From Bacteroidales bacterium (GTDB taxonomy: Bacteria > Bacteroidota > Bacteroidia > Bacteroidales > UBA932), in NCBI GenBank assembly GCA_015060225.1, contig SUYX01000015.1, forward strand, positions 1-49,650: DNA of 49,650 nucleotides. Reading direction: 5' to 3'. How positions within the stretch are numbered: the first letter of the stretch is position 1; each line of letters starts with the position of its first letter. Positions 1 through 49,650 of the stretch are shown one piece after another. A model generated the notes under the pieces. That model was not told the origin of the DNA, did no database searches, and was given only the letters and a program-made list of their open reading frames with translations. Made by a program: the position numbers and the translations under genes.

Positions 1-63
1 TCCGTTTTCTAATTCCTGGACGGCCTTGACCATCTCACTTTCGCTGTGTACTGACTTCTTCAT
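1..63 (-). CDS. Transposase OrfA, N-terminal fragment (IS3-type helix-turn-helix)
   Basis: Only the first 21 codons are in the window, starting at an ATG at 63 and running off the left edge. They encode MKKSVHSESEMVKAVQELEN and one further residue. A basic start followed by a 'SE.qmV.A..ELE.G' helix is the usual beginning of IS3-family OrfA proteins, whose N-terminal helix-turn-helix binds the element's ends. The gene lies just downstream of the fimbrial operon and points away from it. The call rests on a short stretch and could equally be another helix-turn-helix transposase subunit. Confidence 0.5.
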   Translation of the reverse strand, partial: MKKSVHSESEMVKAVQELENG

Positions 64-135
64 AGACACAAATCTAAGGATTTTTGTCTAATTATAATCC
101 GTCCGATTTATAGGGAAGGGGACACAAGGGTTACA
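1..135 (-). mobile_element. Edge of an IS3-like insertion sequence
   Basis: The window opens inside a transposase gene read on the minus strand. The 72 bases before its start codon contain no other gene. Reading outward, the plus strand has GGGGACACAAGGGTTACA ending at 135, which ends in CA as the tips of IS3-family elements do. I therefore place the element's outer end near 135; this is inferred, because the other end lies outside the window and neither the second inverted repeat nor a target duplication can be checked. Confidence 0.4.
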
Positions 136-186
136 ACTGCAAGGTCAGTAATGAAGCGTTTCATAGTTGTTTTTTATTAGGTTTCC

Positions 187-3012
187 TTAATTGACTGTAA
201 ATGTGTAGAATCCGTCAACCAGTTCTGACCATGTACCCCCTGTTGCAAAAAGATTGGCATTGGTATTAGCTTTTGCAGATTCTGAGAATTTTCCCCCAGT
301 AATTTTACCTTTTACACCTGAATGAGTTGCAACATTGCAACCAATTTTTGTGTTGAATGTACCTCCTGTTACAGAAAGTTTCACATTGTCTGCGCTATGG
401 TTGGTAATAAATACAGAAGAACCGTCAGCTCCGGCAGGGGAGAAGTTCCCTCCATTGATTGTAAGTGAACCTATCTTGGTTGTATAGTCGCCTGAGCCCA
501 TTGCATTACCTTGCTGCATCCATATCTGTCCAATGAAGGTACCACCGTTGATTTCTATAATTGCATCTGTATAGAAATTACGTAATGTACGTGATGCTGG
601 TGAAGAAATTGTACCGCTATTTATCTGAACTTTACCTGCTGTATGGTTATCTATCACATAACAGATAGGATCTCCGGAATCCAGTATTTCTTTAGGGCCC
701 AAGTGCTCGATTTTGCCATCTTTATCATCAATGGATATAATCAATTCTCCATTATTGCGGATTGTATATGTGCCCCAATTAGAATGAGTGTATGAACCCG
801 GTCCCAAATCTTTGAATGATATGGTGCCTTTACCGGTTATGGTGAGTTTTCCATTATTTTTAATCATCTCATAATGTGCAGTACACTCTTTTTCCTGGCT
901 TAATGTACATCCGTTCAAATCCAGAACCACTTCCTTGTCTGCTGCAATGGTAACAGTGGATGGCAGAGTGTAATTACCTACCATAATGATGGTTTCACCG
1001 TTTTTATGTATTTCCAATGCTTCTTCCAAGGTCTCAAAGCTGTAATGGGTATTGTTGTATCTGATTGCAAAGCAATTCTCCAATATATCTGTATTTCCTT
1101 TTGTTGTATTGCTGAACTCTATGGTTCCACCTGTAGTTGAGCCACCTTTAGAATCATCATTTACTACAATTATACCACCCTCTACGGTAACTTTTGAGCC
1201 TGGTGCATCAAGGGTTATTGTAATTGCACCGTAGTTCTCTGCAGAGTTTTTATCATTGCAGAAAATTCTGGAATCTTTAATGTTTACAATTGTATTGGAA
1301 GCACTTACATTTACGGTACTCAGGCCTGTAAGGTCTGAACCGTTTATTGCAATTGTTGCATCCGGTGCAGAGGCGGCAACATTTACGCAGTAACTGGATG
1401 CGGCAGCCTTTACATTCTCTATTGTAATATTCTTTGAGTTCTGGATAACATTTATAGCCCTCTCGCCTGAGGCAATAATGCTAAGGTTCTTTATTGTAAC
1501 TGCACCTGCAACTCCGCTTACATTTATGGCCCTTGTTGCAGAAGATGTAATGGTATGCCCCTGGCCATCCAAAGTAATGGCCTTGCCTATTACAAGAATA
1601 TCTGTAAGATCCTCAATATCCTTGCCCAAGGAGATAACATCTCCATCAGAAGCAGCGGCAAGAGCAGCAATAAGCTCCTCCTTGCTCTTTATGAAACTCT
1701 CTGAAGCGTAGTCTACCACTTCAAATTCATTTGCATCCAGTTCCTGAGGTATTACAGCTCCCTCTTCCTTGTAAATCTTTACAATGCTTCCTTTGGAGTT
1801 TGTGAAAATGTTCACTGTTCCCATTACCCTTACATTTCCCCCTTTTACTATCATCTGGCCAACGGTGGTACCGGCAGGAACCACAAATGTGTTCTCAGAT
1901 GTTTTGGCGGTTATAGTGGTAAATGATGCTACACCTGCATCTGGTCTTACCTCTACTGTAGCATTGGGGGTGTCAACATCCAGATTCTTTATGTTGTCGG
2001 GAGTACATAAAATTATGCCACCTTTGGCACCCTCGCCACTTATAGAGAAATTGTCTCCTGTTGAGCCAATGGCAATCTGCAGCTGTTCAACAGTTTCTTC
2101 TGTAATCTCAATGGCTGTGGCATTCTGGTCGAGGATAAAATTGGTTACTCCATTTCTTATAAGTTCATTAATCTCATCAGATGTTCCAGCCTGTGTTGGA
2201 GGATTGCCGTTGGAATCAAAATTGATGGTTTTGTAGTACCTGTTGTTTCTCTCCACCAAAGTGTATTTGTCGCTCACAAGGTTTTTGGATGTAGTACCGT
2301 CATACAGATTCACATTAAAGGGAGCTGCCTCAGATGTTATTGCAACTGGGAAGTAGAATGTTTTGTCAGTTACAGCAACAGATTTGTCAAAATTTATTGT
2401 AACAGATTTGTTCTCATCTGAATCGGCATTCATTGTTGCAGTTGGTATGTCATCTGTAAATGAGATGGTTGTTGCACCATTTACCGCTACTCCCGACGAG
2501 AGTACAATTTTATTGTATCCTGCAGGGATATTGTTTACAGTGAGGACAATTACCGCACCGGCATTCTTGAATACAACATTGCCTGTGCCGGATACTTTTG
2601 CTGCCATAATTGCCTTGTTGTTCTTACCCTCTGCCCAGTTGTACTCCTTTGCTGAGGTGGTAGATATAGTACCGTCTGCATATGATGCTTCTGCATTGTA
2701 AGGATACAATGCAGCAACAAAAGTTTTGCCATCAATGTTTTCTGATGTACCAAACACACCTTCTGAACTTCCTGCTCCCTCAGACAGTGTGAATAAACTT
2801 TTTGAGCCGTCATTTGCAAAGAGTGCAATCTGGTCACCCTCTTCCCAATTGACAGTATTTCCCATCATTGTAGTTTTGGTGCCAAAACTGTTGATAGAGG
2901 CTTTTATGGTGTAGGTATACTTATTCTCCTTAACAGGATCAAGCTCACTTTTGCTGCAACTTGCAAATGCCAATGCAAGAAGTGCTATAGCCGATAACAA
3001 TATCTTTTTCAT
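187..3012 (-). CDS. Large lipoprotein: fimbrillin-like N-terminus fused to beta-helix repeats
   Basis: Predicted 941-residue surface lipoprotein, the last gene of the fimbrial operon. The ATG at 3012 is preferred over an in-frame ATG at 3036 because it begins directly with a lipoprotein signal (MKKILLSAIALLALAFASC; Cys19 lipidated) and clears the upstream stop codon at 3030. Residues about 30-280 resemble fimbrillin-clan proteins (early 'GTKTTM', 'NWEEGDQIALF', 'ALYPYNA'). From about 430 to 660 the chain is a run of short I/V/N-rich strands typical of right-handed parallel beta-helices (ITLDGQGHTI, VTIKNLSIIA, ITIENVKAAA). A second repeat-like region runs from about 670 to 930. By analogy with accessory pilins it could be a tip or adhesive subunit; this is inference. 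No enzymatic motif was recognised. Confidence 0.75.
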   Translation of the reverse strand: MKKILLSAIALLALAFASCSKSELDPVKENKYTYTIKASINSFGTKTTMMGNTVNWEEGDQIALFANDGSKSLFTLSEGAGSSEGVFGTSENIDGKTFVAALYPYNAEASYADGTISTTSAKEYNWAEGKNNKAIMAAKVSGTGNVVFKNAGAVIVLTVNNIPAGYNKIVLSSGVAVNGATTISFTDDIPTATMNADSDENKSVTINFDKSVAVTDKTFYFPVAITSEAAPFNVNLYDGTTSKNLVSDKYTLVERNNRYYKTINFDSNGNPPTQAGTSDEINELIRNGVTNFILDQNATAIEITEETVEQLQIAIGSTGDNFSISGEGAKGGIILCTPDNIKNLDVDTPNATVEVRPDAGVASFTTITAKTSENTFVVPAGTTVGQMIVKGGNVRVMGTVNIFTNSKGSIVKIYKEEGAVIPQELDANEFEVVDYASESFIKSKEELIAALAAASDGDVISLGKDIEDLTDILVIGKAITLDGQGHTITSSATRAINVSGVAGAVTIKNLSIIASGERAINVIQNSKNITIENVKAAASSYCVNVAASAPDATIAINGSDLTGLSTVNVSASNTIVNIKDSRIFCNDKNSAENYGAITITLDAPGSKVTVEGGIIVVNDDSKGGSTTGGTIEFSNTTKGNTDILENCFAIRYNNTHYSFETLEEALEIHKNGETIIMVGNYTLPSTVTIAADKEVVLDLNGCTLSQEKECTAHYEMIKNNGKLTITGKGTISFKDLGPGSYTHSNWGTYTIRNNGELIISIDDKDGKIEHLGPKEILDSGDPICYVIDNHTAGKVQINSGTISSPASRTLRNFYTDAIIEINGGTFIGQIWMQQGNAMGSGDYTTKIGSLTINGGNFSPAGADGSSVFITNHSADNVKLSVTGGTFNTKIGCNVATHSGVKGKITGGKFSESAKANTNANLFATGGTWSELVDGFYTFTVN

Positions 3013-3029
3013 AACTCTCACTCTATTAT

Positions 3030-5387
3030 TTACCATGGAACCTGATTATATTCCTCATTATTATTGTTGTTCTCCTCCTCATTGCCCGCTGTTATATCCT
3101 TCTCCCTTACGCATCTTACATTAAGCGCGTGGGTTCTTGTGGCATATTTACTTACACTCTCTTCAACTCTTACTATAGATACTGCATTACCGGATTCAAA
3201 CAATGCAAAACCCCATCTGTCAATTCTTGAGTTGGATGTTGCAGCCTGTGTTGTATGCAGATAACCTCTTGTCTTATAGTTGTTGGAATAGCCGCCAGTT
3301 GCATGTCTGATACCCATAGCAGGGAAATATGCAAAGTTGTACTTTTTGTGTTCACTGTCTTTAGGGGCATCAATGTAGAACTCAACACCTGCATCCTTCT
3401 GGTTATAACGGGTTGTATTTTCGTTCTTGTTTACAGAGGAACTTCCCCTTTCTCCAAAAATGTCCCATACACCTGTTTTGGGTACCATCCACCCTTCAGG
3501 ACATGGATCAAACATACTCTTTTCATTAGGTACAAGGCCATTCCATACATAGCTGTATGATGAGTATCTGTTGTTTTTAGCCCAATCCACACCTGAATAA
3601 TAAAAACAGTAAGGTTGGTACACAGACTCGTATATCTCTACCTGCCTGTTGACAACAAGTATAGGATTATCTACGTTGTCAGAGAATTTTACAGGATTAC
3701 CGGCAATATCATACAATTTTACATTTTCGTAATCTGTAGTAGAACCATCGTCTGCCACATTTGTGAACGGAAGCGGGTCTTTTCTGCCAAACTGGTATAG
3801 AAACCCTCCGGTCTTCTCTATATTGTCACTTCTGTCTGCACTCAACGCTCCCAGGTTCCTGTCCATGATGTACCTGTTCTGGTAGTTTGTTTCCCAGAAT
3901 TCACCGGCATATCTGTGTACCTGTCCTCCAGGTACAAAATATACATATTTATCTGCTACCCATGGTGTTTTGCAATCATCGGGATTATAGTCTGTAATCC
4001 ACAGGTGCCAACTCCACAAATAATTGGTTTCTCCAGCTTTCTTTATACCAACAATTACATTACCCTGGGCACCTTTAAGCACCTCAAACTGTATAGGGTT
4101 AATGCCTGTTGCTGTAAAACTGTTTGCGTCTGCACCTTTAAAGTTGATTATTCTCTGAGGCTGGTCCTGCCAGATAACTTCGGCAACCCATTGGGTTGAT
4201 TCTCCAATTGTATTGTCAACTCCTGCAGGGGCATCAGGGCTGCTCCAGAACTGGTTTACTTTGGTAATAGGGAGCTGGTATATAGATTGTGCATCTACAG
4301 GAAGGGGGTTAATGATGTATGAGTTTGATTTTCCGCTCAAAGTTATGCCGCTGAAATCGTTTACACGGCTGTCTACAACTGTTCCCTTATCAACAAATGT
4401 GATAGGAAGCTTGTAGTGCTTGTTTGGCTCAACATTAAAGTCTGTAGTTGCATTTGCACCCATATAGAACCTGTATCTGAACAGCTCGCCTGATGATGTA
4501 GTTGCAAATACCTCTATGTATGTGGCCAGCTCCGGCGCCTTGCTGTTCTTCTGGTCTGCAGAGGTAATGCCATCTACAGTACCTTTCATATTTCTTGGCA
4601 AATACCAGACAAAATCCTTGGTCTCACCGGCTGCAACAGATATGTCATCCAGTTCATAATCAAAATATGGAAGGGTATAGCTGTCCGGGAATGGGGTAGT
4701 TGCAGGGTTTATTCCAGGCAGTGAAGTCACTTTTACAAGAGCATCTGCATATAATGAACCTCCAGGTACATTCTTAATGTTTATAGATTTTATTGTAAGG
4801 TCTGAATACTGGTTGTTCTTTAATGTTACAGTAACTTTTGCAATATTCCTGTAGAGGAAGCATTTGAGTTCTGTAGCACCGTATTCCAATTTGGCAACAC
4901 CGCTCATTATAAGATCATTATCAGTAACATTGTATGTCTCTTCCAAAGATGAGATACTTTTGTAGAATCCGGTCATTTCAGACAATGAACCCTTGAAATC
5001 CTCAAAATCCTTGTCCAGTTCTGGATTATGGGTATTTGCAATAAACAGACAATAGTAGTATTCACCCTCCAGAGGCATAATTGCAGGAGTTTTGGTCTCC
5101 TCTTCTGCAGAAACCTCTACATATTTGGCAGATTTGTCAATATATACTCCTCCCGATGTATATTGGAGCACCCAGTAATCCTTTACTTTATAGTCTGTAC
5201 CTGTCCCTTCGTCGGGAAGATTTCCAGGATTGAGGGATTTTGTACCTCCCACACTCTCCATTTGGGCACATTTTAAAGTAATCTTTACTTTACCGTCATT
5301 TCCATATCCGCCAATCTGCTCATGTTTCTCGCAGGAAACCAACAATGCCAACAGCGAAACTGCCAATATGTTATACAAGTATCTCAT
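3030..5387 (-). CDS. Fimbrial lipoprotein with FISUMP-like C-terminus (tip/adhesin candidate)
   Basis: 785 residues with a lipoprotein signal (MRYLYNILAVSLLALLVSC; Cys19). The N-terminal half (about 25-350) is built of beta-strands like the DUF4906/fimbrillin-associated proteins in type V pilus loci. The C-terminal half has landmarks of the FISUMP-like domain common in Bacteroidota adhesins: YIMDRNLGALS, GGFLYQFGRKDPLPF, FDPCPEGWMVPKTGVW and the closing NVRCVRE. The chain ends in an Asn/Glu-rich tail. Its start lies 5 bases below the stop of the preceding gene, so it is very likely co-transcribed. The size and position late in the operon fit a tip protein or adhesin on a fimbrillin shaft, but the ligand is unknown. 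Confidence 0.75.
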   Translation of the reverse strand: MRYLYNILAVSLLALLVSCEKHEQIGGYGNDGKVKITLKCAQMESVGGTKSLNPGNLPDEGTGTDYKVKDYWVLQYTSGGVYIDKSAKYVEVSAEEETKTPAIMPLEGEYYYCLFIANTHNPELDKDFEDFKGSLSEMTGFYKSISSLEETYNVTDNDLIMSGVAKLEYGATELKCFLYRNIAKVTVTLKNNQYSDLTIKSINIKNVPGGSLYADALVKVTSLPGINPATTPFPDSYTLPYFDYELDDISVAAGETKDFVWYLPRNMKGTVDGITSADQKNSKAPELATYIEVFATTSSGELFRYRFYMGANATTDFNVEPNKHYKLPITFVDKGTVVDSRVNDFSGITLSGKSNSYIINPLPVDAQSIYQLPITKVNQFWSSPDAPAGVDNTIGESTQWVAEVIWQDQPQRIINFKGADANSFTATGINPIQFEVLKGAQGNVIVGIKKAGETNYLWSWHLWITDYNPDDCKTPWVADKYVYFVPGGQVHRYAGEFWETNYQNRYIMDRNLGALSADRSDNIEKTGGFLYQFGRKDPLPFTNVADDGSTTDYENVKLYDIAGNPVKFSDNVDNPILVVNRQVEIYESVYQPYCFYYSGVDWAKNNRYSSYSYVWNGLVPNEKSMFDPCPEGWMVPKTGVWDIFGERGSSSVNKNENTTRYNQKDAGVEFYIDAPKDSEHKKYNFAYFPAMGIRHATGGYSNNYKTRGYLHTTQAATSNSRIDRWGFALFESGNAVSIVRVEESVSKYATRTHALNVRCVREKDITAGNEEENNNNNEEYNQVPW

Positions 5388-5392
5388 AATAT

Positions 5393-6538
5393 CTAATTAT
5401 TGCTCGAGTTAATATCTTTATTGTCTTCCCAAGGGTTTTCTTCCCATTGTGAGAACTCAAATTCACCAAAGTAAACCTTTTCTGTATTGTCCTTAATCTC
5501 CCATCCGAACTCTATATCTTCCCAACCCTGTAGAGGGGTTACTTCCAGAATGGTTTTTATATAGGTACCGGAAACATATATGTTGTACATATAGGTTGTA
5601 AGAGGTTCCAGTACCATTGTTTTGTCTGCTGCTGCATTGTAGGTGAGGGGAGCGGTTACCAGTAGGGGACCGCCTCCGTCTACAACCAGATTGAACTGTA
5701 CCAGCAGATAATTGCTCTCCTGCAAATTGGTAGGGGCAAATTCAAGTGCATAACTTTCATCTTTGAGCAAATGTGCTGCTACAGTATCTTTAGGGGCATA
5801 TATTCCCGACAATACAAACGGCATGTCATCAAACTCCTTGCATTCATAAATCTGCAGGGAGCCATCTGCAGCTACAGGTTGAAGTGTTGCAGGCAAGTTA
5901 TCCTCAGTTGCACTTGTAATCTGTTTTGAAGCGGGCCAATAAATGTTTCCTGCTCCAACAATGGCCAGGTCTCTTATCTCCATAGTCTTCTCTGCAGCTT
6001 CCTGGGTTTTGAAGAACCTGAATCCTATTTTTGCACGGCGGTCATACAGCTCTTTTGTCATCTCTACAAGGCCGTAGTTGTTTATTACCGTTTTCTGAAC
6101 ATCAGAACTGTAGAACGGCTCTGCAAGATCTGTCTCATAACTTCCGCCTGAATGTATTTTACCCGGACTCACATATGAGATGTAGAAACTGTTGCCTGCT
6201 TGCTCATATGGTACAGCAAGGGCTTTTGTAGGGTCTTCTGCAAGCAACAGGCCGTTATCATCCAGTGCAGATGCTGTAAGATATGGGAACTCTCCAAATT
6301 TTTTATCCTGCTGCAGGCTGTATGTCCCTTCGGATATTACATTAAAATGATCTGCCTCTGTGCTTCCGTAGGCCAGTATCCTGAATGTTGTTCCAGGGGC
6401 TGCCTGGGCTTTGGTGGCAAGTAGAAATCCTGTACTTTCCCCCTGCGGCACAACTGCATCAGACTCCTTTGTACAAGAGCAAAGGAGCAACAGCACAGCA
6501 GCTGCAAAAATTGAATATGTATTTCTCAGTTCAGCCAT
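5393..6538 (-). CDS. Fimbrillin-clan lipoprotein
   Basis: 381 residues. The signal peptide ends in the lipobox LLCSC, with lipidated cysteine near residue 22. The body begins with the 'T.F.ILAYGS' strand and later 'FRFFKTQEAAEKTMEIRDLAIVG', which resembles BF2992-type fimbrillin-A-clan accessory proteins. Its ATG overlaps the stop codon of the preceding gene by one base (TAATG at 6536-6540), an arrangement that usually couples translation. It probably forms part of a pilus (minor or anchoring subunit). The exact role is inferred from the operon only. Confidence 0.7.
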   Translation of the reverse strand: MAELRNTYSIFAAAVLLLLCSCTKESDAVVPQGESTGFLLATKAQAAPGTTFRILAYGSTEADHFNVISEGTYSLQQDKKFGEFPYLTASALDDNGLLLAEDPTKALAVPYEQAGNSFYISYVSPGKIHSGGSYETDLAEPFYSSDVQKTVINNYGLVEMTKELYDRRAKIGFRFFKTQEAAEKTMEIRDLAIVGAGNIYWPASKQITSATEDNLPATLQPVAADGSLQIYECKEFDDMPFVLSGIYAPKDTVAAHLLKDESYALEFAPTNLQESNYLLVQFNLVVDGGGPLLVTAPLTYNAAADKTMVLEPLTTYMYNIYVSGTYIKTILEVTPLQGWEDIEFGWEIKDNTEKVYFGEFEFSQWEENPWEDNKDINSSNN

Positions 6539-7527
6539 TACTTAATTTCAATATCATTTTCAATTGCTACATCATTCCAATCGTCAACAGTTTTGAATTC
6601 AACAGATTCAAATTTCATTGCCTCATTCAGCTGAAGTGTTATGATGTATTTTTTCCCTTCTTTAAGGTCTCCGTCTGTTCCTGCGGCAATCTCTGCAGGA
6701 ATTGTGTATTCAGAGAGGCCTGCCTGACCGTTGAATTTGAATGAGAGCTTGAAATTTCCGTTATAATTCCCGTATTTTGGAATTATGAAGGTAACTTTTG
6801 GGGTGTTATCATCTGGAGTAAGCATAAACAGCTCCTGAGGCTGAAAACTTATGCTCCCCACCATCTCTTCAGTGCCGGCAGCAAGTTCGCCGGTTATTGC
6901 ATTGTAGGTTCCTTTAGTGGCAATTTTCTCTCCCTGAGTATCTGTAAGCACCAGCTCATCCATTGCAATTGCATTCTCTACATTTGCTTTTACGGCAATC
7001 TCTATGCAGGTAAGAACAGGTTTGTACACCAATGCCACTTCAACCTCATCTGCACCGGTATACTCCTCTGTAAACTGTACCGGCTCACTGTAGAAATAAT
7101 TCTGTGTCCCCAATGTAAAAGGGATGGCAGTAATATCAGTAACCTGCTCATTGTACGGGTAATAAGAATAAATATTTAATGCACGGACATCATCTACAGG
7201 TATTGCATCCTCCCATATTTTGTTTCCGCTGTAGAATTTCCAGTTTTCAGAATTGTCGGGATTAACTGTATATTCTATTTTGCAGTTTTTGAACTCATTG
7301 TGGATAGGAGAGTTGTCGGGATTGCAAATCCATAACCCCATGTTATGGGTACCCTCTGCAAATTTCCCCTCATCTGCTTTGGTTGACTTTACATCATATT
7401 CCAATGCCGCATTTATTGAGGCATTGAAGCTGATATATTTTGGTCCTGCAACAGGACCGTTCTCCTTCTCACAAGAGGAGGTGAACAATGCCGCTGCAAA
7501 CAAACATATGATTAATCTGTACTTCAT
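6538..7527 (-). CDS. Fimbrillin family lipoprotein
   Basis: 329 residues. The signal peptide and lipobox (FTSSC, Cys19) are followed by a fimbrillin-type N-terminal domain: ISFNASINA, then a charged segment with 'KSTKADEG' where R/K-specific maturation cleavage could occur, then GLWICN, NSENWKFYSGNKIW and IYSYYPYNE. These match the usual fimbrillin pattern of a tryptophan-rich strand followed by 'YYPY'. The C-terminal domain ends in 'KYIITLQLNEA...VDDWNDV', the common closing strand of this family. The gene is co-transcribed with two similar neighbours. It may be a minor subunit rather than the main shaft pilin. This is confident at family level and low for exact role. Confidence 0.8.
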   Translation of the reverse strand: MKYRLIICLFAAALFTSSCEKENGPVAGPKYISFNASINAALEYDVKSTKADEGKFAEGTHNMGLWICNPDNSPIHNEFKNCKIEYTVNPDNSENWKFYSGNKIWEDAIPVDDVRALNIYSYYPYNEQVTDITAIPFTLGTQNYFYSEPVQFTEEYTGADEVEVALVYKPVLTCIEIAVKANVENAIAMDELVLTDTQGEKIATKGTYNAITGELAAGTEEMVGSISFQPQELFMLTPDDNTPKVTFIIPKYGNYNGNFKLSFKFNGQAGLSEYTIPAEIAAGTDGDLKEGKKYIITLQLNEAMKFESVEFKTVDDWNDVAIENDIEIK

Positions 7528-7536
7528 AACCTTTCC

Positions 7537-8472
7537 TTAATCAATTGTACCATCAACAGAGCCGCCGGTTTCCCAATCTCCAATTGAGGCTGTAAACGAT
7601 ACCCCTTTCTGGTTTATTACAATTCTTATACTTGTATTCTTGCCGCTTTCCAGTGGAACATGGGAGAGATCAAAACTCTTTTGTACCCCATTTATTACAG
7701 TTTCAATTGAGGTAACGGCATTTGGCAACAAATACATTGTATATTCATCTATATAAACTGCATTGTTGGAGTCTATAATTATATCTTTATCTGTGCCGTT
7801 TTCATTCTTAGGCTGTGATAGCTCAAAATCTACCCTCTCAGGATTGGCATCAAAAGTGAATGCACCGGTTGAGAACTCATACCTTCCGGCTTTGGTAACA
7901 CCGTTAACCTTAAGGGCTTTTGCGTAAGCATATCCCTCCTGAATATCTGTTGCAAACCCAATGGTAAGCTTTGCAAGGGCATGTTTAGCTGTAAACTGTA
8001 CAACAGGATTCTCAACATTGCCGTCAGCTGCAGCACAAACTATGAAATCTGTCTTTGAATCAGTAAAAGTAAAATCTACATAAGGGGCTCCTGTATGGGC
8101 GGCAGGGGAGAGGCCCGCTATGTTTTCTCCTGTACCACTCTCTTCATAAGGATAATATGCATAGAACCTCTTCCATTTGAAGGTGTTTGGAGACCAATAA
8201 TATCTCTTTTCAGTATTCCATTTCCTCTCTCCTGTATGCTCCAAAGCCACATTATACATAAAATCCGGTGCCATAATATCCTCACCCTGGATATAGTTAT
8301 ACCCAAACAGACCAAGCTTCTCGCCAGCCTCAAAATACTCACCAACCTTGGTAGGCATCTCTATTCTGGTTGCGAAGTTTACCTGCACACTCTCCTGCTG
8401 CCCTGTAGAATCCTTTGAGCAGGAACTGCAAAGCAGAACAACAATTGATAATATGTATAGTTTAAGGTTCAT
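7537..8472 (-). CDS. Fimbrillin family lipoprotein
   Basis: 311 residues with a lipoprotein signal (MNLKLYILSIVVLLCSSC; Cys18). Fimbrillin hallmarks are visible: VNFATRIEMPTKVGEYFEAG, LGLFGYNYIQG, the pair RYYWSPNTFKWKRFYAYYPY, a central 'KHALAKLTIGF' strand, and the closing 'VSFTASIGDWETGG'. The arginine/lysine after the first strand would be the expected protease maturation site of type V pilins. It lies 9 bases from the next gene and 13 from the preceding one. Together with the two following genes it forms a block of three related lipoproteins, probably from ancient duplication. Confidence 0.8.
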   Translation of the reverse strand: MNLKLYILSIVVLLCSSCSKDSTGQQESVQVNFATRIEMPTKVGEYFEAGEKLGLFGYNYIQGEDIMAPDFMYNVALEHTGERKWNTEKRYYWSPNTFKWKRFYAYYPYEESGTGENIAGLSPAAHTGAPYVDFTFTDSKTDFIVCAAADGNVENPVVQFTAKHALAKLTIGFATDIQEGYAYAKALKVNGVTKAGRYEFSTGAFTFDANPERVDFELSQPKNENGTDKDIIIDSNNAVYIDEYTMYLLPNAVTSIETVINGVQKSFDLSHVPLESGKNTSIRIVINQKGVSFTASIGDWETGGSVDGTID

Positions 8473-8485
8473 TTATATCAGTTTC

Positions 8486-10600
8486 TTAATTAAATTCAAG
8501 CATTAAGGCTTTTTCCAATTCCGCTTCATTTGTATAATCCATACTGTAAGCTTCCTTTATGGCATTATATTCTTCCTTATCTTTTTCTGTAAATAATTTC
8601 TTTTGCAGATCCCATAATTCAACCATCAATTTTTCTTCATATCCCTTAATCTCATCTGCACAGCTTTTCATTTTAAAGAGATTTGATAAAAACTCATCTG
8701 TATGAGCTGAATATTGAAAGTATGTGTTGGAACCAAAAATTGCACCACCCATCAATTCATTTCCGTCTATTGCTTTGCTGTATAAACCATTAAGTTTATC
8801 CATCTTAAGAAGGAACTTATAAGATTCAAGAGCTTTAGCTATATTATCTTCGCCACCTCTCATCATGTATGCTTTAGCTTTAAGAAATTCTATTTTGGCT
8901 GCTTTATCCATTTGTTCTTTTACAGTAAGAATCTTCTCCTTTATGCTCTCTTTCTGTGTAGCAACAGTTGAATCTTCTGATATATAAAGTAATGTTAGAG
9001 AATCTCTTTTTGCTTTATAATATTCAAAATCAATCTGCATTTTGGAATCTTCCAAAATTTGCAAAGCCTGATAAGGTTTATGTCTGACAATAAAACATAC
9101 TGCAGTATTGTAAGAAGGGTAATTCTTAAGAATCTGTTCCGCTTTCTCAAACTCAAACTCTTTTAGAGCCTTAACTCCCTCTTTGTATTTTTCAGAGGGT
9201 ACTAGTCTCCATATAGTATCATGCTCCATACCTTTTCTATGCATATGGAAATTGAATTTAACTACCCTTAATTTTGGATAAAGAGTCTCTCTCATATAGT
9301 TATAATATGAGTGTTTCTTCATTTCATTCTCCCTATCATCAAGGTTGTTGAATTTCTCATATGTAGCATAGAATAGTTCCTTTTCCTGTTTGTTCATAAC
9401 AGAATCCTCAGCTATAAGAGAATACAAATCATCCCAGTTTTCAGCAATAGGGGTAATTTTAAAGTTTATAGTTGGAAGTTCTGTTTTAGCTAAAACCTTT
9501 TTTAGACTGTCTAAAAGATAGTCCAAATCTTCTTTAGAAATAATTCCCTCACCAAAAGCTTCATTTAAAGAAGAAATATCTTCATTTAAACATTTTCTTA
9601 AGCTATCAGCTCTCTGCTTAAAATGTTTAGCACGGCTGTCAATGTATGTTTTAAAGTAATCAGATATTGCAATTGTTCTTTTCTCGGAAAATTTTGTATT
9701 AACAGCAATTGCCCCTTCTGGAGATGATGTAGCACTTATAACAATAGAATCCATATAAAAATCTACGTTCTTCATCAAATCATCAAGATTGGCTTTTATG
9801 TCTGCAATTACCTTAGCATTATCCCCAAGTTTCTCTTTTAGAATTGTATTATTTTTCTCAAATTCAATGCTATAGTTTGCTCCGTGGTTTGCCTTGCGCA
9901 ATTCTAATTGAATGTCATACACCTTTTCTGTAGTATCTGCAAGATTAGATGTAGATACTACAGAAAATTCCAATCTTTCAGGCATTGTAAAACTATATAT
10001 ATGGGCAGTATCTTCATAGATATCGCCAGATACCCCTATATAAACTCTATCTAGTCCTGGATATAGAGATGCTTTTAATTCTACGCTGTCTGTTATTAAA
10101 GTATTTTCTCCTTTGTTATTGTCTACGCCCAATAAGATAATGTCATCAATTGGGAAGTTTACTGTTTCTTTCTTATCCTGCCTTATATATACTCTTGGGT
10201 GCAGTTTCATTGTCATTTTTTCTGAAATTAGCCTTTCAGGCACAACAATGGTAAAAAGAATATCCAAATTCCCAATTGTTTTAGGATGGCTAAGCTTATA
10301 TTTAGTTTCATTAATAACTATCGCATCAAGTCTTATACCATCTTTGTAATTCCAAGGGATTAATTCTTCCTTTTCTCCGTTTTCACTGTTAATATATGCT
10401 ATATCATGCTCTTTAGGCTCTTCAAGTTTTTCAGGCTCTTTAAATTTATATTTACCAGCAAACAGCTCAATTTTATTCTCAATACCCATCATAGCATACT
10501 TATTGCTCAATTTGGCAAGTTTCCTGCTTGATGAACATGAAGTACCAAACACTATTAGTGATATTATTATTACAGAAATTTTGACTACTATGTTTCTCAT
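8486..10600 (-). CDS. OmpA-like domain lipoprotein (paralogue of the next gene upstream)
   Basis: 704 residues. The signal peptide ends in the lipobox FGTSC (Cys22). Residues about 100-235 are a beta-rich region. Residues about 240-320 read like an OmpA C-terminal domain: 'NYSIEFEKNN', 'VIADIKANLDDLM', then 'SATSSPEGAIAVNTKFSEKR' with the S-PEG and N..F/L...R pattern used for cell-wall contact. Residues about 420-700 are helical and probably TPR-like ('LKEFEFEKAEQIL', 'AAKIEFLKAKAYMMRG'). It aligns over most of its length with the adjacent 961-residue protein. In fimbrial loci of this type such proteins presumably anchor or organise the pilus at the periplasmic face; that is inference. The gene is visibly A/T-richer than the rest of the operon. 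Confidence 0.7.
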   Translation of the reverse strand: MRNIVVKISVIIISLIVFGTSCSSSRKLAKLSNKYAMMGIENKIELFAGKYKFKEPEKLEEPKEHDIAYINSENGEKEELIPWNYKDGIRLDAIVINETKYKLSHPKTIGNLDILFTIVVPERLISEKMTMKLHPRVYIRQDKKETVNFPIDDIILLGVDNNKGENTLITDSVELKASLYPGLDRVYIGVSGDIYEDTAHIYSFTMPERLEFSVVSTSNLADTTEKVYDIQLELRKANHGANYSIEFEKNNTILKEKLGDNAKVIADIKANLDDLMKNVDFYMDSIVISATSSPEGAIAVNTKFSEKRTIAISDYFKTYIDSRAKHFKQRADSLRKCLNEDISSLNEAFGEGIISKEDLDYLLDSLKKVLAKTELPTINFKITPIAENWDDLYSLIAEDSVMNKQEKELFYATYEKFNNLDDRENEMKKHSYYNYMRETLYPKLRVVKFNFHMHRKGMEHDTIWRLVPSEKYKEGVKALKEFEFEKAEQILKNYPSYNTAVCFIVRHKPYQALQILEDSKMQIDFEYYKAKRDSLTLLYISEDSTVATQKESIKEKILTVKEQMDKAAKIEFLKAKAYMMRGGEDNIAKALESYKFLLKMDKLNGLYSKAIDGNELMGGAIFGSNTYFQYSAHTDEFLSNLFKMKSCADEIKGYEEKLMVELWDLQKKLFTEKDKEEYNAIKEAYSMDYTNEAELEKALMLEFN

Positions 10601-10621
10601 AACTATATAGTTTAAATTTGT

Positions 10622-13507
10622 TTACTGCCATTCGTTCATTATCACTCTTTCCAATTCTTCCTCAGTTCTTAACTCCTGTGTCACCTCATCATACATATAT
10701 GCTTCCCTCATGTTGTTATACTCTTCTTTCTCTTTAGCTGTAAAGTATTTTTTCTTTTCATTCCAAAGTTCAGATATTAGTTTTTCCTTGTAGTCTTTAA
10801 TCGGGTTTATAAAGTCTTTTACTAAAGGTAATGCCGATAGAAATTCATCAGTCTTTGCAGAGAACTCAAAATATTCATTTGAACCAAATATCGCACCACC
10901 TTTTAATTCTTCTCCTGTCATTGCTTTGCTGTATAAACCATTCAATTTATCAACTCTAAGAAGGAAAAGATATGATTGCAATGCTTTTTCATCCCTCTTA
11001 TTTCTCATGAAATATGCTTTAGCTTTCAAGAACTCAATTTTTGCAGCCCTGTCCATTTTCTCTTTTACTACATTAATTCTTGAAAGCAATGTATCTTTCA
11101 TTTGAGTCATTGATGAGTCCAATGATATATACATCTGGGTCAGAGAATCCCTTTTTGTTTTAAAGAATTCAAAATCAATTCTTAATTTAGGGTCTTCCAA
11201 CATATTTATAGCCTGTAATGGCTTTTTCCTTACAATATAAAGTATTGCAGTATTATACGAAGGATATTGTTTTAGTATATTTTCTGCTGTTATAAAATCA
11301 AAATTCCTTAATGCTTTTACACCTTCCAAATACTTTTCACTTGGCACAAGTTTCCATATAGTATCAAGTTCCTGACCTTTTCTATGCATATAGAATTCAA
11401 ATTTAACAACCCTTATTTTTGGATATAATTCTTTACTCATATAATCATAATATGAGTGTTTTTTCATTGTATTCTCTCTTACATCAAGGTTATGGTTGTG
11501 TTTAACAGTATTATAGTATTGATTTTTTTCTTTAGGAGTCATAACTGAATCATCAGTTACCAACTTCCACAAATCATCCCAGTTCTCGGCAATAGGGTGG
11601 ACTTTGAATTCTATCTCAGGAATTTTAATTAATTCAAGTTTTTTCTTTTCATCACTAATAAATTCTTCTTTTTCTTTATCAGTCAATAAGTCGGATGATT
11701 GAATTGATTCAATTGATTCTAATATCTCTCTTCTCGAGCTATCTACACCTGATTGATATTTCCATTTATTTGCGTCTATGTAGTTTTTGAAATATTTTGA
11801 AACAGCATCAGACCTCTGACCTGAGAACCTTTGATTTACAGTTATTGCTCCTTCTGGAGATGCCGTAGCACTAACAAAAATGGAATCCAAGTCAAATTCT
11901 GCGTTCTTCATTAAAGCATCCAAACTTGCCTTAATATCAGCAATAATTTGTTCATTATTACCGAATTTTGGATTAAGTACAGCATTATTTTTAGCAAACT
12001 CAATACTGTAGTTTGCACCATGATTAGCTTTTCTCGGTATTGGTATAGAATCATAAACAATCTCTGTGGTATCAGCTAAAGTAGCAACAGATACTACAGG
12101 ATATTCTAGTTTATCTGGCATTACAAAACTGTGTATGAGAGTTGTGTCAACATAAACATCGCCAGACAATCCGATGAATGCTTTATCTATATTGGGGAAT
12201 TGATATGCATTAATTGTAGTGCTATAACTGAATTGCATGTATATTTTGGTAGTGTCCTTACCATAAATCAAAGTTTGCTTGTCTAACTTAAAATAAGTAC
12301 TACCAATACTTGGAACCTTTATATTTGTTTTAAACTTACCAAATAAGTTGTTTTTTTGCTCTTCTTTTCTTTTATCTTTTTTATTGGTATTTTCCACATT
12401 TGATGCATCATCAGTTGGTGTTTCTAATGTGTCTAAATACAGTACATAATCACTTGATAGGTTATTAGGGTAATCAGCAGTTGAATCTTTCTTAACTTTT
12501 TCTATATAAGAAAAATATCTATTTCTTAGAGTGTCATCGTCTTTTATCTTTTTAAGGATATTATGATAATCTTTATCAAATTCATCAAGAGTATCTCTCA
12601 AAACCAAATGATCACCTTCTATTTTATCTTCAACTATAGGATTATATACCCATTCTTTGTAATTTTTTCTCTTATTCTTTGATAATTTTGCAATTCTTTC
12701 GCTTTCAGAATTGTTATAATAATGTCTAATTACTTCATCTTTATCAACTCCTAATATAGCAGAAAATTTCTCATCACTTATATATGATGTATCGTTTTTT
12801 AAAGAGTATATTTCCGGAAAATTCCTCATAATAAAATACTCCAATTGATATTTATTGACATAATTAGGAATATTCTCATTTAGTACTCTATCTACATTTA
12901 TAGAGTTATTGTAAGAACTACCATCTGTCATTATTTTACTCAAATAATTTGAGTATTTTTCATATCCGCGAAGTTGCTTATCCCTATATCCACTCCCTGT
13001 AATGAAGAAATCATCAATATCTATAGGATCTGATATAATTTTATTTTGTCTTACATACAATTTAGGGTGAATTCTAATTTGCCAGTCAGATGATATAATG
13101 TCCTTTGGAATTTCTGCAAGCAGTGTCATAATAAGCCTTCCGCTTGTATCAACAGGTGTATACACAAGCTTGGAAGCAAAAACTCTAATTTCATCAAGAG
13201 AGTCACTTGCCTCGCTAATATTTCCCTCAGAATCTCGTGTCAACTCAAGTCTTGCATTTTTATTGTATCCCTTATAATCTTTATCTACAAATTTTGTAGT
13301 ATCTTCTTCCTCATCTTTAATTTCTATTTCTTTAATTTCAGAATTATCTGCTTGTGTATTCAGACCTTTAGCATCTATGTTTCTTGGTGCTTCATTCTTC
13401 AAATACTCATACTTCCAGTTAGAAGAGCATGATGAGGCCAGCAATATCAGTACAACCAACATTGCATTTACAAAACAAGATATGTCACTGCTCAAATATT
13501 TCTTCAT
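10622..13507 (-). CDS. OmpA-like domain lipoprotein, long paralogue
   Basis: 961 residues. The signal peptide ends in the lipobox LASSC (Cys27). From about residue 440 it follows the neighbouring 704-residue protein almost motif by motif: AFIGLSGDVYVDT, RKANHGANYSIEFAKNN, IADIKASLDALMKN, SATASPEGAITVNQRFSGQR, AENWDDLWKLVTDDSVM, MHRKGQELDTIWKLVPSEKY and the closing AIFGSNEYFEFSAKTDEFL. The extra 250 residues lie in a Lys/Asp/Glu/Asn-rich insertion (about 180-430). The OmpA-like segment suggests contact with the cell wall; the helical C-terminus looks TPR-like. The two genes are a tandem duplication that has diverged in length. Strong A/T bias. Confidence 0.7.
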   Translation of the reverse strand: MKKYLSSDISCFVNAMLVVLILLASSCSSNWKYEYLKNEAPRNIDAKGLNTQADNSEIKEIEIKDEEEDTTKFVDKDYKGYNKNARLELTRDSEGNISEASDSLDEIRVFASKLVYTPVDTSGRLIMTLLAEIPKDIISSDWQIRIHPKLYVRQNKIISDPIDIDDFFITGSGYRDKQLRGYEKYSNYLSKIMTDGSSYNNSINVDRVLNENIPNYVNKYQLEYFIMRNFPEIYSLKNDTSYISDEKFSAILGVDKDEVIRHYYNNSESERIAKLSKNKRKNYKEWVYNPIVEDKIEGDHLVLRDTLDEFDKDYHNILKKIKDDDTLRNRYFSYIEKVKKDSTADYPNNLSSDYVLYLDTLETPTDDASNVENTNKKDKRKEEQKNNLFGKFKTNIKVPSIGSTYFKLDKQTLIYGKDTTKIYMQFSYSTTINAYQFPNIDKAFIGLSGDVYVDTTLIHSFVMPDKLEYPVVSVATLADTTEIVYDSIPIPRKANHGANYSIEFAKNNAVLNPKFGNNEQIIADIKASLDALMKNAEFDLDSIFVSATASPEGAITVNQRFSGQRSDAVSKYFKNYIDANKWKYQSGVDSSRREILESIESIQSSDLLTDKEKEEFISDEKKKLELIKIPEIEFKVHPIAENWDDLWKLVTDDSVMTPKEKNQYYNTVKHNHNLDVRENTMKKHSYYDYMSKELYPKIRVVKFEFYMHRKGQELDTIWKLVPSEKYLEGVKALRNFDFITAENILKQYPSYNTAILYIVRKKPLQAINMLEDPKLRIDFEFFKTKRDSLTQMYISLDSSMTQMKDTLLSRINVVKEKMDRAAKIEFLKAKAYFMRNKRDEKALQSYLFLLRVDKLNGLYSKAMTGEELKGGAIFGSNEYFEFSAKTDEFLSALPLVKDFINPIKDYKEKLISELWNEKKKYFTAKEKEEYNNMREAYMYDEVTQELRTEEELERVIMNEWQ

Positions 13508-13519
13508 ATCCTCTCCAAA

Positions 13520-14488
13520 CTAAAAAAAGTATGTAAATGATACTATTATGTTATCCAATTTCACAAACATTCCGGGTTTGCTGCTCTCCGGCTTCTCATA
13601 ATCTGAATAATCCAGATATGTTCCACCCCACACGCCTATTCCAAGATCCAGGTTGAAACGGCGTCCCATCATAAATGTGTATCCTCCCGACAATCCTCCA
13701 CCAACTGCCACTCCCTCCTTCAAATAAGAGGACATGATACCGGCAGTGGAGAAATCGCTGTACTGCGCTTTTGCTCCAACCCACCAACCGGTATTTACAA
13801 ACCATGGCCACCATTTTATGCCGGCATAGCCAGTAATCTGGTTATTGAAAATCTCCTTATATGCCTTGGTCTCAAACTTGAATCCGTTGTATTTTCCACC
13901 TGCAAAAACAGAGAAGTGGTTGTTCAAGCTTGCGTTGAACTCAAGGTTGGCGGTTCCAAAATAGGCCCAGTTGAGAAGGTTTGTTCCCACAGAATACTGG
14001 TGTTTGTGTGAGTTCTCCTTCTTAATCTGCTTCATTGCCGCCCTGTACTCTTTAGTTTTGGTAGAATCCACTACCATCTGCCCCCCAATCATCCCCTCGT
14101 TCTTACCTTTTTTGAATATATTAAAGTTAATCTTTTCCCAAACTTTAAGCTTGTCCCAGAACTTTTTGTCTTCTTGTTTGCTCTCCATCACATCAGCCAC
14201 TTTGGTCTTAACCGCCTGCTCCGGTGCAACTTCAACTGTTCCGGTATTGTCTTCCCGATATCTTTTTGCTTCTTTATTCTTGCCAAACTTAAAGATATTC
14301 AACAACTTCTTCTCCTGTACTTTCTCCGGTTTCTCCACAACTTTATCTTCCACCTTCTCTACCCGCTCCTTCTTCTGCCAGAAGAACAGCTTACGGGTTT
14401 TCTCCGCATTCTGGGCAGAAGCACAATAGGGGAGGATGCAAAACAGAAGAATTGCACCAACAATCTTTATGTACCTTTGAAGAGTCAT
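13520..14488 (-). CDS. DUF3575 outer-membrane barrel protein
   Basis: 322 residues with a cleavable signal peptide (about residues 1-25, ending CASA-Q). A long Lys/Glu-rich periplasmic segment (about 30-150) precedes a beta-barrel domain of the DUF3575 type: YSVGTNLLNWAYFGTANLEF, HFSVFAGGKYNGF, GIKWWPWFVNTGWWVGAKAQY, AVGGGLSGGYTFMMGRRFNLDLGIG. It ends in FTYFF; a C-terminal phenylalanine is the usual signal for barrel insertion. DUF3575 proteins recur in Bacteroidales fimbrial loci and presumably form the outer-membrane platform. This is the second DUF3575 gene of the operon; the other is at 17382. Confidence 0.8.
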   Translation of the reverse strand: MTLQRYIKIVGAILLFCILPYCASAQNAEKTRKLFFWQKKERVEKVEDKVVEKPEKVQEKKLLNIFKFGKNKEAKRYREDNTGTVEVAPEQAVKTKVADVMESKQEDKKFWDKLKVWEKINFNIFKKGKNEGMIGGQMVVDSTKTKEYRAAMKQIKKENSHKHQYSVGTNLLNWAYFGTANLEFNASLNNHFSVFAGGKYNGFKFETKAYKEIFNNQITGYAGIKWWPWFVNTGWWVGAKAQYSDFSTAGIMSSYLKEGVAVGGGLSGGYTFMMGRRFNLDLGIGVWGGTYLDYSDYEKPESSKPGMFVKLDNIIVSFTYFF

Positions 14489-14524
14489 TATAGGTTAATA
14501 TTCAAAACAAGTTTGTATTTGTAA

Positions 14525-14550
14525 CCGGGAGGGCGGTCAAGCCCGCCCGG
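14525..14550 (-). other. GC-rich stem-loop inside the fimbrial operon
   Basis: Between the fimbrillin gene and the second DUF3575 gene lies CCGGG-A-GGGC / GCCC-G-CCCGG, nine base pairs with one mismatch and a six-base loop, very G/C-rich against an A/T-rich background. On the transcribed (minus) strand it is not followed by a U-tract, so it does not look like a simple terminator. A structure that protects the fimbrillin mRNA 3' end or partly attenuates downstream genes is plausible. Confidence 0.5.
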
Positions 14551-14597
14551 CCTAAAAATGTAATCAAAAAACTTTATTCTATCTTTATTTAAGATTA

Positions 14598-16238
14598 TTA
14601 CATTGTGATTACAGTAGATTTATTATTTACAGTAACAATCCATTTACCTGTACCTATTGTCTCACTTGTTCCCTGTCCAAAAATTTCTTCAGCACACAAT
14701 GTAAGAAGAGTAACGGTTTTTGTGCTATTGTTAGGGTTAATTGTAGCATTAGGAATTTCTATTGTCTCCCCTGCAGGAGTTGTAACTGATACATCTAATT
14801 TATTAGCTGGAGTAGGAGTCAACTCTACTACCAACCAAGGAAGAGTAGCTGCTGTATTGGCATCCCAAGGATGTGCTGCTATATACCAATCAGGAAGATT
14901 AGCGTTAAATGAACTTTCATCTGTTACAGAGTATTTATTTGTAATATTTGTATTTACAACATCATATTTATTTGCATCATCTTCTTGCCAATCCTCAACA
15001 TTAACATTGAAAGTAATCTTTTTAAGCTCAATATCCAACTGGAACTGATATGCTTTACCCTCCTCAAGAGTAATGTTTATTGGGGCATTAAATTCTACTC
15101 GGTCTACATCCAATACTGTTGAGCATGCTTCGTCTGAATATGTAACTACTGTATAATAACCAGTTACATTTTCGATTGTTGCAGGAATAACGTCAGTACC
15201 ATCTGTAGTTGAGAATGGAATAACCATTATATCATGAGTTGATTTAGTCAATCTGTACCAATCACTTCCAGTTGCAATTGGATCTGATTTACCACTGATG
15301 AACTCATCAGCCATTATAGTAAATGGATCATTTTCAGTAGTTAGGCTAGTATATCTAGCTTGATCTGCAAGAGAACCATCAGTATTTACATATTTGTATG
15401 CAGGCTGGCTTGTTAGATCTGACCATTCTTCTTTCAATAGATTATAAGTACCTTTTGAGGCAAATTTACCATTAATTGTTATATCATCTATAATGACTTT
15501 TGTGAACTCGTATGAAGAAGTTGTGCTACCAGATTTTCCTACAAACGAAATTTTTGATAATGCGTGTTTCATCTGAAGTTTAACCGCATCTGGGTAATCT
15601 TTATTAAGATTCTGATTGATACCTACAGTTTTGTTATTAGCATCTGTTCCTGACCAAGTACCATCTGCATTAGCAACACCATTTCCTACTCTAGCTACCA
15701 TAAAGTCTGTATGTTTGTTATAATCAGTACCAGTTTCATTACTTGGAACTGTCAATGTGATTTTATGCTGACCACCTGCACTTGTGATATTAGCAATATT
15801 ACCAATTGAAATATTTTCAGGATGGAAATCACTAGGGTTTGTGCCGTAATCTGCAGTTACATCAAAATATGGAGCATATGCATAGAAACTTACATAAGCA
15901 CCGGTAGATGGCCAATATCTTGTTGGACTGTATACCCATGCACCTGCTTCATTCTTTAATTTTAGATTTGGCATGAAAGATGGAGCATTATTTGTTAGTG
16001 TAGCATCATCTGCTGGTGTTACCTGTGCATCTGCTGTACGCCATGCCAATAGACCTATACCAGCATCTGAAATATTAGCAGAAGCTAGTGGAGTTGATTT
16101 TGTTTGTGTAGCTTTACCTACATAAGCTGAAAAAGTAATACCTTTTTCTTGTTGAGATTCCTGGTTAAGAACCTCACTCTTTGTACAGCTTGCTAAAGCT
16201 GCCAAAGCCATAATGCCTAAAATAAAATGTTTTCTCAT
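14598..16238 (-). CDS. Fimbrillin family protein, candidate major pilin
   Basis: 546 residues. Short lipoprotein signal (MRKHFILGIMALAALASC; Cys18), then the typical fimbrillin N-terminus: ITFSAYVGKATQTKSTPLASA with a basic maturation site, IGLLAWRT, AWVYSPTRYWPSTGAYVSFYAYAP. Later come 'VKLQMKHALSKISFVGK', which resembles the central strand of the N-terminal domain, and 'FNVNVEDWQED', the closing strand of the clan. About 115 further residues after that motif form a C-terminal extension. Being the third gene after the promoter, followed by a stem-loop and having the fullest fimbrillin pattern, it is the best candidate for the main shaft subunit. Polymerisation would follow lipoprotein export and proteolytic removal of the N-terminal strand, as known for Mfa1/FimA. 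Confidence 0.8.
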   Translation of the reverse strand: MRKHFILGIMALAALASCTKSEVLNQESQQEKGITFSAYVGKATQTKSTPLASANISDAGIGLLAWRTADAQVTPADDATLTNNAPSFMPNLKLKNEAGAWVYSPTRYWPSTGAYVSFYAYAPYFDVTADYGTNPSDFHPENISIGNIANITSAGGQHKITLTVPSNETGTDYNKHTDFMVARVGNGVANADGTWSGTDANNKTVGINQNLNKDYPDAVKLQMKHALSKISFVGKSGSTTSSYEFTKVIIDDITINGKFASKGTYNLLKEEWSDLTSQPAYKYVNTDGSLADQARYTSLTTENDPFTIMADEFISGKSDPIATGSDWYRLTKSTHDIMVIPFSTTDGTDVIPATIENVTGYYTVVTYSDEACSTVLDVDRVEFNAPINITLEEGKAYQFQLDIELKKITFNVNVEDWQEDDANKYDVVNTNITNKYSVTDESSFNANLPDWYIAAHPWDANTAATLPWLVVELTPTPANKLDVSVTTPAGETIEIPNATINPNNSTKTVTLLTLCAEEIFGQGTSETIGTGKWIVTVNNKSTVITM

Positions 16239-16309
16239 AACATTAATTTTTAGAGTTAATAAATAGTGTTAATTAGTATTAAAATTGTTTTTAATTGTTT
16301 TCTTGTATT

Positions 16310-17392
16310 CTAATGGTCAAGTATGTCTATCTCCTCTTTTTCCCAATCATCTATTCCTACATCAAATCCACCCTCTGTACCATCTTCCGGTTTTACATAA
16401 GGAAGCGGTTCTGGAAATACTATTGCCTCTACCATATATAAGTTAATTCCGCTTTCTTCCTGTTTTATAAGGTGACCGATTGAAAGGGCTGTTTCATGGG
16501 TAATGATTGTCTTTTTATCTACAAGCATTATTTCCAATGTGAGTTTTACATCGTCCTTATTGCCACGGAAGCCGGCTGGTAATCCAAAACAGGTTATTGT
16601 ACCTTGTATTTCCCCTTTACCATCAGCTGTCATGGTGCCGTTTACAAATTTCCATGATTCCATACCTGCATAATGGGATACAGATTCAGAAAGCGGTTCT
16701 TTAGATATTATGTGTCTTCCCAAGGCCATTCCGCTTACTACGGCGCGTGCCTGGTAGTAGTTGTCAATTCCGTTAAGGATAACTCTAATTTTAAGGTTGC
16801 AGATCAAACTGTCGGGAATAACATTACCGGCTACCGTTACACTTCTGGCTGCCATTTTGAATCCTCCGTCTATGTATTCCTTTTCTGCTTTGTCAACCAT
16901 GTCTTTGTCTACAATTATGTCAGTTAACACTCCACTGGCAATCCATTCCGGCTGGTGGGCTACAAATTTGTCGTTGGATTTTACTTTGTATTTGCTGTAC
17001 CATGGCACGCTGGTTTCTGATGCCTGTACAGAGGCGTTGTCGTAGTCTCCAAGGTCAAAGAATTTGAGTGATGAGTATTCCTCGGGAGTATCATTGAATA
17101 CAGCTACGGTGTAGTTTCCTTCCAGTGCATCAAATACTACCTCTTTTACATTGTGGGTAGTTACTGTTGTGTTGATTGTCTGGTTCTTCTCCTCTTTTGT
17201 AAAGAGGTGTGCTGTCATACCGGTTATGGCTGCCGCGTTGCCGTTGGCCTTTTCCCAGTCTACCGTTACTTTTACAGGGGCAACATGAGGGTGATAGTAG
17301 CACAAGTCTTTGTGTTGGCATGAGGTTGCCAGCACAAAGATTGCCATTGCTACAATCAGTTCAAATACTATATGTTTGCGGTTATTCTTCAT
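16310..17392 (-). CDS. DUF5119 domain lipoprotein
   Basis: 360 residues. The signal peptide ends in the lipobox LATSC (Cys25), followed by the DUF5119 opening 'HKDLCYYHPHVAPVKVTVDWEKA'. The body has 'GMTAHLFTKEE', 'LEGNYTVAVFNDTPEEYSSLKF' and 'YYQARAVVSGMALGRHI', all characteristic of this Bacteroidota family, which occurs beside DUF3575 and fimbrillin genes. It overlaps the preceding DUF3575 gene by 11 bases, implying coupled translation. The molecular role is unknown; by position it is probably an assembly or anchoring factor. A Mg2+/nucleotide or protease motif was looked for and not seen. Confidence 0.75.
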   Translation of the reverse strand: MKNNRKHIVFELIVAMAIFVLATSCQHKDLCYYHPHVAPVKVTVDWEKANGNAAAITGMTAHLFTKEEKNQTINTTVTTHNVKEVVFDALEGNYTVAVFNDTPEEYSSLKFFDLGDYDNASVQASETSVPWYSKYKVKSNDKFVAHQPEWIASGVLTDIIVDKDMVDKAEKEYIDGGFKMAARSVTVAGNVIPDSLICNLKIRVILNGIDNYYQARAVVSGMALGRHIISKEPLSESVSHYAGMESWKFVNGTMTADGKGEIQGTITCFGLPAGFRGNKDDVKLTLEIMLVDKKTIITHETALSIGHLIKQEESGINLYMVEAIVFPEPLPYVKPEDGTEGGFDVGIDDWEKEEIDILDH

Positions 17393-18272
17393 ATAGTATT
17401 GATTTTTTCTTTAGTGGAAGTACCCATACGAGGGATGCTCCCAGTTTTGTTGGGAATATTGTGTTTCGGTTTACCGATACTTGCCATACGTAGTGGCCGT
17501 CTATGTTGGAGTAGTCTTTGTATTTGCCGGCAAGGAGTCCTACTCCGGCGTAGACATCTATGTTCAAGTTCTTTGCTATGACAAAGGAGTGTCCGTATTC
17601 TATGCCGGCGGCGTAGTTCCAGCCGTCTGTAAGCTGGGCCTGGCCACCAAGGTCTATGTCGTATGAGAGTATTTGGCCGTATACTCCTATGTGGTGGCCT
17701 GTGAGTCTTCTTTTTTCTGATTTTTTGCCAAACCAGTATCTTGCGGTTATGTCTCCTCCCTGTACTCTCCAGAAGATGTCTGATGTTTTAAGGGCCCACC
17801 AAGAGTGCATCCAAGTGGCTGAAAGGCTTACTTTTGGTAGTATTGTGAATTCTGCAGTGATGTTTGGGATGAGTACTGCGTCAAACATCATGTTTGTGGA
17901 GAATGATACATAGTTTCTGGTGTTTATGAGTTTCCTGAGTACCTTCTCGTGGAATTCTTGTCGTTCATAGTAGGCTTCTACTTCCTGGCGGTAGTTTTTT
18001 GGGAATTCGCTTGGGAGTTGTTTGCCTATGTCAGTTCTTTCTTGTGGTGTGTGCGTTGGAGTTGTTTTTTGGGGTTTTTGGTTTTTTTTCTCCTCTTTTT
18101 TCTCTTTTTTCTCTTTTCCCTCTTTTTTCAGCAAGTTAAGGAATCTTGTCTGTCTTGTTTTTATTGTGTCACGGTTTTGGGGGGCACAAAAAGAACCGTC
18201 TGTTTCGTAGCCAAAGCAGACAGTGTTAACCAACATTAATAAAAATACAATTATGAATTTTTTTAAATTCAT
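17382..18272 (-). CDS. DUF3575 outer-membrane protein, first gene of the fimbrial operon
   Basis: 296 residues. A signal peptide (about 1-21) precedes a Lys/Glu-rich linker (KKEGKEKKEKKEEKKN) and then the barrel: YVSFSTNMMFDAVLIPNITAEF, KVSLSATWMHSWWAL, GGDITARYWFGKKSEKRRLTGHHIG, GWNYAAGIEYGHSFVIAKNLNID. This is the DUF3575 pattern. Unlike its paralogue at 13520 it does not end in phenylalanine but in KKKSILYEE after the last strand (TKLGASLVWVLPL). It is the first gene after the promoter at 18340-18371, with a leader of about 60 bases. Probable role: outer-membrane component of the fimbrial platform (inference from the family's genomic context). Confidence 0.75.
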   Translation of the reverse strand: MNLKKFIIVFLLMLVNTVCFGYETDGSFCAPQNRDTIKTRQTRFLNLLKKEGKEKKEKKEEKKNQKPQKTTPTHTPQERTDIGKQLPSEFPKNYRQEVEAYYERQEFHEKVLRKLINTRNYVSFSTNMMFDAVLIPNITAEFTILPKVSLSATWMHSWWALKTSDIFWRVQGGDITARYWFGKKSEKRRLTGHHIGVYGQILSYDIDLGGQAQLTDGWNYAAGIEYGHSFVIAKNLNIDVYAGVGLLAGKYKDYSNIDGHYVWQVSVNRNTIFPTKLGASLVWVLPLKKKSILYEE

Positions 18273-18283
18273 TTGAACTTTTT

Positions 18284-18298
18284 AACACCAGTGGTGTT
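18284..18298. promoter_or_regulatory. Perfect palindrome in the fimbrial leader
   Basis: AACACCAGTGGTGTT is a perfect 7-bp inverted repeat around one G. It lies between the predicted transcription start (about 18333) and the ATG at 18272, inside the 5' leader. It could be an operator for a dimeric regulator or a small leader hairpin that blocks the start region. No second copy was noticed in the window. Confidence 0.5.
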
Positions 18299-18339
18299 TA
18301 TATTGTTGTTGTGTTTTCGGTTAATTTTACTTGCGAAGA

Positions 18340-18371
18340 CAAAAGTATATTTTTTTTCGTAAGGATACAAA
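18340..18371 (-). promoter_or_regulatory. Bacteroides-type promoter of the fimbrial operon
   Basis: On the minus strand, TTTG (18371-18368), a 20-base spacer and TACTTTTG (18347-18340) match the sigma-ABfr consensus TTTG-N19-21-TAnnTTTG exactly. Transcription would start near 18333, giving a leader of about 60 bases before the first DUF3575 gene. No flanking inverted repeats of the kind that mark invertible promoters were found. Confidence 0.75.
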
Positions 18372-18542
18372 TTTTTTGCCTTGATTTTTGCATTTAAAAT
18401 CCTTTTATTAGGTGTATTAGGGCTTATTTTTTTGTTTTTGGACTCTATATTTGAATTATTAAAAACAGATATATTTTTCTATTTTTTTTTTTTCAAATTT
18501 TCGTTTTCTTCTTTTTTTGACAGTTTAATTGTAACAAAAATT

Positions 18543-18568
18543 CCCCACCGGCTTTTTTGCCAGTGGGG
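18543..18568 (-). terminator. Terminator of Rpn copy 1
   Basis: CCCCAC-C-GGC, a T6 loop and GCC-A-GTGGGG make a ten-pair stem with one internal mismatch. On the minus strand it is followed by AATTTTTG. It sits about 33 bases after the stop of the first Rpn gene, and related hairpins follow the other two copies. It also separates this gene from the fimbrial promoter. Confidence 0.7.
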
Positions 18569-18600
18569 AGTTATTTGTTATTGTTTGGAGGAGGGAATGG

Positions 18601-19521
18601 TTACAATTTTTCAATTTCTTGTGTTGCAAGTCCGGTGCATTCTGCAATTGTTGTAAGGTCTATTCCTTTTGCTTTGAGTGATTTGGCAATTGAGTTTTTT
18701 TCTTCGGCTTTGCCTTCTTCTCTTCCTTCTGCTCTTCCTTTTTCTTCTCCTTTTACAGTTGCAAATTCAATACAGCTCATGGTGTCCATATAGTTTTTCA
18801 GGTCGCTTTCGTAGCGGATTCTGTCCATTTCAGATAATGAAGCTACATCTGCTGTGTCCAGAACCTTGTAGAACAGTTCTTTTGTGGCTTGAGGGAGATT
18901 TGTTTGGGCTACCTCGTTTTTCAATTGTTCTGTTGTTTTCATACCGTTTTGCATTTCTCTGAGCAAATATAGTAAAAATTCGTAGTTTGCATTGCACTCA
19001 TCAATGCTTTCAGCTTTAAGGCACGGCAGTTGCAACAGTATGATATTCAATTTGTCAGAGAATGCTTTATGTTCTTCAATGTCATATAGCTGTATATCCT
19101 TTCTCAGTTTTGGATCCTGCTCGAATGTGAAGTTCATCAGGCAGATAGAATATACTCTTTTGATATCCTTATAGTCCCATTGAGAGCCGCTTTTTCCCAT
19201 TCTGTCCATCAGTCTGCAGGTATAGTAAATTATTCTGTCTACAATATTTACAGTTTGGGTAGTCTGTACCTCAATTAGGAATCTGTCTTCGTTTGTGTCT
19301 TTACATATAATATCAAACACACACCCTTTAAGATTCTGTGCAGCCGGCAGGGATTCATTGTTCATAAATTGCACATCCACAATAGGAGCCTCAGGGTTTA
19401 GCAATATATTTAGGAATCCAATGAGATTAGGTTTGCTCTCTTCGGTAGCAAACAGATACTTGAAAGCCCAGTCCAGCAGCGGCTTCATTACTTTTCTTTC
19501 ATTCTTTTTCACAATTTCCAT
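18601..19521 (-). CDS. Rpn-type PD-(D/E)XK nuclease/transposase, copy 1
   Basis: 306 residues of the PD-(D/E)XK nuclease family transposase group (PDDEXK_2/Rpn). Family members are DNA nucleases linked to recombination and, in E. coli, to phage defence. The nuclease core is visible: 'KPLLDWAFKYLF' near the start, Asp70 in VFDIICKD, and Glu84-Val85-Gln86 in FLIEVQTTQ, the ExQ variant of the catalytic ExK. The helical middle ends at 'LKNYMDTMSCIEFATVKGEEKG', followed by a short charged (A/E)EG repeat and a conserved 33-residue tail with 'GIDLTTIAECTGL', which looks helix-turn-helix-like. This copy has the fewest repeat units and ends LATQEIEKL instead of LTIPEIEKL. It has its own promoter at 19549 and terminator at 18543. 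Confidence 0.85.
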   Translation of the reverse strand: MEIVKKNERKVMKPLLDWAFKYLFATEESKPNLIGFLNILLNPEAPIVDVQFMNNESLPAAQNLKGCVFDIICKDTNEDRFLIEVQTTQTVNIVDRIIYYTCRLMDRMGKSGSQWDYKDIKRVYSICLMNFTFEQDPKLRKDIQLYDIEEHKAFSDKLNIILLQLPCLKAESIDECNANYEFLLYLLREMQNGMKTTEQLKNEVAQTNLPQATKELFYKVLDTADVASLSEMDRIRYESDLKNYMDTMSCIEFATVKGEEKGRAEGREEGKAEEKNSIAKSLKAKGIDLTTIAECTGLATQEIEKL

Positions 19522-19548
19522 AGCACATGAATTTAACAGTTACAAGTG

Positions 19549-19579
19549 CAAACCTATTGATAGAGAACGTTAAATGAAA
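19549..19579 (-). promoter_or_regulatory. Promoter of Rpn copy 1
   Basis: On the minus strand TAGGTTTG (19556-19549) matches the -7 box TAnnTTTG, with TTTC at 19579-19576 as a near -33 box, 19 bases away. The predicted start near 19543 gives a leader of about 22 bases. The same -7 box is kept before all three copies. Confidence 0.6.
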
Positions 19580-19697
19580 GTTTTTGCGTATAATTTATCG
19601 GGATAATTTTTTTGGGAAAAAGCAAAAATGTGTGAAATGGAAATTTATGTAAGTTGTGGGGTGATGGGAGTTGTGTTGCCGTTTAACTCAAATAAAT

Positions 19698-19729
19698 AAC
19701 ACCCCACCGGATTTTGCCAGTAGGGTGTT
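19698..19729 (-). terminator. Hairpin after Rpn copy 2
   Basis: AACACCC pairs with GGGTGTT and the inner part pairs imperfectly (C-AC and GG against GT and CC). It lies about 20 bases beyond the stop of copy 2. It is followed on the minus strand by ATTTATTTGAG, a weak U-tract, so termination may be partial. Confidence 0.55.
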
Positions 19730-19748
19730 GTGTGTTATTGTTGTGTGT

Positions 19749-20705
19749 TTATAATTTTTCAATTTCTGGTATTGTAAGTCCGGTGCATTCTGCAATTGTT
19801 GTAAGGTCTATTCCTTTTGTTTTGAGTGTTTTTGCAATTGAGGTTTTTTCTTCGGCTCTTCCTTCTTTTCGTCCTTCTTTTATTCCTTCTTTTATTCCTT
19901 CTTTTATTCCTTCTTCTCTTCCTTTTTCTTCTCCTTTGACGGTTGCAAATTCAATGCAGCTCATTGTGTCCATATAGTTTTTCAGGTCGCTTTCGTAGCG
20001 GATTCTGTCCATTTCAGATAAAGAGGCTACATCTGCTGTGTCCAGAACCTTGTAGAACAGTTCTTTTGTGGCTTGAGGGAGATTTGTTTTGGCTACCTCG
20101 TTTTTCAATTGTTCTGTTGTTTTCATACCGTTTTGCATTTCTTTGAGCAAATATAGTAAAAATTCATAGTTTGCATTGCACTCATCAATGCTTTCAGCTT
20201 TAAGGCACGGCAGTTGCAACAGTATGATATTCAATTTGTCAGAGAAAGCTTTATGCTCTTCAATGTCATATAGCTGTATATCCTTTCTCAGTTTGGGATC
20301 CTGCTCAAATGTGAAGTTCATCAGGCAGATAGAATATACTCTCTTAATGTCCTTATAGTCCCATTCAGATCCGCTTTTTCCCATTCTGTCCATCAGTCTG
20401 CAGGTATAGTAAATTATTCTGTCTACAATATATACAGTTTGTGTTGTCTGTACCTCAATTAGGAATCTGTCTTCGTTTGTGTCTTTACATATAATATCAA
20501 ACACACACCCTTTAAGATTCTGTGCAGCCGGCAGGGATTCATTGTTCATAAATTGCACATCCACAATAGGAGCCTCAGGGTTTAGCAATATATTTAGGAA
20601 TCCAATAAGATTAGGTTTGCTCTCTTCGGTAGCAAACAGATACTTGAAAGCCCAGTCCAGCAACGGCTTCATTACTTTTCTTTCATTCTTTTTCACAATT
20701 TCCAT
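19749..20705 (-). CDS. Rpn-type PD-(D/E)XK nuclease/transposase, copy 2
   Basis: 318 residues, the longest of the three copies. Residues 1-265 are nearly identical to copies 1 and 3, including Asp70 and Glu84/Gln86 of the nuclease site; a visible change is TVYIVDRI for TVNIVDRI. The difference lies in the charged repeat after 'KGEEKG': REEG, then IKEG three times, then RKEG and RAEEK. It thus carries three four-residue units more than copy 1. The IKEG stretch is encoded by perfect 12-bp repeats at 19873-19908. Promoter at 20734 and hairpin at 19698 make it a separate transcription unit. The intact reading frame and catalytic residues argue against a pseudogene. Confidence 0.85.
   Translation of the reverse strand: MEIVKKNERKVMKPLLDWAFKYLFATEESKPNLIGFLNILLNPEAPIVDVQFMNNESLPAAQNLKGCVFDIICKDTNEDRFLIEVQTTQTVYIVDRIIYYTCRLMDRMGKSGSEWDYKDIKRVYSICLMNFTFEQDPKLRKDIQLYDIEEHKAFSDKLNIILLQLPCLKAESIDECNANYEFLLYLLKEMQNGMKTTEQLKNEVAKTNLPQATKELFYKVLDTADVASLSEMDRIRYESDLKNYMDTMSCIEFATVKGEEKGREEGIKEGIKEGIKEGRKEGRAEEKTSIAKTLKTKGIDLTTIAECTGLTIPEIEKL
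19873..19908 (-). repeat. 12-bp coding minisatellite in Rpn copy 2
   Basis: Three perfect copies of CCTTCTTTTATT (plus strand), flanked by near-copies at 19861 and 19909. Each encodes IKEG on the minus strand. Copy 3 has one perfect and several variant units at 21053-21100; copy 1 has only variants at 18713-18736. Gain or loss of 12 bp keeps the frame, so this tract can vary protein length without breaking it. Confidence 0.85.
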
Positions 20706-20733
20706 AGCACATGATTTTTATTAGTTGTATGTG

Positions 20734-20764
20734 CAAACCTATTTATTGATGAGTATAAATGAAA
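20734..20764 (-). promoter_or_regulatory. Promoter of Rpn copy 2
   Basis: TAGGTTTG on the minus strand (20741-20734) with TTTC 19 bases upstream (20764-20761), the same arrangement as before copy 1. The leader to the ATG at 20705 is about 23 bases. Confidence 0.6.
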
Positions 20765-20882
20765 GCTTTTGCGTGTAATTTATCGGGATAATTTTTTTTG
20801 GAAAAAGCAAAAATGTATGAAAAGGAAATTTATGTTAGTTGTGGGGTGATGGGAGTTGTGTTGTCGTTTAACTCAAATAAAT

Positions 20883-20914
20883 AACACCCCACCGGATTTT
20901 GCCAGTAGGGTGTT
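20883..20914 (-). terminator. Hairpin after Rpn copy 3
   Basis: AACACCC (20883-20889) pairs with GGGTGTT (20908-20914), the same structure as after copy 2, placed about 27 bases beyond the stop at 20941. Only a weak T-rich tail follows on the minus strand. Confidence 0.55.
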
Positions 20915-20940
20915 GTGTGTTATTGTTGTGTGTTGTGAGT

Positions 20941-21885
20941 TTACAATTTTTCAATTTCTGGTATTGTAAGTCCGGTGCATTCTGCAATTGTTGTAAGGTC
21001 TATTCCTTTTGTTTTGAGTGATTTGGCAATTGAGGTTTTTTCTTCGGCTTTTCCTTCTTTTCGTCCTTCTTTTATTCCTTCTTCTCGTCCTTCGGCTCTT
21101 CCTTTTTCTTCTCCTTTTACAGTTGCAAATTCAATGCAGCTCATTGTGTCCATATAGTTTTTCAGGTCGCTTTCGTAGCGGATTCTGTCCATTTCAGATA
21201 AAGAGGCTACATCTGCTGTGTCCAGAACCTTGTAGAACAGTTCTTTTGTGGCTTGAGGGAGATTTGTTTGGGCTACCTCGTTTTTCAATTGTTCTGTTGT
21301 TTTCATACCGTTTTGCATTTCTCTGAGCAAATATAGTAAAAATTCGTAGTTTGCATTGCACTCATCAATGCTTTCAGCTTTGAGGCACGGCAGTTGCAAC
21401 AGAATGATATTCAATTTGTCAGAGAATGCTTTATGTTCTTCAATGTCATATAGCTGTATATCCTTTCTAAGTTTGGGATCCTGCTCGAATGTGAAGTTCA
21501 TCAGGCAGATAGAATATACTCTTTTGATATCCTTATAGTCCCATTCAGATCCGCTTTTTCCCATTCTGTCCATCAGTCTGCAGGTATAGTAAATTATTCT
21601 GTCTACAATATTTACAGTTTGGGTAGTCTGTACTTCAATTAGGAATCTGTCTTCGTTTGCATCTTTACAAATGATATCAAACAGACATCCTTTAAGATTT
21701 TGAGCGGCTGGCAGTGATTCATTGTTCATGAATTGTACATCTACAATAGGAGCCTCAGGGTTGAGCAATATATTTAGGAATCCAATAAGATTAGGTTTGC
21801 TCTCTTCGGTAGCAAACAGATACTTGAAAGCCCAATCCAGCAACGGCTTCATTACTTTTCTTTCATTCTTTTTCACAATTTCCAT
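20941..21885 (-). CDS. Rpn-type PD-(D/E)XK nuclease/transposase, copy 3
   Basis: 314 residues from the ATG at 21885. An in-frame ATG ten codons earlier (21915) is rejected because it lies inside the -7 promoter box (21913-21920) and because the other two copies start at the equivalent MEIVKKN. The catalytic residues Asp70 and Glu84-Val-Gln86 are present; small differences are GCLFDIICKDANED for GCVFDIICKDTNED. Its charged repeat reads RAEG, REEG, IKEG, RKEG, KAEEK, two units more than copy 1 and one fewer than copy 2. It is divergent from the nucleotidyltransferase gene at 22074, with about 150 bases of shared control region between their promoters. Confidence 0.85.
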   Translation of the reverse strand: MEIVKKNERKVMKPLLDWAFKYLFATEESKPNLIGFLNILLNPEAPIVDVQFMNNESLPAAQNLKGCLFDIICKDANEDRFLIEVQTTQTVNIVDRIIYYTCRLMDRMGKSGSEWDYKDIKRVYSICLMNFTFEQDPKLRKDIQLYDIEEHKAFSDKLNIILLQLPCLKAESIDECNANYEFLLYLLREMQNGMKTTEQLKNEVAQTNLPQATKELFYKVLDTADVASLSEMDRIRYESDLKNYMDTMSCIEFATVKGEEKGRAEGREEGIKEGRKEGKAEEKTSIAKSLKTKGIDLTTIAECTGLTIPEIEKL

Positions 21886-21912
21886 AGCACGTGATTTTAT
21901 CAGTTGTATGTG

Positions 21913-21943
21913 CAAACCTATTGATAGAGAACGTTAAATAAAA
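21913..21943 (-). promoter_or_regulatory. Promoter of Rpn copy 3
   Basis: TAGGTTTG on the minus strand (21920-21913), identical to the other copies; the -33 position is only T-rich here (TTTT) because one base differs. Start near 21907, leader about 22 bases. The box decides the start codon of copy 3. Confidence 0.55.
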
Positions 21944-22046
21944 GTTTTTGCGTATAATTTATCGGGATAATTTTTTTTGGAAAAAGCAAAAATGTGTGAA
22001 AAGGAAATTTATGTAAGTTGTGGGGTGATGGGAGTCATTATTTGAT

Positions 22047-22054
22047 TATATTTG
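22047..22054 (+). promoter_or_regulatory. Possible -7 box of the RiPP-like cassette
   Basis: TATATTTG matches TAnnTTTG 20 bases before the ATG at 22074, and a second match TAATTTTG lies at 22061-22068. Neither has a well-spaced TTTG -33 box, so which one works is unclear. Confidence 0.35.
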
Positions 22055-22073
22055 TATTGCTAATTTTGTATTT

Positions 22074-23192
22074 ATGGTTCTGAAGAGAAGTGAGTTGATG
22101 CTTTTTGCCCTTTTGAGGAGTGCACTTCATGGTACAAAGGTGCAAACCACTATTTTTGAAGGGGTTACTGATGCAGATTGGATAGAGTGTTATGATAAAG
22201 CCGCAAGGCAGGGGGTACTTGCTTTTGCGTGGGATGGGGTGGAGCTTCTTCCTTCTCAGATACATCCTCCAAAGCAGCTTAAGATCAGGTGGGCCATGTC
22301 AGTTGACAGATATGAGGAGAAGCACAGAAGGTATTGCAGTACTGTGCAGCAGCTTCAGCAGTTTTATGCTGCTCATGGTATTGTTGCAGTCCAGTTGAAA
22401 GGGGTTGGTTTTTCATCCAATTACAGCAGACCTCATCATAGGGAGGGGGGAGATATTGATATATTTACTTTTTCTGCAGATACTTCCAAATTGAGCCATA
22501 ACCAAGCCAATTCTCTGGCCGATGAACTTATGCGCCAACAGGGAATTGATGTTCAAATGCATGGTTATAAGCACAGTAATTTTTATTATAAAGGGATTCC
22601 TGTCGAGAACCACAAGTTTTTCCTGAATGTGCAACTCAACAGAAAGTTTATGCCTATGCTGGACAATCTGCTCCGTAAGTTGATTAGTCCGATAGAGGTG
22701 GAGCTTTATAACGGTGAGTACAGAATTCTTGTCCCTTCTGCCGAGTTCAATACATTGTTTATAAGCTGTCATGCTTTTCAGCATTACGGTAGCGGCATTG
22801 CTCTGCACCATCTTTATGATTGGGCAGTTCTGCTTAATAATTATGGTTTGGAAATTCCATCGGAGGTGAAGAATGAAAAGTTCCTTAGAGCTATTGCTGC
22901 TTTTACCCATTTAAGCAATACTTATCTTGGAACCAAGGTTGATTTGGGTTCTTTTCCGGAGGGATATGAGGATATGTCGGGAGAAATGTTGAAGGAAATG
23001 TTTTATTCTATCTATACAAAAAAGATTCCTTATACCAATAAGGTAAGGATTTTCCTGTACAAGATCAGAAAAGTGTTCAAAAGATCAAAATTCTACAATG
23101 ATATTTTTGATGCATCTGTAATTGGACAATTATGGGAGTCTGTAGTAATTCATTTGAAGGATCCTTCTTTAATTTTCAGCAGGGGAAAGTAA
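22074..23192 (+). CDS. Nucleotidyltransferase family protein (NTP_transf_5 type)
   Basis: 372 residues, no signal peptide or membrane segment. The key motif is 'VQLKGVGFSSNYSRPHHREGGDIDIF' in two parts: Lys109-Gly110, then Arg123 and Asp127-x-Asp129, the metal-binding pair of the nucleotidyltransferase fold in the 'uncharacterised nucleotidyltransferase' family. The helical C-terminal half follows ('LFISCHAFQHYGSGIALHHLYDWAVLL'). Homologues occur in RiPP clusters, for example beside the HprK-like kinase in phosphorylated lasso peptide loci such as paeninodin, where their role is not settled. It is the first gene of a four-gene operon, 4 bases before the ABC transporter. Substrate unknown; a nucleotide transfer to a peptide or sugar is inference. 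Confidence 0.75.
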   Translation: MVLKRSELMLFALLRSALHGTKVQTTIFEGVTDADWIECYDKAARQGVLAFAWDGVELLPSQIHPPKQLKIRWAMSVDRYEEKHRRYCSTVQQLQQFYAAHGIVAVQLKGVGFSSNYSRPHHREGGDIDIFTFSADTSKLSHNQANSLADELMRQQGIDVQMHGYKHSNFYYKGIPVENHKFFLNVQLNRKFMPMLDNLLRKLISPIEVELYNGEYRILVPSAEFNTLFISCHAFQHYGSGIALHHLYDWAVLLNNYGLEIPSEVKNEKFLRAIAAFTHLSNTYLGTKVDLGSFPEGYEDMSGEMLKEMFYSIYTKKIPYTNKVRIFLYKIRKVFKRSKFYNDIFDASVIGQLWESVVIHLKDPSLIFSRGK

Positions 23193-23196
23193 TTGT

Positions 23197-24822
23197 ATGA
23201 TCAAGAGGGTTTGGAATATATTGCATATTGGTGAAAAGCGGACATTTGTAAAGGTTGTGGTTTCCATTTTCTTTACAGCATTGCTGGATTTTGCGAGTCT
23301 GGCTTCACTTATGCCGTTGCTTTATTTTCTTCTTGAGGGAGTTGATGAGGTTAAGGCCATACTTGGTTTCTCTATGATAGCTTTTGTGTTGGTTTCTCTC
23401 AAGAGTTTGGTTTCCATTAAGTTGGGTAAATACCAGGCTGCATATACAATGTCTTTGTACAAGCGCTTGAGTTCAAGTTTGTTCTCCAATTATTACAATA
23501 ACGGTTTCCTTTTTATTAAAGTGCACGGGTACAGCAGTTTGGGACATTCTGTAAATTATATGTGCTATACTTTCAGTCAAGGGATAATTTTTCCGTTCAT
23601 GAGAATTCTGGCGGACATGCTCCTTATATTGCTGGTTACTGTTGCATTGCTCGTTTATGAGTGGAAGACCGTTCTGGTGCTTTATTTGTCTTTTATGCCT
23701 CTTATGATTGCTTATCTGTTTTTTGTGAGGGATAAGCTCAAATTATATGCAAAAGAGGATTTCAATGCCAAGAAGATGCAGGCGAGGATTGTTTCCGATG
23801 CTTTCCGTGGGTATCAGGATGTGGAAATCAATAACTCGTTTGGTTTTCTTCTCAACTCCTTTAATGAGGGGCTTGACACTATCTCCTGTAACAGGCTTAA
23901 GATGGATACTTTGCAGAGAGTACCGCTTTTCATCTCTGAGTTTGCCATTATTCTTGGCTTCCTTATTATGCTTTTGATTGGAGGGGGCAATACATCCATT
24001 ATCTTGGGAGTTTTTGCAATAGCAGCTTTCAGGCTTATCCCTGCTTTGAGGGGAATCATGTCCGGTTATAATTCAATGCACAATTCACTGCCATGTCTTG
24101 ATGTGCTGGAGGAGGGGCTTGGAAGTGGAAAGGTTTTGGAAAGGAGATCTGAGCCGTTATTTTTTACCCGGGAAATTGAAGTTTCCAACCTTGTTTTCAA
24201 TTATGGTTCTTCTCCAATTGATCTTGGCAGTTTTACTATCAGAAAGGGTGAGTATGTGGGGTTTAAAGGGTATAGCGGAATTGGTAAAACAACGCTTTTC
24301 AATCTTATATTGGGTTTTCTTGTTCCAACCAAAGGGGAGATACGGATAGACGGTATCCGGCTTACCTCAGCAAACAGGGATTCATGGCTCAAGAATGTGG
24401 GTTATGTACCTCAGGATCCTTATATCTTTGAGGGGACAGTTGCCCAGAATATTGCATTGGGCAATGAACCGGTTTCATCTCAAAAGGTGGAACAGATGCT
24501 CAGGAAAGTCAAATTGTGGGATTGGGCAGTTTCTCTTCCCGATGGTATCAATACCAGACTGGGAGAGGGGGGAAGCAGTTTGTCGGGAGGACAGAAGCAG
24601 AGGATTTCCATAGCAAGGGCGTTGTATAAAGGGGCAACAATTCTGTTATTGGATGAGGCAACCTCTTCTGTAGATGTTGCTACAGAGAGGGAGATAAACA
24701 ATATGTTGGGAGAGTTGAAAAGTTTGAACAATGACCTGACAATTCTCTCCATAGCCCATAGGGAGAGTACATTGGCTTATTGTTCAAGGGTTATAAATCT
24801 GGAGGAGTGCAATGGAATGTAA
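23197..24822 (+). CDS. ABC exporter, fused membrane and ATPase domains
   Basis: 541 residues. Residues 1-300 form the transmembrane domain, with about six hydrophobic segments (around 15-50, 55-75, 125-155, 160-177, 245-265, 268-285). Residues 325-541 are the ATPase: Walker A GYSGIGKT (358-365), Q-loop VPQDP (404-408), signature LSGGQ (462-466), Walker B ILLLDE (482-487) and the switch histidine in SIAHR near 525. There is no N-terminal C39 peptidase domain, so it does not cleave a double-glycine leader itself. Half-transporters of this kind dimerise and export peptides or lipid-linked cargo. It overlaps the kinase gene by 11 bases. In this setting, export of a modified peptide is the likely job (inference). 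Confidence 0.85.
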   Translation: MIKRVWNILHIGEKRTFVKVVVSIFFTALLDFASLASLMPLLYFLLEGVDEVKAILGFSMIAFVLVSLKSLVSIKLGKYQAAYTMSLYKRLSSSLFSNYYNNGFLFIKVHGYSSLGHSVNYMCYTFSQGIIFPFMRILADMLLILLVTVALLVYEWKTVLVLYLSFMPLMIAYLFFVRDKLKLYAKEDFNAKKMQARIVSDAFRGYQDVEINNSFGFLLNSFNEGLDTISCNRLKMDTLQRVPLFISEFAIILGFLIMLLIGGGNTSIILGVFAIAAFRLIPALRGIMSGYNSMHNSLPCLDVLEEGLGSGKVLERRSEPLFFTREIEVSNLVFNYGSSPIDLGSFTIRKGEYVGFKGYSGIGKTTLFNLILGFLVPTKGEIRIDGIRLTSANRDSWLKNVGYVPQDPYIFEGTVAQNIALGNEPVSSQKVEQMLRKVKLWDWAVSLPDGINTRLGEGGSSLSGGQKQRISIARALYKGATILLLDEATSSVDVATEREINNMLGELKSLNNDLTILSIAHRESTLAYCSRVINLEECNGM

Positions 24823-25666
24823 GTTTAATGTTGCCGGTATTGTTTTTTCTGTTTGCGGCAACCAATTGTGTAATGAAATTTTGAAAATAGGAGGTTTCAC
24901 CCCTTTTCTTGCAGGGGATGAAGAAGACAGTGAGTTTTCTTTCAGTTTCTCAAATAGTGTCCCTGGCGAGTTTGATATTCAATACAGCTTTGAGTATGAA
25001 GATGTTGTGGGTGAATTTGGTGCTTGGAGCAATGGATTCATCCTTAAATTGAAACCCTCTTTTCAAGAGCCTCTCTTCCTATGGTGTGAGTATGGAGGTA
25101 AAGAGGTTTTTCTTTACGGGAACCTCTCTTTGCGCCTTTTCAGATTTGCCCTTTGGGTTGGTTATGGACTTATGACTTATGATAAAGGGATAATTGCTGT
25201 TCACAGCAGCTGTATTGTTGCTGATGGCTCTGCAGTAATTTTCCTTGGAGAGAGCGGTACAGGAAAGAGTACCCATACCCGTTTGTGGAGGGAGAATATT
25301 TCTGGAGCTGTACTTCTGAATGATGACAGCCCGGTTGTGAGAGTTTTTGATGATGGCACCGTTTGGGTATATGGAAGCCCATGGAGTGGAAAGACCCCTT
25401 GTTACAAACAGGAAAAATATCCGTTGGCTGCTTGCGTACGCTTGAGCCAGGCCCCATATAATAAAATGCACAAACTGCATCTGCTCAAAGGCTATGCCGC
25501 ATTGCACCCCTCTTGCCCTCCCGAATTTGCCTATGATGAGAGGATTTACTCCCATATCAGCACTACACTTGGGGCTTTACTAAAAGTTGTCCCTTGCTGG
25601 CATCTTGAATGTCTCCCAGATGCAGATGCAGCTCTAATGTCTTATAATACAATATTTGACTGGTAA
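24812..25666 (+). CDS. HprK-like serine kinase domain protein
   Basis: 284 residues. The N-terminal 120 residues resemble the variable domain of HprK-related kinases. The C-terminal part is the HPr kinase/PEP carboxykinase fold: 'IAVHSSCIVADGSAVIFLGESGTGKSTHTRLW' with P-loop GESGTGKST (146-154), Asp171-Asp172 in 'LLNDDSP', and 'YGSPWSGKT' (187-195). HPr is not encoded nearby and the protein lacks the HprK N-terminal domain, so a role in carbon control is unlikely. Relatives in lasso peptide clusters (ThcoK, PadeK) phosphorylate a peptide serine. The cognate substrate is not visible here. It overlaps the ABC gene and is followed after one base by the peptidase gene. Confidence 0.75.
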   Translation: MECKFNVAGIVFSVCGNQLCNEILKIGGFTPFLAGDEEDSEFSFSFSNSVPGEFDIQYSFEYEDVVGEFGAWSNGFILKLKPSFQEPLFLWCEYGGKEVFLYGNLSLRLFRFALWVGYGLMTYDKGIIAVHSSCIVADGSAVIFLGESGTGKSTHTRLWRENISGAVLLNDDSPVVRVFDDGTVWVYGSPWSGKTPCYKQEKYPLAACVRLSQAPYNKMHKLHLLKGYAALHPSCPPEFAYDERIYSHISTTLGALLKVVPCWHLECLPDADAALMSYNTIFDW

Positions 25667-25667
25667 A

Positions 25668-26111
25668 ATGAAGATTATCCCCAACGAAATATTTTTTGCA
25701 CAGATAGAATCTGAACTGGCTGCAGGCAGGAGCGTCTCCTTTAAAGTTAAAGGCAACTCAATGTTCCCGTTCTTGCGCAATGGTAAGGATACTGTTTCAG
25801 TTGCCCCTGTAAATAAGCAACTTGCACATAAAGACGTTGTCTTATTTAACTATAAGGGACGCCATGTGCTCCATAGGATCATTAAAATTGAGGGGAATCT
25901 TTACTATATTCAGGGTGATGGCATCTATGCTTCCCGTGAGTGCTGCCTTAAGGAGGATATTGTTGGGGTAGTTACCCATATTTCCCGGAATGGAGCTCAA
26001 CCCTTCTCTGTGGATTCCTTCTGGTGGCGGTTTTGTTCACATTTGTGGGGTATTTTTTCTTTTGCCAGAAGGTATTTGCTTATTTTTTTACGTTGTCTTT
26101 TTGTACAATAG
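25668..26111 (+). CDS. S24/S26 family peptidase (signal-peptidase-like)
   Basis: 147 residues. The ATG at 25668, one base after the kinase stop, is preferred to an in-frame TTG at 25656. The serine nucleophile lies in 'KGNSMFPFL' (Ser31). The second conserved box is 'RHVLHRIIKIEG', with His69 where bacterial signal peptidase I has lysine, as in the SipW/ER type, so a Ser-His dyad is expected. A third box 'YYIQGDGIYASRE' follows. The C-terminus is hydrophobic/aromatic (about 120-147) and may attach to the membrane. With no leader-peptidase domain in the ABC exporter, it could be the leader protease of the cassette. The last seven codons lie inside one arm of a 26-bp inverted repeat. Confidence 0.75.
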   Translation: MKIIPNEIFFAQIESELAAGRSVSFKVKGNSMFPFLRNGKDTVSVAPVNKQLAHKDVVLFNYKGRHVLHRIIKIEGNLYYIQGDGIYASRECCLKEDIVGVVTHISRNGAQPFSVDSFWWRFCSHLWGIFSFARRYLLIFLRCLFVQ

Positions 26112-26214
26112 TCTCATTATAAGTGAGTTAAAAAAACAAGAGTGATGGTAACCCATCACTCTTGTTTTATAAGTTATTAATATTCAGTCTATTGTACAAA
26201 AAGACAACGTAAAA
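26086..26214. repeat. 26-bp perfect inverted repeat around the convergent terminator
   Basis: The segments 26086-26111 and 26189-26214 are exact reverse complements of 26 bases (key portion TTGTACAATAG / CTATTGTACAA). The left arm codes for the end of the S26 peptidase including its stop; the right arm abuts the stop codon of the V-ATPase K gene. Between them, 77 bases hold a second, shorter palindrome that acts as terminator. It could be a small mobile palindrome, a very long hairpin or a template-switch product. Confidence 0.85.
26133..26168. terminator. Bidirectional terminator between convergent operons
   Basis: AAAACAAGAGTGATGG, the loop TAAC and the exact complement CCATCACTCTTGTTTT give a 16-bp perfect stem whose ends supply a U-tract in both directions. 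It lies between the end of the RiPP-like cassette (plus) and the end of the V-ATPase operon (minus), serving both. Confidence 0.9.
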
Positions 26215-26685
<471 letters not shown>

Positions 26686-26703
26686 TTATAATTCAGTTAG
26701 TAA

Positions 26704-28500
26704 TTAATTGTTGTTTTCTTTTCTTAACGGGTTATAAGCCCTACCGCCACCCTCAAATCCTGCATTCTTATAGAACTCAATGAATGTAAGACGCAGCGGA
26801 TGTACAAATGCACCGAGGCACGAGAGCAGCAGTACAAAAATATGTCCCACTACAAGCATGATTCCCATTAGCAGCCATCCTGCATAAGGAATTTCAGCAA
26901 GGTTCATTGCAATGGAATTCACCACAAATCCAAGGATTCCTCCCGACGTTCCCAAACCGAAAAGACGGATATATGAGAGTACATCTCCAAAGACACCTGT
27001 AGAATCATAAAGTGATGTAACACCTTTGAATAACCTTACGAAAGGATTCCTTGCATTTGAACTGAAGAACAGTATCAATACAAGACCTGCCATGGCAATA
27101 TAATTGATCCAGGCAGGATATGTGAAACCTGCTTCCATAGATGCGTATGCCAGTGTTGCCCAGGCAATTCCTATCATCCAGCCAAAGCCGCTGAGTGCTG
27201 CATTGTAGTTTTTCTTTACAAGGCAATATACAGCCTGGATGCCTCTTGCAAATATAATTTGGAATATACCAAACAGTATTGCAAACCAGAACATCTGCAT
27301 ATCGTTGAACAGCAAATCTGTAATATTCTGTGGCATAGGTACCAGCTCGTATATTTTTGCTCCGAACACCGTACCGTTAAGGGCGGGCATTATTACTGCT
27401 CCAAGACCAAGCCATGCAATAAGTTTTCCATAATTGGCAAATGCTTTTACCTTAAAGTTTACAATAAGTCCGGTTATTATCAGTACAAGTCCGTATCCCA
27501 TATCTCCAAGACAGAGTCCGAAGAAAAGCATATAGAACGGAGCAAAAAATACAGTAAGGTCCAGCTCACCGTATTTTGGTAACATGTACAGGTCTCCAAT
27601 AGGCTCATAGAGTTTTGCAAAGAAATTGTTCTTGAGCTTGATAGGAGGGTTGTCCTCCACTTTTGCAGCCTCCATCAGGTAATAGACATTGTTGCTCTCA
27701 AGGAATTCAACAACCTTGTTGTCTATATCTGTTGGGGCAAATGCCTCAAATATTACAATTGTCTCATCTGCCTTTTTCTGTGACCCCTCATTTGCAAGGT
27801 AAAGGTCGAGATTGCAGAACAGCTCCTCTTTCTGCTGCTTGAGTTCATCTATGCAGTTGGTAAGTGCAAGAAGCTCATCTGCTGCCCATTCAGCTTTTTC
27901 CTCACAGGCCTTAAGCTCAGCACCAAGCAAATCTGCAGGAATATCAGGGAAGGCGGCTTCCTGAAGCTTTATCTCAGGCTTGTTCTCACCCTCCATAAGG
28001 ATTGCAAAATAGATCTTCCCTTCATACTTGTTGAAAATATGGATAGGGTAAAGTTCTTCCCATTCCTTCTCATATCTTTGTGCAGATACACAATAGAAGA
28101 ATGGCTTGAATCCCAATGCATACAGCTCCTCAAAGTTCTTCTTTGTGAATGTTCCCCAAGGAAGAGCAGCTGAATATTCACCTTTGAGTGCATATATTTT
28201 ACCCTTGAGACTCTCCTTTAGGGCAATCATCTCTTTATAATGGCCAAGCAGGTCCTCTACGGCAGGTTTGCCGGAAGGGATTGTATGCTTGTTTTTGAGA
28301 GCCTCTTCCCTAATTTTCCCAAGGTTGTTCACAGCGGCATTGTATTGTGCTATCTCCTCAAATTTCTCCATTGAGTATGAGTCTATTGCACGTTTTTGCC
28401 TTGTAACGTCTACAACACCTATTTCCTGGAGATTTTTCAGAAAATCTTCCACCTCCTTGTGGAATACCACAAAAGAGTATTTTGTCATTTTCTTAATCAT
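26704..28500 (-). CDS. ntpI: V-type ATPase subunit I (stator a-type subunit)
   Basis: 598 residues from the ATG at 28500, chosen because 'MIKKMTKYSFVVFHKEVEDFL' matches the usual start of this subunit; a longer frame to 28521 would only add an Arg-rich stretch read from the end of subunit D. Residues 1-310 are the soluble coiled-coil stalk domain. From about 325 there are seven or eight membrane helices. The last helices contain 'GDVLSYIRLFGLG' with the arginine that faces the rotor carboxylate. The subunit forms the ion half-channels and links the stator to the membrane. It overlaps the subunit D gene by 8 bases, typical of this operon. Confidence 0.92.
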   Translation of the reverse strand: MIKKMTKYSFVVFHKEVEDFLKNLQEIGVVDVTRQKRAIDSYSMEKFEEIAQYNAAVNNLGKIREEALKNKHTIPSGKPAVEDLLGHYKEMIALKESLKGKIYALKGEYSAALPWGTFTKKNFEELYALGFKPFFYCVSAQRYEKEWEELYPIHIFNKYEGKIYFAILMEGENKPEIKLQEAAFPDIPADLLGAELKACEEKAEWAADELLALTNCIDELKQQKEELFCNLDLYLANEGSQKKADETIVIFEAFAPTDIDNKVVEFLESNNVYYLMEAAKVEDNPPIKLKNNFFAKLYEPIGDLYMLPKYGELDLTVFFAPFYMLFFGLCLGDMGYGLVLIITGLIVNFKVKAFANYGKLIAWLGLGAVIMPALNGTVFGAKIYELVPMPQNITDLLFNDMQMFWFAILFGIFQIIFARGIQAVYCLVKKNYNAALSGFGWMIGIAWATLAYASMEAGFTYPAWINYIAMAGLVLILFFSSNARNPFVRLFKGVTSLYDSTGVFGDVLSYIRLFGLGTSGGILGFVVNSIAMNLAEIPYAGWLLMGIMLVVGHIFVLLLSCLGAFVHPLRLTFIEFYKNAGFEGGGRAYNPLRKENNN

Positions 28501-29104
28501 TGTTCTCCTCCTCCTCTTCAATTAAGTGTCGGGTTTTTACTATCTTCTGAGATGCCTTGGAAAGATTTTCCTCATCTTCCATGTATCTCTTTATTTTCCT
28601 GATTGCCTCCTGATAGCCAGGAATCTGCACCTTCTCATAAAGGTTTACCTTTTGGGTGGTCTTTTTACGGGTAAAGTCGAGTATCCTCATCTTTTCCCTG
28701 TAAATTTCAGATTCAATTCCTATCTGGGCAAGCTGCTGGAGTATGTCAACTCCATCTGAGTACCACAATGGCCTCTTGAAGATGTCAAACTCATTAACCG
28801 TGTATTTGACCTCCACCAGGGCAGGGGTCTTTACGCCGGCTACCTTTTCAATCTTAAGAACCACATCATCTACAGTTATCAGTCCTGGAGTGAATTCATT
28901 CCACAATGCAGCCAGATATTCGTAGGCTTTTAGCGAGGCATCAAGTTTTTCCATAAGTTCATCGCTCGTAGCTTTGGCACGCTTCACCTCAAGCCTCAGG
29001 GCGCTCTCCTTGTTCTTTAGGGTAGGGAGGGCGTTCTTCCTTATCTTGAGCTGCTTGTTGAGCTCGTTGAGAGATGTCTTGTTATATTGGAATTTGATTG
29101 CCAT
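28493..29104 (-). CDS. ntpD: V-type ATPase subunit D (central stalk)
   Basis: 203 residues. The N-terminus 'MAIKFQYNKTSLNELNKQLKIRKNALPTLKNKESALRLEV' is the standard first helix of subunit D, the rotor axle that turns inside the A3B3 head. A second long helix ends the protein ('IPGYQEAIRKIKRYMEDEENLSKASQKIVKTRHL'). These two helices form the coiled coil, with a small globular middle. It lies 3 bases after subunit B and overlaps subunit I. Subunit F, which normally binds D, is not visible in the operon. Confidence 0.92.
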   Translation of the reverse strand: MAIKFQYNKTSLNELNKQLKIRKNALPTLKNKESALRLEVKRAKATSDELMEKLDASLKAYEYLAALWNEFTPGLITVDDVVLKIEKVAGVKTPALVEVKYTVNEFDIFKRPLWYSDGVDILQQLAQIGIESEIYREKMRILDFTRKKTTQKVNLYEKVQIPGYQEAIRKIKRYMEDEENLSKASQKIVKTRHLIEEEEENND

Positions 29105-29107
29105 ATG

Positions 29108-30430
29108 TTAGTTGCCTTTCCAGTATTTGTCAACAAGGTTCTGTTTGATACTCAGCTCTTCAGGCTTGAAATATTTGCCGAACAGGTCCCATGCGGTATC
29201 AAGCATCTGGTCAATTTTTATGTTCACATCAATTGCGAGCAGTTTGTTTGAGTAGTCTTTTGCATAATCAAGACAACGCAAATCATAGTCACTCAAATCA
29301 AAACCGTTCTCCAGTTTGGTTTTTGCATTTGCTGCATCAGCATACAGACGCACACCGGTATTCATCACCTGACCGTGGTCTTCCCTTGTCTGCTTCCCGA
29401 TAACCAATTGTTTCAGACGTGAAAGTGAACGGAACGGGTCAATGATAACCTTTCCTGTATCGGTGTCTGTTCTGAGGAAGAGCTGTCCTTCAGTGATATA
29501 TCCGGTGTTGTCGGGAATAGCATGTGTGATGTCACCGTCATTCAATGTGGTTACTGCAATGATGGTGATTGAACCTCCGTCGGGAAGCTGCACTGCCTTC
29601 TCGTAGATTTTTGCAAGGTCTGAATAGAGTGAACCCGGCATTGAGTCCTTTGAAGGGATCTGGTCCATACGGTTACTTACAATTGAGAGTGCATCTGCGT
29701 AAAGGGTCATGTCTGTAAGGAGTACAAGTACCTTCTCGTTTTTGTCCACTGCAAAATATTCTGCTGCCGTAAGTGCCATATCGGGAATAAGCAGACGCTC
29801 TACCGGTGGCTGCTCTGTGGTGTTTACAAAGCTTATGATCTTGTTCAATGCACCTGCATTCTCAAACATCTGTTTGAAGTAGAGGTAATCGTCGTTTGAA
29901 AGACCCATACCGCCAAGGATAATCTTGTCTACATCTGCCCTAAGTGCCACATTTGCCATTACCTGGTTGTAAGGCTGGTCTGCGTTGGCAAAGAACGGAA
30001 TCTTCTGGCCTGATACAAGGGTGTTGTTAAGGTCAATACCAGCAATACCTGTAGGTATAAGCTGTGAAGGCTGTTTTCTTCTGTATGGGTTTACAGATGG
30101 GCCTCCGATGAACCTCTTCTCGCCATCCACTTTTGGACCGTTGTCAATAGGCTCTCCGTAGGCGTTGAAGAAGCGTCCTGCAAGCTGTTCGCTAACATGG
30201 AGTGAAGGGGCCTCGCCAAAGAAGATAACCTCTGAATTGGTAGGGATTCCTTCTGTTCCCGAGAATACCTGGAGTGTTACCAGGTCTCCCTTAATTTTTA
30301 CAACCTGAGCCAACCTTCCATCTACGGTAGCAAGCTCATCGTTGGATACACCTTGTGCTTTAAGTGCAACTGTAGCCTTTGTAATGGCCTCCAGTTGGGT
30401 GTATATTCTTTGGAATGCTTTAGTTGTCAT
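29108..30430 (-). CDS. ntpB: V-type ATPase subunit B (non-catalytic head subunit)
   Basis: 440 residues. The beta-barrel N-domain is followed by the nucleotide-binding-like fold without a P-loop, as usual for subunit B. Landmarks are 'PSVNPYRRKQPSQLIPTGIAGIDLNNTLVSGQKIPFF', 'VLVLLTDMTLYADALSIVSNRMDQIPSKDSMPGSLYSDLAKIYE' and 'DGGSITIIAVTTLNDGDITHAIPDNTGYITEGQ'. It alternates with subunit A in the hexamer and supplies part of the catalytic interface. Its start overlaps the end of subunit A by 11 bases, so translation is probably coupled and helps keep the 1:1 ratio. Confidence 0.95.
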   Translation of the reverse strand: MTTKAFQRIYTQLEAITKATVALKAQGVSNDELATVDGRLAQVVKIKGDLVTLQVFSGTEGIPTNSEVIFFGEAPSLHVSEQLAGRFFNAYGEPIDNGPKVDGEKRFIGGPSVNPYRRKQPSQLIPTGIAGIDLNNTLVSGQKIPFFANADQPYNQVMANVALRADVDKIILGGMGLSNDDYLYFKQMFENAGALNKIISFVNTTEQPPVERLLIPDMALTAAEYFAVDKNEKVLVLLTDMTLYADALSIVSNRMDQIPSKDSMPGSLYSDLAKIYEKAVQLPDGGSITIIAVTTLNDGDITHAIPDNTGYITEGQLFLRTDTDTGKVIIDPFRSLSRLKQLVIGKQTREDHGQVMNTGVRLYADAANAKTKLENGFDLSDYDLRCLDYAKDYSNKLLAIDVNIKIDQMLDTAWDLFGKYFKPEELSIKQNLVDKYWKGN

Positions 30431-32171
30431 GGTTGATTGCTTTATTTAGTTGCTCAAGATATTTCTCAAAATCTGCGCTTTTGAACTCAGCATAGTTCAT
30501 CTGACGCATAATGTTTATTATGTTTTTGTAGTGTGCTGCACACTCCTCAAAGTTTTCAAACTCTACTGGTGCGTCACATACTTCAAGCACTTTGTTGAGC
30601 ATGAACTCCTGACGGTCCATAGGGGTTGAACAGTCTATGCTGTCAAATGCATCCTGCTGCAGGATGATGAAGTCTATGAGCTCACTCTTCCAGTATCTGT
30701 TGTGGTAGTCCATAGGAACTCCGTCATCTCCAAGGATGTTGATCTGCTCGTAAGCCTCTTTACCCCTTATGATGAAGTTTTTGGCCCTGTTTACCTTCTC
30801 AACCCACTGAGGGTCAACTTTAGCATTGAGGTATTCTGCAATCTCCGGGTACTCGAGGTATTTTGAGTATGAGTCTATAGGGTCAACTGCAGGGTATCTC
30901 TTGCGGTCTGCACGGTTCTGGTTAAGTGCGTAGAAACATCTTGCAGCCTTCTTTGTAGATTCTGTTACAGGCTCTTTAAGGTTACCGCCAGCTGGAGATA
31001 CTGTTCCAATGAATGTTACTGATCCTGTTTCACCGTTGTTGAGTTTTACAATACCTGCCCTTGCATAGAAGTTTGAGATGATGGCAGGAAGGTCAACTGG
31101 GAATGCATCTGCTCCCGGAAGTTCCTCCATACGGTTACTCATCTCGCGCAGCGCCTGTGCCCATCGGGAAGTTGAGTCTGCAAGCAGGAGAACTTTCAAT
31201 CCCATTGCCCTGTAATATTCACCTATGGTCATTGCGGTATATACAGATGCCTCACGGGCTGCTACAGGCATGTTTGAGGTGTTGCAGATGATTGTGGTAC
31301 GCTCACTCAATTTCCTTCCGGTGCGGGCATCTATAAGTTCCGGGAACTCTGCAAAAATCTCCACAACCTCGTTTGCACGCTCACCGCATGCCGCCATAAT
31401 GATTACATCTGCCTCTCCCTGTTTTGCAATTGCATGCTGGAGTACTGTTTTACCGCAACCGAATGGTCCTGGAATAAATCCTGTTCCACCCTCTGCCATA
31501 GGGTTAAGTGTATCTATACAGCGTACACCTGTCTCCATTATTCTGTAAGGGCGTGGTTTCTCCTTGTAGCCGCCAATAGCCACCTTTACAGGCCATTTTT
31601 GAACCATTGTAACATTGAGTTCCTCACCGTTCTCATCTGTAAGGACCGCTATTGTTGCTGAAGCTTTGTAGCTTCCTGCAGCAACAACCGATTTTATCTT
31701 GTATTCCCCCTTGAATCCGAATGGAACCATGATTTTGTGTGGAAGCCATCCCTCTTTAACCTCACCAAGCCAGTCTGCAGCAATTACAGTGTCGCCAGGT
31801 TTGGCGATAGGGGTGAAGTCCCACTCCTTGTCCATATCAATTGGGGCAGTGTATTCTCCTCTCTGCAGGAATACACCGGTCATTGTGGAGAGATTGTTCT
31901 GCAATCCGTCATAGTTGCTTGAAAGGAGGCCTGGACCCAATGTAGCCTCAAGCATGAAGCCCATAAACTCCACATCATTTCCTTTCTTTACGCCACGGGT
32001 GCTCTCATATACCTGAACGGAAGCATTCTTGCCGTTCACCTTAATGACCTCTGCCATAAGCCTGGTATCTCCAAGCTTTATGTAGCATATTTCATTTTGT
32101 GCAACAGGTCCATTTACCTCTACTGTCACCAGGTTGGCAATGATACCTGTAACTTTTCCTGTGGTACTCAT
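30420..32171 (-). CDS. ntpA: V-type ATPase subunit A (catalytic)
   Basis: 583 residues, the normal length. The N-terminal barrel is followed by the non-homologous region with 'GWLPHKIMVPFGFKG', then the P-loop GPFGCGKT (235-242), 'AACGERANEVVEIFAEFPEL' with the catalytic glutamate region, and 'LLADSTSRWAQALREMSNRMEELPGADAFPVDLPA'. It hydrolyses or makes ATP at the A/B interface. In Bacteroidales with a Na+ decarboxylase it could run in either direction. It lies 16 bases after the DUF2764 gene. Confidence 0.96.
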   Translation of the reverse strand: MSTTGKVTGIIANLVTVEVNGPVAQNEICYIKLGDTRLMAEVIKVNGKNASVQVYESTRGVKKGNDVEFMGFMLEATLGPGLLSSNYDGLQNNLSTMTGVFLQRGEYTAPIDMDKEWDFTPIAKPGDTVIAADWLGEVKEGWLPHKIMVPFGFKGEYKIKSVVAAGSYKASATIAVLTDENGEELNVTMVQKWPVKVAIGGYKEKPRPYRIMETGVRCIDTLNPMAEGGTGFIPGPFGCGKTVLQHAIAKQGEADVIIMAACGERANEVVEIFAEFPELIDARTGRKLSERTTIICNTSNMPVAAREASVYTAMTIGEYYRAMGLKVLLLADSTSRWAQALREMSNRMEELPGADAFPVDLPAIISNFYARAGIVKLNNGETGSVTFIGTVSPAGGNLKEPVTESTKKAARCFYALNQNRADRKRYPAVDPIDSYSKYLEYPEIAEYLNAKVDPQWVEKVNRAKNFIIRGKEAYEQINILGDDGVPMDYHNRYWKSELIDFIILQQDAFDSIDCSTPMDRQEFMLNKVLEVCDAPVEFENFEECAAHYKNIINIMRQMNYAEFKSADFEKYLEQLNKAINHDN

Positions 32172-32187
32172 ATATATTTAATACTGT

Positions 32188-32793
32188 TTAAAATTTTTCT
32201 ACTCCTTTAAAGGTTCCCCTTACTTCATCTACCAGCTTGCGGAACATCTGTTCCCCGGTCTCCCGGTCGAGTTTGTTCCATCGGTCAATTAGTTTGCCTT
32301 TTGCAAGGAATGCAAGGATGACATCCATATTGAACTCGCCGTATTTATTCAATCCGGTAATGTAGTCCCATTTGAACTTGTCCAGCTGCTGCTCCTTTTC
32401 CAGGATATTCCTGTTGGCAAATATTGTCTGGAGCCTCTGCAGCTGCTCTTCGTCCAAGCCGAGATCTGCATTATTGTTTACCTGAACCTTGTATTGGCTG
32501 CTCTCCCTGCCCATCTTTCCGGCTATAAAGTCTACCTTGCGGTTCCTTATTTCAAGATCCAGAGCAAACCAAAGCCTTATGAACCTGTTTTTGCAGTTCA
32601 TGGCTGCCCTGTAGAAATGGGTATTGAGATTCTCTTCATTTGTACCAAAGTCAAACCATTCTATATAGCGGCGGTCCTTCTCGCTGCTGCTGTAATAGAC
32701 CGATTCCCTTATTGTATCATAAGAGAACCCTTTGTTGTCTGCATTGAGTACAAGTTCAGGCAATCCTGCAATAATGTAATGATAGTTTCCCAT
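32188..32793 (-). CDS. DUF2764 family protein (V-ATPase operon subunit)
   Basis: 201 residues. 'MGNYHYIIAGLPELVLNADNKGFSYDTIRESVYYSSSEKDRRYIEWFDFG' is the characteristic start of DUF2764, a family found almost only between subunits E and A of Bacteroidota/Spirochaete-type V-ATPase operons. The rest is helical (INR-type 'RFIRLWFALDLEIRNRKVDFIAGKMG'). It sits where other V-ATPase operons encode subunit C, so it is probably the analogue that connects the rotor to the ring. This is a positional argument, not a demonstrated homology. Confidence 0.85.
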   Translation of the reverse strand: MGNYHYIIAGLPELVLNADNKGFSYDTIRESVYYSSSEKDRRYIEWFDFGTNEENLNTHFYRAAMNCKNRFIRLWFALDLEIRNRKVDFIAGKMGRESSQYKVQVNNNADLGLDEEQLQRLQTIFANRNILEKEQQLDKFKWDYITGLNKYGEFNMDVILAFLAKGKLIDRWNKLDRETGEQMFRKLVDEVRGTFKGVEKF

Positions 32794-32809
32794 TATTGTT
32801 GCTCAATAA

Positions 32810-33418
32810 TTATTGGAAAAGAAGTGCTTTGGTTTTTGGTCTAAGATACTCTGATATTATGTTCTCAAAGTCCTTGTCGGTAAAGCTCAGCATATAGCCC
32901 TCACCTTTAGGGGCAATCTTGAATCCGCCCTGAACATTTTTGCTGAACTGTACATCAACTCCCGCAGAGCATATCTTATTTAGGCTTTCTGCTGCAAACT
33001 TCTCAAGTTCAGCCTTTTTCTCTATTGGGAGCATTACTTCAAGTGCAACTGAATCTGTATTTGCCGGGTTAAACGCTGCTACAATTGTCTTTACAATCTC
33101 TTTAAGGAACTCTGTTTCTGAAACAGCACCTTTAACTGGGGCAAGAGTTTTGGTGACAATGGCATTCTCAATCTGCTGCTTTACTGCTGTAAAAGTTTGG
33201 GCAGCGGCCATCTTTACATCATTTTCTGTCTTGGACTTGAGCTCTGCAGCCTCGGCCTGTGCTTTTGCCAGAATTTCCTGGGCCTGCTCCTTTGCCTGGG
33301 CAATGATCTGTGCAGCCTCCTCCTTGGCATTGGCCTTCAGCTGCTCAGCCTCCTGTTTTCCTTTTGACAACCCCTCATTGTAGAGTTTGTCAGTCAATTC
33401 TTGCAACTTGTTTTGCAT
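32810..33418 (-). CDS. ntpE: V-type ATPase subunit E (peripheral stalk)
   Basis: 202 residues. The first 100 residues are a long amphipathic helix rich in Ala, Lys, Glu and Gln ('KQEAEQLKANAKEEAAQIIAQAKEQAQEIL'), followed by a small globular C-domain. This is the usual build of the peripheral stalk subunit E, which dimerises with a second helical subunit. No separate subunit G/H gene is visible, so E may form a homodimer or pair with a distant gene. It is the first gene of the operon, behind the promoter box at 33458. Confidence 0.9.
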   Translation of the reverse strand: MQNKLQELTDKLYNEGLSKGKQEAEQLKANAKEEAAQIIAQAKEQAQEILAKAQAEAAELKSKTENDVKMAAAQTFTAVKQQIENAIVTKTLAPVKGAVSETEFLKEIVKTIVAAFNPANTDSVALEVMLPIEKKAELEKFAAESLNKICSAGVDVQFSKNVQGGFKIAPKGEGYMLSFTDKDFENIISEYLRPKTKALLFQ

Positions 33419-33457
33419 ATATATATTCTCCTATAAATTTTTAAGAAAAAAGTCATT

Positions 33458-33465
33458 CAAAGTTA
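33458..33465 (-). promoter_or_regulatory. -7 box of the V-ATPase operon
   Basis: TAACTTTG on the minus strand matches TAnnTTTG 40 bases before the ATG of subunit E; the start would be near 33452. No clear TTTG is seen at the -33 position. Confidence 0.5.
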
Positions 33466-33545
33466 CGCATTTTTATCTAAAAATACCCTTTGGAGTTCAT
33501 TTATTTTGGCTCTGTTGTTGCTAATTTTTGTCTGTTATCTATTTT

Positions 33546-33574
33546 GGGGAACATTTGCGTCTGATTTTGTTCCC
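33546..33574. repeat. Solitary copy of the RAYT-associated palindrome
   Basis: GGGGAACATTTGCG and, 15 bases later, TGTTCCC reproduce the 30-base palindromic core (GGGGAACATTT...GATT.TGTTCCCC) of the arrays at 38480 and 39827. It lies alone in the 306-base gap between the V-ATPase and mmd operons. No 51-bp neighbours are present; the other bases of the gap, apart from promoter and terminator, show nothing. Confidence 0.75.
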
Positions 33575-33676
33575 TTGCGTACTGGTGATTTCTATCGGGA
33601 GTATTTGTGGCAGGTTTTGTCGGGAGGAATGTTTGTGAGATAGATTGTGGATTTTGTTTTTTGTGCGTGTATAAAA

Positions 33677-33700
33677 AAACCGGGCCAAATGACCCGGTTT
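33677..33700 (-). terminator. Terminator of the methylmalonyl-CoA decarboxylase operon
   Basis: AAACCGGG and CCCGGTTT form an 8-bp stem with an 8-base loop. On the minus strand it is followed by TTTTTTTAT, a good U-tract. It lies about 25 bases after the mmdB stop and insulates the V-ATPase promoter downstream. Confidence 0.88.
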
Positions 33701-33724
33701 CTGATGTGTCATGCATTATTGAAT

Positions 33725-34876
33725 TTATGCAAGGAATGCAAGAAGGATACCTGCAGCAACTGCACTGCCGATAACACCTGCAACGTTAGGACCCATAGCA
33801 TGCATCAACAGGAAGTTTGATTTGTCAAACTCCTGACCCACGTTGTTTGATACACGTGCTGCATCTGGTACTGCAGAAACACCTGCGTTACCGATAAGCG
33901 GGTTGATTTTGTTGCCCTCTTTGAGGAACAGGTTGAAGAACTTCACGAACAATACACCTGCAAATGTAGCAACTACAAATGAGAATGCACCAAGGATGAA
34001 GATCTTAACTGAACTCCACTGAAGGAACTTGTCTGCCTGAGTTGAAGCACCTACAGTAATACCGATAAGGATTGTTACAACGTCAATTAGCGGACCGCTT
34101 GCAGTTGTAGCAAGACGTTTTGTTACACCAGACTCCTTGATAAGGTTACCAAAGAACAACATACCCAATAGTGGAATACCTGAAGGTACGATGAATGCTG
34201 TTAGAAGGAAACCAACGATAGGGAACAATCTTTTCTCTGTAGGGGTAACTGCACGTGGCGGTTTCATCTTGATAAGTCTCTCTTTCTCAGTTGTAAGCAA
34301 CTTCATTATAGGAGGCTGGATAACTGGAACAAGAGCCATGTATGAATATGCTGAAACTGCAATTGCACCCATCAAATCTGGAGCCAATCTGCCGGAAAGG
34401 AAGATAGCAGTTGGACCGTCTGCTCCACCGATGATACCGATAGCACCTGCCTCAGTAGGAGAGAATCCTAGAGCCAAAGCTACTATGTATGCACCAAAGA
34501 TACCGAACTGTGCAGCAGCACCAATCAACATTAGTTTAGGGTTAGAGATCAATGCAGAAAAGTCTGTCATTGCACCTATTCCCAAGAAAATCAACGGTGG
34601 ATACCAACCCTGGCTAACACCTCCGTAAAGGATGTTGAGTACAGAGTTCTGTTCGTAAACACCTACCTGTAGTCCAGGAAACAATGGAATGTTTCCAATA
34701 AGGATACCAAACCCGATAGGAACAAGAAGCATAGGCTCCCAATCCCTTGTGATGGCAAGGTATATGAAAACCAATCCTATTAATATCATAAGGATATGGC
34801 CAAGTGTTACATTGGCAAATCCTGTGTACATAAAGAACTGGCCCAAGTTGTCTAATATACTAGCTTCGTAAACCAT
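33725..34876 (-). CDS. mmdB: Na+-translocating decarboxylase subunit beta
   Basis: 383 residues, highly hydrophobic, with about ten membrane segments. Family motifs are 'LIFLGIGAMTDFSALISNPKLMLIGAAAQFGIF', 'AGAIGIIGGADGPTAIFLSGRLAPDLMGAIAVSAYSYMALVPVIQPPIMKLLTT' and 'ATTASGPLIDVVTILIGITVGAS'. The GGADGPT region holds the aspartate involved in Na+ passage and carboxybiotin decarboxylation. The beta subunit releases CO2 from carboxybiotin and moves Na+ out across the inner membrane. It ends the mmd operon, 2 bases after the biotin carrier gene. Oxaloacetate or glutaconyl-CoA decarboxylase beta subunits look alike; the epimerase gene in the operon points to methylmalonyl-CoA. Confidence 0.93.
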   Translation of the reverse strand: MVYEASILDNLGQFFMYTGFANVTLGHILMILIGLVFIYLAITRDWEPMLLVPIGFGILIGNIPLFPGLQVGVYEQNSVLNILYGGVSQGWYPPLIFLGIGAMTDFSALISNPKLMLIGAAAQFGIFGAYIVALALGFSPTEAGAIGIIGGADGPTAIFLSGRLAPDLMGAIAVSAYSYMALVPVIQPPIMKLLTTEKERLIKMKPPRAVTPTEKRLFPIVGFLLTAFIVPSGIPLLGMLFFGNLIKESGVTKRLATTASGPLIDVVTILIGITVGASTQADKFLQWSSVKIFILGAFSFVVATFAGVLFVKFFNLFLKEGNKINPLIGNAGVSAVPDAARVSNNVGQEFDKSNFLLMHAMGPNVAGVIGSAVAAGILLAFLA

Positions 34877-34878
34877 AA

Positions 34879-35313
34879 TTAACCGATTATTACAAGTGGA
34901 GCACCCTCAAGTACTGAATCACCTTTACCAACTTTAATTGCAGTTACTGTACCGTCTGCAGTAGCCTCAATAACGTTCTCCATTTTCATGGCCTCAAGAA
35001 CCATTACTTTCTGGCCTCTCTTCACTGCATCACCCTCTTTAACGCAAACTTCAAGGATTACGCCTGGGAGTGGAGATGTTACAGCCTGGCCTGCACCGCC
35101 TGTGGCAGCAGGTTTAGAAACTTTAACCTCAGGAGCGCCTGATGATTTTGCTACCGGTTTAGCAACAGGGGCTGCAGCAACTTTCTTGATTGGTTTCTCA
35201 AACTCAACTTTAAATGGAGTTCCGTTTACCTCCACATCTGCAACTGAGCCATCTACCTCGTTAACGGTAACAGCATAATCGTTACCATTAATTTTCAATT
35301 TATATTCTTTCAT
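34879..35313 (-). CDS. mmdC: Biotin carrier subunit of the decarboxylase
   Basis: 144 residues. The N-terminal region (1-45) is followed by an Ala/Pro/Lys linker (about 45-75), and the biotinyl domain is at 76-144. The biotinylation motif is EAMKM with the acceptor Lys110; 'SPLPGVILEVCVKEGDAVKRGQ' is the conserved lead-in. The carrier shuttles CO2 from the carboxyltransferase (mmdA) to the membrane subunit (mmdB). The flexible linker is typical of such swinging arms. It is 23 bases from the upstream gene and 2 from mmdB. Confidence 0.93.
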   Translation of the reverse strand: MKEYKLKINGNDYAVTVNEVDGSVADVEVNGTPFKVEFEKPIKKVAAAPVAKPVAKSSGAPEVKVSKPAATGGAGQAVTSPLPGVILEVCVKEGDAVKRGQKVMVLEAMKMENVIEATADGTVTAIKVGKGDSVLEGAPLVIIG

Positions 35314-35336
35314 TATCTTTAATCTCTTTTAATGAT

Positions 35337-36323
35337 TTATTTTTTTAATTGTGGAGTCTCTCTTAGTGTGTAAATCTTAGAACTCCAAGGTGAGTAAGAT
35401 TTAGATACTTTATTAATGGTAAGTATTGTATACTCAACGTCATGTGCCTCATTGTCCTGCATGAACAAGTGAATAGCCATAGAGATAGCCGCATAAGTCT
35501 CTGCCGATACCTGACCAGATGTATCCGCTTTTTCCTTGCGCGAAGTTCCCTCCATAGCTTTGACAGCGTTCTCTGATTTTTTCCTGATATGGAATTTGCC
35601 AATTTGTTTGAATACAAAGAACAATATTGCCAAAGCAAGGAATGTAACACTCATTGCAGTCAAAGTAAGGAAGATACCGTTAGGGTCAACTTGTGACATT
35701 ACTGCAGATTTTGACTCTCCATCCAATGTAGCGTTATTTGTACTTGGAGTAGGATTGTCCATGTTTATCCAACCAAATTTGGTTGTTTTGTCAGCCTTTG
35801 CTGCAGCATCAATTTTAGATTTCCTGTAGGATGTATAGAATGTTCCAAGTTCGCTGGCAGAACCTTCACCATCCATTTTTCTTCCATAGGACTTGTTTGG
35901 CTCCAATGCAGGAAATTTAACTCTGTCTATGATGGTTCGTCCATCTGCTGCAGTGAAAATAATTTCATTTGCTCCGTCCAATGTAAATCCAAGGTGGAAA
36001 GTACCTCTGTTGGCAATGCCGTCTGCCCAGAACAGAATGTGCTGGCGAGGCTGTACTTTGGTAAGGACATCCCCTTTAGGGATTCTGTACATTGTAAGGT
36101 TATTGGGATCTGTAGAAAGATAACAGCCCGCAATATCCACTGTACCATATGATGTGTTGAACAGTTCAATCCAACCGCTTCTGTAGCCATAATCATCCTC
36201 AAACCCCTCAGTATTGGTAACCAGTACCTCATTGAGACGCATGTCGGACATATTCTGGGCATTCAGATTAGAAGCGCAGACAAGAACTCCCAACAACAAT
36301 ATAAAACTGTAAAATTTCTTCAT
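35337..36323 (-). CDS. OadG-like decarboxylase subunit with a lamin-tail domain
   Basis: 328 residues in three parts. A signal peptide (about 1-23, ending NLNAQ) leads to a lamin-tail-domain-like beta-sandwich (about 27-145: 'RLNEVLVTNTEGFEDDYGYRSGWIELFNTSYGTVDIAGCYLS', 'ANEIIFTAADGRTIIDRVKFPAL'). A linker follows, then one membrane helix (216-238, 'GIFLTLTAMSVTFLALAILF') and a cytoplasmic tail with a C-terminal region (275-320) of the OadG type. OadG/gamma subunits normally are under 100 residues and join the soluble and membrane parts; here the domain outside the membrane is extra. Being within the mmd operon, it is presumably the gamma/delta-like subunit. What the lamin-tail domain binds in the periplasm is unknown. 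Confidence 0.8.
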   Translation of the reverse strand: MKKFYSFILLLGVLVCASNLNAQNMSDMRLNEVLVTNTEGFEDDYGYRSGWIELFNTSYGTVDIAGCYLSTDPNNLTMYRIPKGDVLTKVQPRQHILFWADGIANRGTFHLGFTLDGANEIIFTAADGRTIIDRVKFPALEPNKSYGRKMDGEGSASELGTFYTSYRKSKIDAAAKADKTTKFGWINMDNPTPSTNNATLDGESKSAVMSQVDPNGIFLTLTAMSVTFLALAILFFVFKQIGKFHIRKKSENAVKAMEGTSRKEKADTSGQVSAETYAAISMAIHLFMQDNEAHDVEYTILTINKVSKSYSPWSSKIYTLRETPQLKK

Positions 36324-36340
36324 TTTTTTTGTTGTTTTAA

Positions 36341-37894
36341 TTATAGAGGAAGGTTGTCGTGCTTCTTCGCAGGGTTTACAAGTTTCTTGGTCTGAAGCTC
36401 CTGAAGGGCTCTAATAACGCGGAAACGGGTATTTCTTGGCTCAATTACATCGTCAATGTAGCCATATTTTGCAGCGTTGTAAGGGTTTGCAAATGCATCT
36501 CTGTACTCCTGCTCTTTCTCTTTTGCGAATGCTTTAGGATCAGCAGCCTCTTTCATCTCCTTGCCGTAAAGAACCTCAATAGCACCAGAAGGACCCATTA
36601 CTGCAATCTCACCTGTAGGCCATGCATAGTTGATGTCACCACGGAGATGTTTAGAACTCATCACACAGTATGCACCACCGTATGCTTTTCTAAGAACAAC
36701 TGTAACTTTTGGAACAGTAGCCTCACCGTAAGCATATAGAAGTTTTGCACCGTGAAGAATGATTCCGCCGTACTCCTGCTGTGTACCAGGCAAGAAACCA
36801 GGAACGTCAACAAGTGTTACCAAAGGAATGTTGAAAGCGTCGCAGAAACGTACGAAACGTGCAGCCTTTCTTGAAGAGTTGTTGTCAAGAACACCTGCCA
36901 ATGCTTTAGGCTGGTTAGCCACGATACCAACTGACTGGCCGTTGAAACGGGCGAAACCTACTACAATATTCTTTGCATAGTCTTTGTGAACCTCAAGGAA
37001 TTTGCCCTCGTCAACGATTGCGCCGATTACCTCGTAAACATCGTATGGTTTGTTAGGATCGTCAGGAATAATCTCATTCAATGAATCCTCAAGTCTGTCA
37101 ATAGGGTCATTTGTCTCAACATATGGAGCCTCCTCCAAATTGTTCTGAGGGATATAGCTCAAAAGGGCTTTGATAACCTCAAGACCTTCCTCCTCATTGT
37201 CAACTGCAAAGTGTGCAACACCACTCTTAGAAGCGTGAACGCTGGCACCACCAAGCTGCTCTTGTGTAACATCCTCACCTGTAACTGATTTTACAACTTT
37301 TGGACCAGTAAGGAACATGTAGCTGGTACCTCTTGTCATAATGTTGAAGTCAGTAAGTGCTGGAGAATATACAGCACCACCTGCGCATGGACCGAAGATT
37401 GCAGAAATCTGAGGGATAACACCTGATGCAAGGATATTTCTCTGGAAAATCTCAGTATAACCTGCAAGAGCATTTACACCCTCCTGGATACGTGCTCCAC
37501 CTGAGTCATTAAGACCTATTACTGGGGCACCCATTCTCATACCTTTATCCATTACTTTACAGATTTTCATTGCAAAGCTCTCAGAAAGTGAACCTCCAAA
37601 TACTGTAAAGTCCTGAGCGAATACATATACCATACGGCCGTCAATTGTACCTCTACCGGTTACAACACCGTCACCAAGGAATACGTTCTTCTCCATACCA
37701 AAGTTTGTACAACGGTGTGTTACAAACATATCAAACTCCTCAAAGCTTCCCTCATCCAGAAGCATGTTGATTCTTTCACGAGCAGTATATTTGCCTTTTT
37801 CGTGCTGTGAGTCAATTCTTTTTTGACCACCGCCAATGCGTGCTTTCTCACGTAGAGAAATAAGCGCCTTTACTTGTTCGAGTTGATTGCTCAT
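36341..37894 (-). CDS. mmdA: Methylmalonyl-CoA decarboxylase carboxyltransferase subunit
   Basis: 517 residues, the normal length of the acyl-CoA carboxyltransferase fold with two crotonase-like halves. Motifs: '[19 protein letters not shown]', '[26 protein letters not shown]', '[17 protein letters not shown]' (CoA oxyanion hole), and in the C-half '[28 protein letters not shown]', '[21 protein letters not shown]'. It transfers the carboxyl group of methylmalonyl-CoA to biotin on mmdC, giving propionyl-CoA. The same fold serves propionyl-CoA carboxylase beta, but the adjacent membrane subunit genes make the decarboxylase the natural reading. Confidence 0.93.
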
Positions 37895-37925
37895 TTTAAA
37901 TATCTATGTTAGGTTTTAATTTGAA

Positions 37926-38339
37926 TTACATTTTTGATGGATCCTCGCAAAGCTCTGTAAGAACGCCACAAGTTGATTTTGGATGAAGGAAAGCAATATT
38001 CAAACCCTCAGCACCTTTTCTAGGGGCTTTGTCTATAAGCTGTACATCTTTAGATGCCAACTCGTCAAGAGAAGCCTGTACGCCGTTTGTAGCAAAAGCA
38101 ATGTGGTGTACACCCTCGCCTTTCTTCTCAATGAATTTTGCAATTGTACCCTCTGGAGATGTGCTCTCAAGAAGCTCAAGTTTGGTCTGGCCAATCTTGA
38201 AGAATGCGGTTTTTACCTTCTGGTCAGCCACTTCCTCAATAGCGTAGCATTTAAGACCAAGTTTTTCCTCATAGTAAGGAATAGCAGTCTCCAAAGATTT
38301 AACTGCAATACCAATGTGCTCAATATGTGTTAGTTCCAT
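37926..38339 (-). CDS. mce: Methylmalonyl-CoA epimerase
   Basis: 137 residues, vicinal oxygen chelate fold of two beta-alpha-beta-beta-beta modules. Expected metal ligands are visible: His9 in 'IEHIGIAVKSLE', a histidine in 'GEGVHHIAFAT', and a glutamate in the last strand 'GVLTELCE'. The 'KLGLKCYAIEEVADQKVKTAFFKIGQTKLELLES' stretch is typical. It converts the (R) and (S) forms of methylmalonyl-CoA, joining the B12-dependent mutase product to the decarboxylase. First gene of the operon with a well-formed promoter at 38384; mutase genes are not in the window. Confidence 0.93.
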   Translation of the reverse strand: MELTHIEHIGIAVKSLETAIPYYEEKLGLKCYAIEEVADQKVKTAFFKIGQTKLELLESTSPEGTIAKFIEKKGEGVHHIAFATNGVQASLDELASKDVQLIDKAPRKGAEGLNIAFLHPKSTCGVLTELCEDPSKM

Positions 38340-38383
38340 ATCAATATGTTTTTTAAATGTTAGAATATGTGCATATTATCTTG

Positions 38384-38416
38384 CAAATGTAGTAAATATT
38401 AAAACCTTTTCCCAAA
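38384..38416 (-). promoter_or_regulatory. Promoter of the mce-mmd operon
   Basis: On the minus strand TTTG (38416-38413), 21-base spacer, TACATTTG (38391-38384) fit the Bacteroides consensus. The start near 38378 gives a leader of about 39 bases. No riboswitch-like structure is seen in that leader. Confidence 0.72.
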
Positions 38417-38479
38417 AAAAGAATCTTTTTCCCTCCATTTCTCCGTAATTCAATTTTTCTTTGGATAATAATTCCTGAG

Positions 38480-38796
38480 CTATCTTTATTTATTACGATT
38501 TTGTTCCCGATGGTGGCAATTTGTGTTGCTGGGGAACATTTCTCTGCGATTTTGTTCCCCGAGGTGGCAATTTGTGTCGCTGGGGAACATTTCCCTGCGA
38601 TTTTGTTCCCGATTGCGGAAATTTGCGTTGTTGGGGAACATTTCTCTGCGATTCCGTTCCCCGGGGTGGCAATTTGTGTTGCTGGGGAACATTTCCCTGC
38701 GATTTTGTTCCCCGAGGTGGCAATTTGTGGTGTCAGGGAACATTTCTCTGTGATTCCGTTCCCCGAGGCGGCATTCTGTTGTGCTGGGGAACATTT
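38480..38796. repeat. Palindromic 51-bp repeat array 1 (RAYT-associated)
   Basis: Five full units begin at 38531, 38582, 38633, 38684 and 38735, each exactly 51 bases apart. A degenerate right half precedes them (from about 38480) and a left half-unit (38786-38796) ends 4 bases before the transposase stop codon. Each unit has a core GGGGAACATTTCTCTGCGAT.. closing with TGTTCCCC (8-bp arms, 14-base loop) and a 21-base linker such as GAGGTGGCAATTTGTGTTGCT. The linkers are similar to each other, not unique. Orientation matches array 2. Confidence 0.93.
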
Positions 38797-38800
38797 ACTT

Positions 38801-39706
38801 TTAGCTGTCGGGAAACAATTCATTTAAAATTGCCATTTCCAGATGTAGCGTTCGCGATATTTGTTTGTTGCTGGCGTTGTAATTGAAATGCAATTCTTTT
38901 GCTATCTCCATTTTCTGTTCCGGAGAGAGAGATTTTGGCGGCATTTCAAATTTTTTGATACCGAGCGAGTATATTGCACTGTAAATTTCGTCATCTGTGC
39001 AAATTACCTTGTCTCCTAATTCTCTTGCAATTTCACTGAATGTTTCCACTCTTCTGGAAATAAGGTTAAAATATTGGTGTGCATCTCTGAACAGTTGCAT
39101 GGCACTTTTAATTTTGACATAACATTCCGGTGATATATAATCTTCTGTAAAATAGAAGTTTTCAGGAAATTCATTATAATGTGTATGAAAAATTTTTCTC
39201 TTGAGCCTTATAGGAATTTTTCCTATGCCAACACGTATTTTTTCTGATGAGGAGTAATTGAAGAAATATTTGTTGGCACCCCAAGGATATGAGAACGGAT
39301 TATAGTCTCTGTTTACTAGATATCCATTTCTGTTTACATAAGTTATAGAATTGCGTAAATAATTGACATCGTTTATTCTAAAAATACTTGGACTGAAATT
39401 TTCCAATAATTTGGAATCTCCTTTAAGTGCATAGTATTTACTCATCCTTTTCTTGAATTCATTAAAAAATCCAATTGTATTTTCTTCATTGCCTTCAATT
39501 ATAAAATGAACATGGTTGCTCATCAACTGGAATGTATAAATACTTATACATTTCCTGAAGATACCTGCACATAAAGCAACTATGTTCATCCCAAATACAT
39601 ACTCTTCCCTATTGCGGAAAATGATTGACTGCATTTCCCCAGGAGTGCACACATGCCAAAATTCTTTTCCACCATGCAATTTTTTGTCATAACCGGCTAC
39701 TTTCAT
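38801..39706 (-). CDS. REP-associated tyrosine transposase (RAYT, Y1 HUH family)
   Basis: 301 residues from the ATG at 39706; an in-frame TTG at 39715 is less likely. The Y1 transposase fold is recognisable: 'FTQ'-equivalent 'YTFQLMSNHVHFIIEG' with the HUH pair His65-x-His67, and the candidate catalytic Tyr123 in 'NSITYVNRNGY'. The last 90 residues are an added helical domain ('SRRVETFSEIARELGD', 'SLSPEQKMEIAKELHFNYNASNKQISRTLHLE') that looks like a DNA-binding helix-turn-helix. RAYTs are single-copy, IS200/IS605-related enzymes that act on REP palindromes. Here palindromic arrays lie on both sides, starting 121 bases before the ATG and ending at the stop. The frame is intact and motifs present, so it may be active. 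No promoter with good consensus was found. Confidence 0.85.
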   Translation of the reverse strand: MKVAGYDKKLHGGKEFWHVCTPGEMQSIIFRNREEYVFGMNIVALCAGIFRKCISIYTFQLMSNHVHFIIEGNEENTIGFFNEFKKRMSKYYALKGDSKLLENFSPSIFRINDVNYLRNSITYVNRNGYLVNRDYNPFSYPWGANKYFFNYSSSEKIRVGIGKIPIRLKRKIFHTHYNEFPENFYFTEDYISPECYVKIKSAMQLFRDAHQYFNLISRRVETFSEIARELGDKVICTDDEIYSAIYSLGIKKFEMPPKSLSPEQKMEIAKELHFNYNASNKQISRTLHLEMAILNELFPDS

Positions 39707-39826
39707 TTTCTCCAAATTATTGTTTGCACAACATTACACCATTTTTTCCCGATATTATATCTGATTTAGAAATTTCTTTGTTACCTCAAGTAACTTTTTC
39801 TCTTTTTGGCATTTGCTTTTTTTGTT

Positions 39827-40541
39827 GGGGAACATTTCCCTGCAATTTTGTTCCCCAAGGTGTCATTTTGTGCAGTTGTGGAACATTTATCCGCGATTTT
39901 GTTCCCCAAGGTGGAAATTTGCGTTGTTGGGGAACATTTCTCTGTGATTCCGTTCCCCGAGGTGGCATTCTGTTGTGTCGGGGAACATTTCTCTGTGATT
40001 CTATTCCCCAAGGTGGCATTCTGTTGTGTCGGGGAACATTTCTCCGCTATTCTGTTTCCCAGGGTGTCATTTTGTGGTGTCAGGGGAACATTTCCCTGCG
40101 ATTTTGTTCCCTGAGGTGGCAATTTGTGTTGCTGGGGAACATTTCTTTGCGATTCTGTTCCCGATAGTGGAAATTTGTGTTGTTGGGGAACATTTCTCTG
40201 TGATTCTGTTCCCCAAGGTGGCATTTTGTTGTGTTGGGGAACATTTCTCTGCGATTCTGTTCCCGATAGTGGAAATTTGCGTTGTTTGGGAACATTTCTC
40301 TGTGATTCTGTTCCCCAAGGTGGCATTTTGTTGTGTCGGGTAACATTTCCCTGCGATTTTGTTCCCCGAGGTGGAAATTTGTGTTGCTGGGGAACATTTC
40401 TTTGCGATTCTGTTCCCGATAGTGGAAATTTGCGTTGTTTGGGAACATTTCTCTGCGATTCTGTTCCCCAGGGTGTCATTTTGTGCAGTTGTGGAACATT
40501 TCTCTGCGATTCCGTTCCCCGAGGTGGCATTCTGTTGTGCC
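39827..40541. repeat. Palindromic 51-bp repeat array 2 (RAYT-associated)
   Basis: Fourteen units begin at 39827, 39878, 39929, 39980, 40031, 40083, 40134, 40185, 40236, 40287, 40338, 40389, 40440 and 40491. Thirteen spacings are 51 bases except one of 52 (40031 to 40083). Cores follow GGGGAACATTT-N-TGTTCCCC with single changes (GTGGAACA, TGGGAACA, GGGTAACA). Linkers fall into a few recurring types: GAGGTGGCAATTTGTGTTGC, GATAGTGGAAATTTGTGTTG, AAGGTGGCATTTTGTTGTG and GGGTGTCATTTTGTGCAGTT. Because 51 is divisible by three, long frames stay open on both strands, but these have no codon bias or start context and are not called as genes. Confidence 0.93.
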
Positions 40542-40548
40542 GTAAATG

Positions 40549-40610
40549 TAAGGAGTGCCGGGTGAGTCACGGGAATGTGTGGAATTTAAGGAGTGCCGGG
40601 TGAGTCACGG
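40549..40610. repeat. Short direct repeats beyond array 2
   Basis: A 24-base sequence (core AGGAGTGCCGGGTGAGTCAC) occurs at 40549-40572 and exactly again at 40587-40610. It is followed to about 40665 by runs of GGAAAGTCA and GGGGAATCA repeats. These do not match the 51-bp unit. No gene is seen between 40542 and the yebC terminator. Confidence 0.8.
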
Positions 40611-40692
40611 AAATCTGGAGATTCTGGAAAGTCAGGAAAGTCAGGGGAATCAGGGGAATCAGGGGAATAGGTAGGGTAGGGGTGCTATAAAA

Positions 40693-40716
40693 GAAGGCGA
40701 CTAATAAGTCGCCTTC
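40693..40716 (-). terminator. Terminator of yebC
   Basis: GAAGGCGAC, loop TAATAA and GTCGCCTTC give a 9-bp perfect stem 25 bases after the yebC stop. On the minus strand it continues with TTTTATAG, a short U-tract. Confidence 0.88.
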
Positions 40717-40740
40717 CTGTTTTCTGTTGTCTGCCGAGTT

Positions 40741-41469
40741 TTACTCAGACATGTCCATTGTGTGGTATACGTTCTGAACGTCGTCATCGTCTTCGAGTTT
40801 GGCAAGGAGTTTCTCCATGTCTGCCTTCTCCTCTGCTGAGAGTTTTTTAGGCTCTGAGGTTGGGATCCTTTCAAACTGGCCTGATTTAATTTCAAAACCG
40901 TTGCTCTCAAGGTATTTCTGAATATCTCCAAATGACTCGAATGCGCCGTAGATCATGATTACATTTTCTTCCTCATCCATGAAAATTTCATCTACACCGT
41001 AATCAATCATCTCAAGCTCAAGCTCTTCCATGTCCAAACCCTCTTTTGCAGTTACTTTGAATACACATTTGCGCTCGAACATGAAGTCTACTGAGCCAGA
41101 TGTGCCAAGTGAACCGCCGAATTTGTTGAAGTAGCTTCTTACATTTGCTACAGTTCTCATGTTGTTGTCGGTTGCTGTTTCAACTAGAACTGCAATTCCG
41201 TGTGGACCGTAACCTTCGTATACAATCTCTTTGTAGTCTGCTGTATCTTTCTCAACTGCACGTTTGATTGCCCTGTCGATATTGTCTTTTGGCATGTTCT
41301 CACTCTTTGCAGTCTGTATAAGTGTACGTAGTCTTGGGTTGCTGTCGGGATCAGGACCTCCTGCTTTTGCAGCAATTGTTATCTCTTTTCCCAATCTGGT
41401 GAATACGCGGGCCATGTTGCCCCAGCGTTTCAATTTTCTTTCTTTTCTGAACTCAAATGCTCTTCCCAT
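40741..41469 (-). CDS. yebC: YebC/PmpR family protein
   Basis: 242 residues. 'MGRAFEFRKERKLKRWGNMARVFTRLGKEITIAAKAGGPDPDSNPRLRTLI' is the classic YebC start, followed by 'AKSENMPKDNIDRAIKRA' and 'YEGYGPHGIAVLVETATDNNMRTVANVRSYFNKFGGSLGTSGSVDFMF'. The family was described as DNA-binding regulators; more recent work links YebC/TACO1 proteins to translation of proline-rich stretches. The cytosolic three-domain protein has normal length, with an acidic C-terminal tail (LAKLEDDDDVQNVYHTMDMSE). It is a single gene with its own terminator at 40693; a consensus promoter was not seen in the 93 bases upstream. Confidence 0.95.
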   Translation of the reverse strand: MGRAFEFRKERKLKRWGNMARVFTRLGKEITIAAKAGGPDPDSNPRLRTLIQTAKSENMPKDNIDRAIKRAVEKDTADYKEIVYEGYGPHGIAVLVETATDNNMRTVANVRSYFNKFGGSLGTSGSVDFMFERKCVFKVTAKEGLDMEELELEMIDYGVDEIFMDEEENVIMIYGAFESFGDIQKYLESNGFEIKSGQFERIPTSEPKKLSAEEKADMEKLLAKLEDDDDVQNVYHTMDMSE

Positions 41470-41562
41470 ATTATCTGTTTTTTCAGTCTGCTGCAGCTGT
41501 TTCCCGTTCCAAGGACAACTGCCGACTGTATGTTTGTCACTATTAAATGAGTCTCTTTTTTA

Positions 41563-42237
41563 TTATTGTGCGTTCTGGATGCGAGAGATATATTTGTTGA
41601 TGTCATATCCCTCTGGAGACTGTGCATATTTTGTCTTTATCTCCTCATAGATCTTCAATGCCTCTGCAGTTTTGCCAAGTTCCTCGCAGATGATGCCGGC
41701 TTTTAGAAGATAGTTGGCAGCAAGGACATTGTCTGCAGCAGCTGCTGCTGATTTGTAGCTTGAAAGGGCAGCCTCAAGGTTGTTCATTGCAGCCTGTGCA
41801 TCACCAATACAAGCCAGAGCCCTTGCAGCTATAATCTCATCCTCTCCGTTGTATTTCTTAAGGTTGCTTATAGCCTCATCGTAGTTGCCCAGCTGAAGGT
41901 TGCATACGCCTGCATAGAAATATACTGCTTCACCTGATTTTGAACCGTACTCGCTGATGATCTGGTTGAATCCCAAAGCATTGCCGTCTCCGTTAAGGGC
42001 TTTCTCAAAGTCTCCGTTCCTGAAATACTGCTCTGCAGTGAATGTCTGTGACATTGCCTCCTGCTGTGCAGGAACAGTTACAAAACTGTGGTAAAGCAAC
42101 GCAGCTGCAACAACTGCAATAATTGCTGCTGAACCGTAAATGATGTGATTTTTGTAAGTCTCAAAGAATTTCTCTGTCTTTGAAAGAGCCTCTCCTACGT
42201 TAACCTCAGGCTCCTGGATGTTCTTGTTAGTTGCCAT
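41563..42237 (-). CDS. Membrane-anchored TPR protein (YfgM-like)
   Basis: 224 residues from the ATG at 42237; the longer frame to 42276 is rejected because it runs into the promoter box at 42274. One membrane helix (about 30-52, 'IIYGSAAIIAVVAAALLYHSFV') follows a short cytoplasmic N-terminus with 'LSKTEKFFETYKN'. The rest is TPR repeats ('EQYFRNGDFEKALNG', 'AGVCNLQLGNYDEAISNLKKY', 'GDAQAAMNNLEAALSSYKSA', 'GIICEELGKTAEALKIYEEI'). The N-terminal anchor plus TPRs resembles YfgM-type proteins, which assist folding of exported proteins. The assignment is by architecture only. Confidence 0.85.
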   Translation of the reverse strand: MATNKNIQEPEVNVGEALSKTEKFFETYKNHIIYGSAAIIAVVAAALLYHSFVTVPAQQEAMSQTFTAEQYFRNGDFEKALNGDGNALGFNQIISEYGSKSGEAVYFYAGVCNLQLGNYDEAISNLKKYNGEDEIIAARALACIGDAQAAMNNLEAALSSYKSAAAAADNVLAANYLLKAGIICEELGKTAEALKIYEEIKTKYAQSPEGYDINKYISRIQNAQ

Positions 42238-42273
42238 TATGTATAGTTTTTTCTTATTTTCAAAATTAGGGTG

Positions 42274-42303
42274 CAAATTTACAATAATTTGCCAAATGAC
42301 AAA
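42274..42303 (-). promoter_or_regulatory. Promoter of the TPR gene
   Basis: TAAATTTG on the minus strand (42281-42274) is a full -7 match; TTTG lies at 42303-42300 with an 18-base spacer, one short of the usual range. The leader to the ATG at 42237 would be about 31 bases. Confidence 0.55.
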
Positions 42304-42316
42304 GTATTGCTTGTGT

Positions 42317-42607
42317 TTATTTTAAAATTAGTTTGTTTACAACTGTGCCATTGAGCATCCTGTTGAGTTGCGCAACTATGTTTTCCTTGTTATAGTACAT
42401 CTGGGTTCGCATTATTGAGGAGTTTATTGAACAATATAAAACCCCGTCCCTGTAGAATTTGCCGGTTGTTGCCCTTGCTCCGTTTTCCCCAACTACAAGG
42501 TCCCAGGCCCTGAAAAGGCGTGTGCGGTTCAAGCCCTCCTCCAGATGCTCCTCCTTTATGAATTCGTCAATTATTGCTGTTATCAGTCTGGTATTTTCTC
42601 TTTTCAT
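42317..42607 (-). CDS. DUF721 (DciA-like) protein
   Basis: 96 residues, typical length of Bacteroidota DUF721. 'LITAIIDEFIKEEHLEEGLNRTRLFRAWDLVVGENGARATTGKFYRDGVLYCSINSSIMRTQMYYNKENIVAQLNRMLNG' matches the family in order: a W-x-x-V-V-G turn, a 'G.L.(V/I)' strand and a final 'L..'helix. DciA-type DUF721 proteins load the replicative helicase in bacteria without DnaC. Its place directly after recF (10 bases) is common in this phylum and fits a replication/repair role. Confidence 0.88.
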   Translation of the reverse strand: MKRENTRLITAIIDEFIKEEHLEEGLNRTRLFRAWDLVVGENGARATTGKFYRDGVLYCSINSSIMRTQMYYNKENIVAQLNRMLNGTVVNKLILK

Positions 42608-42617
42608 CGGGAATATG

Positions 42618-43712
42618 CTATAAAGAAGTGTAATTGCCGGATACTACCTCATATGAGCGGCATTCATTTGTAAAACGCTCCACTATCGATGCCATTCTCA
42701 CCTTGTTGCTGTCTGATATGAAAATCTGCCCGAAGTGGTCACCAGCAACAAGGCTAAGGAGATACTCTACCCTCTGCATGTCCAGCTTGTCAAATACATC
42801 ATCAAGCAGCAGGATAGGGGATACCCCATGAAGCTCTTTCATTATATCAAACTGTGCAAGTTTCAGTGCAACGAGGAAACTCTTCTGCTGCCCCTGGGAT
42901 CCGCATCTTTTCAGCGGCATATCATTTATGGTAAATTCTATCTCATCTTTGTGTACTCCCGACGAAGTATATTTGAGCAGTGCATCCTTCTGCCGCTCTT
43001 TCTTGAGCAGATTCTCCAGAGAGTCTTCCTGCAGATGTGATATGTATTTGAGTTTCACCCTCTCCCGGCTTCCGCTCAGTGCGGCATAGTAGCCGTAAAC
43101 CTTCTCTTCAAGGTTGCTGCACAATTCATCCCTTTTCCTGTATATGTAGTCTGCATTTGTGGAGAGTTGCCAGTCAATGGTATCAAGCAGTTCCCAACAG
43201 ATGTTGTCCATCTTCAGCAGCCTGTTCCTCTGCATCAGCAGCTGGTTGTATTGCTGCATTCTCTTAAGGTATTCCTTGTCTATCTGTGAGAGTATGAGGG
43301 TAAGGAACTTGCGTCTCTCTTCACCGGCTCCGTTTACAAGAACGGTATCGGCAGGGGATACCATTACAATAGGATATCTCCCTATGTGCTCGGAAATCCT
43401 CTTGTATACTTTGGCGTTCTTCTTTACAATTTTCTCCATATCCCTCTTCATCCCGACAGATATGAGATCTTCTGTGTTGTCATCAAGCACATATGAACCG
43501 TTCAGGGCAGCACTGTCCTCACCGAATGCAAAAGTATATGCATCGGTGCTGGAGAAAAAGCTTTTTGTCATAGACAAATAATAAATTGCGTCAAGCAGGT
43601 TTGTCTTTCCCTCCCCATTGTTACCCGATATGCAGTTTATCTTTCGGGAAAACTCCAATTGTGCTTCCCGGATATTCTTGAAATTATTGACGGAAATCCT
43701 TTTTAAATGCAT
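42618..43712 (-). CDS. recF: DNA replication and repair protein RecF
   Basis: 364 residues, SMC-like ATPase. 'MHLKRISVNNFKNIREAQLEF' starts the family; Walker A is GNNGEGKTN (about 30-38); 'SPADTVLVNGAGEERRKFLTLILSQIDKEY' is the typical arm region; the signature 'GSQGQQKSFLVALKLAQ' and Walker B 'PILLLDDVFDKLD' complete the site. RecF loads RecA at gaps with RecO and RecR. First gene of a unit with DUF721. The start is fixed by the family's N-terminus, although a promoter box sits only 8 bases upstream. Confidence 0.95.
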   Translation of the reverse strand: MHLKRISVNNFKNIREAQLEFSRKINCISGNNGEGKTNLLDAIYYLSMTKSFFSSTDAYTFAFGEDSAALNGSYVLDDNTEDLISVGMKRDMEKIVKKNAKVYKRISEHIGRYPIVMVSPADTVLVNGAGEERRKFLTLILSQIDKEYLKRMQQYNQLLMQRNRLLKMDNICWELLDTIDWQLSTNADYIYRKRDELCSNLEEKVYGYYAALSGSRERVKLKYISHLQEDSLENLLKKERQKDALLKYTSSGVHKDEIEFTINDMPLKRCGSQGQQKSFLVALKLAQFDIMKELHGVSPILLLDDVFDKLDMQRVEYLLSLVAGDHFGQIFISDSNKVRMASIVERFTNECRSYEVVSGNYTSL

Positions 43713-43719
43713 AATGGTG

Positions 43720-43727
43720 CAAAGATA
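43720..43727 (-). promoter_or_regulatory. -7 box close to the recF start
   Basis: TATCTTTG on the minus strand matches TAnnTTTG. Transcription would begin only about 2 bases before the ATG at 43712, so a leaderless or very short-leader mRNA is predicted if the box is used. No clear -33 box. The rest of the 187-base gap to the next gene holds only the divergent promoter at 43863. Confidence 0.4.
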
Positions 43728-43862
43728 ATTCTATTCCCGACAACTTAAAAATATTCCTGCTGCTGTAGTTCCGCATCATTTCTTAAAATTCATTTCCCGT
43801 ATCAAATATAACTTTAGTATATAGAGATGTCCTAATTGCCAGTTAAATAATTATTTTTTTAA

Positions 43863-43870
43863 TATCTTTG
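43863..43870 (+). promoter_or_regulatory. -7 box of the NPCBM-protein operon
   Basis: TATCTTTG matches TAnnTTTG 30 bases before the ATG at 43900; start near 43876. The -33 match is poor (ATTG, 24 bases upstream). Confidence 0.5.
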
Positions 43871-43899
43871 TATAATGCGAGACACCAATTACTGTTACT

Positions 43900-46749
43900 A
43901 TGAAACGTCTTCTTTTTATTATTGCATTTCTGTTGTGTTCTGTATCGTATGCGCAGACACCCGTATATCTTACCAAGGCTTATAAGCCGGTGGATAGCGA
44001 CCGTTATACAGCATACTCTTCGCTTGAGATTCAGGGAGGCGATGTTTGGAACAATTGTTTCACTTTAGGAGTGATCAATAAATATCACGGCCATGCAACA
44101 TTCAATATTGGAGGCAAGTATGAAACCATATCATTTATATTGGGCGCGGTTAAGAATCACGGTGGATATGATCCTAATATAGTGCAGATCCATGCAGATG
44201 GCAAAAGGATTTTCGACCATGTGTTGAGAGATGGAGATCTGGAGCAGCACTTTACATTGAATATAAGCGGAGTTGATAAACTTGAGTTCAGTCTGGTGAA
44301 GCCGGAGGTTGAGCCAGCATTCTGTGAGGTTGCGCTTTGGACAAAAGGGCAGACACCGCACGACCTTCGCGGAAAACACGATCCTGAGGTAAAGTCAAGG
44401 ATGCTTTTCAGGGATATTGCCCCTTATCGTATAAACTATTCCTCAGGTAATACTAAAGGAGATAGTGGCCGTCACACATTGGTAGGTCCTGACAAGAAAA
44501 CCAAGTCCATAAAGATCGGAAACAAGGAGTATGACTACGGACTGTGGCTTGGAATGTCGATGCAACTTATCGGTGGCTGGGAAAGTGAAACTGACTTTAA
44601 CATCAGGGGACAGTATGAGACCTTGCGTTTTGTTGTCGGACCTCTTGCGACCGATAATGGCAATGATACTTCCAGAGGATGGGTCAGCGTATTGGGTGAT
44701 GGCAAGATTCTTTATGAATATGAAATCAATGAGGAAAGCATTGCCCAGCAGGTGACGCTTGATGTCAAAGGAGTCCATAAACTCGCCTTCACAAGCGAAC
44801 AGGCAAGCGGCAGTCTTGATGGTGCCATTGTTGATGCTTGGGTTTATCCGAAAGGGGAGGCTCCTGAAGTGGAAACAGGAACAGGTGTCGCTGTTACGGC
44901 CGATGCACCAGACCCTCGTCTGAAGGAACTTCCGGATGTGTGCAAGCTCATCAGCAATATTCCCCCATATTCTCTTCGTAGCCAGGTTGAATACCAGTTA
45001 TATGAAGGTGTTTCTGATTATGTGACATTTTCGATGGGTGGCACCAAGTTCAACGAGGGCTTCATACTTTATAATTTAGCCAGTTTTTTAGACGATGACG
45101 TACGTTCCCATGCCTTATTCGATCTTGGAAATGAATTCGATTACGTGAGTTTCACTGTCGGATATGTCAGCAAGAGCTGGGTGATGGGCAATGATGTTCT
45201 GCGAGTCTATGCTGATGAAGAACTGATATTTGAAGTCCCTCTCCATTCCACTTATCCAAACCAGAAGTATATTATCCCGATCAACAAATGCAGGAAACTG
45301 AAATTCGAAAGCAGCGGACAGAGTACGATGGATGCCGCAGCATTCGGAGTTGCCGATCTTGTGGTATATCGTGGAGAGCCTGTGGAGAACGACCTGTTTG
45401 TTCATCCTGTTCCGGAGTGTCCTGATGAGATTGATCTTATAGATCTTGGAGCCCCTTATATCCATTATGTAAGTTCATCGAGGGAGGGTGCTTTTGTGGA
45501 TGGTAAGTCTATGAAGAATTATTTTACCAGATATGACAATAGCAGAATTTATAAAGGATTCGTACTTCAGACCAGTTCGCATTTCTCTTTAGATTTCGGT
45601 GCGCTCTCCGGTTCTGATGCTGTGGGTGCAGGTGCCATCGGTTCTGCTGCAGTAGGTGCCTCATTTGTTGCGACTGGTGCAGCGGTAGGAGGGGTTACGG
45701 TAGGTACAACTCTGGCCCCTATAGCGCCACTTCTTTTGTTGGCTGCAGGTGGAGAGGCAGTAGAGAATTCATGCGCGGCTTTCAATACTTATGGCCAATA
45801 CAATAGTGTTACGTTTACTGTAGAGTGTCTGAGAAAGGAAGGTGATACCCAACTTCTCGGACCGGATACTATGCAGCCCGATATCAGTGAACGCAAGGAG
45901 AAGCTTCTGATAGGTTCGAACCTGAATGTGGTGGCTGAACTTGATGTATTTGAAGGTATGCAGCCGCAGACTGTCACAGTTCCTATTGAGGGATGTGAGC
46001 AGTTGATGTTCTGGCTTTCAAATACCAACGGAACATCTGCTGCCTATGTTTTCCATGATATTAAACTGTCAAAGAAAAAAAGCGGACTGGTTGTTCCTGA
46101 AGATATGCGTCCTGCCCTTACAGTGGTTACTGAACCGGTCTGGACAACCCTAACCGTTCCTGAAGGGTGGGAACATCCTGGAAAAACTGGAGTTAAGGTA
46201 ATTGATGACTTCATCTGGGATTTCACAGATCTATATAGTGAGGTACAGAAGGCCCTTACAAAAAGGGCTCCGGGTTATAATGTATATACTTACTATCTCG
46301 AAACAGAGACTGGTCAGATATGCAAGGCTGTGAAGCTGTTCACCAAAGGTGAGGAAGTGGCAAGCGGTTCTGATGGCTGGAGGATTCCATATACTCTCAA
46401 TGAATATAAATATGATTTAGAAGAACTTGAATCTTTGAGGGAAAATGTAACAGACCTCTTGATACAACTCCCGACAGCTAACTTAAGCATTGTTGAATTG
46501 GGCTTAGGTGCCATCTCTTTCCGTAAAGTCATGAAGGTGGCCAATAAGATGCTTCTTGAACTTAGAAAGGTTATTAATGATATGTACAGATGCGCACGTG
46601 AAAATGAAGCTTACCTTGTAACTCTGTTGAATTCTGCAATCGATATAGATGGTCGCGTAACGACAGAAAGGACCATCTTTGCCCCACTGTTGCCGGGTGA
46701 AATTCCTCCTGAGGGAGAGACTGCAAAGGTGCGTAACTTTTCTGAATGA
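43900..46749 (+). CDS. Secreted protein with four NPCBM-like modules and a glycine-zipper insertion
   Basis: 949 residues with a signal peptide (1-18, MKRLLFIIAFLLCSVSYA). Three modules resemble the NPCBM/NEW2 beta-sandwich: about 35-150 ('YETISFILGAVKNHGGYDPNIVQIHADGKRIFDHVL', 'LNISGVDKLEF'), 175-320 ('YETLRFVVGPL', 'VSVLGDGKILYEYEI', 'LDVKGVHKLAF') and 355-492 ('FDYVSFTVGYV', 'LRVYADEELIFEVPL', 'INKCRKLKFE'). A fourth (about 520-725) is split by an Ala/Gly/Val segment (568-622, 'AVGAGAIGSAAVGASFVATG') that looks like a membrane-active glycine zipper. The last 220 residues are helical. NPCBM domains usually bind carbohydrate in glycosidases; no catalytic domain is seen. First gene of the operon at 43900-49650. 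Function unknown. Confidence 0.7.
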   Translation: MKRLLFIIAFLLCSVSYAQTPVYLTKAYKPVDSDRYTAYSSLEIQGGDVWNNCFTLGVINKYHGHATFNIGGKYETISFILGAVKNHGGYDPNIVQIHADGKRIFDHVLRDGDLEQHFTLNISGVDKLEFSLVKPEVEPAFCEVALWTKGQTPHDLRGKHDPEVKSRMLFRDIAPYRINYSSGNTKGDSGRHTLVGPDKKTKSIKIGNKEYDYGLWLGMSMQLIGGWESETDFNIRGQYETLRFVVGPLATDNGNDTSRGWVSVLGDGKILYEYEINEESIAQQVTLDVKGVHKLAFTSEQASGSLDGAIVDAWVYPKGEAPEVETGTGVAVTADAPDPRLKELPDVCKLISNIPPYSLRSQVEYQLYEGVSDYVTFSMGGTKFNEGFILYNLASFLDDDVRSHALFDLGNEFDYVSFTVGYVSKSWVMGNDVLRVYADEELIFEVPLHSTYPNQKYIIPINKCRKLKFESSGQSTMDAAAFGVADLVVYRGEPVENDLFVHPVPECPDEIDLIDLGAPYIHYVSSSREGAFVDGKSMKNYFTRYDNSRIYKGFVLQTSSHFSLDFGALSGSDAVGAGAIGSAAVGASFVATGAAVGGVTVGTTLAPIAPLLLLAAGGEAVENSCAAFNTYGQYNSVTFTVECLRKEGDTQLLGPDTMQPDISERKEKLLIGSNLNVVAELDVFEGMQPQTVTVPIEGCEQLMFWLSNTNGTSAAYVFHDIKLSKKKSGLVVPEDMRPALTVVTEPVWTTLTVPEGWEHPGKTGVKVIDDFIWDFTDLYSEVQKALTKRAPGYNVYTYYLETETGQICKAVKLFTKGEEVASGSDGWRIPYTLNEYKYDLEELESLRENVTDLLIQLPTANLSIVELGLGAISFRKVMKVANKMLLELRKVINDMYRCARENEAYLVTLLNSAIDIDGRVTTERTIFAPLLPGEIPPEGETAKVRNFSE

Positions 46750-46776
46750 TAATTTATCTTGGATACAGGAAATATA

Positions 46777-47712
46777 ATGAAACAATACTTCAATATAATC
46801 AAGATAGAGACATCCATGGATTCTGGAGTCGGCAACAGGGTCAAGTTTTGGGAGCATGTTGATACTGATGTTCTAGTGCCGGGACATACTTTTATTGTCT
46901 ATGGCCGGGAATTGACTATTATATCAATTGATGAAGATGTGATGGTCTTTGACTATAGAGACCGCACATTTAAACTTAACCGCCATTGGCAGGTACTCGG
47001 CACACCTGAATTTGACACTTCAAATGAAAGGCTTTCAAAACAGGCCAGAAACGTATTCTTCTTCAGCATAGACCGTGATACGGAATTGGAATGGTCAGAT
47101 AAATATGCGGCTGAACTGATTGGTCAAATGAACAAGAATAATGATGATGGAAACATTTGGAGGAATATTCCGCTGGTTCGTGAGTTCATTCACGAATTGA
47201 AGGATGTCGCTCCTTTCAGATCAGAGATCATCAATCCGGTATATAAGGCCCATTTCATTGCTTCCATGCTCGAAAATGACTTTATAGACAAACGGGAAAC
47301 TCCTCGTCTATTCCAGTCATTGTGCGAGTTATACAGGCTCTACCGTGACTTCGAACATCCATCAGACTTCGATGACTACCTTCAGGAACATTTCGACAAG
47401 AATTACTTCAGACAGGTGGACAAGTGGATATACAGCTTTGCCATGATTGTCCGAGATCCGCAGTGGGAGCATGCCCTGCAATGTTGGAATGGATTGGGCG
47501 GAATGCTCAAGGTGGATCCTGTGCAGGCAACTGAGGAGTGGGAGGAGGTTATTTATGAGGTGGAAAAGGAACTGGACGAACAGTTGAAGGACGAGCCACG
47601 TGGGATGGGATTCTGTTTCAGTTACTGGAGCGCAAAGAGAGCAGCTCTCGCCCGCAGGGGCATCGAGTGGAGAAGCCCGTCGGCTATGAATCCACGAGTT
47701 ATGTTCGACTGA
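46777..47712 (+). CDS. Protein of unknown function in the NPCBM operon
   Basis: 311 residues from the ATG at 46777 (a TTG at 46759 is less likely). No signal peptide or membrane segment. The first 90 residues suggest a small beta-domain ('VKFWEHVDTDVLVPGHTFIVYGRELTIISIDEDVMVFDYRDRTFKLNRHW'). The remainder is helical and acidic/aromatic ('LVREFIHELKDVAPFRSE', 'LFQSLCELYRLYRDFEHPSDFDDYLQEHF', 'WEEVIYEVEKELDEQL'). I do not recognise the family. It is 27 bases after the secreted protein and 20 before the Sel1 gene, so it is probably co-expressed. A cytoplasmic partner or an immunity-like protein is conceivable but not supported by a motif. Confidence 0.6.
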   Translation: MKQYFNIIKIETSMDSGVGNRVKFWEHVDTDVLVPGHTFIVYGRELTIISIDEDVMVFDYRDRTFKLNRHWQVLGTPEFDTSNERLSKQARNVFFFSIDRDTELEWSDKYAAELIGQMNKNNDDGNIWRNIPLVREFIHELKDVAPFRSEIINPVYKAHFIASMLENDFIDKRETPRLFQSLCELYRLYRDFEHPSDFDDYLQEHFDKNYFRQVDKWIYSFAMIVRDPQWEHALQCWNGLGGMLKVDPVQATEEWEEVIYEVEKELDEQLKDEPRGMGFCFSYWSAKRAALARRGIEWRSPSAMNPRVMFD

Positions 47713-47732
47713 TATGAATAAATAATTAAACT

Positions 47733-48890
47733 ATGAGAAGGTTTTACACGCTGGCCGGTATTCTCTCCCTTTCGGAGGAAGAAAAGGAACTGATCAGGCA
47801 GCAGGCTCTGGAAGGTGATCCTGTCGCCTGTTACAAGTTGGCGGAAATCCATCTGCATCTCCATGACTGCGGGGATTATGTGTCGACAGCGCAAGAACTG
47901 CTGCATAAGGCGAGCGATGGTGGCGTGGCAGATGCAGATGCCACTATTGCGATAATGATGTTCCGGGGAGAAATCGAACCATTCGATCCTGTAGCAGCTG
48001 CAAAGCGCCTGGAAAAAGCCATCAATAACAGAAGTGATCGCGGAATAGCGTTCCATCTCAGAAACCTTCTGTATGGCATGTACGGATATGAGCAGAATAT
48101 CGACCTTGTCAAACAGACGCTTGAAGAGATTCTCTCACAAGGAGAAGATCCATATTGGTGCGCCCTGATGGGAGACCTCCTCACGGCTGAGGGTAAGATT
48201 GTGGAATCACAACAGTGGTATGAAAAGGCTGTAGCGGGCGGAGAGAATAGCGCCTATGCCGATCTTGCGGTGGCTCGTGGAATTAACGACGATTATAGCT
48301 TCAGAGACTATGAGGCATATAACGGCACATTGATGGAAGGCAATGATGCTATGGACCCGATGTGCATGTATTACTTCGTTCTTGACAAGATAGAAAGCTA
48401 CTACAATATCGATCCGGAAGACACTCAGGCACGCGATGAATACAGGGAAATGATAATCGATGCATTGGAACAGAACATCGGGTGGTGCAATCCTATGTCT
48501 ATGGAACTGCTTGGAGACATCTACAGAGAGGGAAAGATAGATATTCCTGTGGATCCGGTCAAAGCATGGGGAAACTATGTTAAGGGATCTGAATTCATGC
48601 AGACATCGTGCTTTGAGAAGATGTATGACATGTTGCATACAAATGAGATTCAATTAGGCCGGATGAGCAATGAAGAGGCTATGGATTTCTGCATGATCAA
48701 TGGCGCAAGACTGCACAACGCCAGGCTTCTTGTTGCAACCGTAGAAGCCTACAGGCACGGCCGACTGACGCGGTTTGCACGAGAAATAGAGATGTTTCAC
48801 ATCCCGGCCTATGACGCCATTGAGGATGACGAACCTCTTGACGAGGATGAAGATATAGATGACGACGGACGTTTTGATGCATGGGCATAA
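47733..48890 (+). CDS. Sel1-like repeat protein
   Basis: 385 residues, no signal peptide. Helix pairs follow the Sel1/TPR rhythm: 'QQALEGDPVACYKLAEIHLHLHDCGDY', 'ELLHKASDGGVADADATIAIMMFRGEIEPFDPVAAAKRLEKAI', 'MGDLLTAEGKIVESQQWYEKAVAGGENSAYADLAVARG', 'MSMELLGDIYREGKIDIPVDPVKAWGNYVKGSEF'. The C-terminus is strongly acidic (DDEPLDEDEDIDDDGRFD). Sel1 repeats make protein-binding solenoids, so it likely scaffolds another operon product. The stop is 5 bases before the DUF1963 start. Confidence 0.75.
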   Translation: MRRFYTLAGILSLSEEEKELIRQQALEGDPVACYKLAEIHLHLHDCGDYVSTAQELLHKASDGGVADADATIAIMMFRGEIEPFDPVAAAKRLEKAINNRSDRGIAFHLRNLLYGMYGYEQNIDLVKQTLEEILSQGEDPYWCALMGDLLTAEGKIVESQQWYEKAVAGGENSAYADLAVARGINDDYSFRDYEAYNGTLMEGNDAMDPMCMYYFVLDKIESYYNIDPEDTQARDEYREMIIDALEQNIGWCNPMSMELLGDIYREGKIDIPVDPVKAWGNYVKGSEFMQTSCFEKMYDMLHTNEIQLGRMSNEEAMDFCMINGARLHNARLLVATVEAYRHGRLTRFAREIEMFHIPAYDAIEDDEPLDEDEDIDDDGRFDAWA

Positions 48891-48894
48891 GACT

Positions 48895-49503
48895 ATGGCA
48901 ATTAAAATAAACATTCAACCGACTGAAAAAGACCTCGTTGGCAAGAGTCATTGGTGGGGGTTTCCGGATCTGCCTGAGGCATACGAGTGGCCTTGCAATA
49001 ATGATGGCGACTTGCTGACATTCATTTGTCAGATCAGCCTTGAAGAGATATCTGAACTTGATTCTGATAACAGACTGCCACACAAAGGCATGATCTGGTT
49101 CTTTGCTGACCTGGATTACTTCCTTGGTGACCTTGACGCACCTTGCGTAGGAACAGGGGAGTGGGAGCCTGGTACATTCAAAGTCCTCTACAGCGAAGAC
49201 CACTCCGACCTTCTCACTCATGAATATTACTGGGAGGACGGCGAACCTGCCGTTCTTCCGGCAGAAGAGATGACTTTCGAGGCTGCTTCAGAGACCGATT
49301 TCGGCTTCAAACTGCTTGGCATGCCGGCCATGACAGAAGGCTACGAGAATGAAAACGAAGGCCTTATGTCTCTGCTCCAGCTTGATGAGGAGGAAAGATG
49401 GGGACTTCGATTCTTTGACTGCGGAACAGTGAACTTCATGATTCCGGCCGAGCGTTCGAATGATGATTTCTCAAATGTATCCTTCTGTTTGCACTCATCA
49501 TAA
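48895..49503 (+). CDS. DUF1963 (YwqG-like) protein
   Basis: 202 residues from the ATG at 48895, chosen because it follows the Sel1 stop by 4 bases; in-frame ATGs at 48859 and 48877 would lie inside the upstream gene. The family signature is clear: 'KSHWWGFPDLPEAYEWPCNNDGDLLTFICQISLEEI', 'LPHKGMIWFFADLD', 'LYSED', 'LLQLDEEERWGLRFFDCGTVNFMIP'. These match the 'GG.P.LP....WP', 'F..Q..L' and 'L.FF' blocks of DUF1963. The family's biochemical function is not established. A duplicated half-domain is common in it; here the length is on the short side. Operon context ties it to the secreted NPCBM protein. Confidence 0.75.
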   Translation: MAIKINIQPTEKDLVGKSHWWGFPDLPEAYEWPCNNDGDLLTFICQISLEEISELDSDNRLPHKGMIWFFADLDYFLGDLDAPCVGTGEWEPGTFKVLYSEDHSDLLTHEYYWEDGEPAVLPAEEMTFEAASETDFGFKLLGMPAMTEGYENENEGLMSLLQLDEEERWGLRFFDCGTVNFMIPAERSNDDFSNVSFCLHSS

Positions 49504-49532
49504 ACACAATAGAATCTTAAACATTTCCGCTT

Positions 49533-49650
49533 ATGAGTTTCGATAATTACAAGTTTGTCCTCAAGACTTGCGCTTCATCTGAGAATGAGGTGACAGGTGA
49601 AGACATTGACCTTGAAGACCGCTTCGAGTGCGACTTGAAGGATGTAAACC
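49533..49650 (+). CDS. Truncated gene at the right edge, unknown product
   Basis: An ATG at 49533, 29 bases after the DUF1963 stop, opens a frame that runs to the window end (39 codons). It reads MSFDNYKFVLKTCASSENEV then an acidic stretch including GEDIDLEDRFECDLKD. No domain is identifiable from so little. The acidic character and codon use resemble the preceding genes, so it is probably the fifth gene of the same operon. Confidence 0.6.
   Translation, partial: MSFDNYKFVLKTCASSENEVTGEDIDLEDRFECDLKDVN

What the first reader, a model, noticed from the sequence alone, without database searches (positions are those of the whole stretch)
38480..40541. RAYT transposase bracketed by 51-bp palindromic repeat arrays
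A Y1/HUH transposase gene (38801-39706) with a C-terminal DNA-binding extension is flanked by 5 full units on one side and 14 on the other. Each unit has a GGGGAACA/TGTTCCCC palindrome of about 30 bases and a 21-base linker. RAYTs are known to be tied to REP sequences, best described in gammaproteobacteria with GTAG-type REPs. Here the palindrome has no GTAG motif, and the arrays are tandem and perfectly periodic. This may be a distinct Bacteroidales REP-RAYT type that expands by tandem amplification near its transposase. Seen: repeats, period, HUH and Tyr motifs. Known: the RAYT-REP link. Inferred: that this RAYT acts on these palindromes.
Basis: partly seen in the sequence, partly recalled or inferred. 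Interest (0 to 1): 0.85.

Follow-up and report, generated by a model that had tools for sequence, protein, structure and literature searches.

The report
Transposase bracketed by 51-base hairpin arrays
In one family of uncultured gut Bacteroidales, a domesticated transposase-like gene is often bracketed by its own private stack of short hairpin repeats, whose letters change freely from gene to gene while the spacing stays at 51 or 52 bases, as if something, perhaps the enzyme itself, measures out the repeat.

Summary
Confirmed: an HUH/Tyr protein gene (38801-39706, minus strand) lies between 5 and 14 full 51-bp hairpin units. It is not a one-off. Six such genes in this genome each adjoin a tandem array, at least one of them 51/52 bp (or 104), of differing sequence. 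Arrays of 50-53 bp or a multiple lie beside 25 of 62 homologues in the genus and 28 of 72 in a second set. The period persists although repeat sequences become unrecognisable between proteins below about 60% identity. No such array was found in 388 kb of genomes without the gene. Some orthologous arrays differ by whole units (408 = 8x51, 102 = 2x51), not all. The window's site is empty in relatives and repeat-only in one. The best PDB fold match is E. coli TnpA_REP bound to a REP hairpin. Best reading: a family-restricted REP/RAYT (REPtron) lineage whose hairpin arrays keep a 51/52-bp register; action of the enzyme is inferred. Against: more than half of the homologues lack such arrays, dispersed copies are few, other spacings occur (36, 42, 93), and one relative has the repeats but no such gene in its assembly.

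The parts
38496..38796 (.). left array: 5 full 51-bp hairpin units plus half a palindrome at each end
38801..39706 (-). RAYT-like HUH/Tyr gene, 301 aa from ATG at 39706 (304 aa from TTG at 39715)
39506..39517 (-). NHVH motif, residues 64-67
   Evidence: sequence; N64, H65, H67 invariant in 23 homologues
39338..39340 (-). candidate catalytic Tyr123
   Evidence: invariant in 23 homologues
38804..39094 (-). C-terminal helical domain, residues 205-301; DNA binding possible, not shown
   Evidence: five helices, pLDDT 79; best PDB match E 1.6, with short local matches to DNA-binding domains such as DeoR and LsrR among others
39827..40541 (.). right array: 14 full hairpin units, 51 bp each except one of 52 (40031-40082)
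33546..33575 (.). solitary palindrome of the same kind (GGGGAACA..TGTTCCCT), without spacer or array

Best explanation
A REPtron: a domesticated HUH/Tyr nuclease gene (RAYT, TnpA_REP-like) bracketed by its own hairpin repeats, of a lineage that in my samples was confined to one Bacteroidales family. Shown by comparison: genes of this lineage often lie beside tandem hairpin arrays; the arrays on the two sides of a gene, and short arrays elsewhere in the same genome, mostly share its repeat; repeat sequence turns over completely between genes while the unit stays 51 or 52 bp; and array length changes between relatives, in several cases by whole units. Inferred: the RAYT binds the hairpins in single-stranded DNA, probably on the lagging-strand template, and nicks and rejoins at equivalent places of neighbouring units, so that whole units are removed or added and hairpins are seeded at new intergenic sites. 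The fixed spacing would be what lets a RAYT dimer hold two neighbouring hairpins. Ordinary recombination between copies probably helps to homogenise the arrays.
For: Fold: 4er8 is the top match. Arrays of 50-53 bp: 32 in 70,977 bp beside 62 genes, 2 in 343,902 bp of own-genome control, 0 in 387,625 bp of seven genomes without a hit, 8 in 400,000 bp of four RAYT-rich genomes. Second set: 40 near (83,466 bp), 4 further out (227,834 bp). Of the 10 control arrays, 9 match RAYT-flank units of their own genome best, one is a near tie. Two sides of one gene alike: median score 78 against 12 between genes. Hairpin arms in 37 of 49 units against 6.4 expected. Whole-unit differences of 408, 102 and 52 bp; 3, 1 and 2 hairpins at one syntenic place. 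Empty and repeat-only versions of the window's site.
Against: 37 of 62 and 44 of 72 genes have no such array within 600 bp, though 36 of 64 genes without one still share some repeat between their flanks. G007 has repeats without a detected cognate gene. Other spacings occur: 42 + 51 = 93, 36, 82, 118. L241/L250 also differ by 27 and 44 bp on the 3' side, and L096/L097 differ by lengths that are not whole units. Two of ten protein pairs at 70% identity or more have unlike repeats. Only 40 of 72 single units have a hairpin at p <= 0.05. No biochemistry.
Confidence: 0.62

Rival explanations
1. The RAYT at most seeds single hairpins. Arrays grow and shrink by replication slippage or unequal recombination, and the 51/52-bp period is a legacy of an ancestral array kept by homogenisation.
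For: Higher-order periods of 102, 104 and 153 bp and high likeness within distal arrays (TRF matches 97% and 93% in L044 and L045) are what slippage and recombination give. A many-unit array shrinks to one hairpin in this way, as in L104.
Against: Unit sequences are unrecognisable between most genes while the period stays at 51/52; without a constraint, indels should have spread the period as well. The arrays cluster beside one kind of gene.
Confidence: 0.27
2. The period is a helical register: 51/52 bp is about five turns of DNA, so that a protein, perhaps the RAYT through its C-terminal domain, binds every unit on one face of double-stranded DNA. The arrays would be binding platforms or regulatory sites more than transposition products.
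For: 51 and 52 are close to five turns. Units are dyad-symmetric, as operator sites for dimers are.
Against: Spacings of 36 and 42, and periods of 82, 93 and 118, do not form a clear 10.4-bp series. Arm distance within the unit varies from 15 to 36. The C-terminal domain has no significant match to a DNA-binding fold.
Confidence: 0.15
3. A coding repeat or an assembly artefact.
For: 51 is a multiple of three and several long ORFs run through the window arrays. All data are draft assemblies, in which array length can be wrong.
Against: 13 of 72 side-arrays have period 52, which would shift the frame at every unit. Units differ from each other inside arrays, and arrays recur in many separate assemblies.
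Confidence: 0.02

Closest known systems
E. coli TnpA_REP REPtron (RAYT subclass 2.2; PDB 4er8)
   Same: Core fold, HUH and Tyr motifs, a gene flanked by its own hairpin repeats that also occur elsewhere in the genome.
   Different: Longer protein with a C-terminal helical domain; no GT[AG]G foot seen in the window unit; repeats tandem at 51/52 bp and few elsewhere; several genes per genome, each with its own repeat.
RAYT subclass 2.6 (Bertels group 5), Bacteroidetes; known to me from passages of PMC6006769
   Same: Bacteroidetes; repeats without GT[AG]G, described there as atypical secondary structures with copies elsewhere in the genome; NH[LIV]H motif agrees with NHVH.
   Different: Tyr motif given there as YIH[QN]NP, here Y[VI]NRN or YVQMN. 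The word 'tandem' does not occur in the main text of that paper. I had no subclass 2.6 sequences to compare.
BIMEs and tandem REP/REPIN clusters beside RAYTs in Pseudomonas fluorescens SBW25 (PMC3116915, section 12 and passages)
   Same: Ordered tandem arrays of REPs, and a repeat cluster beside each of three RAYTs. The window array reads as alternating GGGGAACA and TGTTCCCC with linkers of 14 and 21 nt, a miniature BIME.
   Different: SBW25 spacings are 112 and 72 bp (184 in all). Here half-sites are 8 bp, the unit is 51/52 bp, and the period is held by many genes with unrelated repeats.

Membership tests
RAYT / TnpA_REP (IS200-like Y1) proteins | Y1 HUH core fold | tested here: met
RAYT / TnpA_REP (IS200-like Y1) proteins | HUH motif and one conserved tyrosine | tested here: met
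   N64, H65, H67, Y123 invariant in 23 homologues
RAYT / TnpA_REP (IS200-like Y1) proteins | score above curated model cut-offs | tested here: not met
   Pfam Y1_Tnp 17.2 of 23 bits, NCBIfam NF047646 14.2 of 80 bits; 15 of 23 homologues match Y1_Tnp at E <= 0.1. So it is not filed in those models; relationship rests on fold and motifs.
REPtron | gene flanked by hairpin repeats on both sides | tested here: met
   window; 19 of 53 genes with 50-53-bp arrays have them on both sides
REPtron | copies of the repeat elsewhere in the genome, belonging to the resident gene | tested here: met
   few copies: 7 model matches beyond the 19; 9 of 10 control arrays match a resident gene best. Caveat G007.
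REP sequence (canonical) | GT[AG]G foot at the hairpin | tested here: not met
   no GTAG or GTGG next to the window palindrome in the 19 aligned units; canonical rule from passages of PMC6006769
REP sequence (canonical) | high copy number (more than 100 per genome as usual value, abstract of PMC2817692 in a listing) | tested here: not met
   26 model matches in the own genome, 19 of them in the window (150 of 1768 first-look candidates scored)
RAYT / TnpA_REP | cleavage and rejoining of its own REP | not testable with these tools
   needs purified protein
RAYT subclass 2.6 | sequence clustering with that subclass | not tested
   no reference sequences at hand

The most novel reading that the evidence does not exclude
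The RAYT dimer is a molecular ruler: it holds two neighbouring hairpins of single-stranded DNA a fixed distance apart and cuts and rejoins exactly one unit (a 51- or 52-nt single-stranded circle), so that arrays grow and shrink by enzyme action and the period is set by the protein while the repeat sequence drifts freely. Other RAYT lineages of the order would have other periods; arrays of 41-48 bp were seen beside a few of them.
Probability: 0.3. Interest if true: 0.82.

Novelty: new variant of a known kind. Interest (0 to 1): 0.7.

Why it matters
How REP sequences spread is called poorly understood in the abstract of PMC8266576 (seen in a listing). Here is a RAYT lineage with several genes per genome, each with a private repeat and a shared unit length that can be tested directly: changing the spacing of a synthetic array, or the catalytic tyrosine, would show whether the enzyme sets the period. 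Orthologous places with 1, 2, 3 and about 10 units, an empty site and a repeat-only site form a natural series for working out how such arrays are born.

Tried and rejected
Coding repeat: rejected because 13 of 72 side-arrays have period 52. Helical register: kept as a rival; the other spacings do not form a clear 10.4-bp series. A fixed dyad geometry common to all units: not found, arm offsets spread from 15 to 36. Covariation among window units: none. Period 51 against 52 as a clean clade trait: weak only, 10 changes against a shuffled mean of 12.1, with 9 of 300 shuffles as low. PADLOC: no match. Profile search of PDB sequences: nothing below E 0.07. Rfam: no match in the window. An upstream motif AAAAAGAGAAA seen beside several of the genes has 3 copies in 393,552 bp (permuted words: median 1, maximum 10) and was not pursued. 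One paper looked up by DOI (Bertels 2017, DOI recalled) is not held; its groups are known to me only through PMC6006769.

Literature for novelty: the searches (open-licence PMC only) listed no paper that by title or abstract start describes 51/52-bp tandem repeats beside RAYTs of Bacteroidales. Most subscription papers are not held, so this is weak evidence of absence. No paper was read whole: PMC6006769, PMC3733652 and PMC8266576 as passages, PMC3116915 as passages and section 12, others as listing only.

Full report
What is there. Two 51-bp arrays, of 5 full units (38531-38785, with half a palindrome at each end) and 14 full units (39827-40541), lie on either side of a 301-aa ORF on the minus strand. 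One unit is 52 bp. A unit is a 30-bp imperfect palindrome (GGGGAACA-14-TGTTCCCC) and a 21-bp spacer. Two successive units can also fold as one long nested hairpin, so the array can be read as a miniature BIME.

More than one. With the window protein as query the own genome has six such genes (8 rows); a seventh, weaker one at C62 appeared later and was not examined. Beside the other five TRF finds tandem arrays: 51 bp (C27), 51 on both sides (C20), 104 and 52/104 (C41), 51 and 118 (C31), 51/25 and 82 (C40). Their sequences differ. In the genus 26 of 39 genomes have a hit. Of 60 stretches fetched lay around hits and 3 in genomes without one. With the window and the five other own-genome places, 62 loci gave an ORF; L136-L139 gave no hit. 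An array of 50-53 bp or a multiple lies within 600 bp of 25 of the 62.

Controls. Arrays of 50-53 bp: 32 of 73 arrays in 70,977 bp beside the genes; 2 of 8 in 343,902 bp of the own genome (starts of 20 contigs); 0 of 6 in 387,625 bp of seven genomes without a hit; 8 of 19 in 400,000 bp of four RAYT-rich genomes, away from the known genes. Of the 10 arrays in the last two RAYT-bearing controls, 9 match RAYT-flank units of their own genome best and one is a near tie (24 against 25). Of 6 further distal arrays, which I had picked because they resembled known units, 5 do. Around an unrelated gene, the epimerase next door, 2 of 30 fetched loci have a tandem array of period 20 or more, namely the window and G007. 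A second set came from a scan of named genomes (more than 592 stretches matched, 310 confirmed, best 80 kept; 8 duplicates dropped): 28 of 72 loci have such an array, and 40 of 58 arrays near the gene against 4 of 27 further out are of 50-53 bp. In other genera of the family 6 of 20 loci have one, but at least 4 of the 6 have contig lengths equal to loci of the second set and are not independent. In other families of the order, 0 of 27 loci with weak Y1 matches have one.

Sequence turns over, period stays. In 53 genes with a 50-53-bp array, the two sides of one gene resemble each other (19 genes with both sides; median score 78, lowest 15), and different genes do not (median 12, 95th percentile 19). 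In 4 of the 19 the two sides match better in inverted orientation. Unit likeness is at background (median 12-14) for protein identity under 60%; at 70% or more it is high in 8 of 10 pairs (exceptions L271/L256 and L214/L208). A Mantel test gives r 0.258, with 0 of 2000 permutations as high. Within the 50-53 selection 57 of 72 side-arrays are 51, 13 are 52, 2 are 50; without that selection 51 is still the commonest single period in both sets (14 of 73 and 21 of 58). 40 of 72 units have a hairpin at p <= 0.05. 37 of 49 units (four near-duplicates dropped) have arms of at least 7 of 8 complementary bases, against 6.4 expected, with arm distance from 15 to 36. Of 64 genes without a 50-53-bp array, 36 still share a repeat between their two flanks, above the 99th percentile of mismatched flanks.

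Change in length. Of eight groups of near relatives aligned, three show a whole-unit difference: 408 bp = 8x51 (L216/L227), 102 bp = 2x51 (L241/L250, 5' side) and 52 bp (L257/L275). Against this, L241/L250 also differ by 27 and 44 bp on the 3' side, and L096/L097 differ by several lengths that are not whole units. L100, L104 and L108 were not aligned cleanly by the program, but by eye have 3, 1 and 2 hairpins with 2, 0 and 1 spacers right behind the gene, at one syntenic place. The other three groups have no 50-53-bp array. Distal copies, too, tend to be n hairpins with n-1 spacers: the hairpin is the outer end and the spacer lies inside.

The site. Between the epimerase (TIGR03081) and yebC (NF009044) genes the window has 2,401 bp. 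In 24 of 29 fetched loci of relatives the two genes are side by side without a RAYT hit; in the other 5 yebC was not within the fetched flank. Of seven gaps read, G009, G012, G018 and G019 have 117-147 bp, G037 184, G020 197, and G007 322 bp with three GGGGAACA-type hairpins at 51-bp spacing and no RAYT. So gene and arrays are an addition at a place that is otherwise empty, and repeats can be there without the gene.

Distribution of the window's repeat. A covariance model of the 19 units finds 26 places in the own genome (the 19, one at the array edge, and six at C39, C3 and C40), 18 in G007, 1 in G019 and none in the other 36 genomes of the genus. Only 150 of 606 to 1808 first-look candidates per genome were scored, so weak copies may be missed. 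G007 is the awkward case: its matches are weak (22-30 bits) and in part belong to a related GGGCACA repeat in 93-bp units (51 + 42), like the array beside the G019 gene L084. No RAYT lies in the G007 stretches that I read. Three contigs (C10, C31, C23) end inside such arrays, so loss of the gene in assembly is possible but not shown.

How it probably works. Comparison shows association, private repeats, a kept register and change in length. Binding, cutting and the ruler are inferred from what is written of TnpA_REP (passages of PMC6006769: it cleaves and rejoins REP sequences) and were not tested here.

Known or new. REPtrons, BIMEs and tandem REP clusters next to RAYTs are known (passages of PMC6006769; PMC3116915, passages and section 12). 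A RAYT lineage whose unrelated repeats keep one period was not in the listings of my searches (open papers only). At E <= 1e-20 the lineage was in 92 of 199 sampled genomes of the window's family and in 2 of 295 sampled from the order, both of that family. Named relatives are Bacteroidales metagenome genomes, many from animal guts, among them Candidatus Cryptobacteroides and Candidatus Egerieousia. I file it as a new variant of the REP/RAYT kind.

Noticed in passing
window 1995, 5804, 7254, 7314, 13685, 16810, 22975, 24581, 29509, 33618, 38806, 41343, 43451, 43735, 46469: The word TGTCGGGA (often TTGTCGGGA) is strongly over-represented: 135 copies in 393,552 bp of this genome, permuted words median 7 and maximum 32; TTGTCGGGA 90 against a maximum of 12. 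It occurs in genes and between them, like a Chi or uptake signal; strand bias was not tested.
   Followed up: partly
L373 (G283:C77), ORF 1285-2226: A RAYT-like gene of another Bacteroidales family (NHFH, YIHQNP) has palindromic 47/48-bp arrays at its 5' end, inside the ORF in frame, and behind it; L388 (YIHQNP) has 41-bp arrays upstream and L379 a 43-bp array. Other lineages may keep other periods.
   Followed up: partly
L340, L341, L342 (G007 C10, C31, C23): A related GGGCACA repeat forms 93-bp higher-order units (51 + 42), 144 and 237 bp, and runs into contig ends.
   Followed up: partly
window 40641-40668: A perfect 9-bp tandem repeat (TCAGGGGAA, 3.1 copies) lies just behind the right array, in a stretch without counterpart in the relatives' gaps.
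   Followed up: no
window 18601-21915: Three neighbouring ORFs of 306, 318 and 324 aa on the minus strand, with TTCCTTCTT-type repeats in each, look like tandem paralogues; they were not compared.
   Followed up: no
L256 and L271; L209 and L219: Pairs of closely related RAYTs (84% protein identity; 91% DNA identity) lie in unlike surroundings, with likeness ending about 40-85 bp before the ORF and at its end, and L256/L271 have unlike repeats: possible moves of the gene without its arrays.
   Followed up: no
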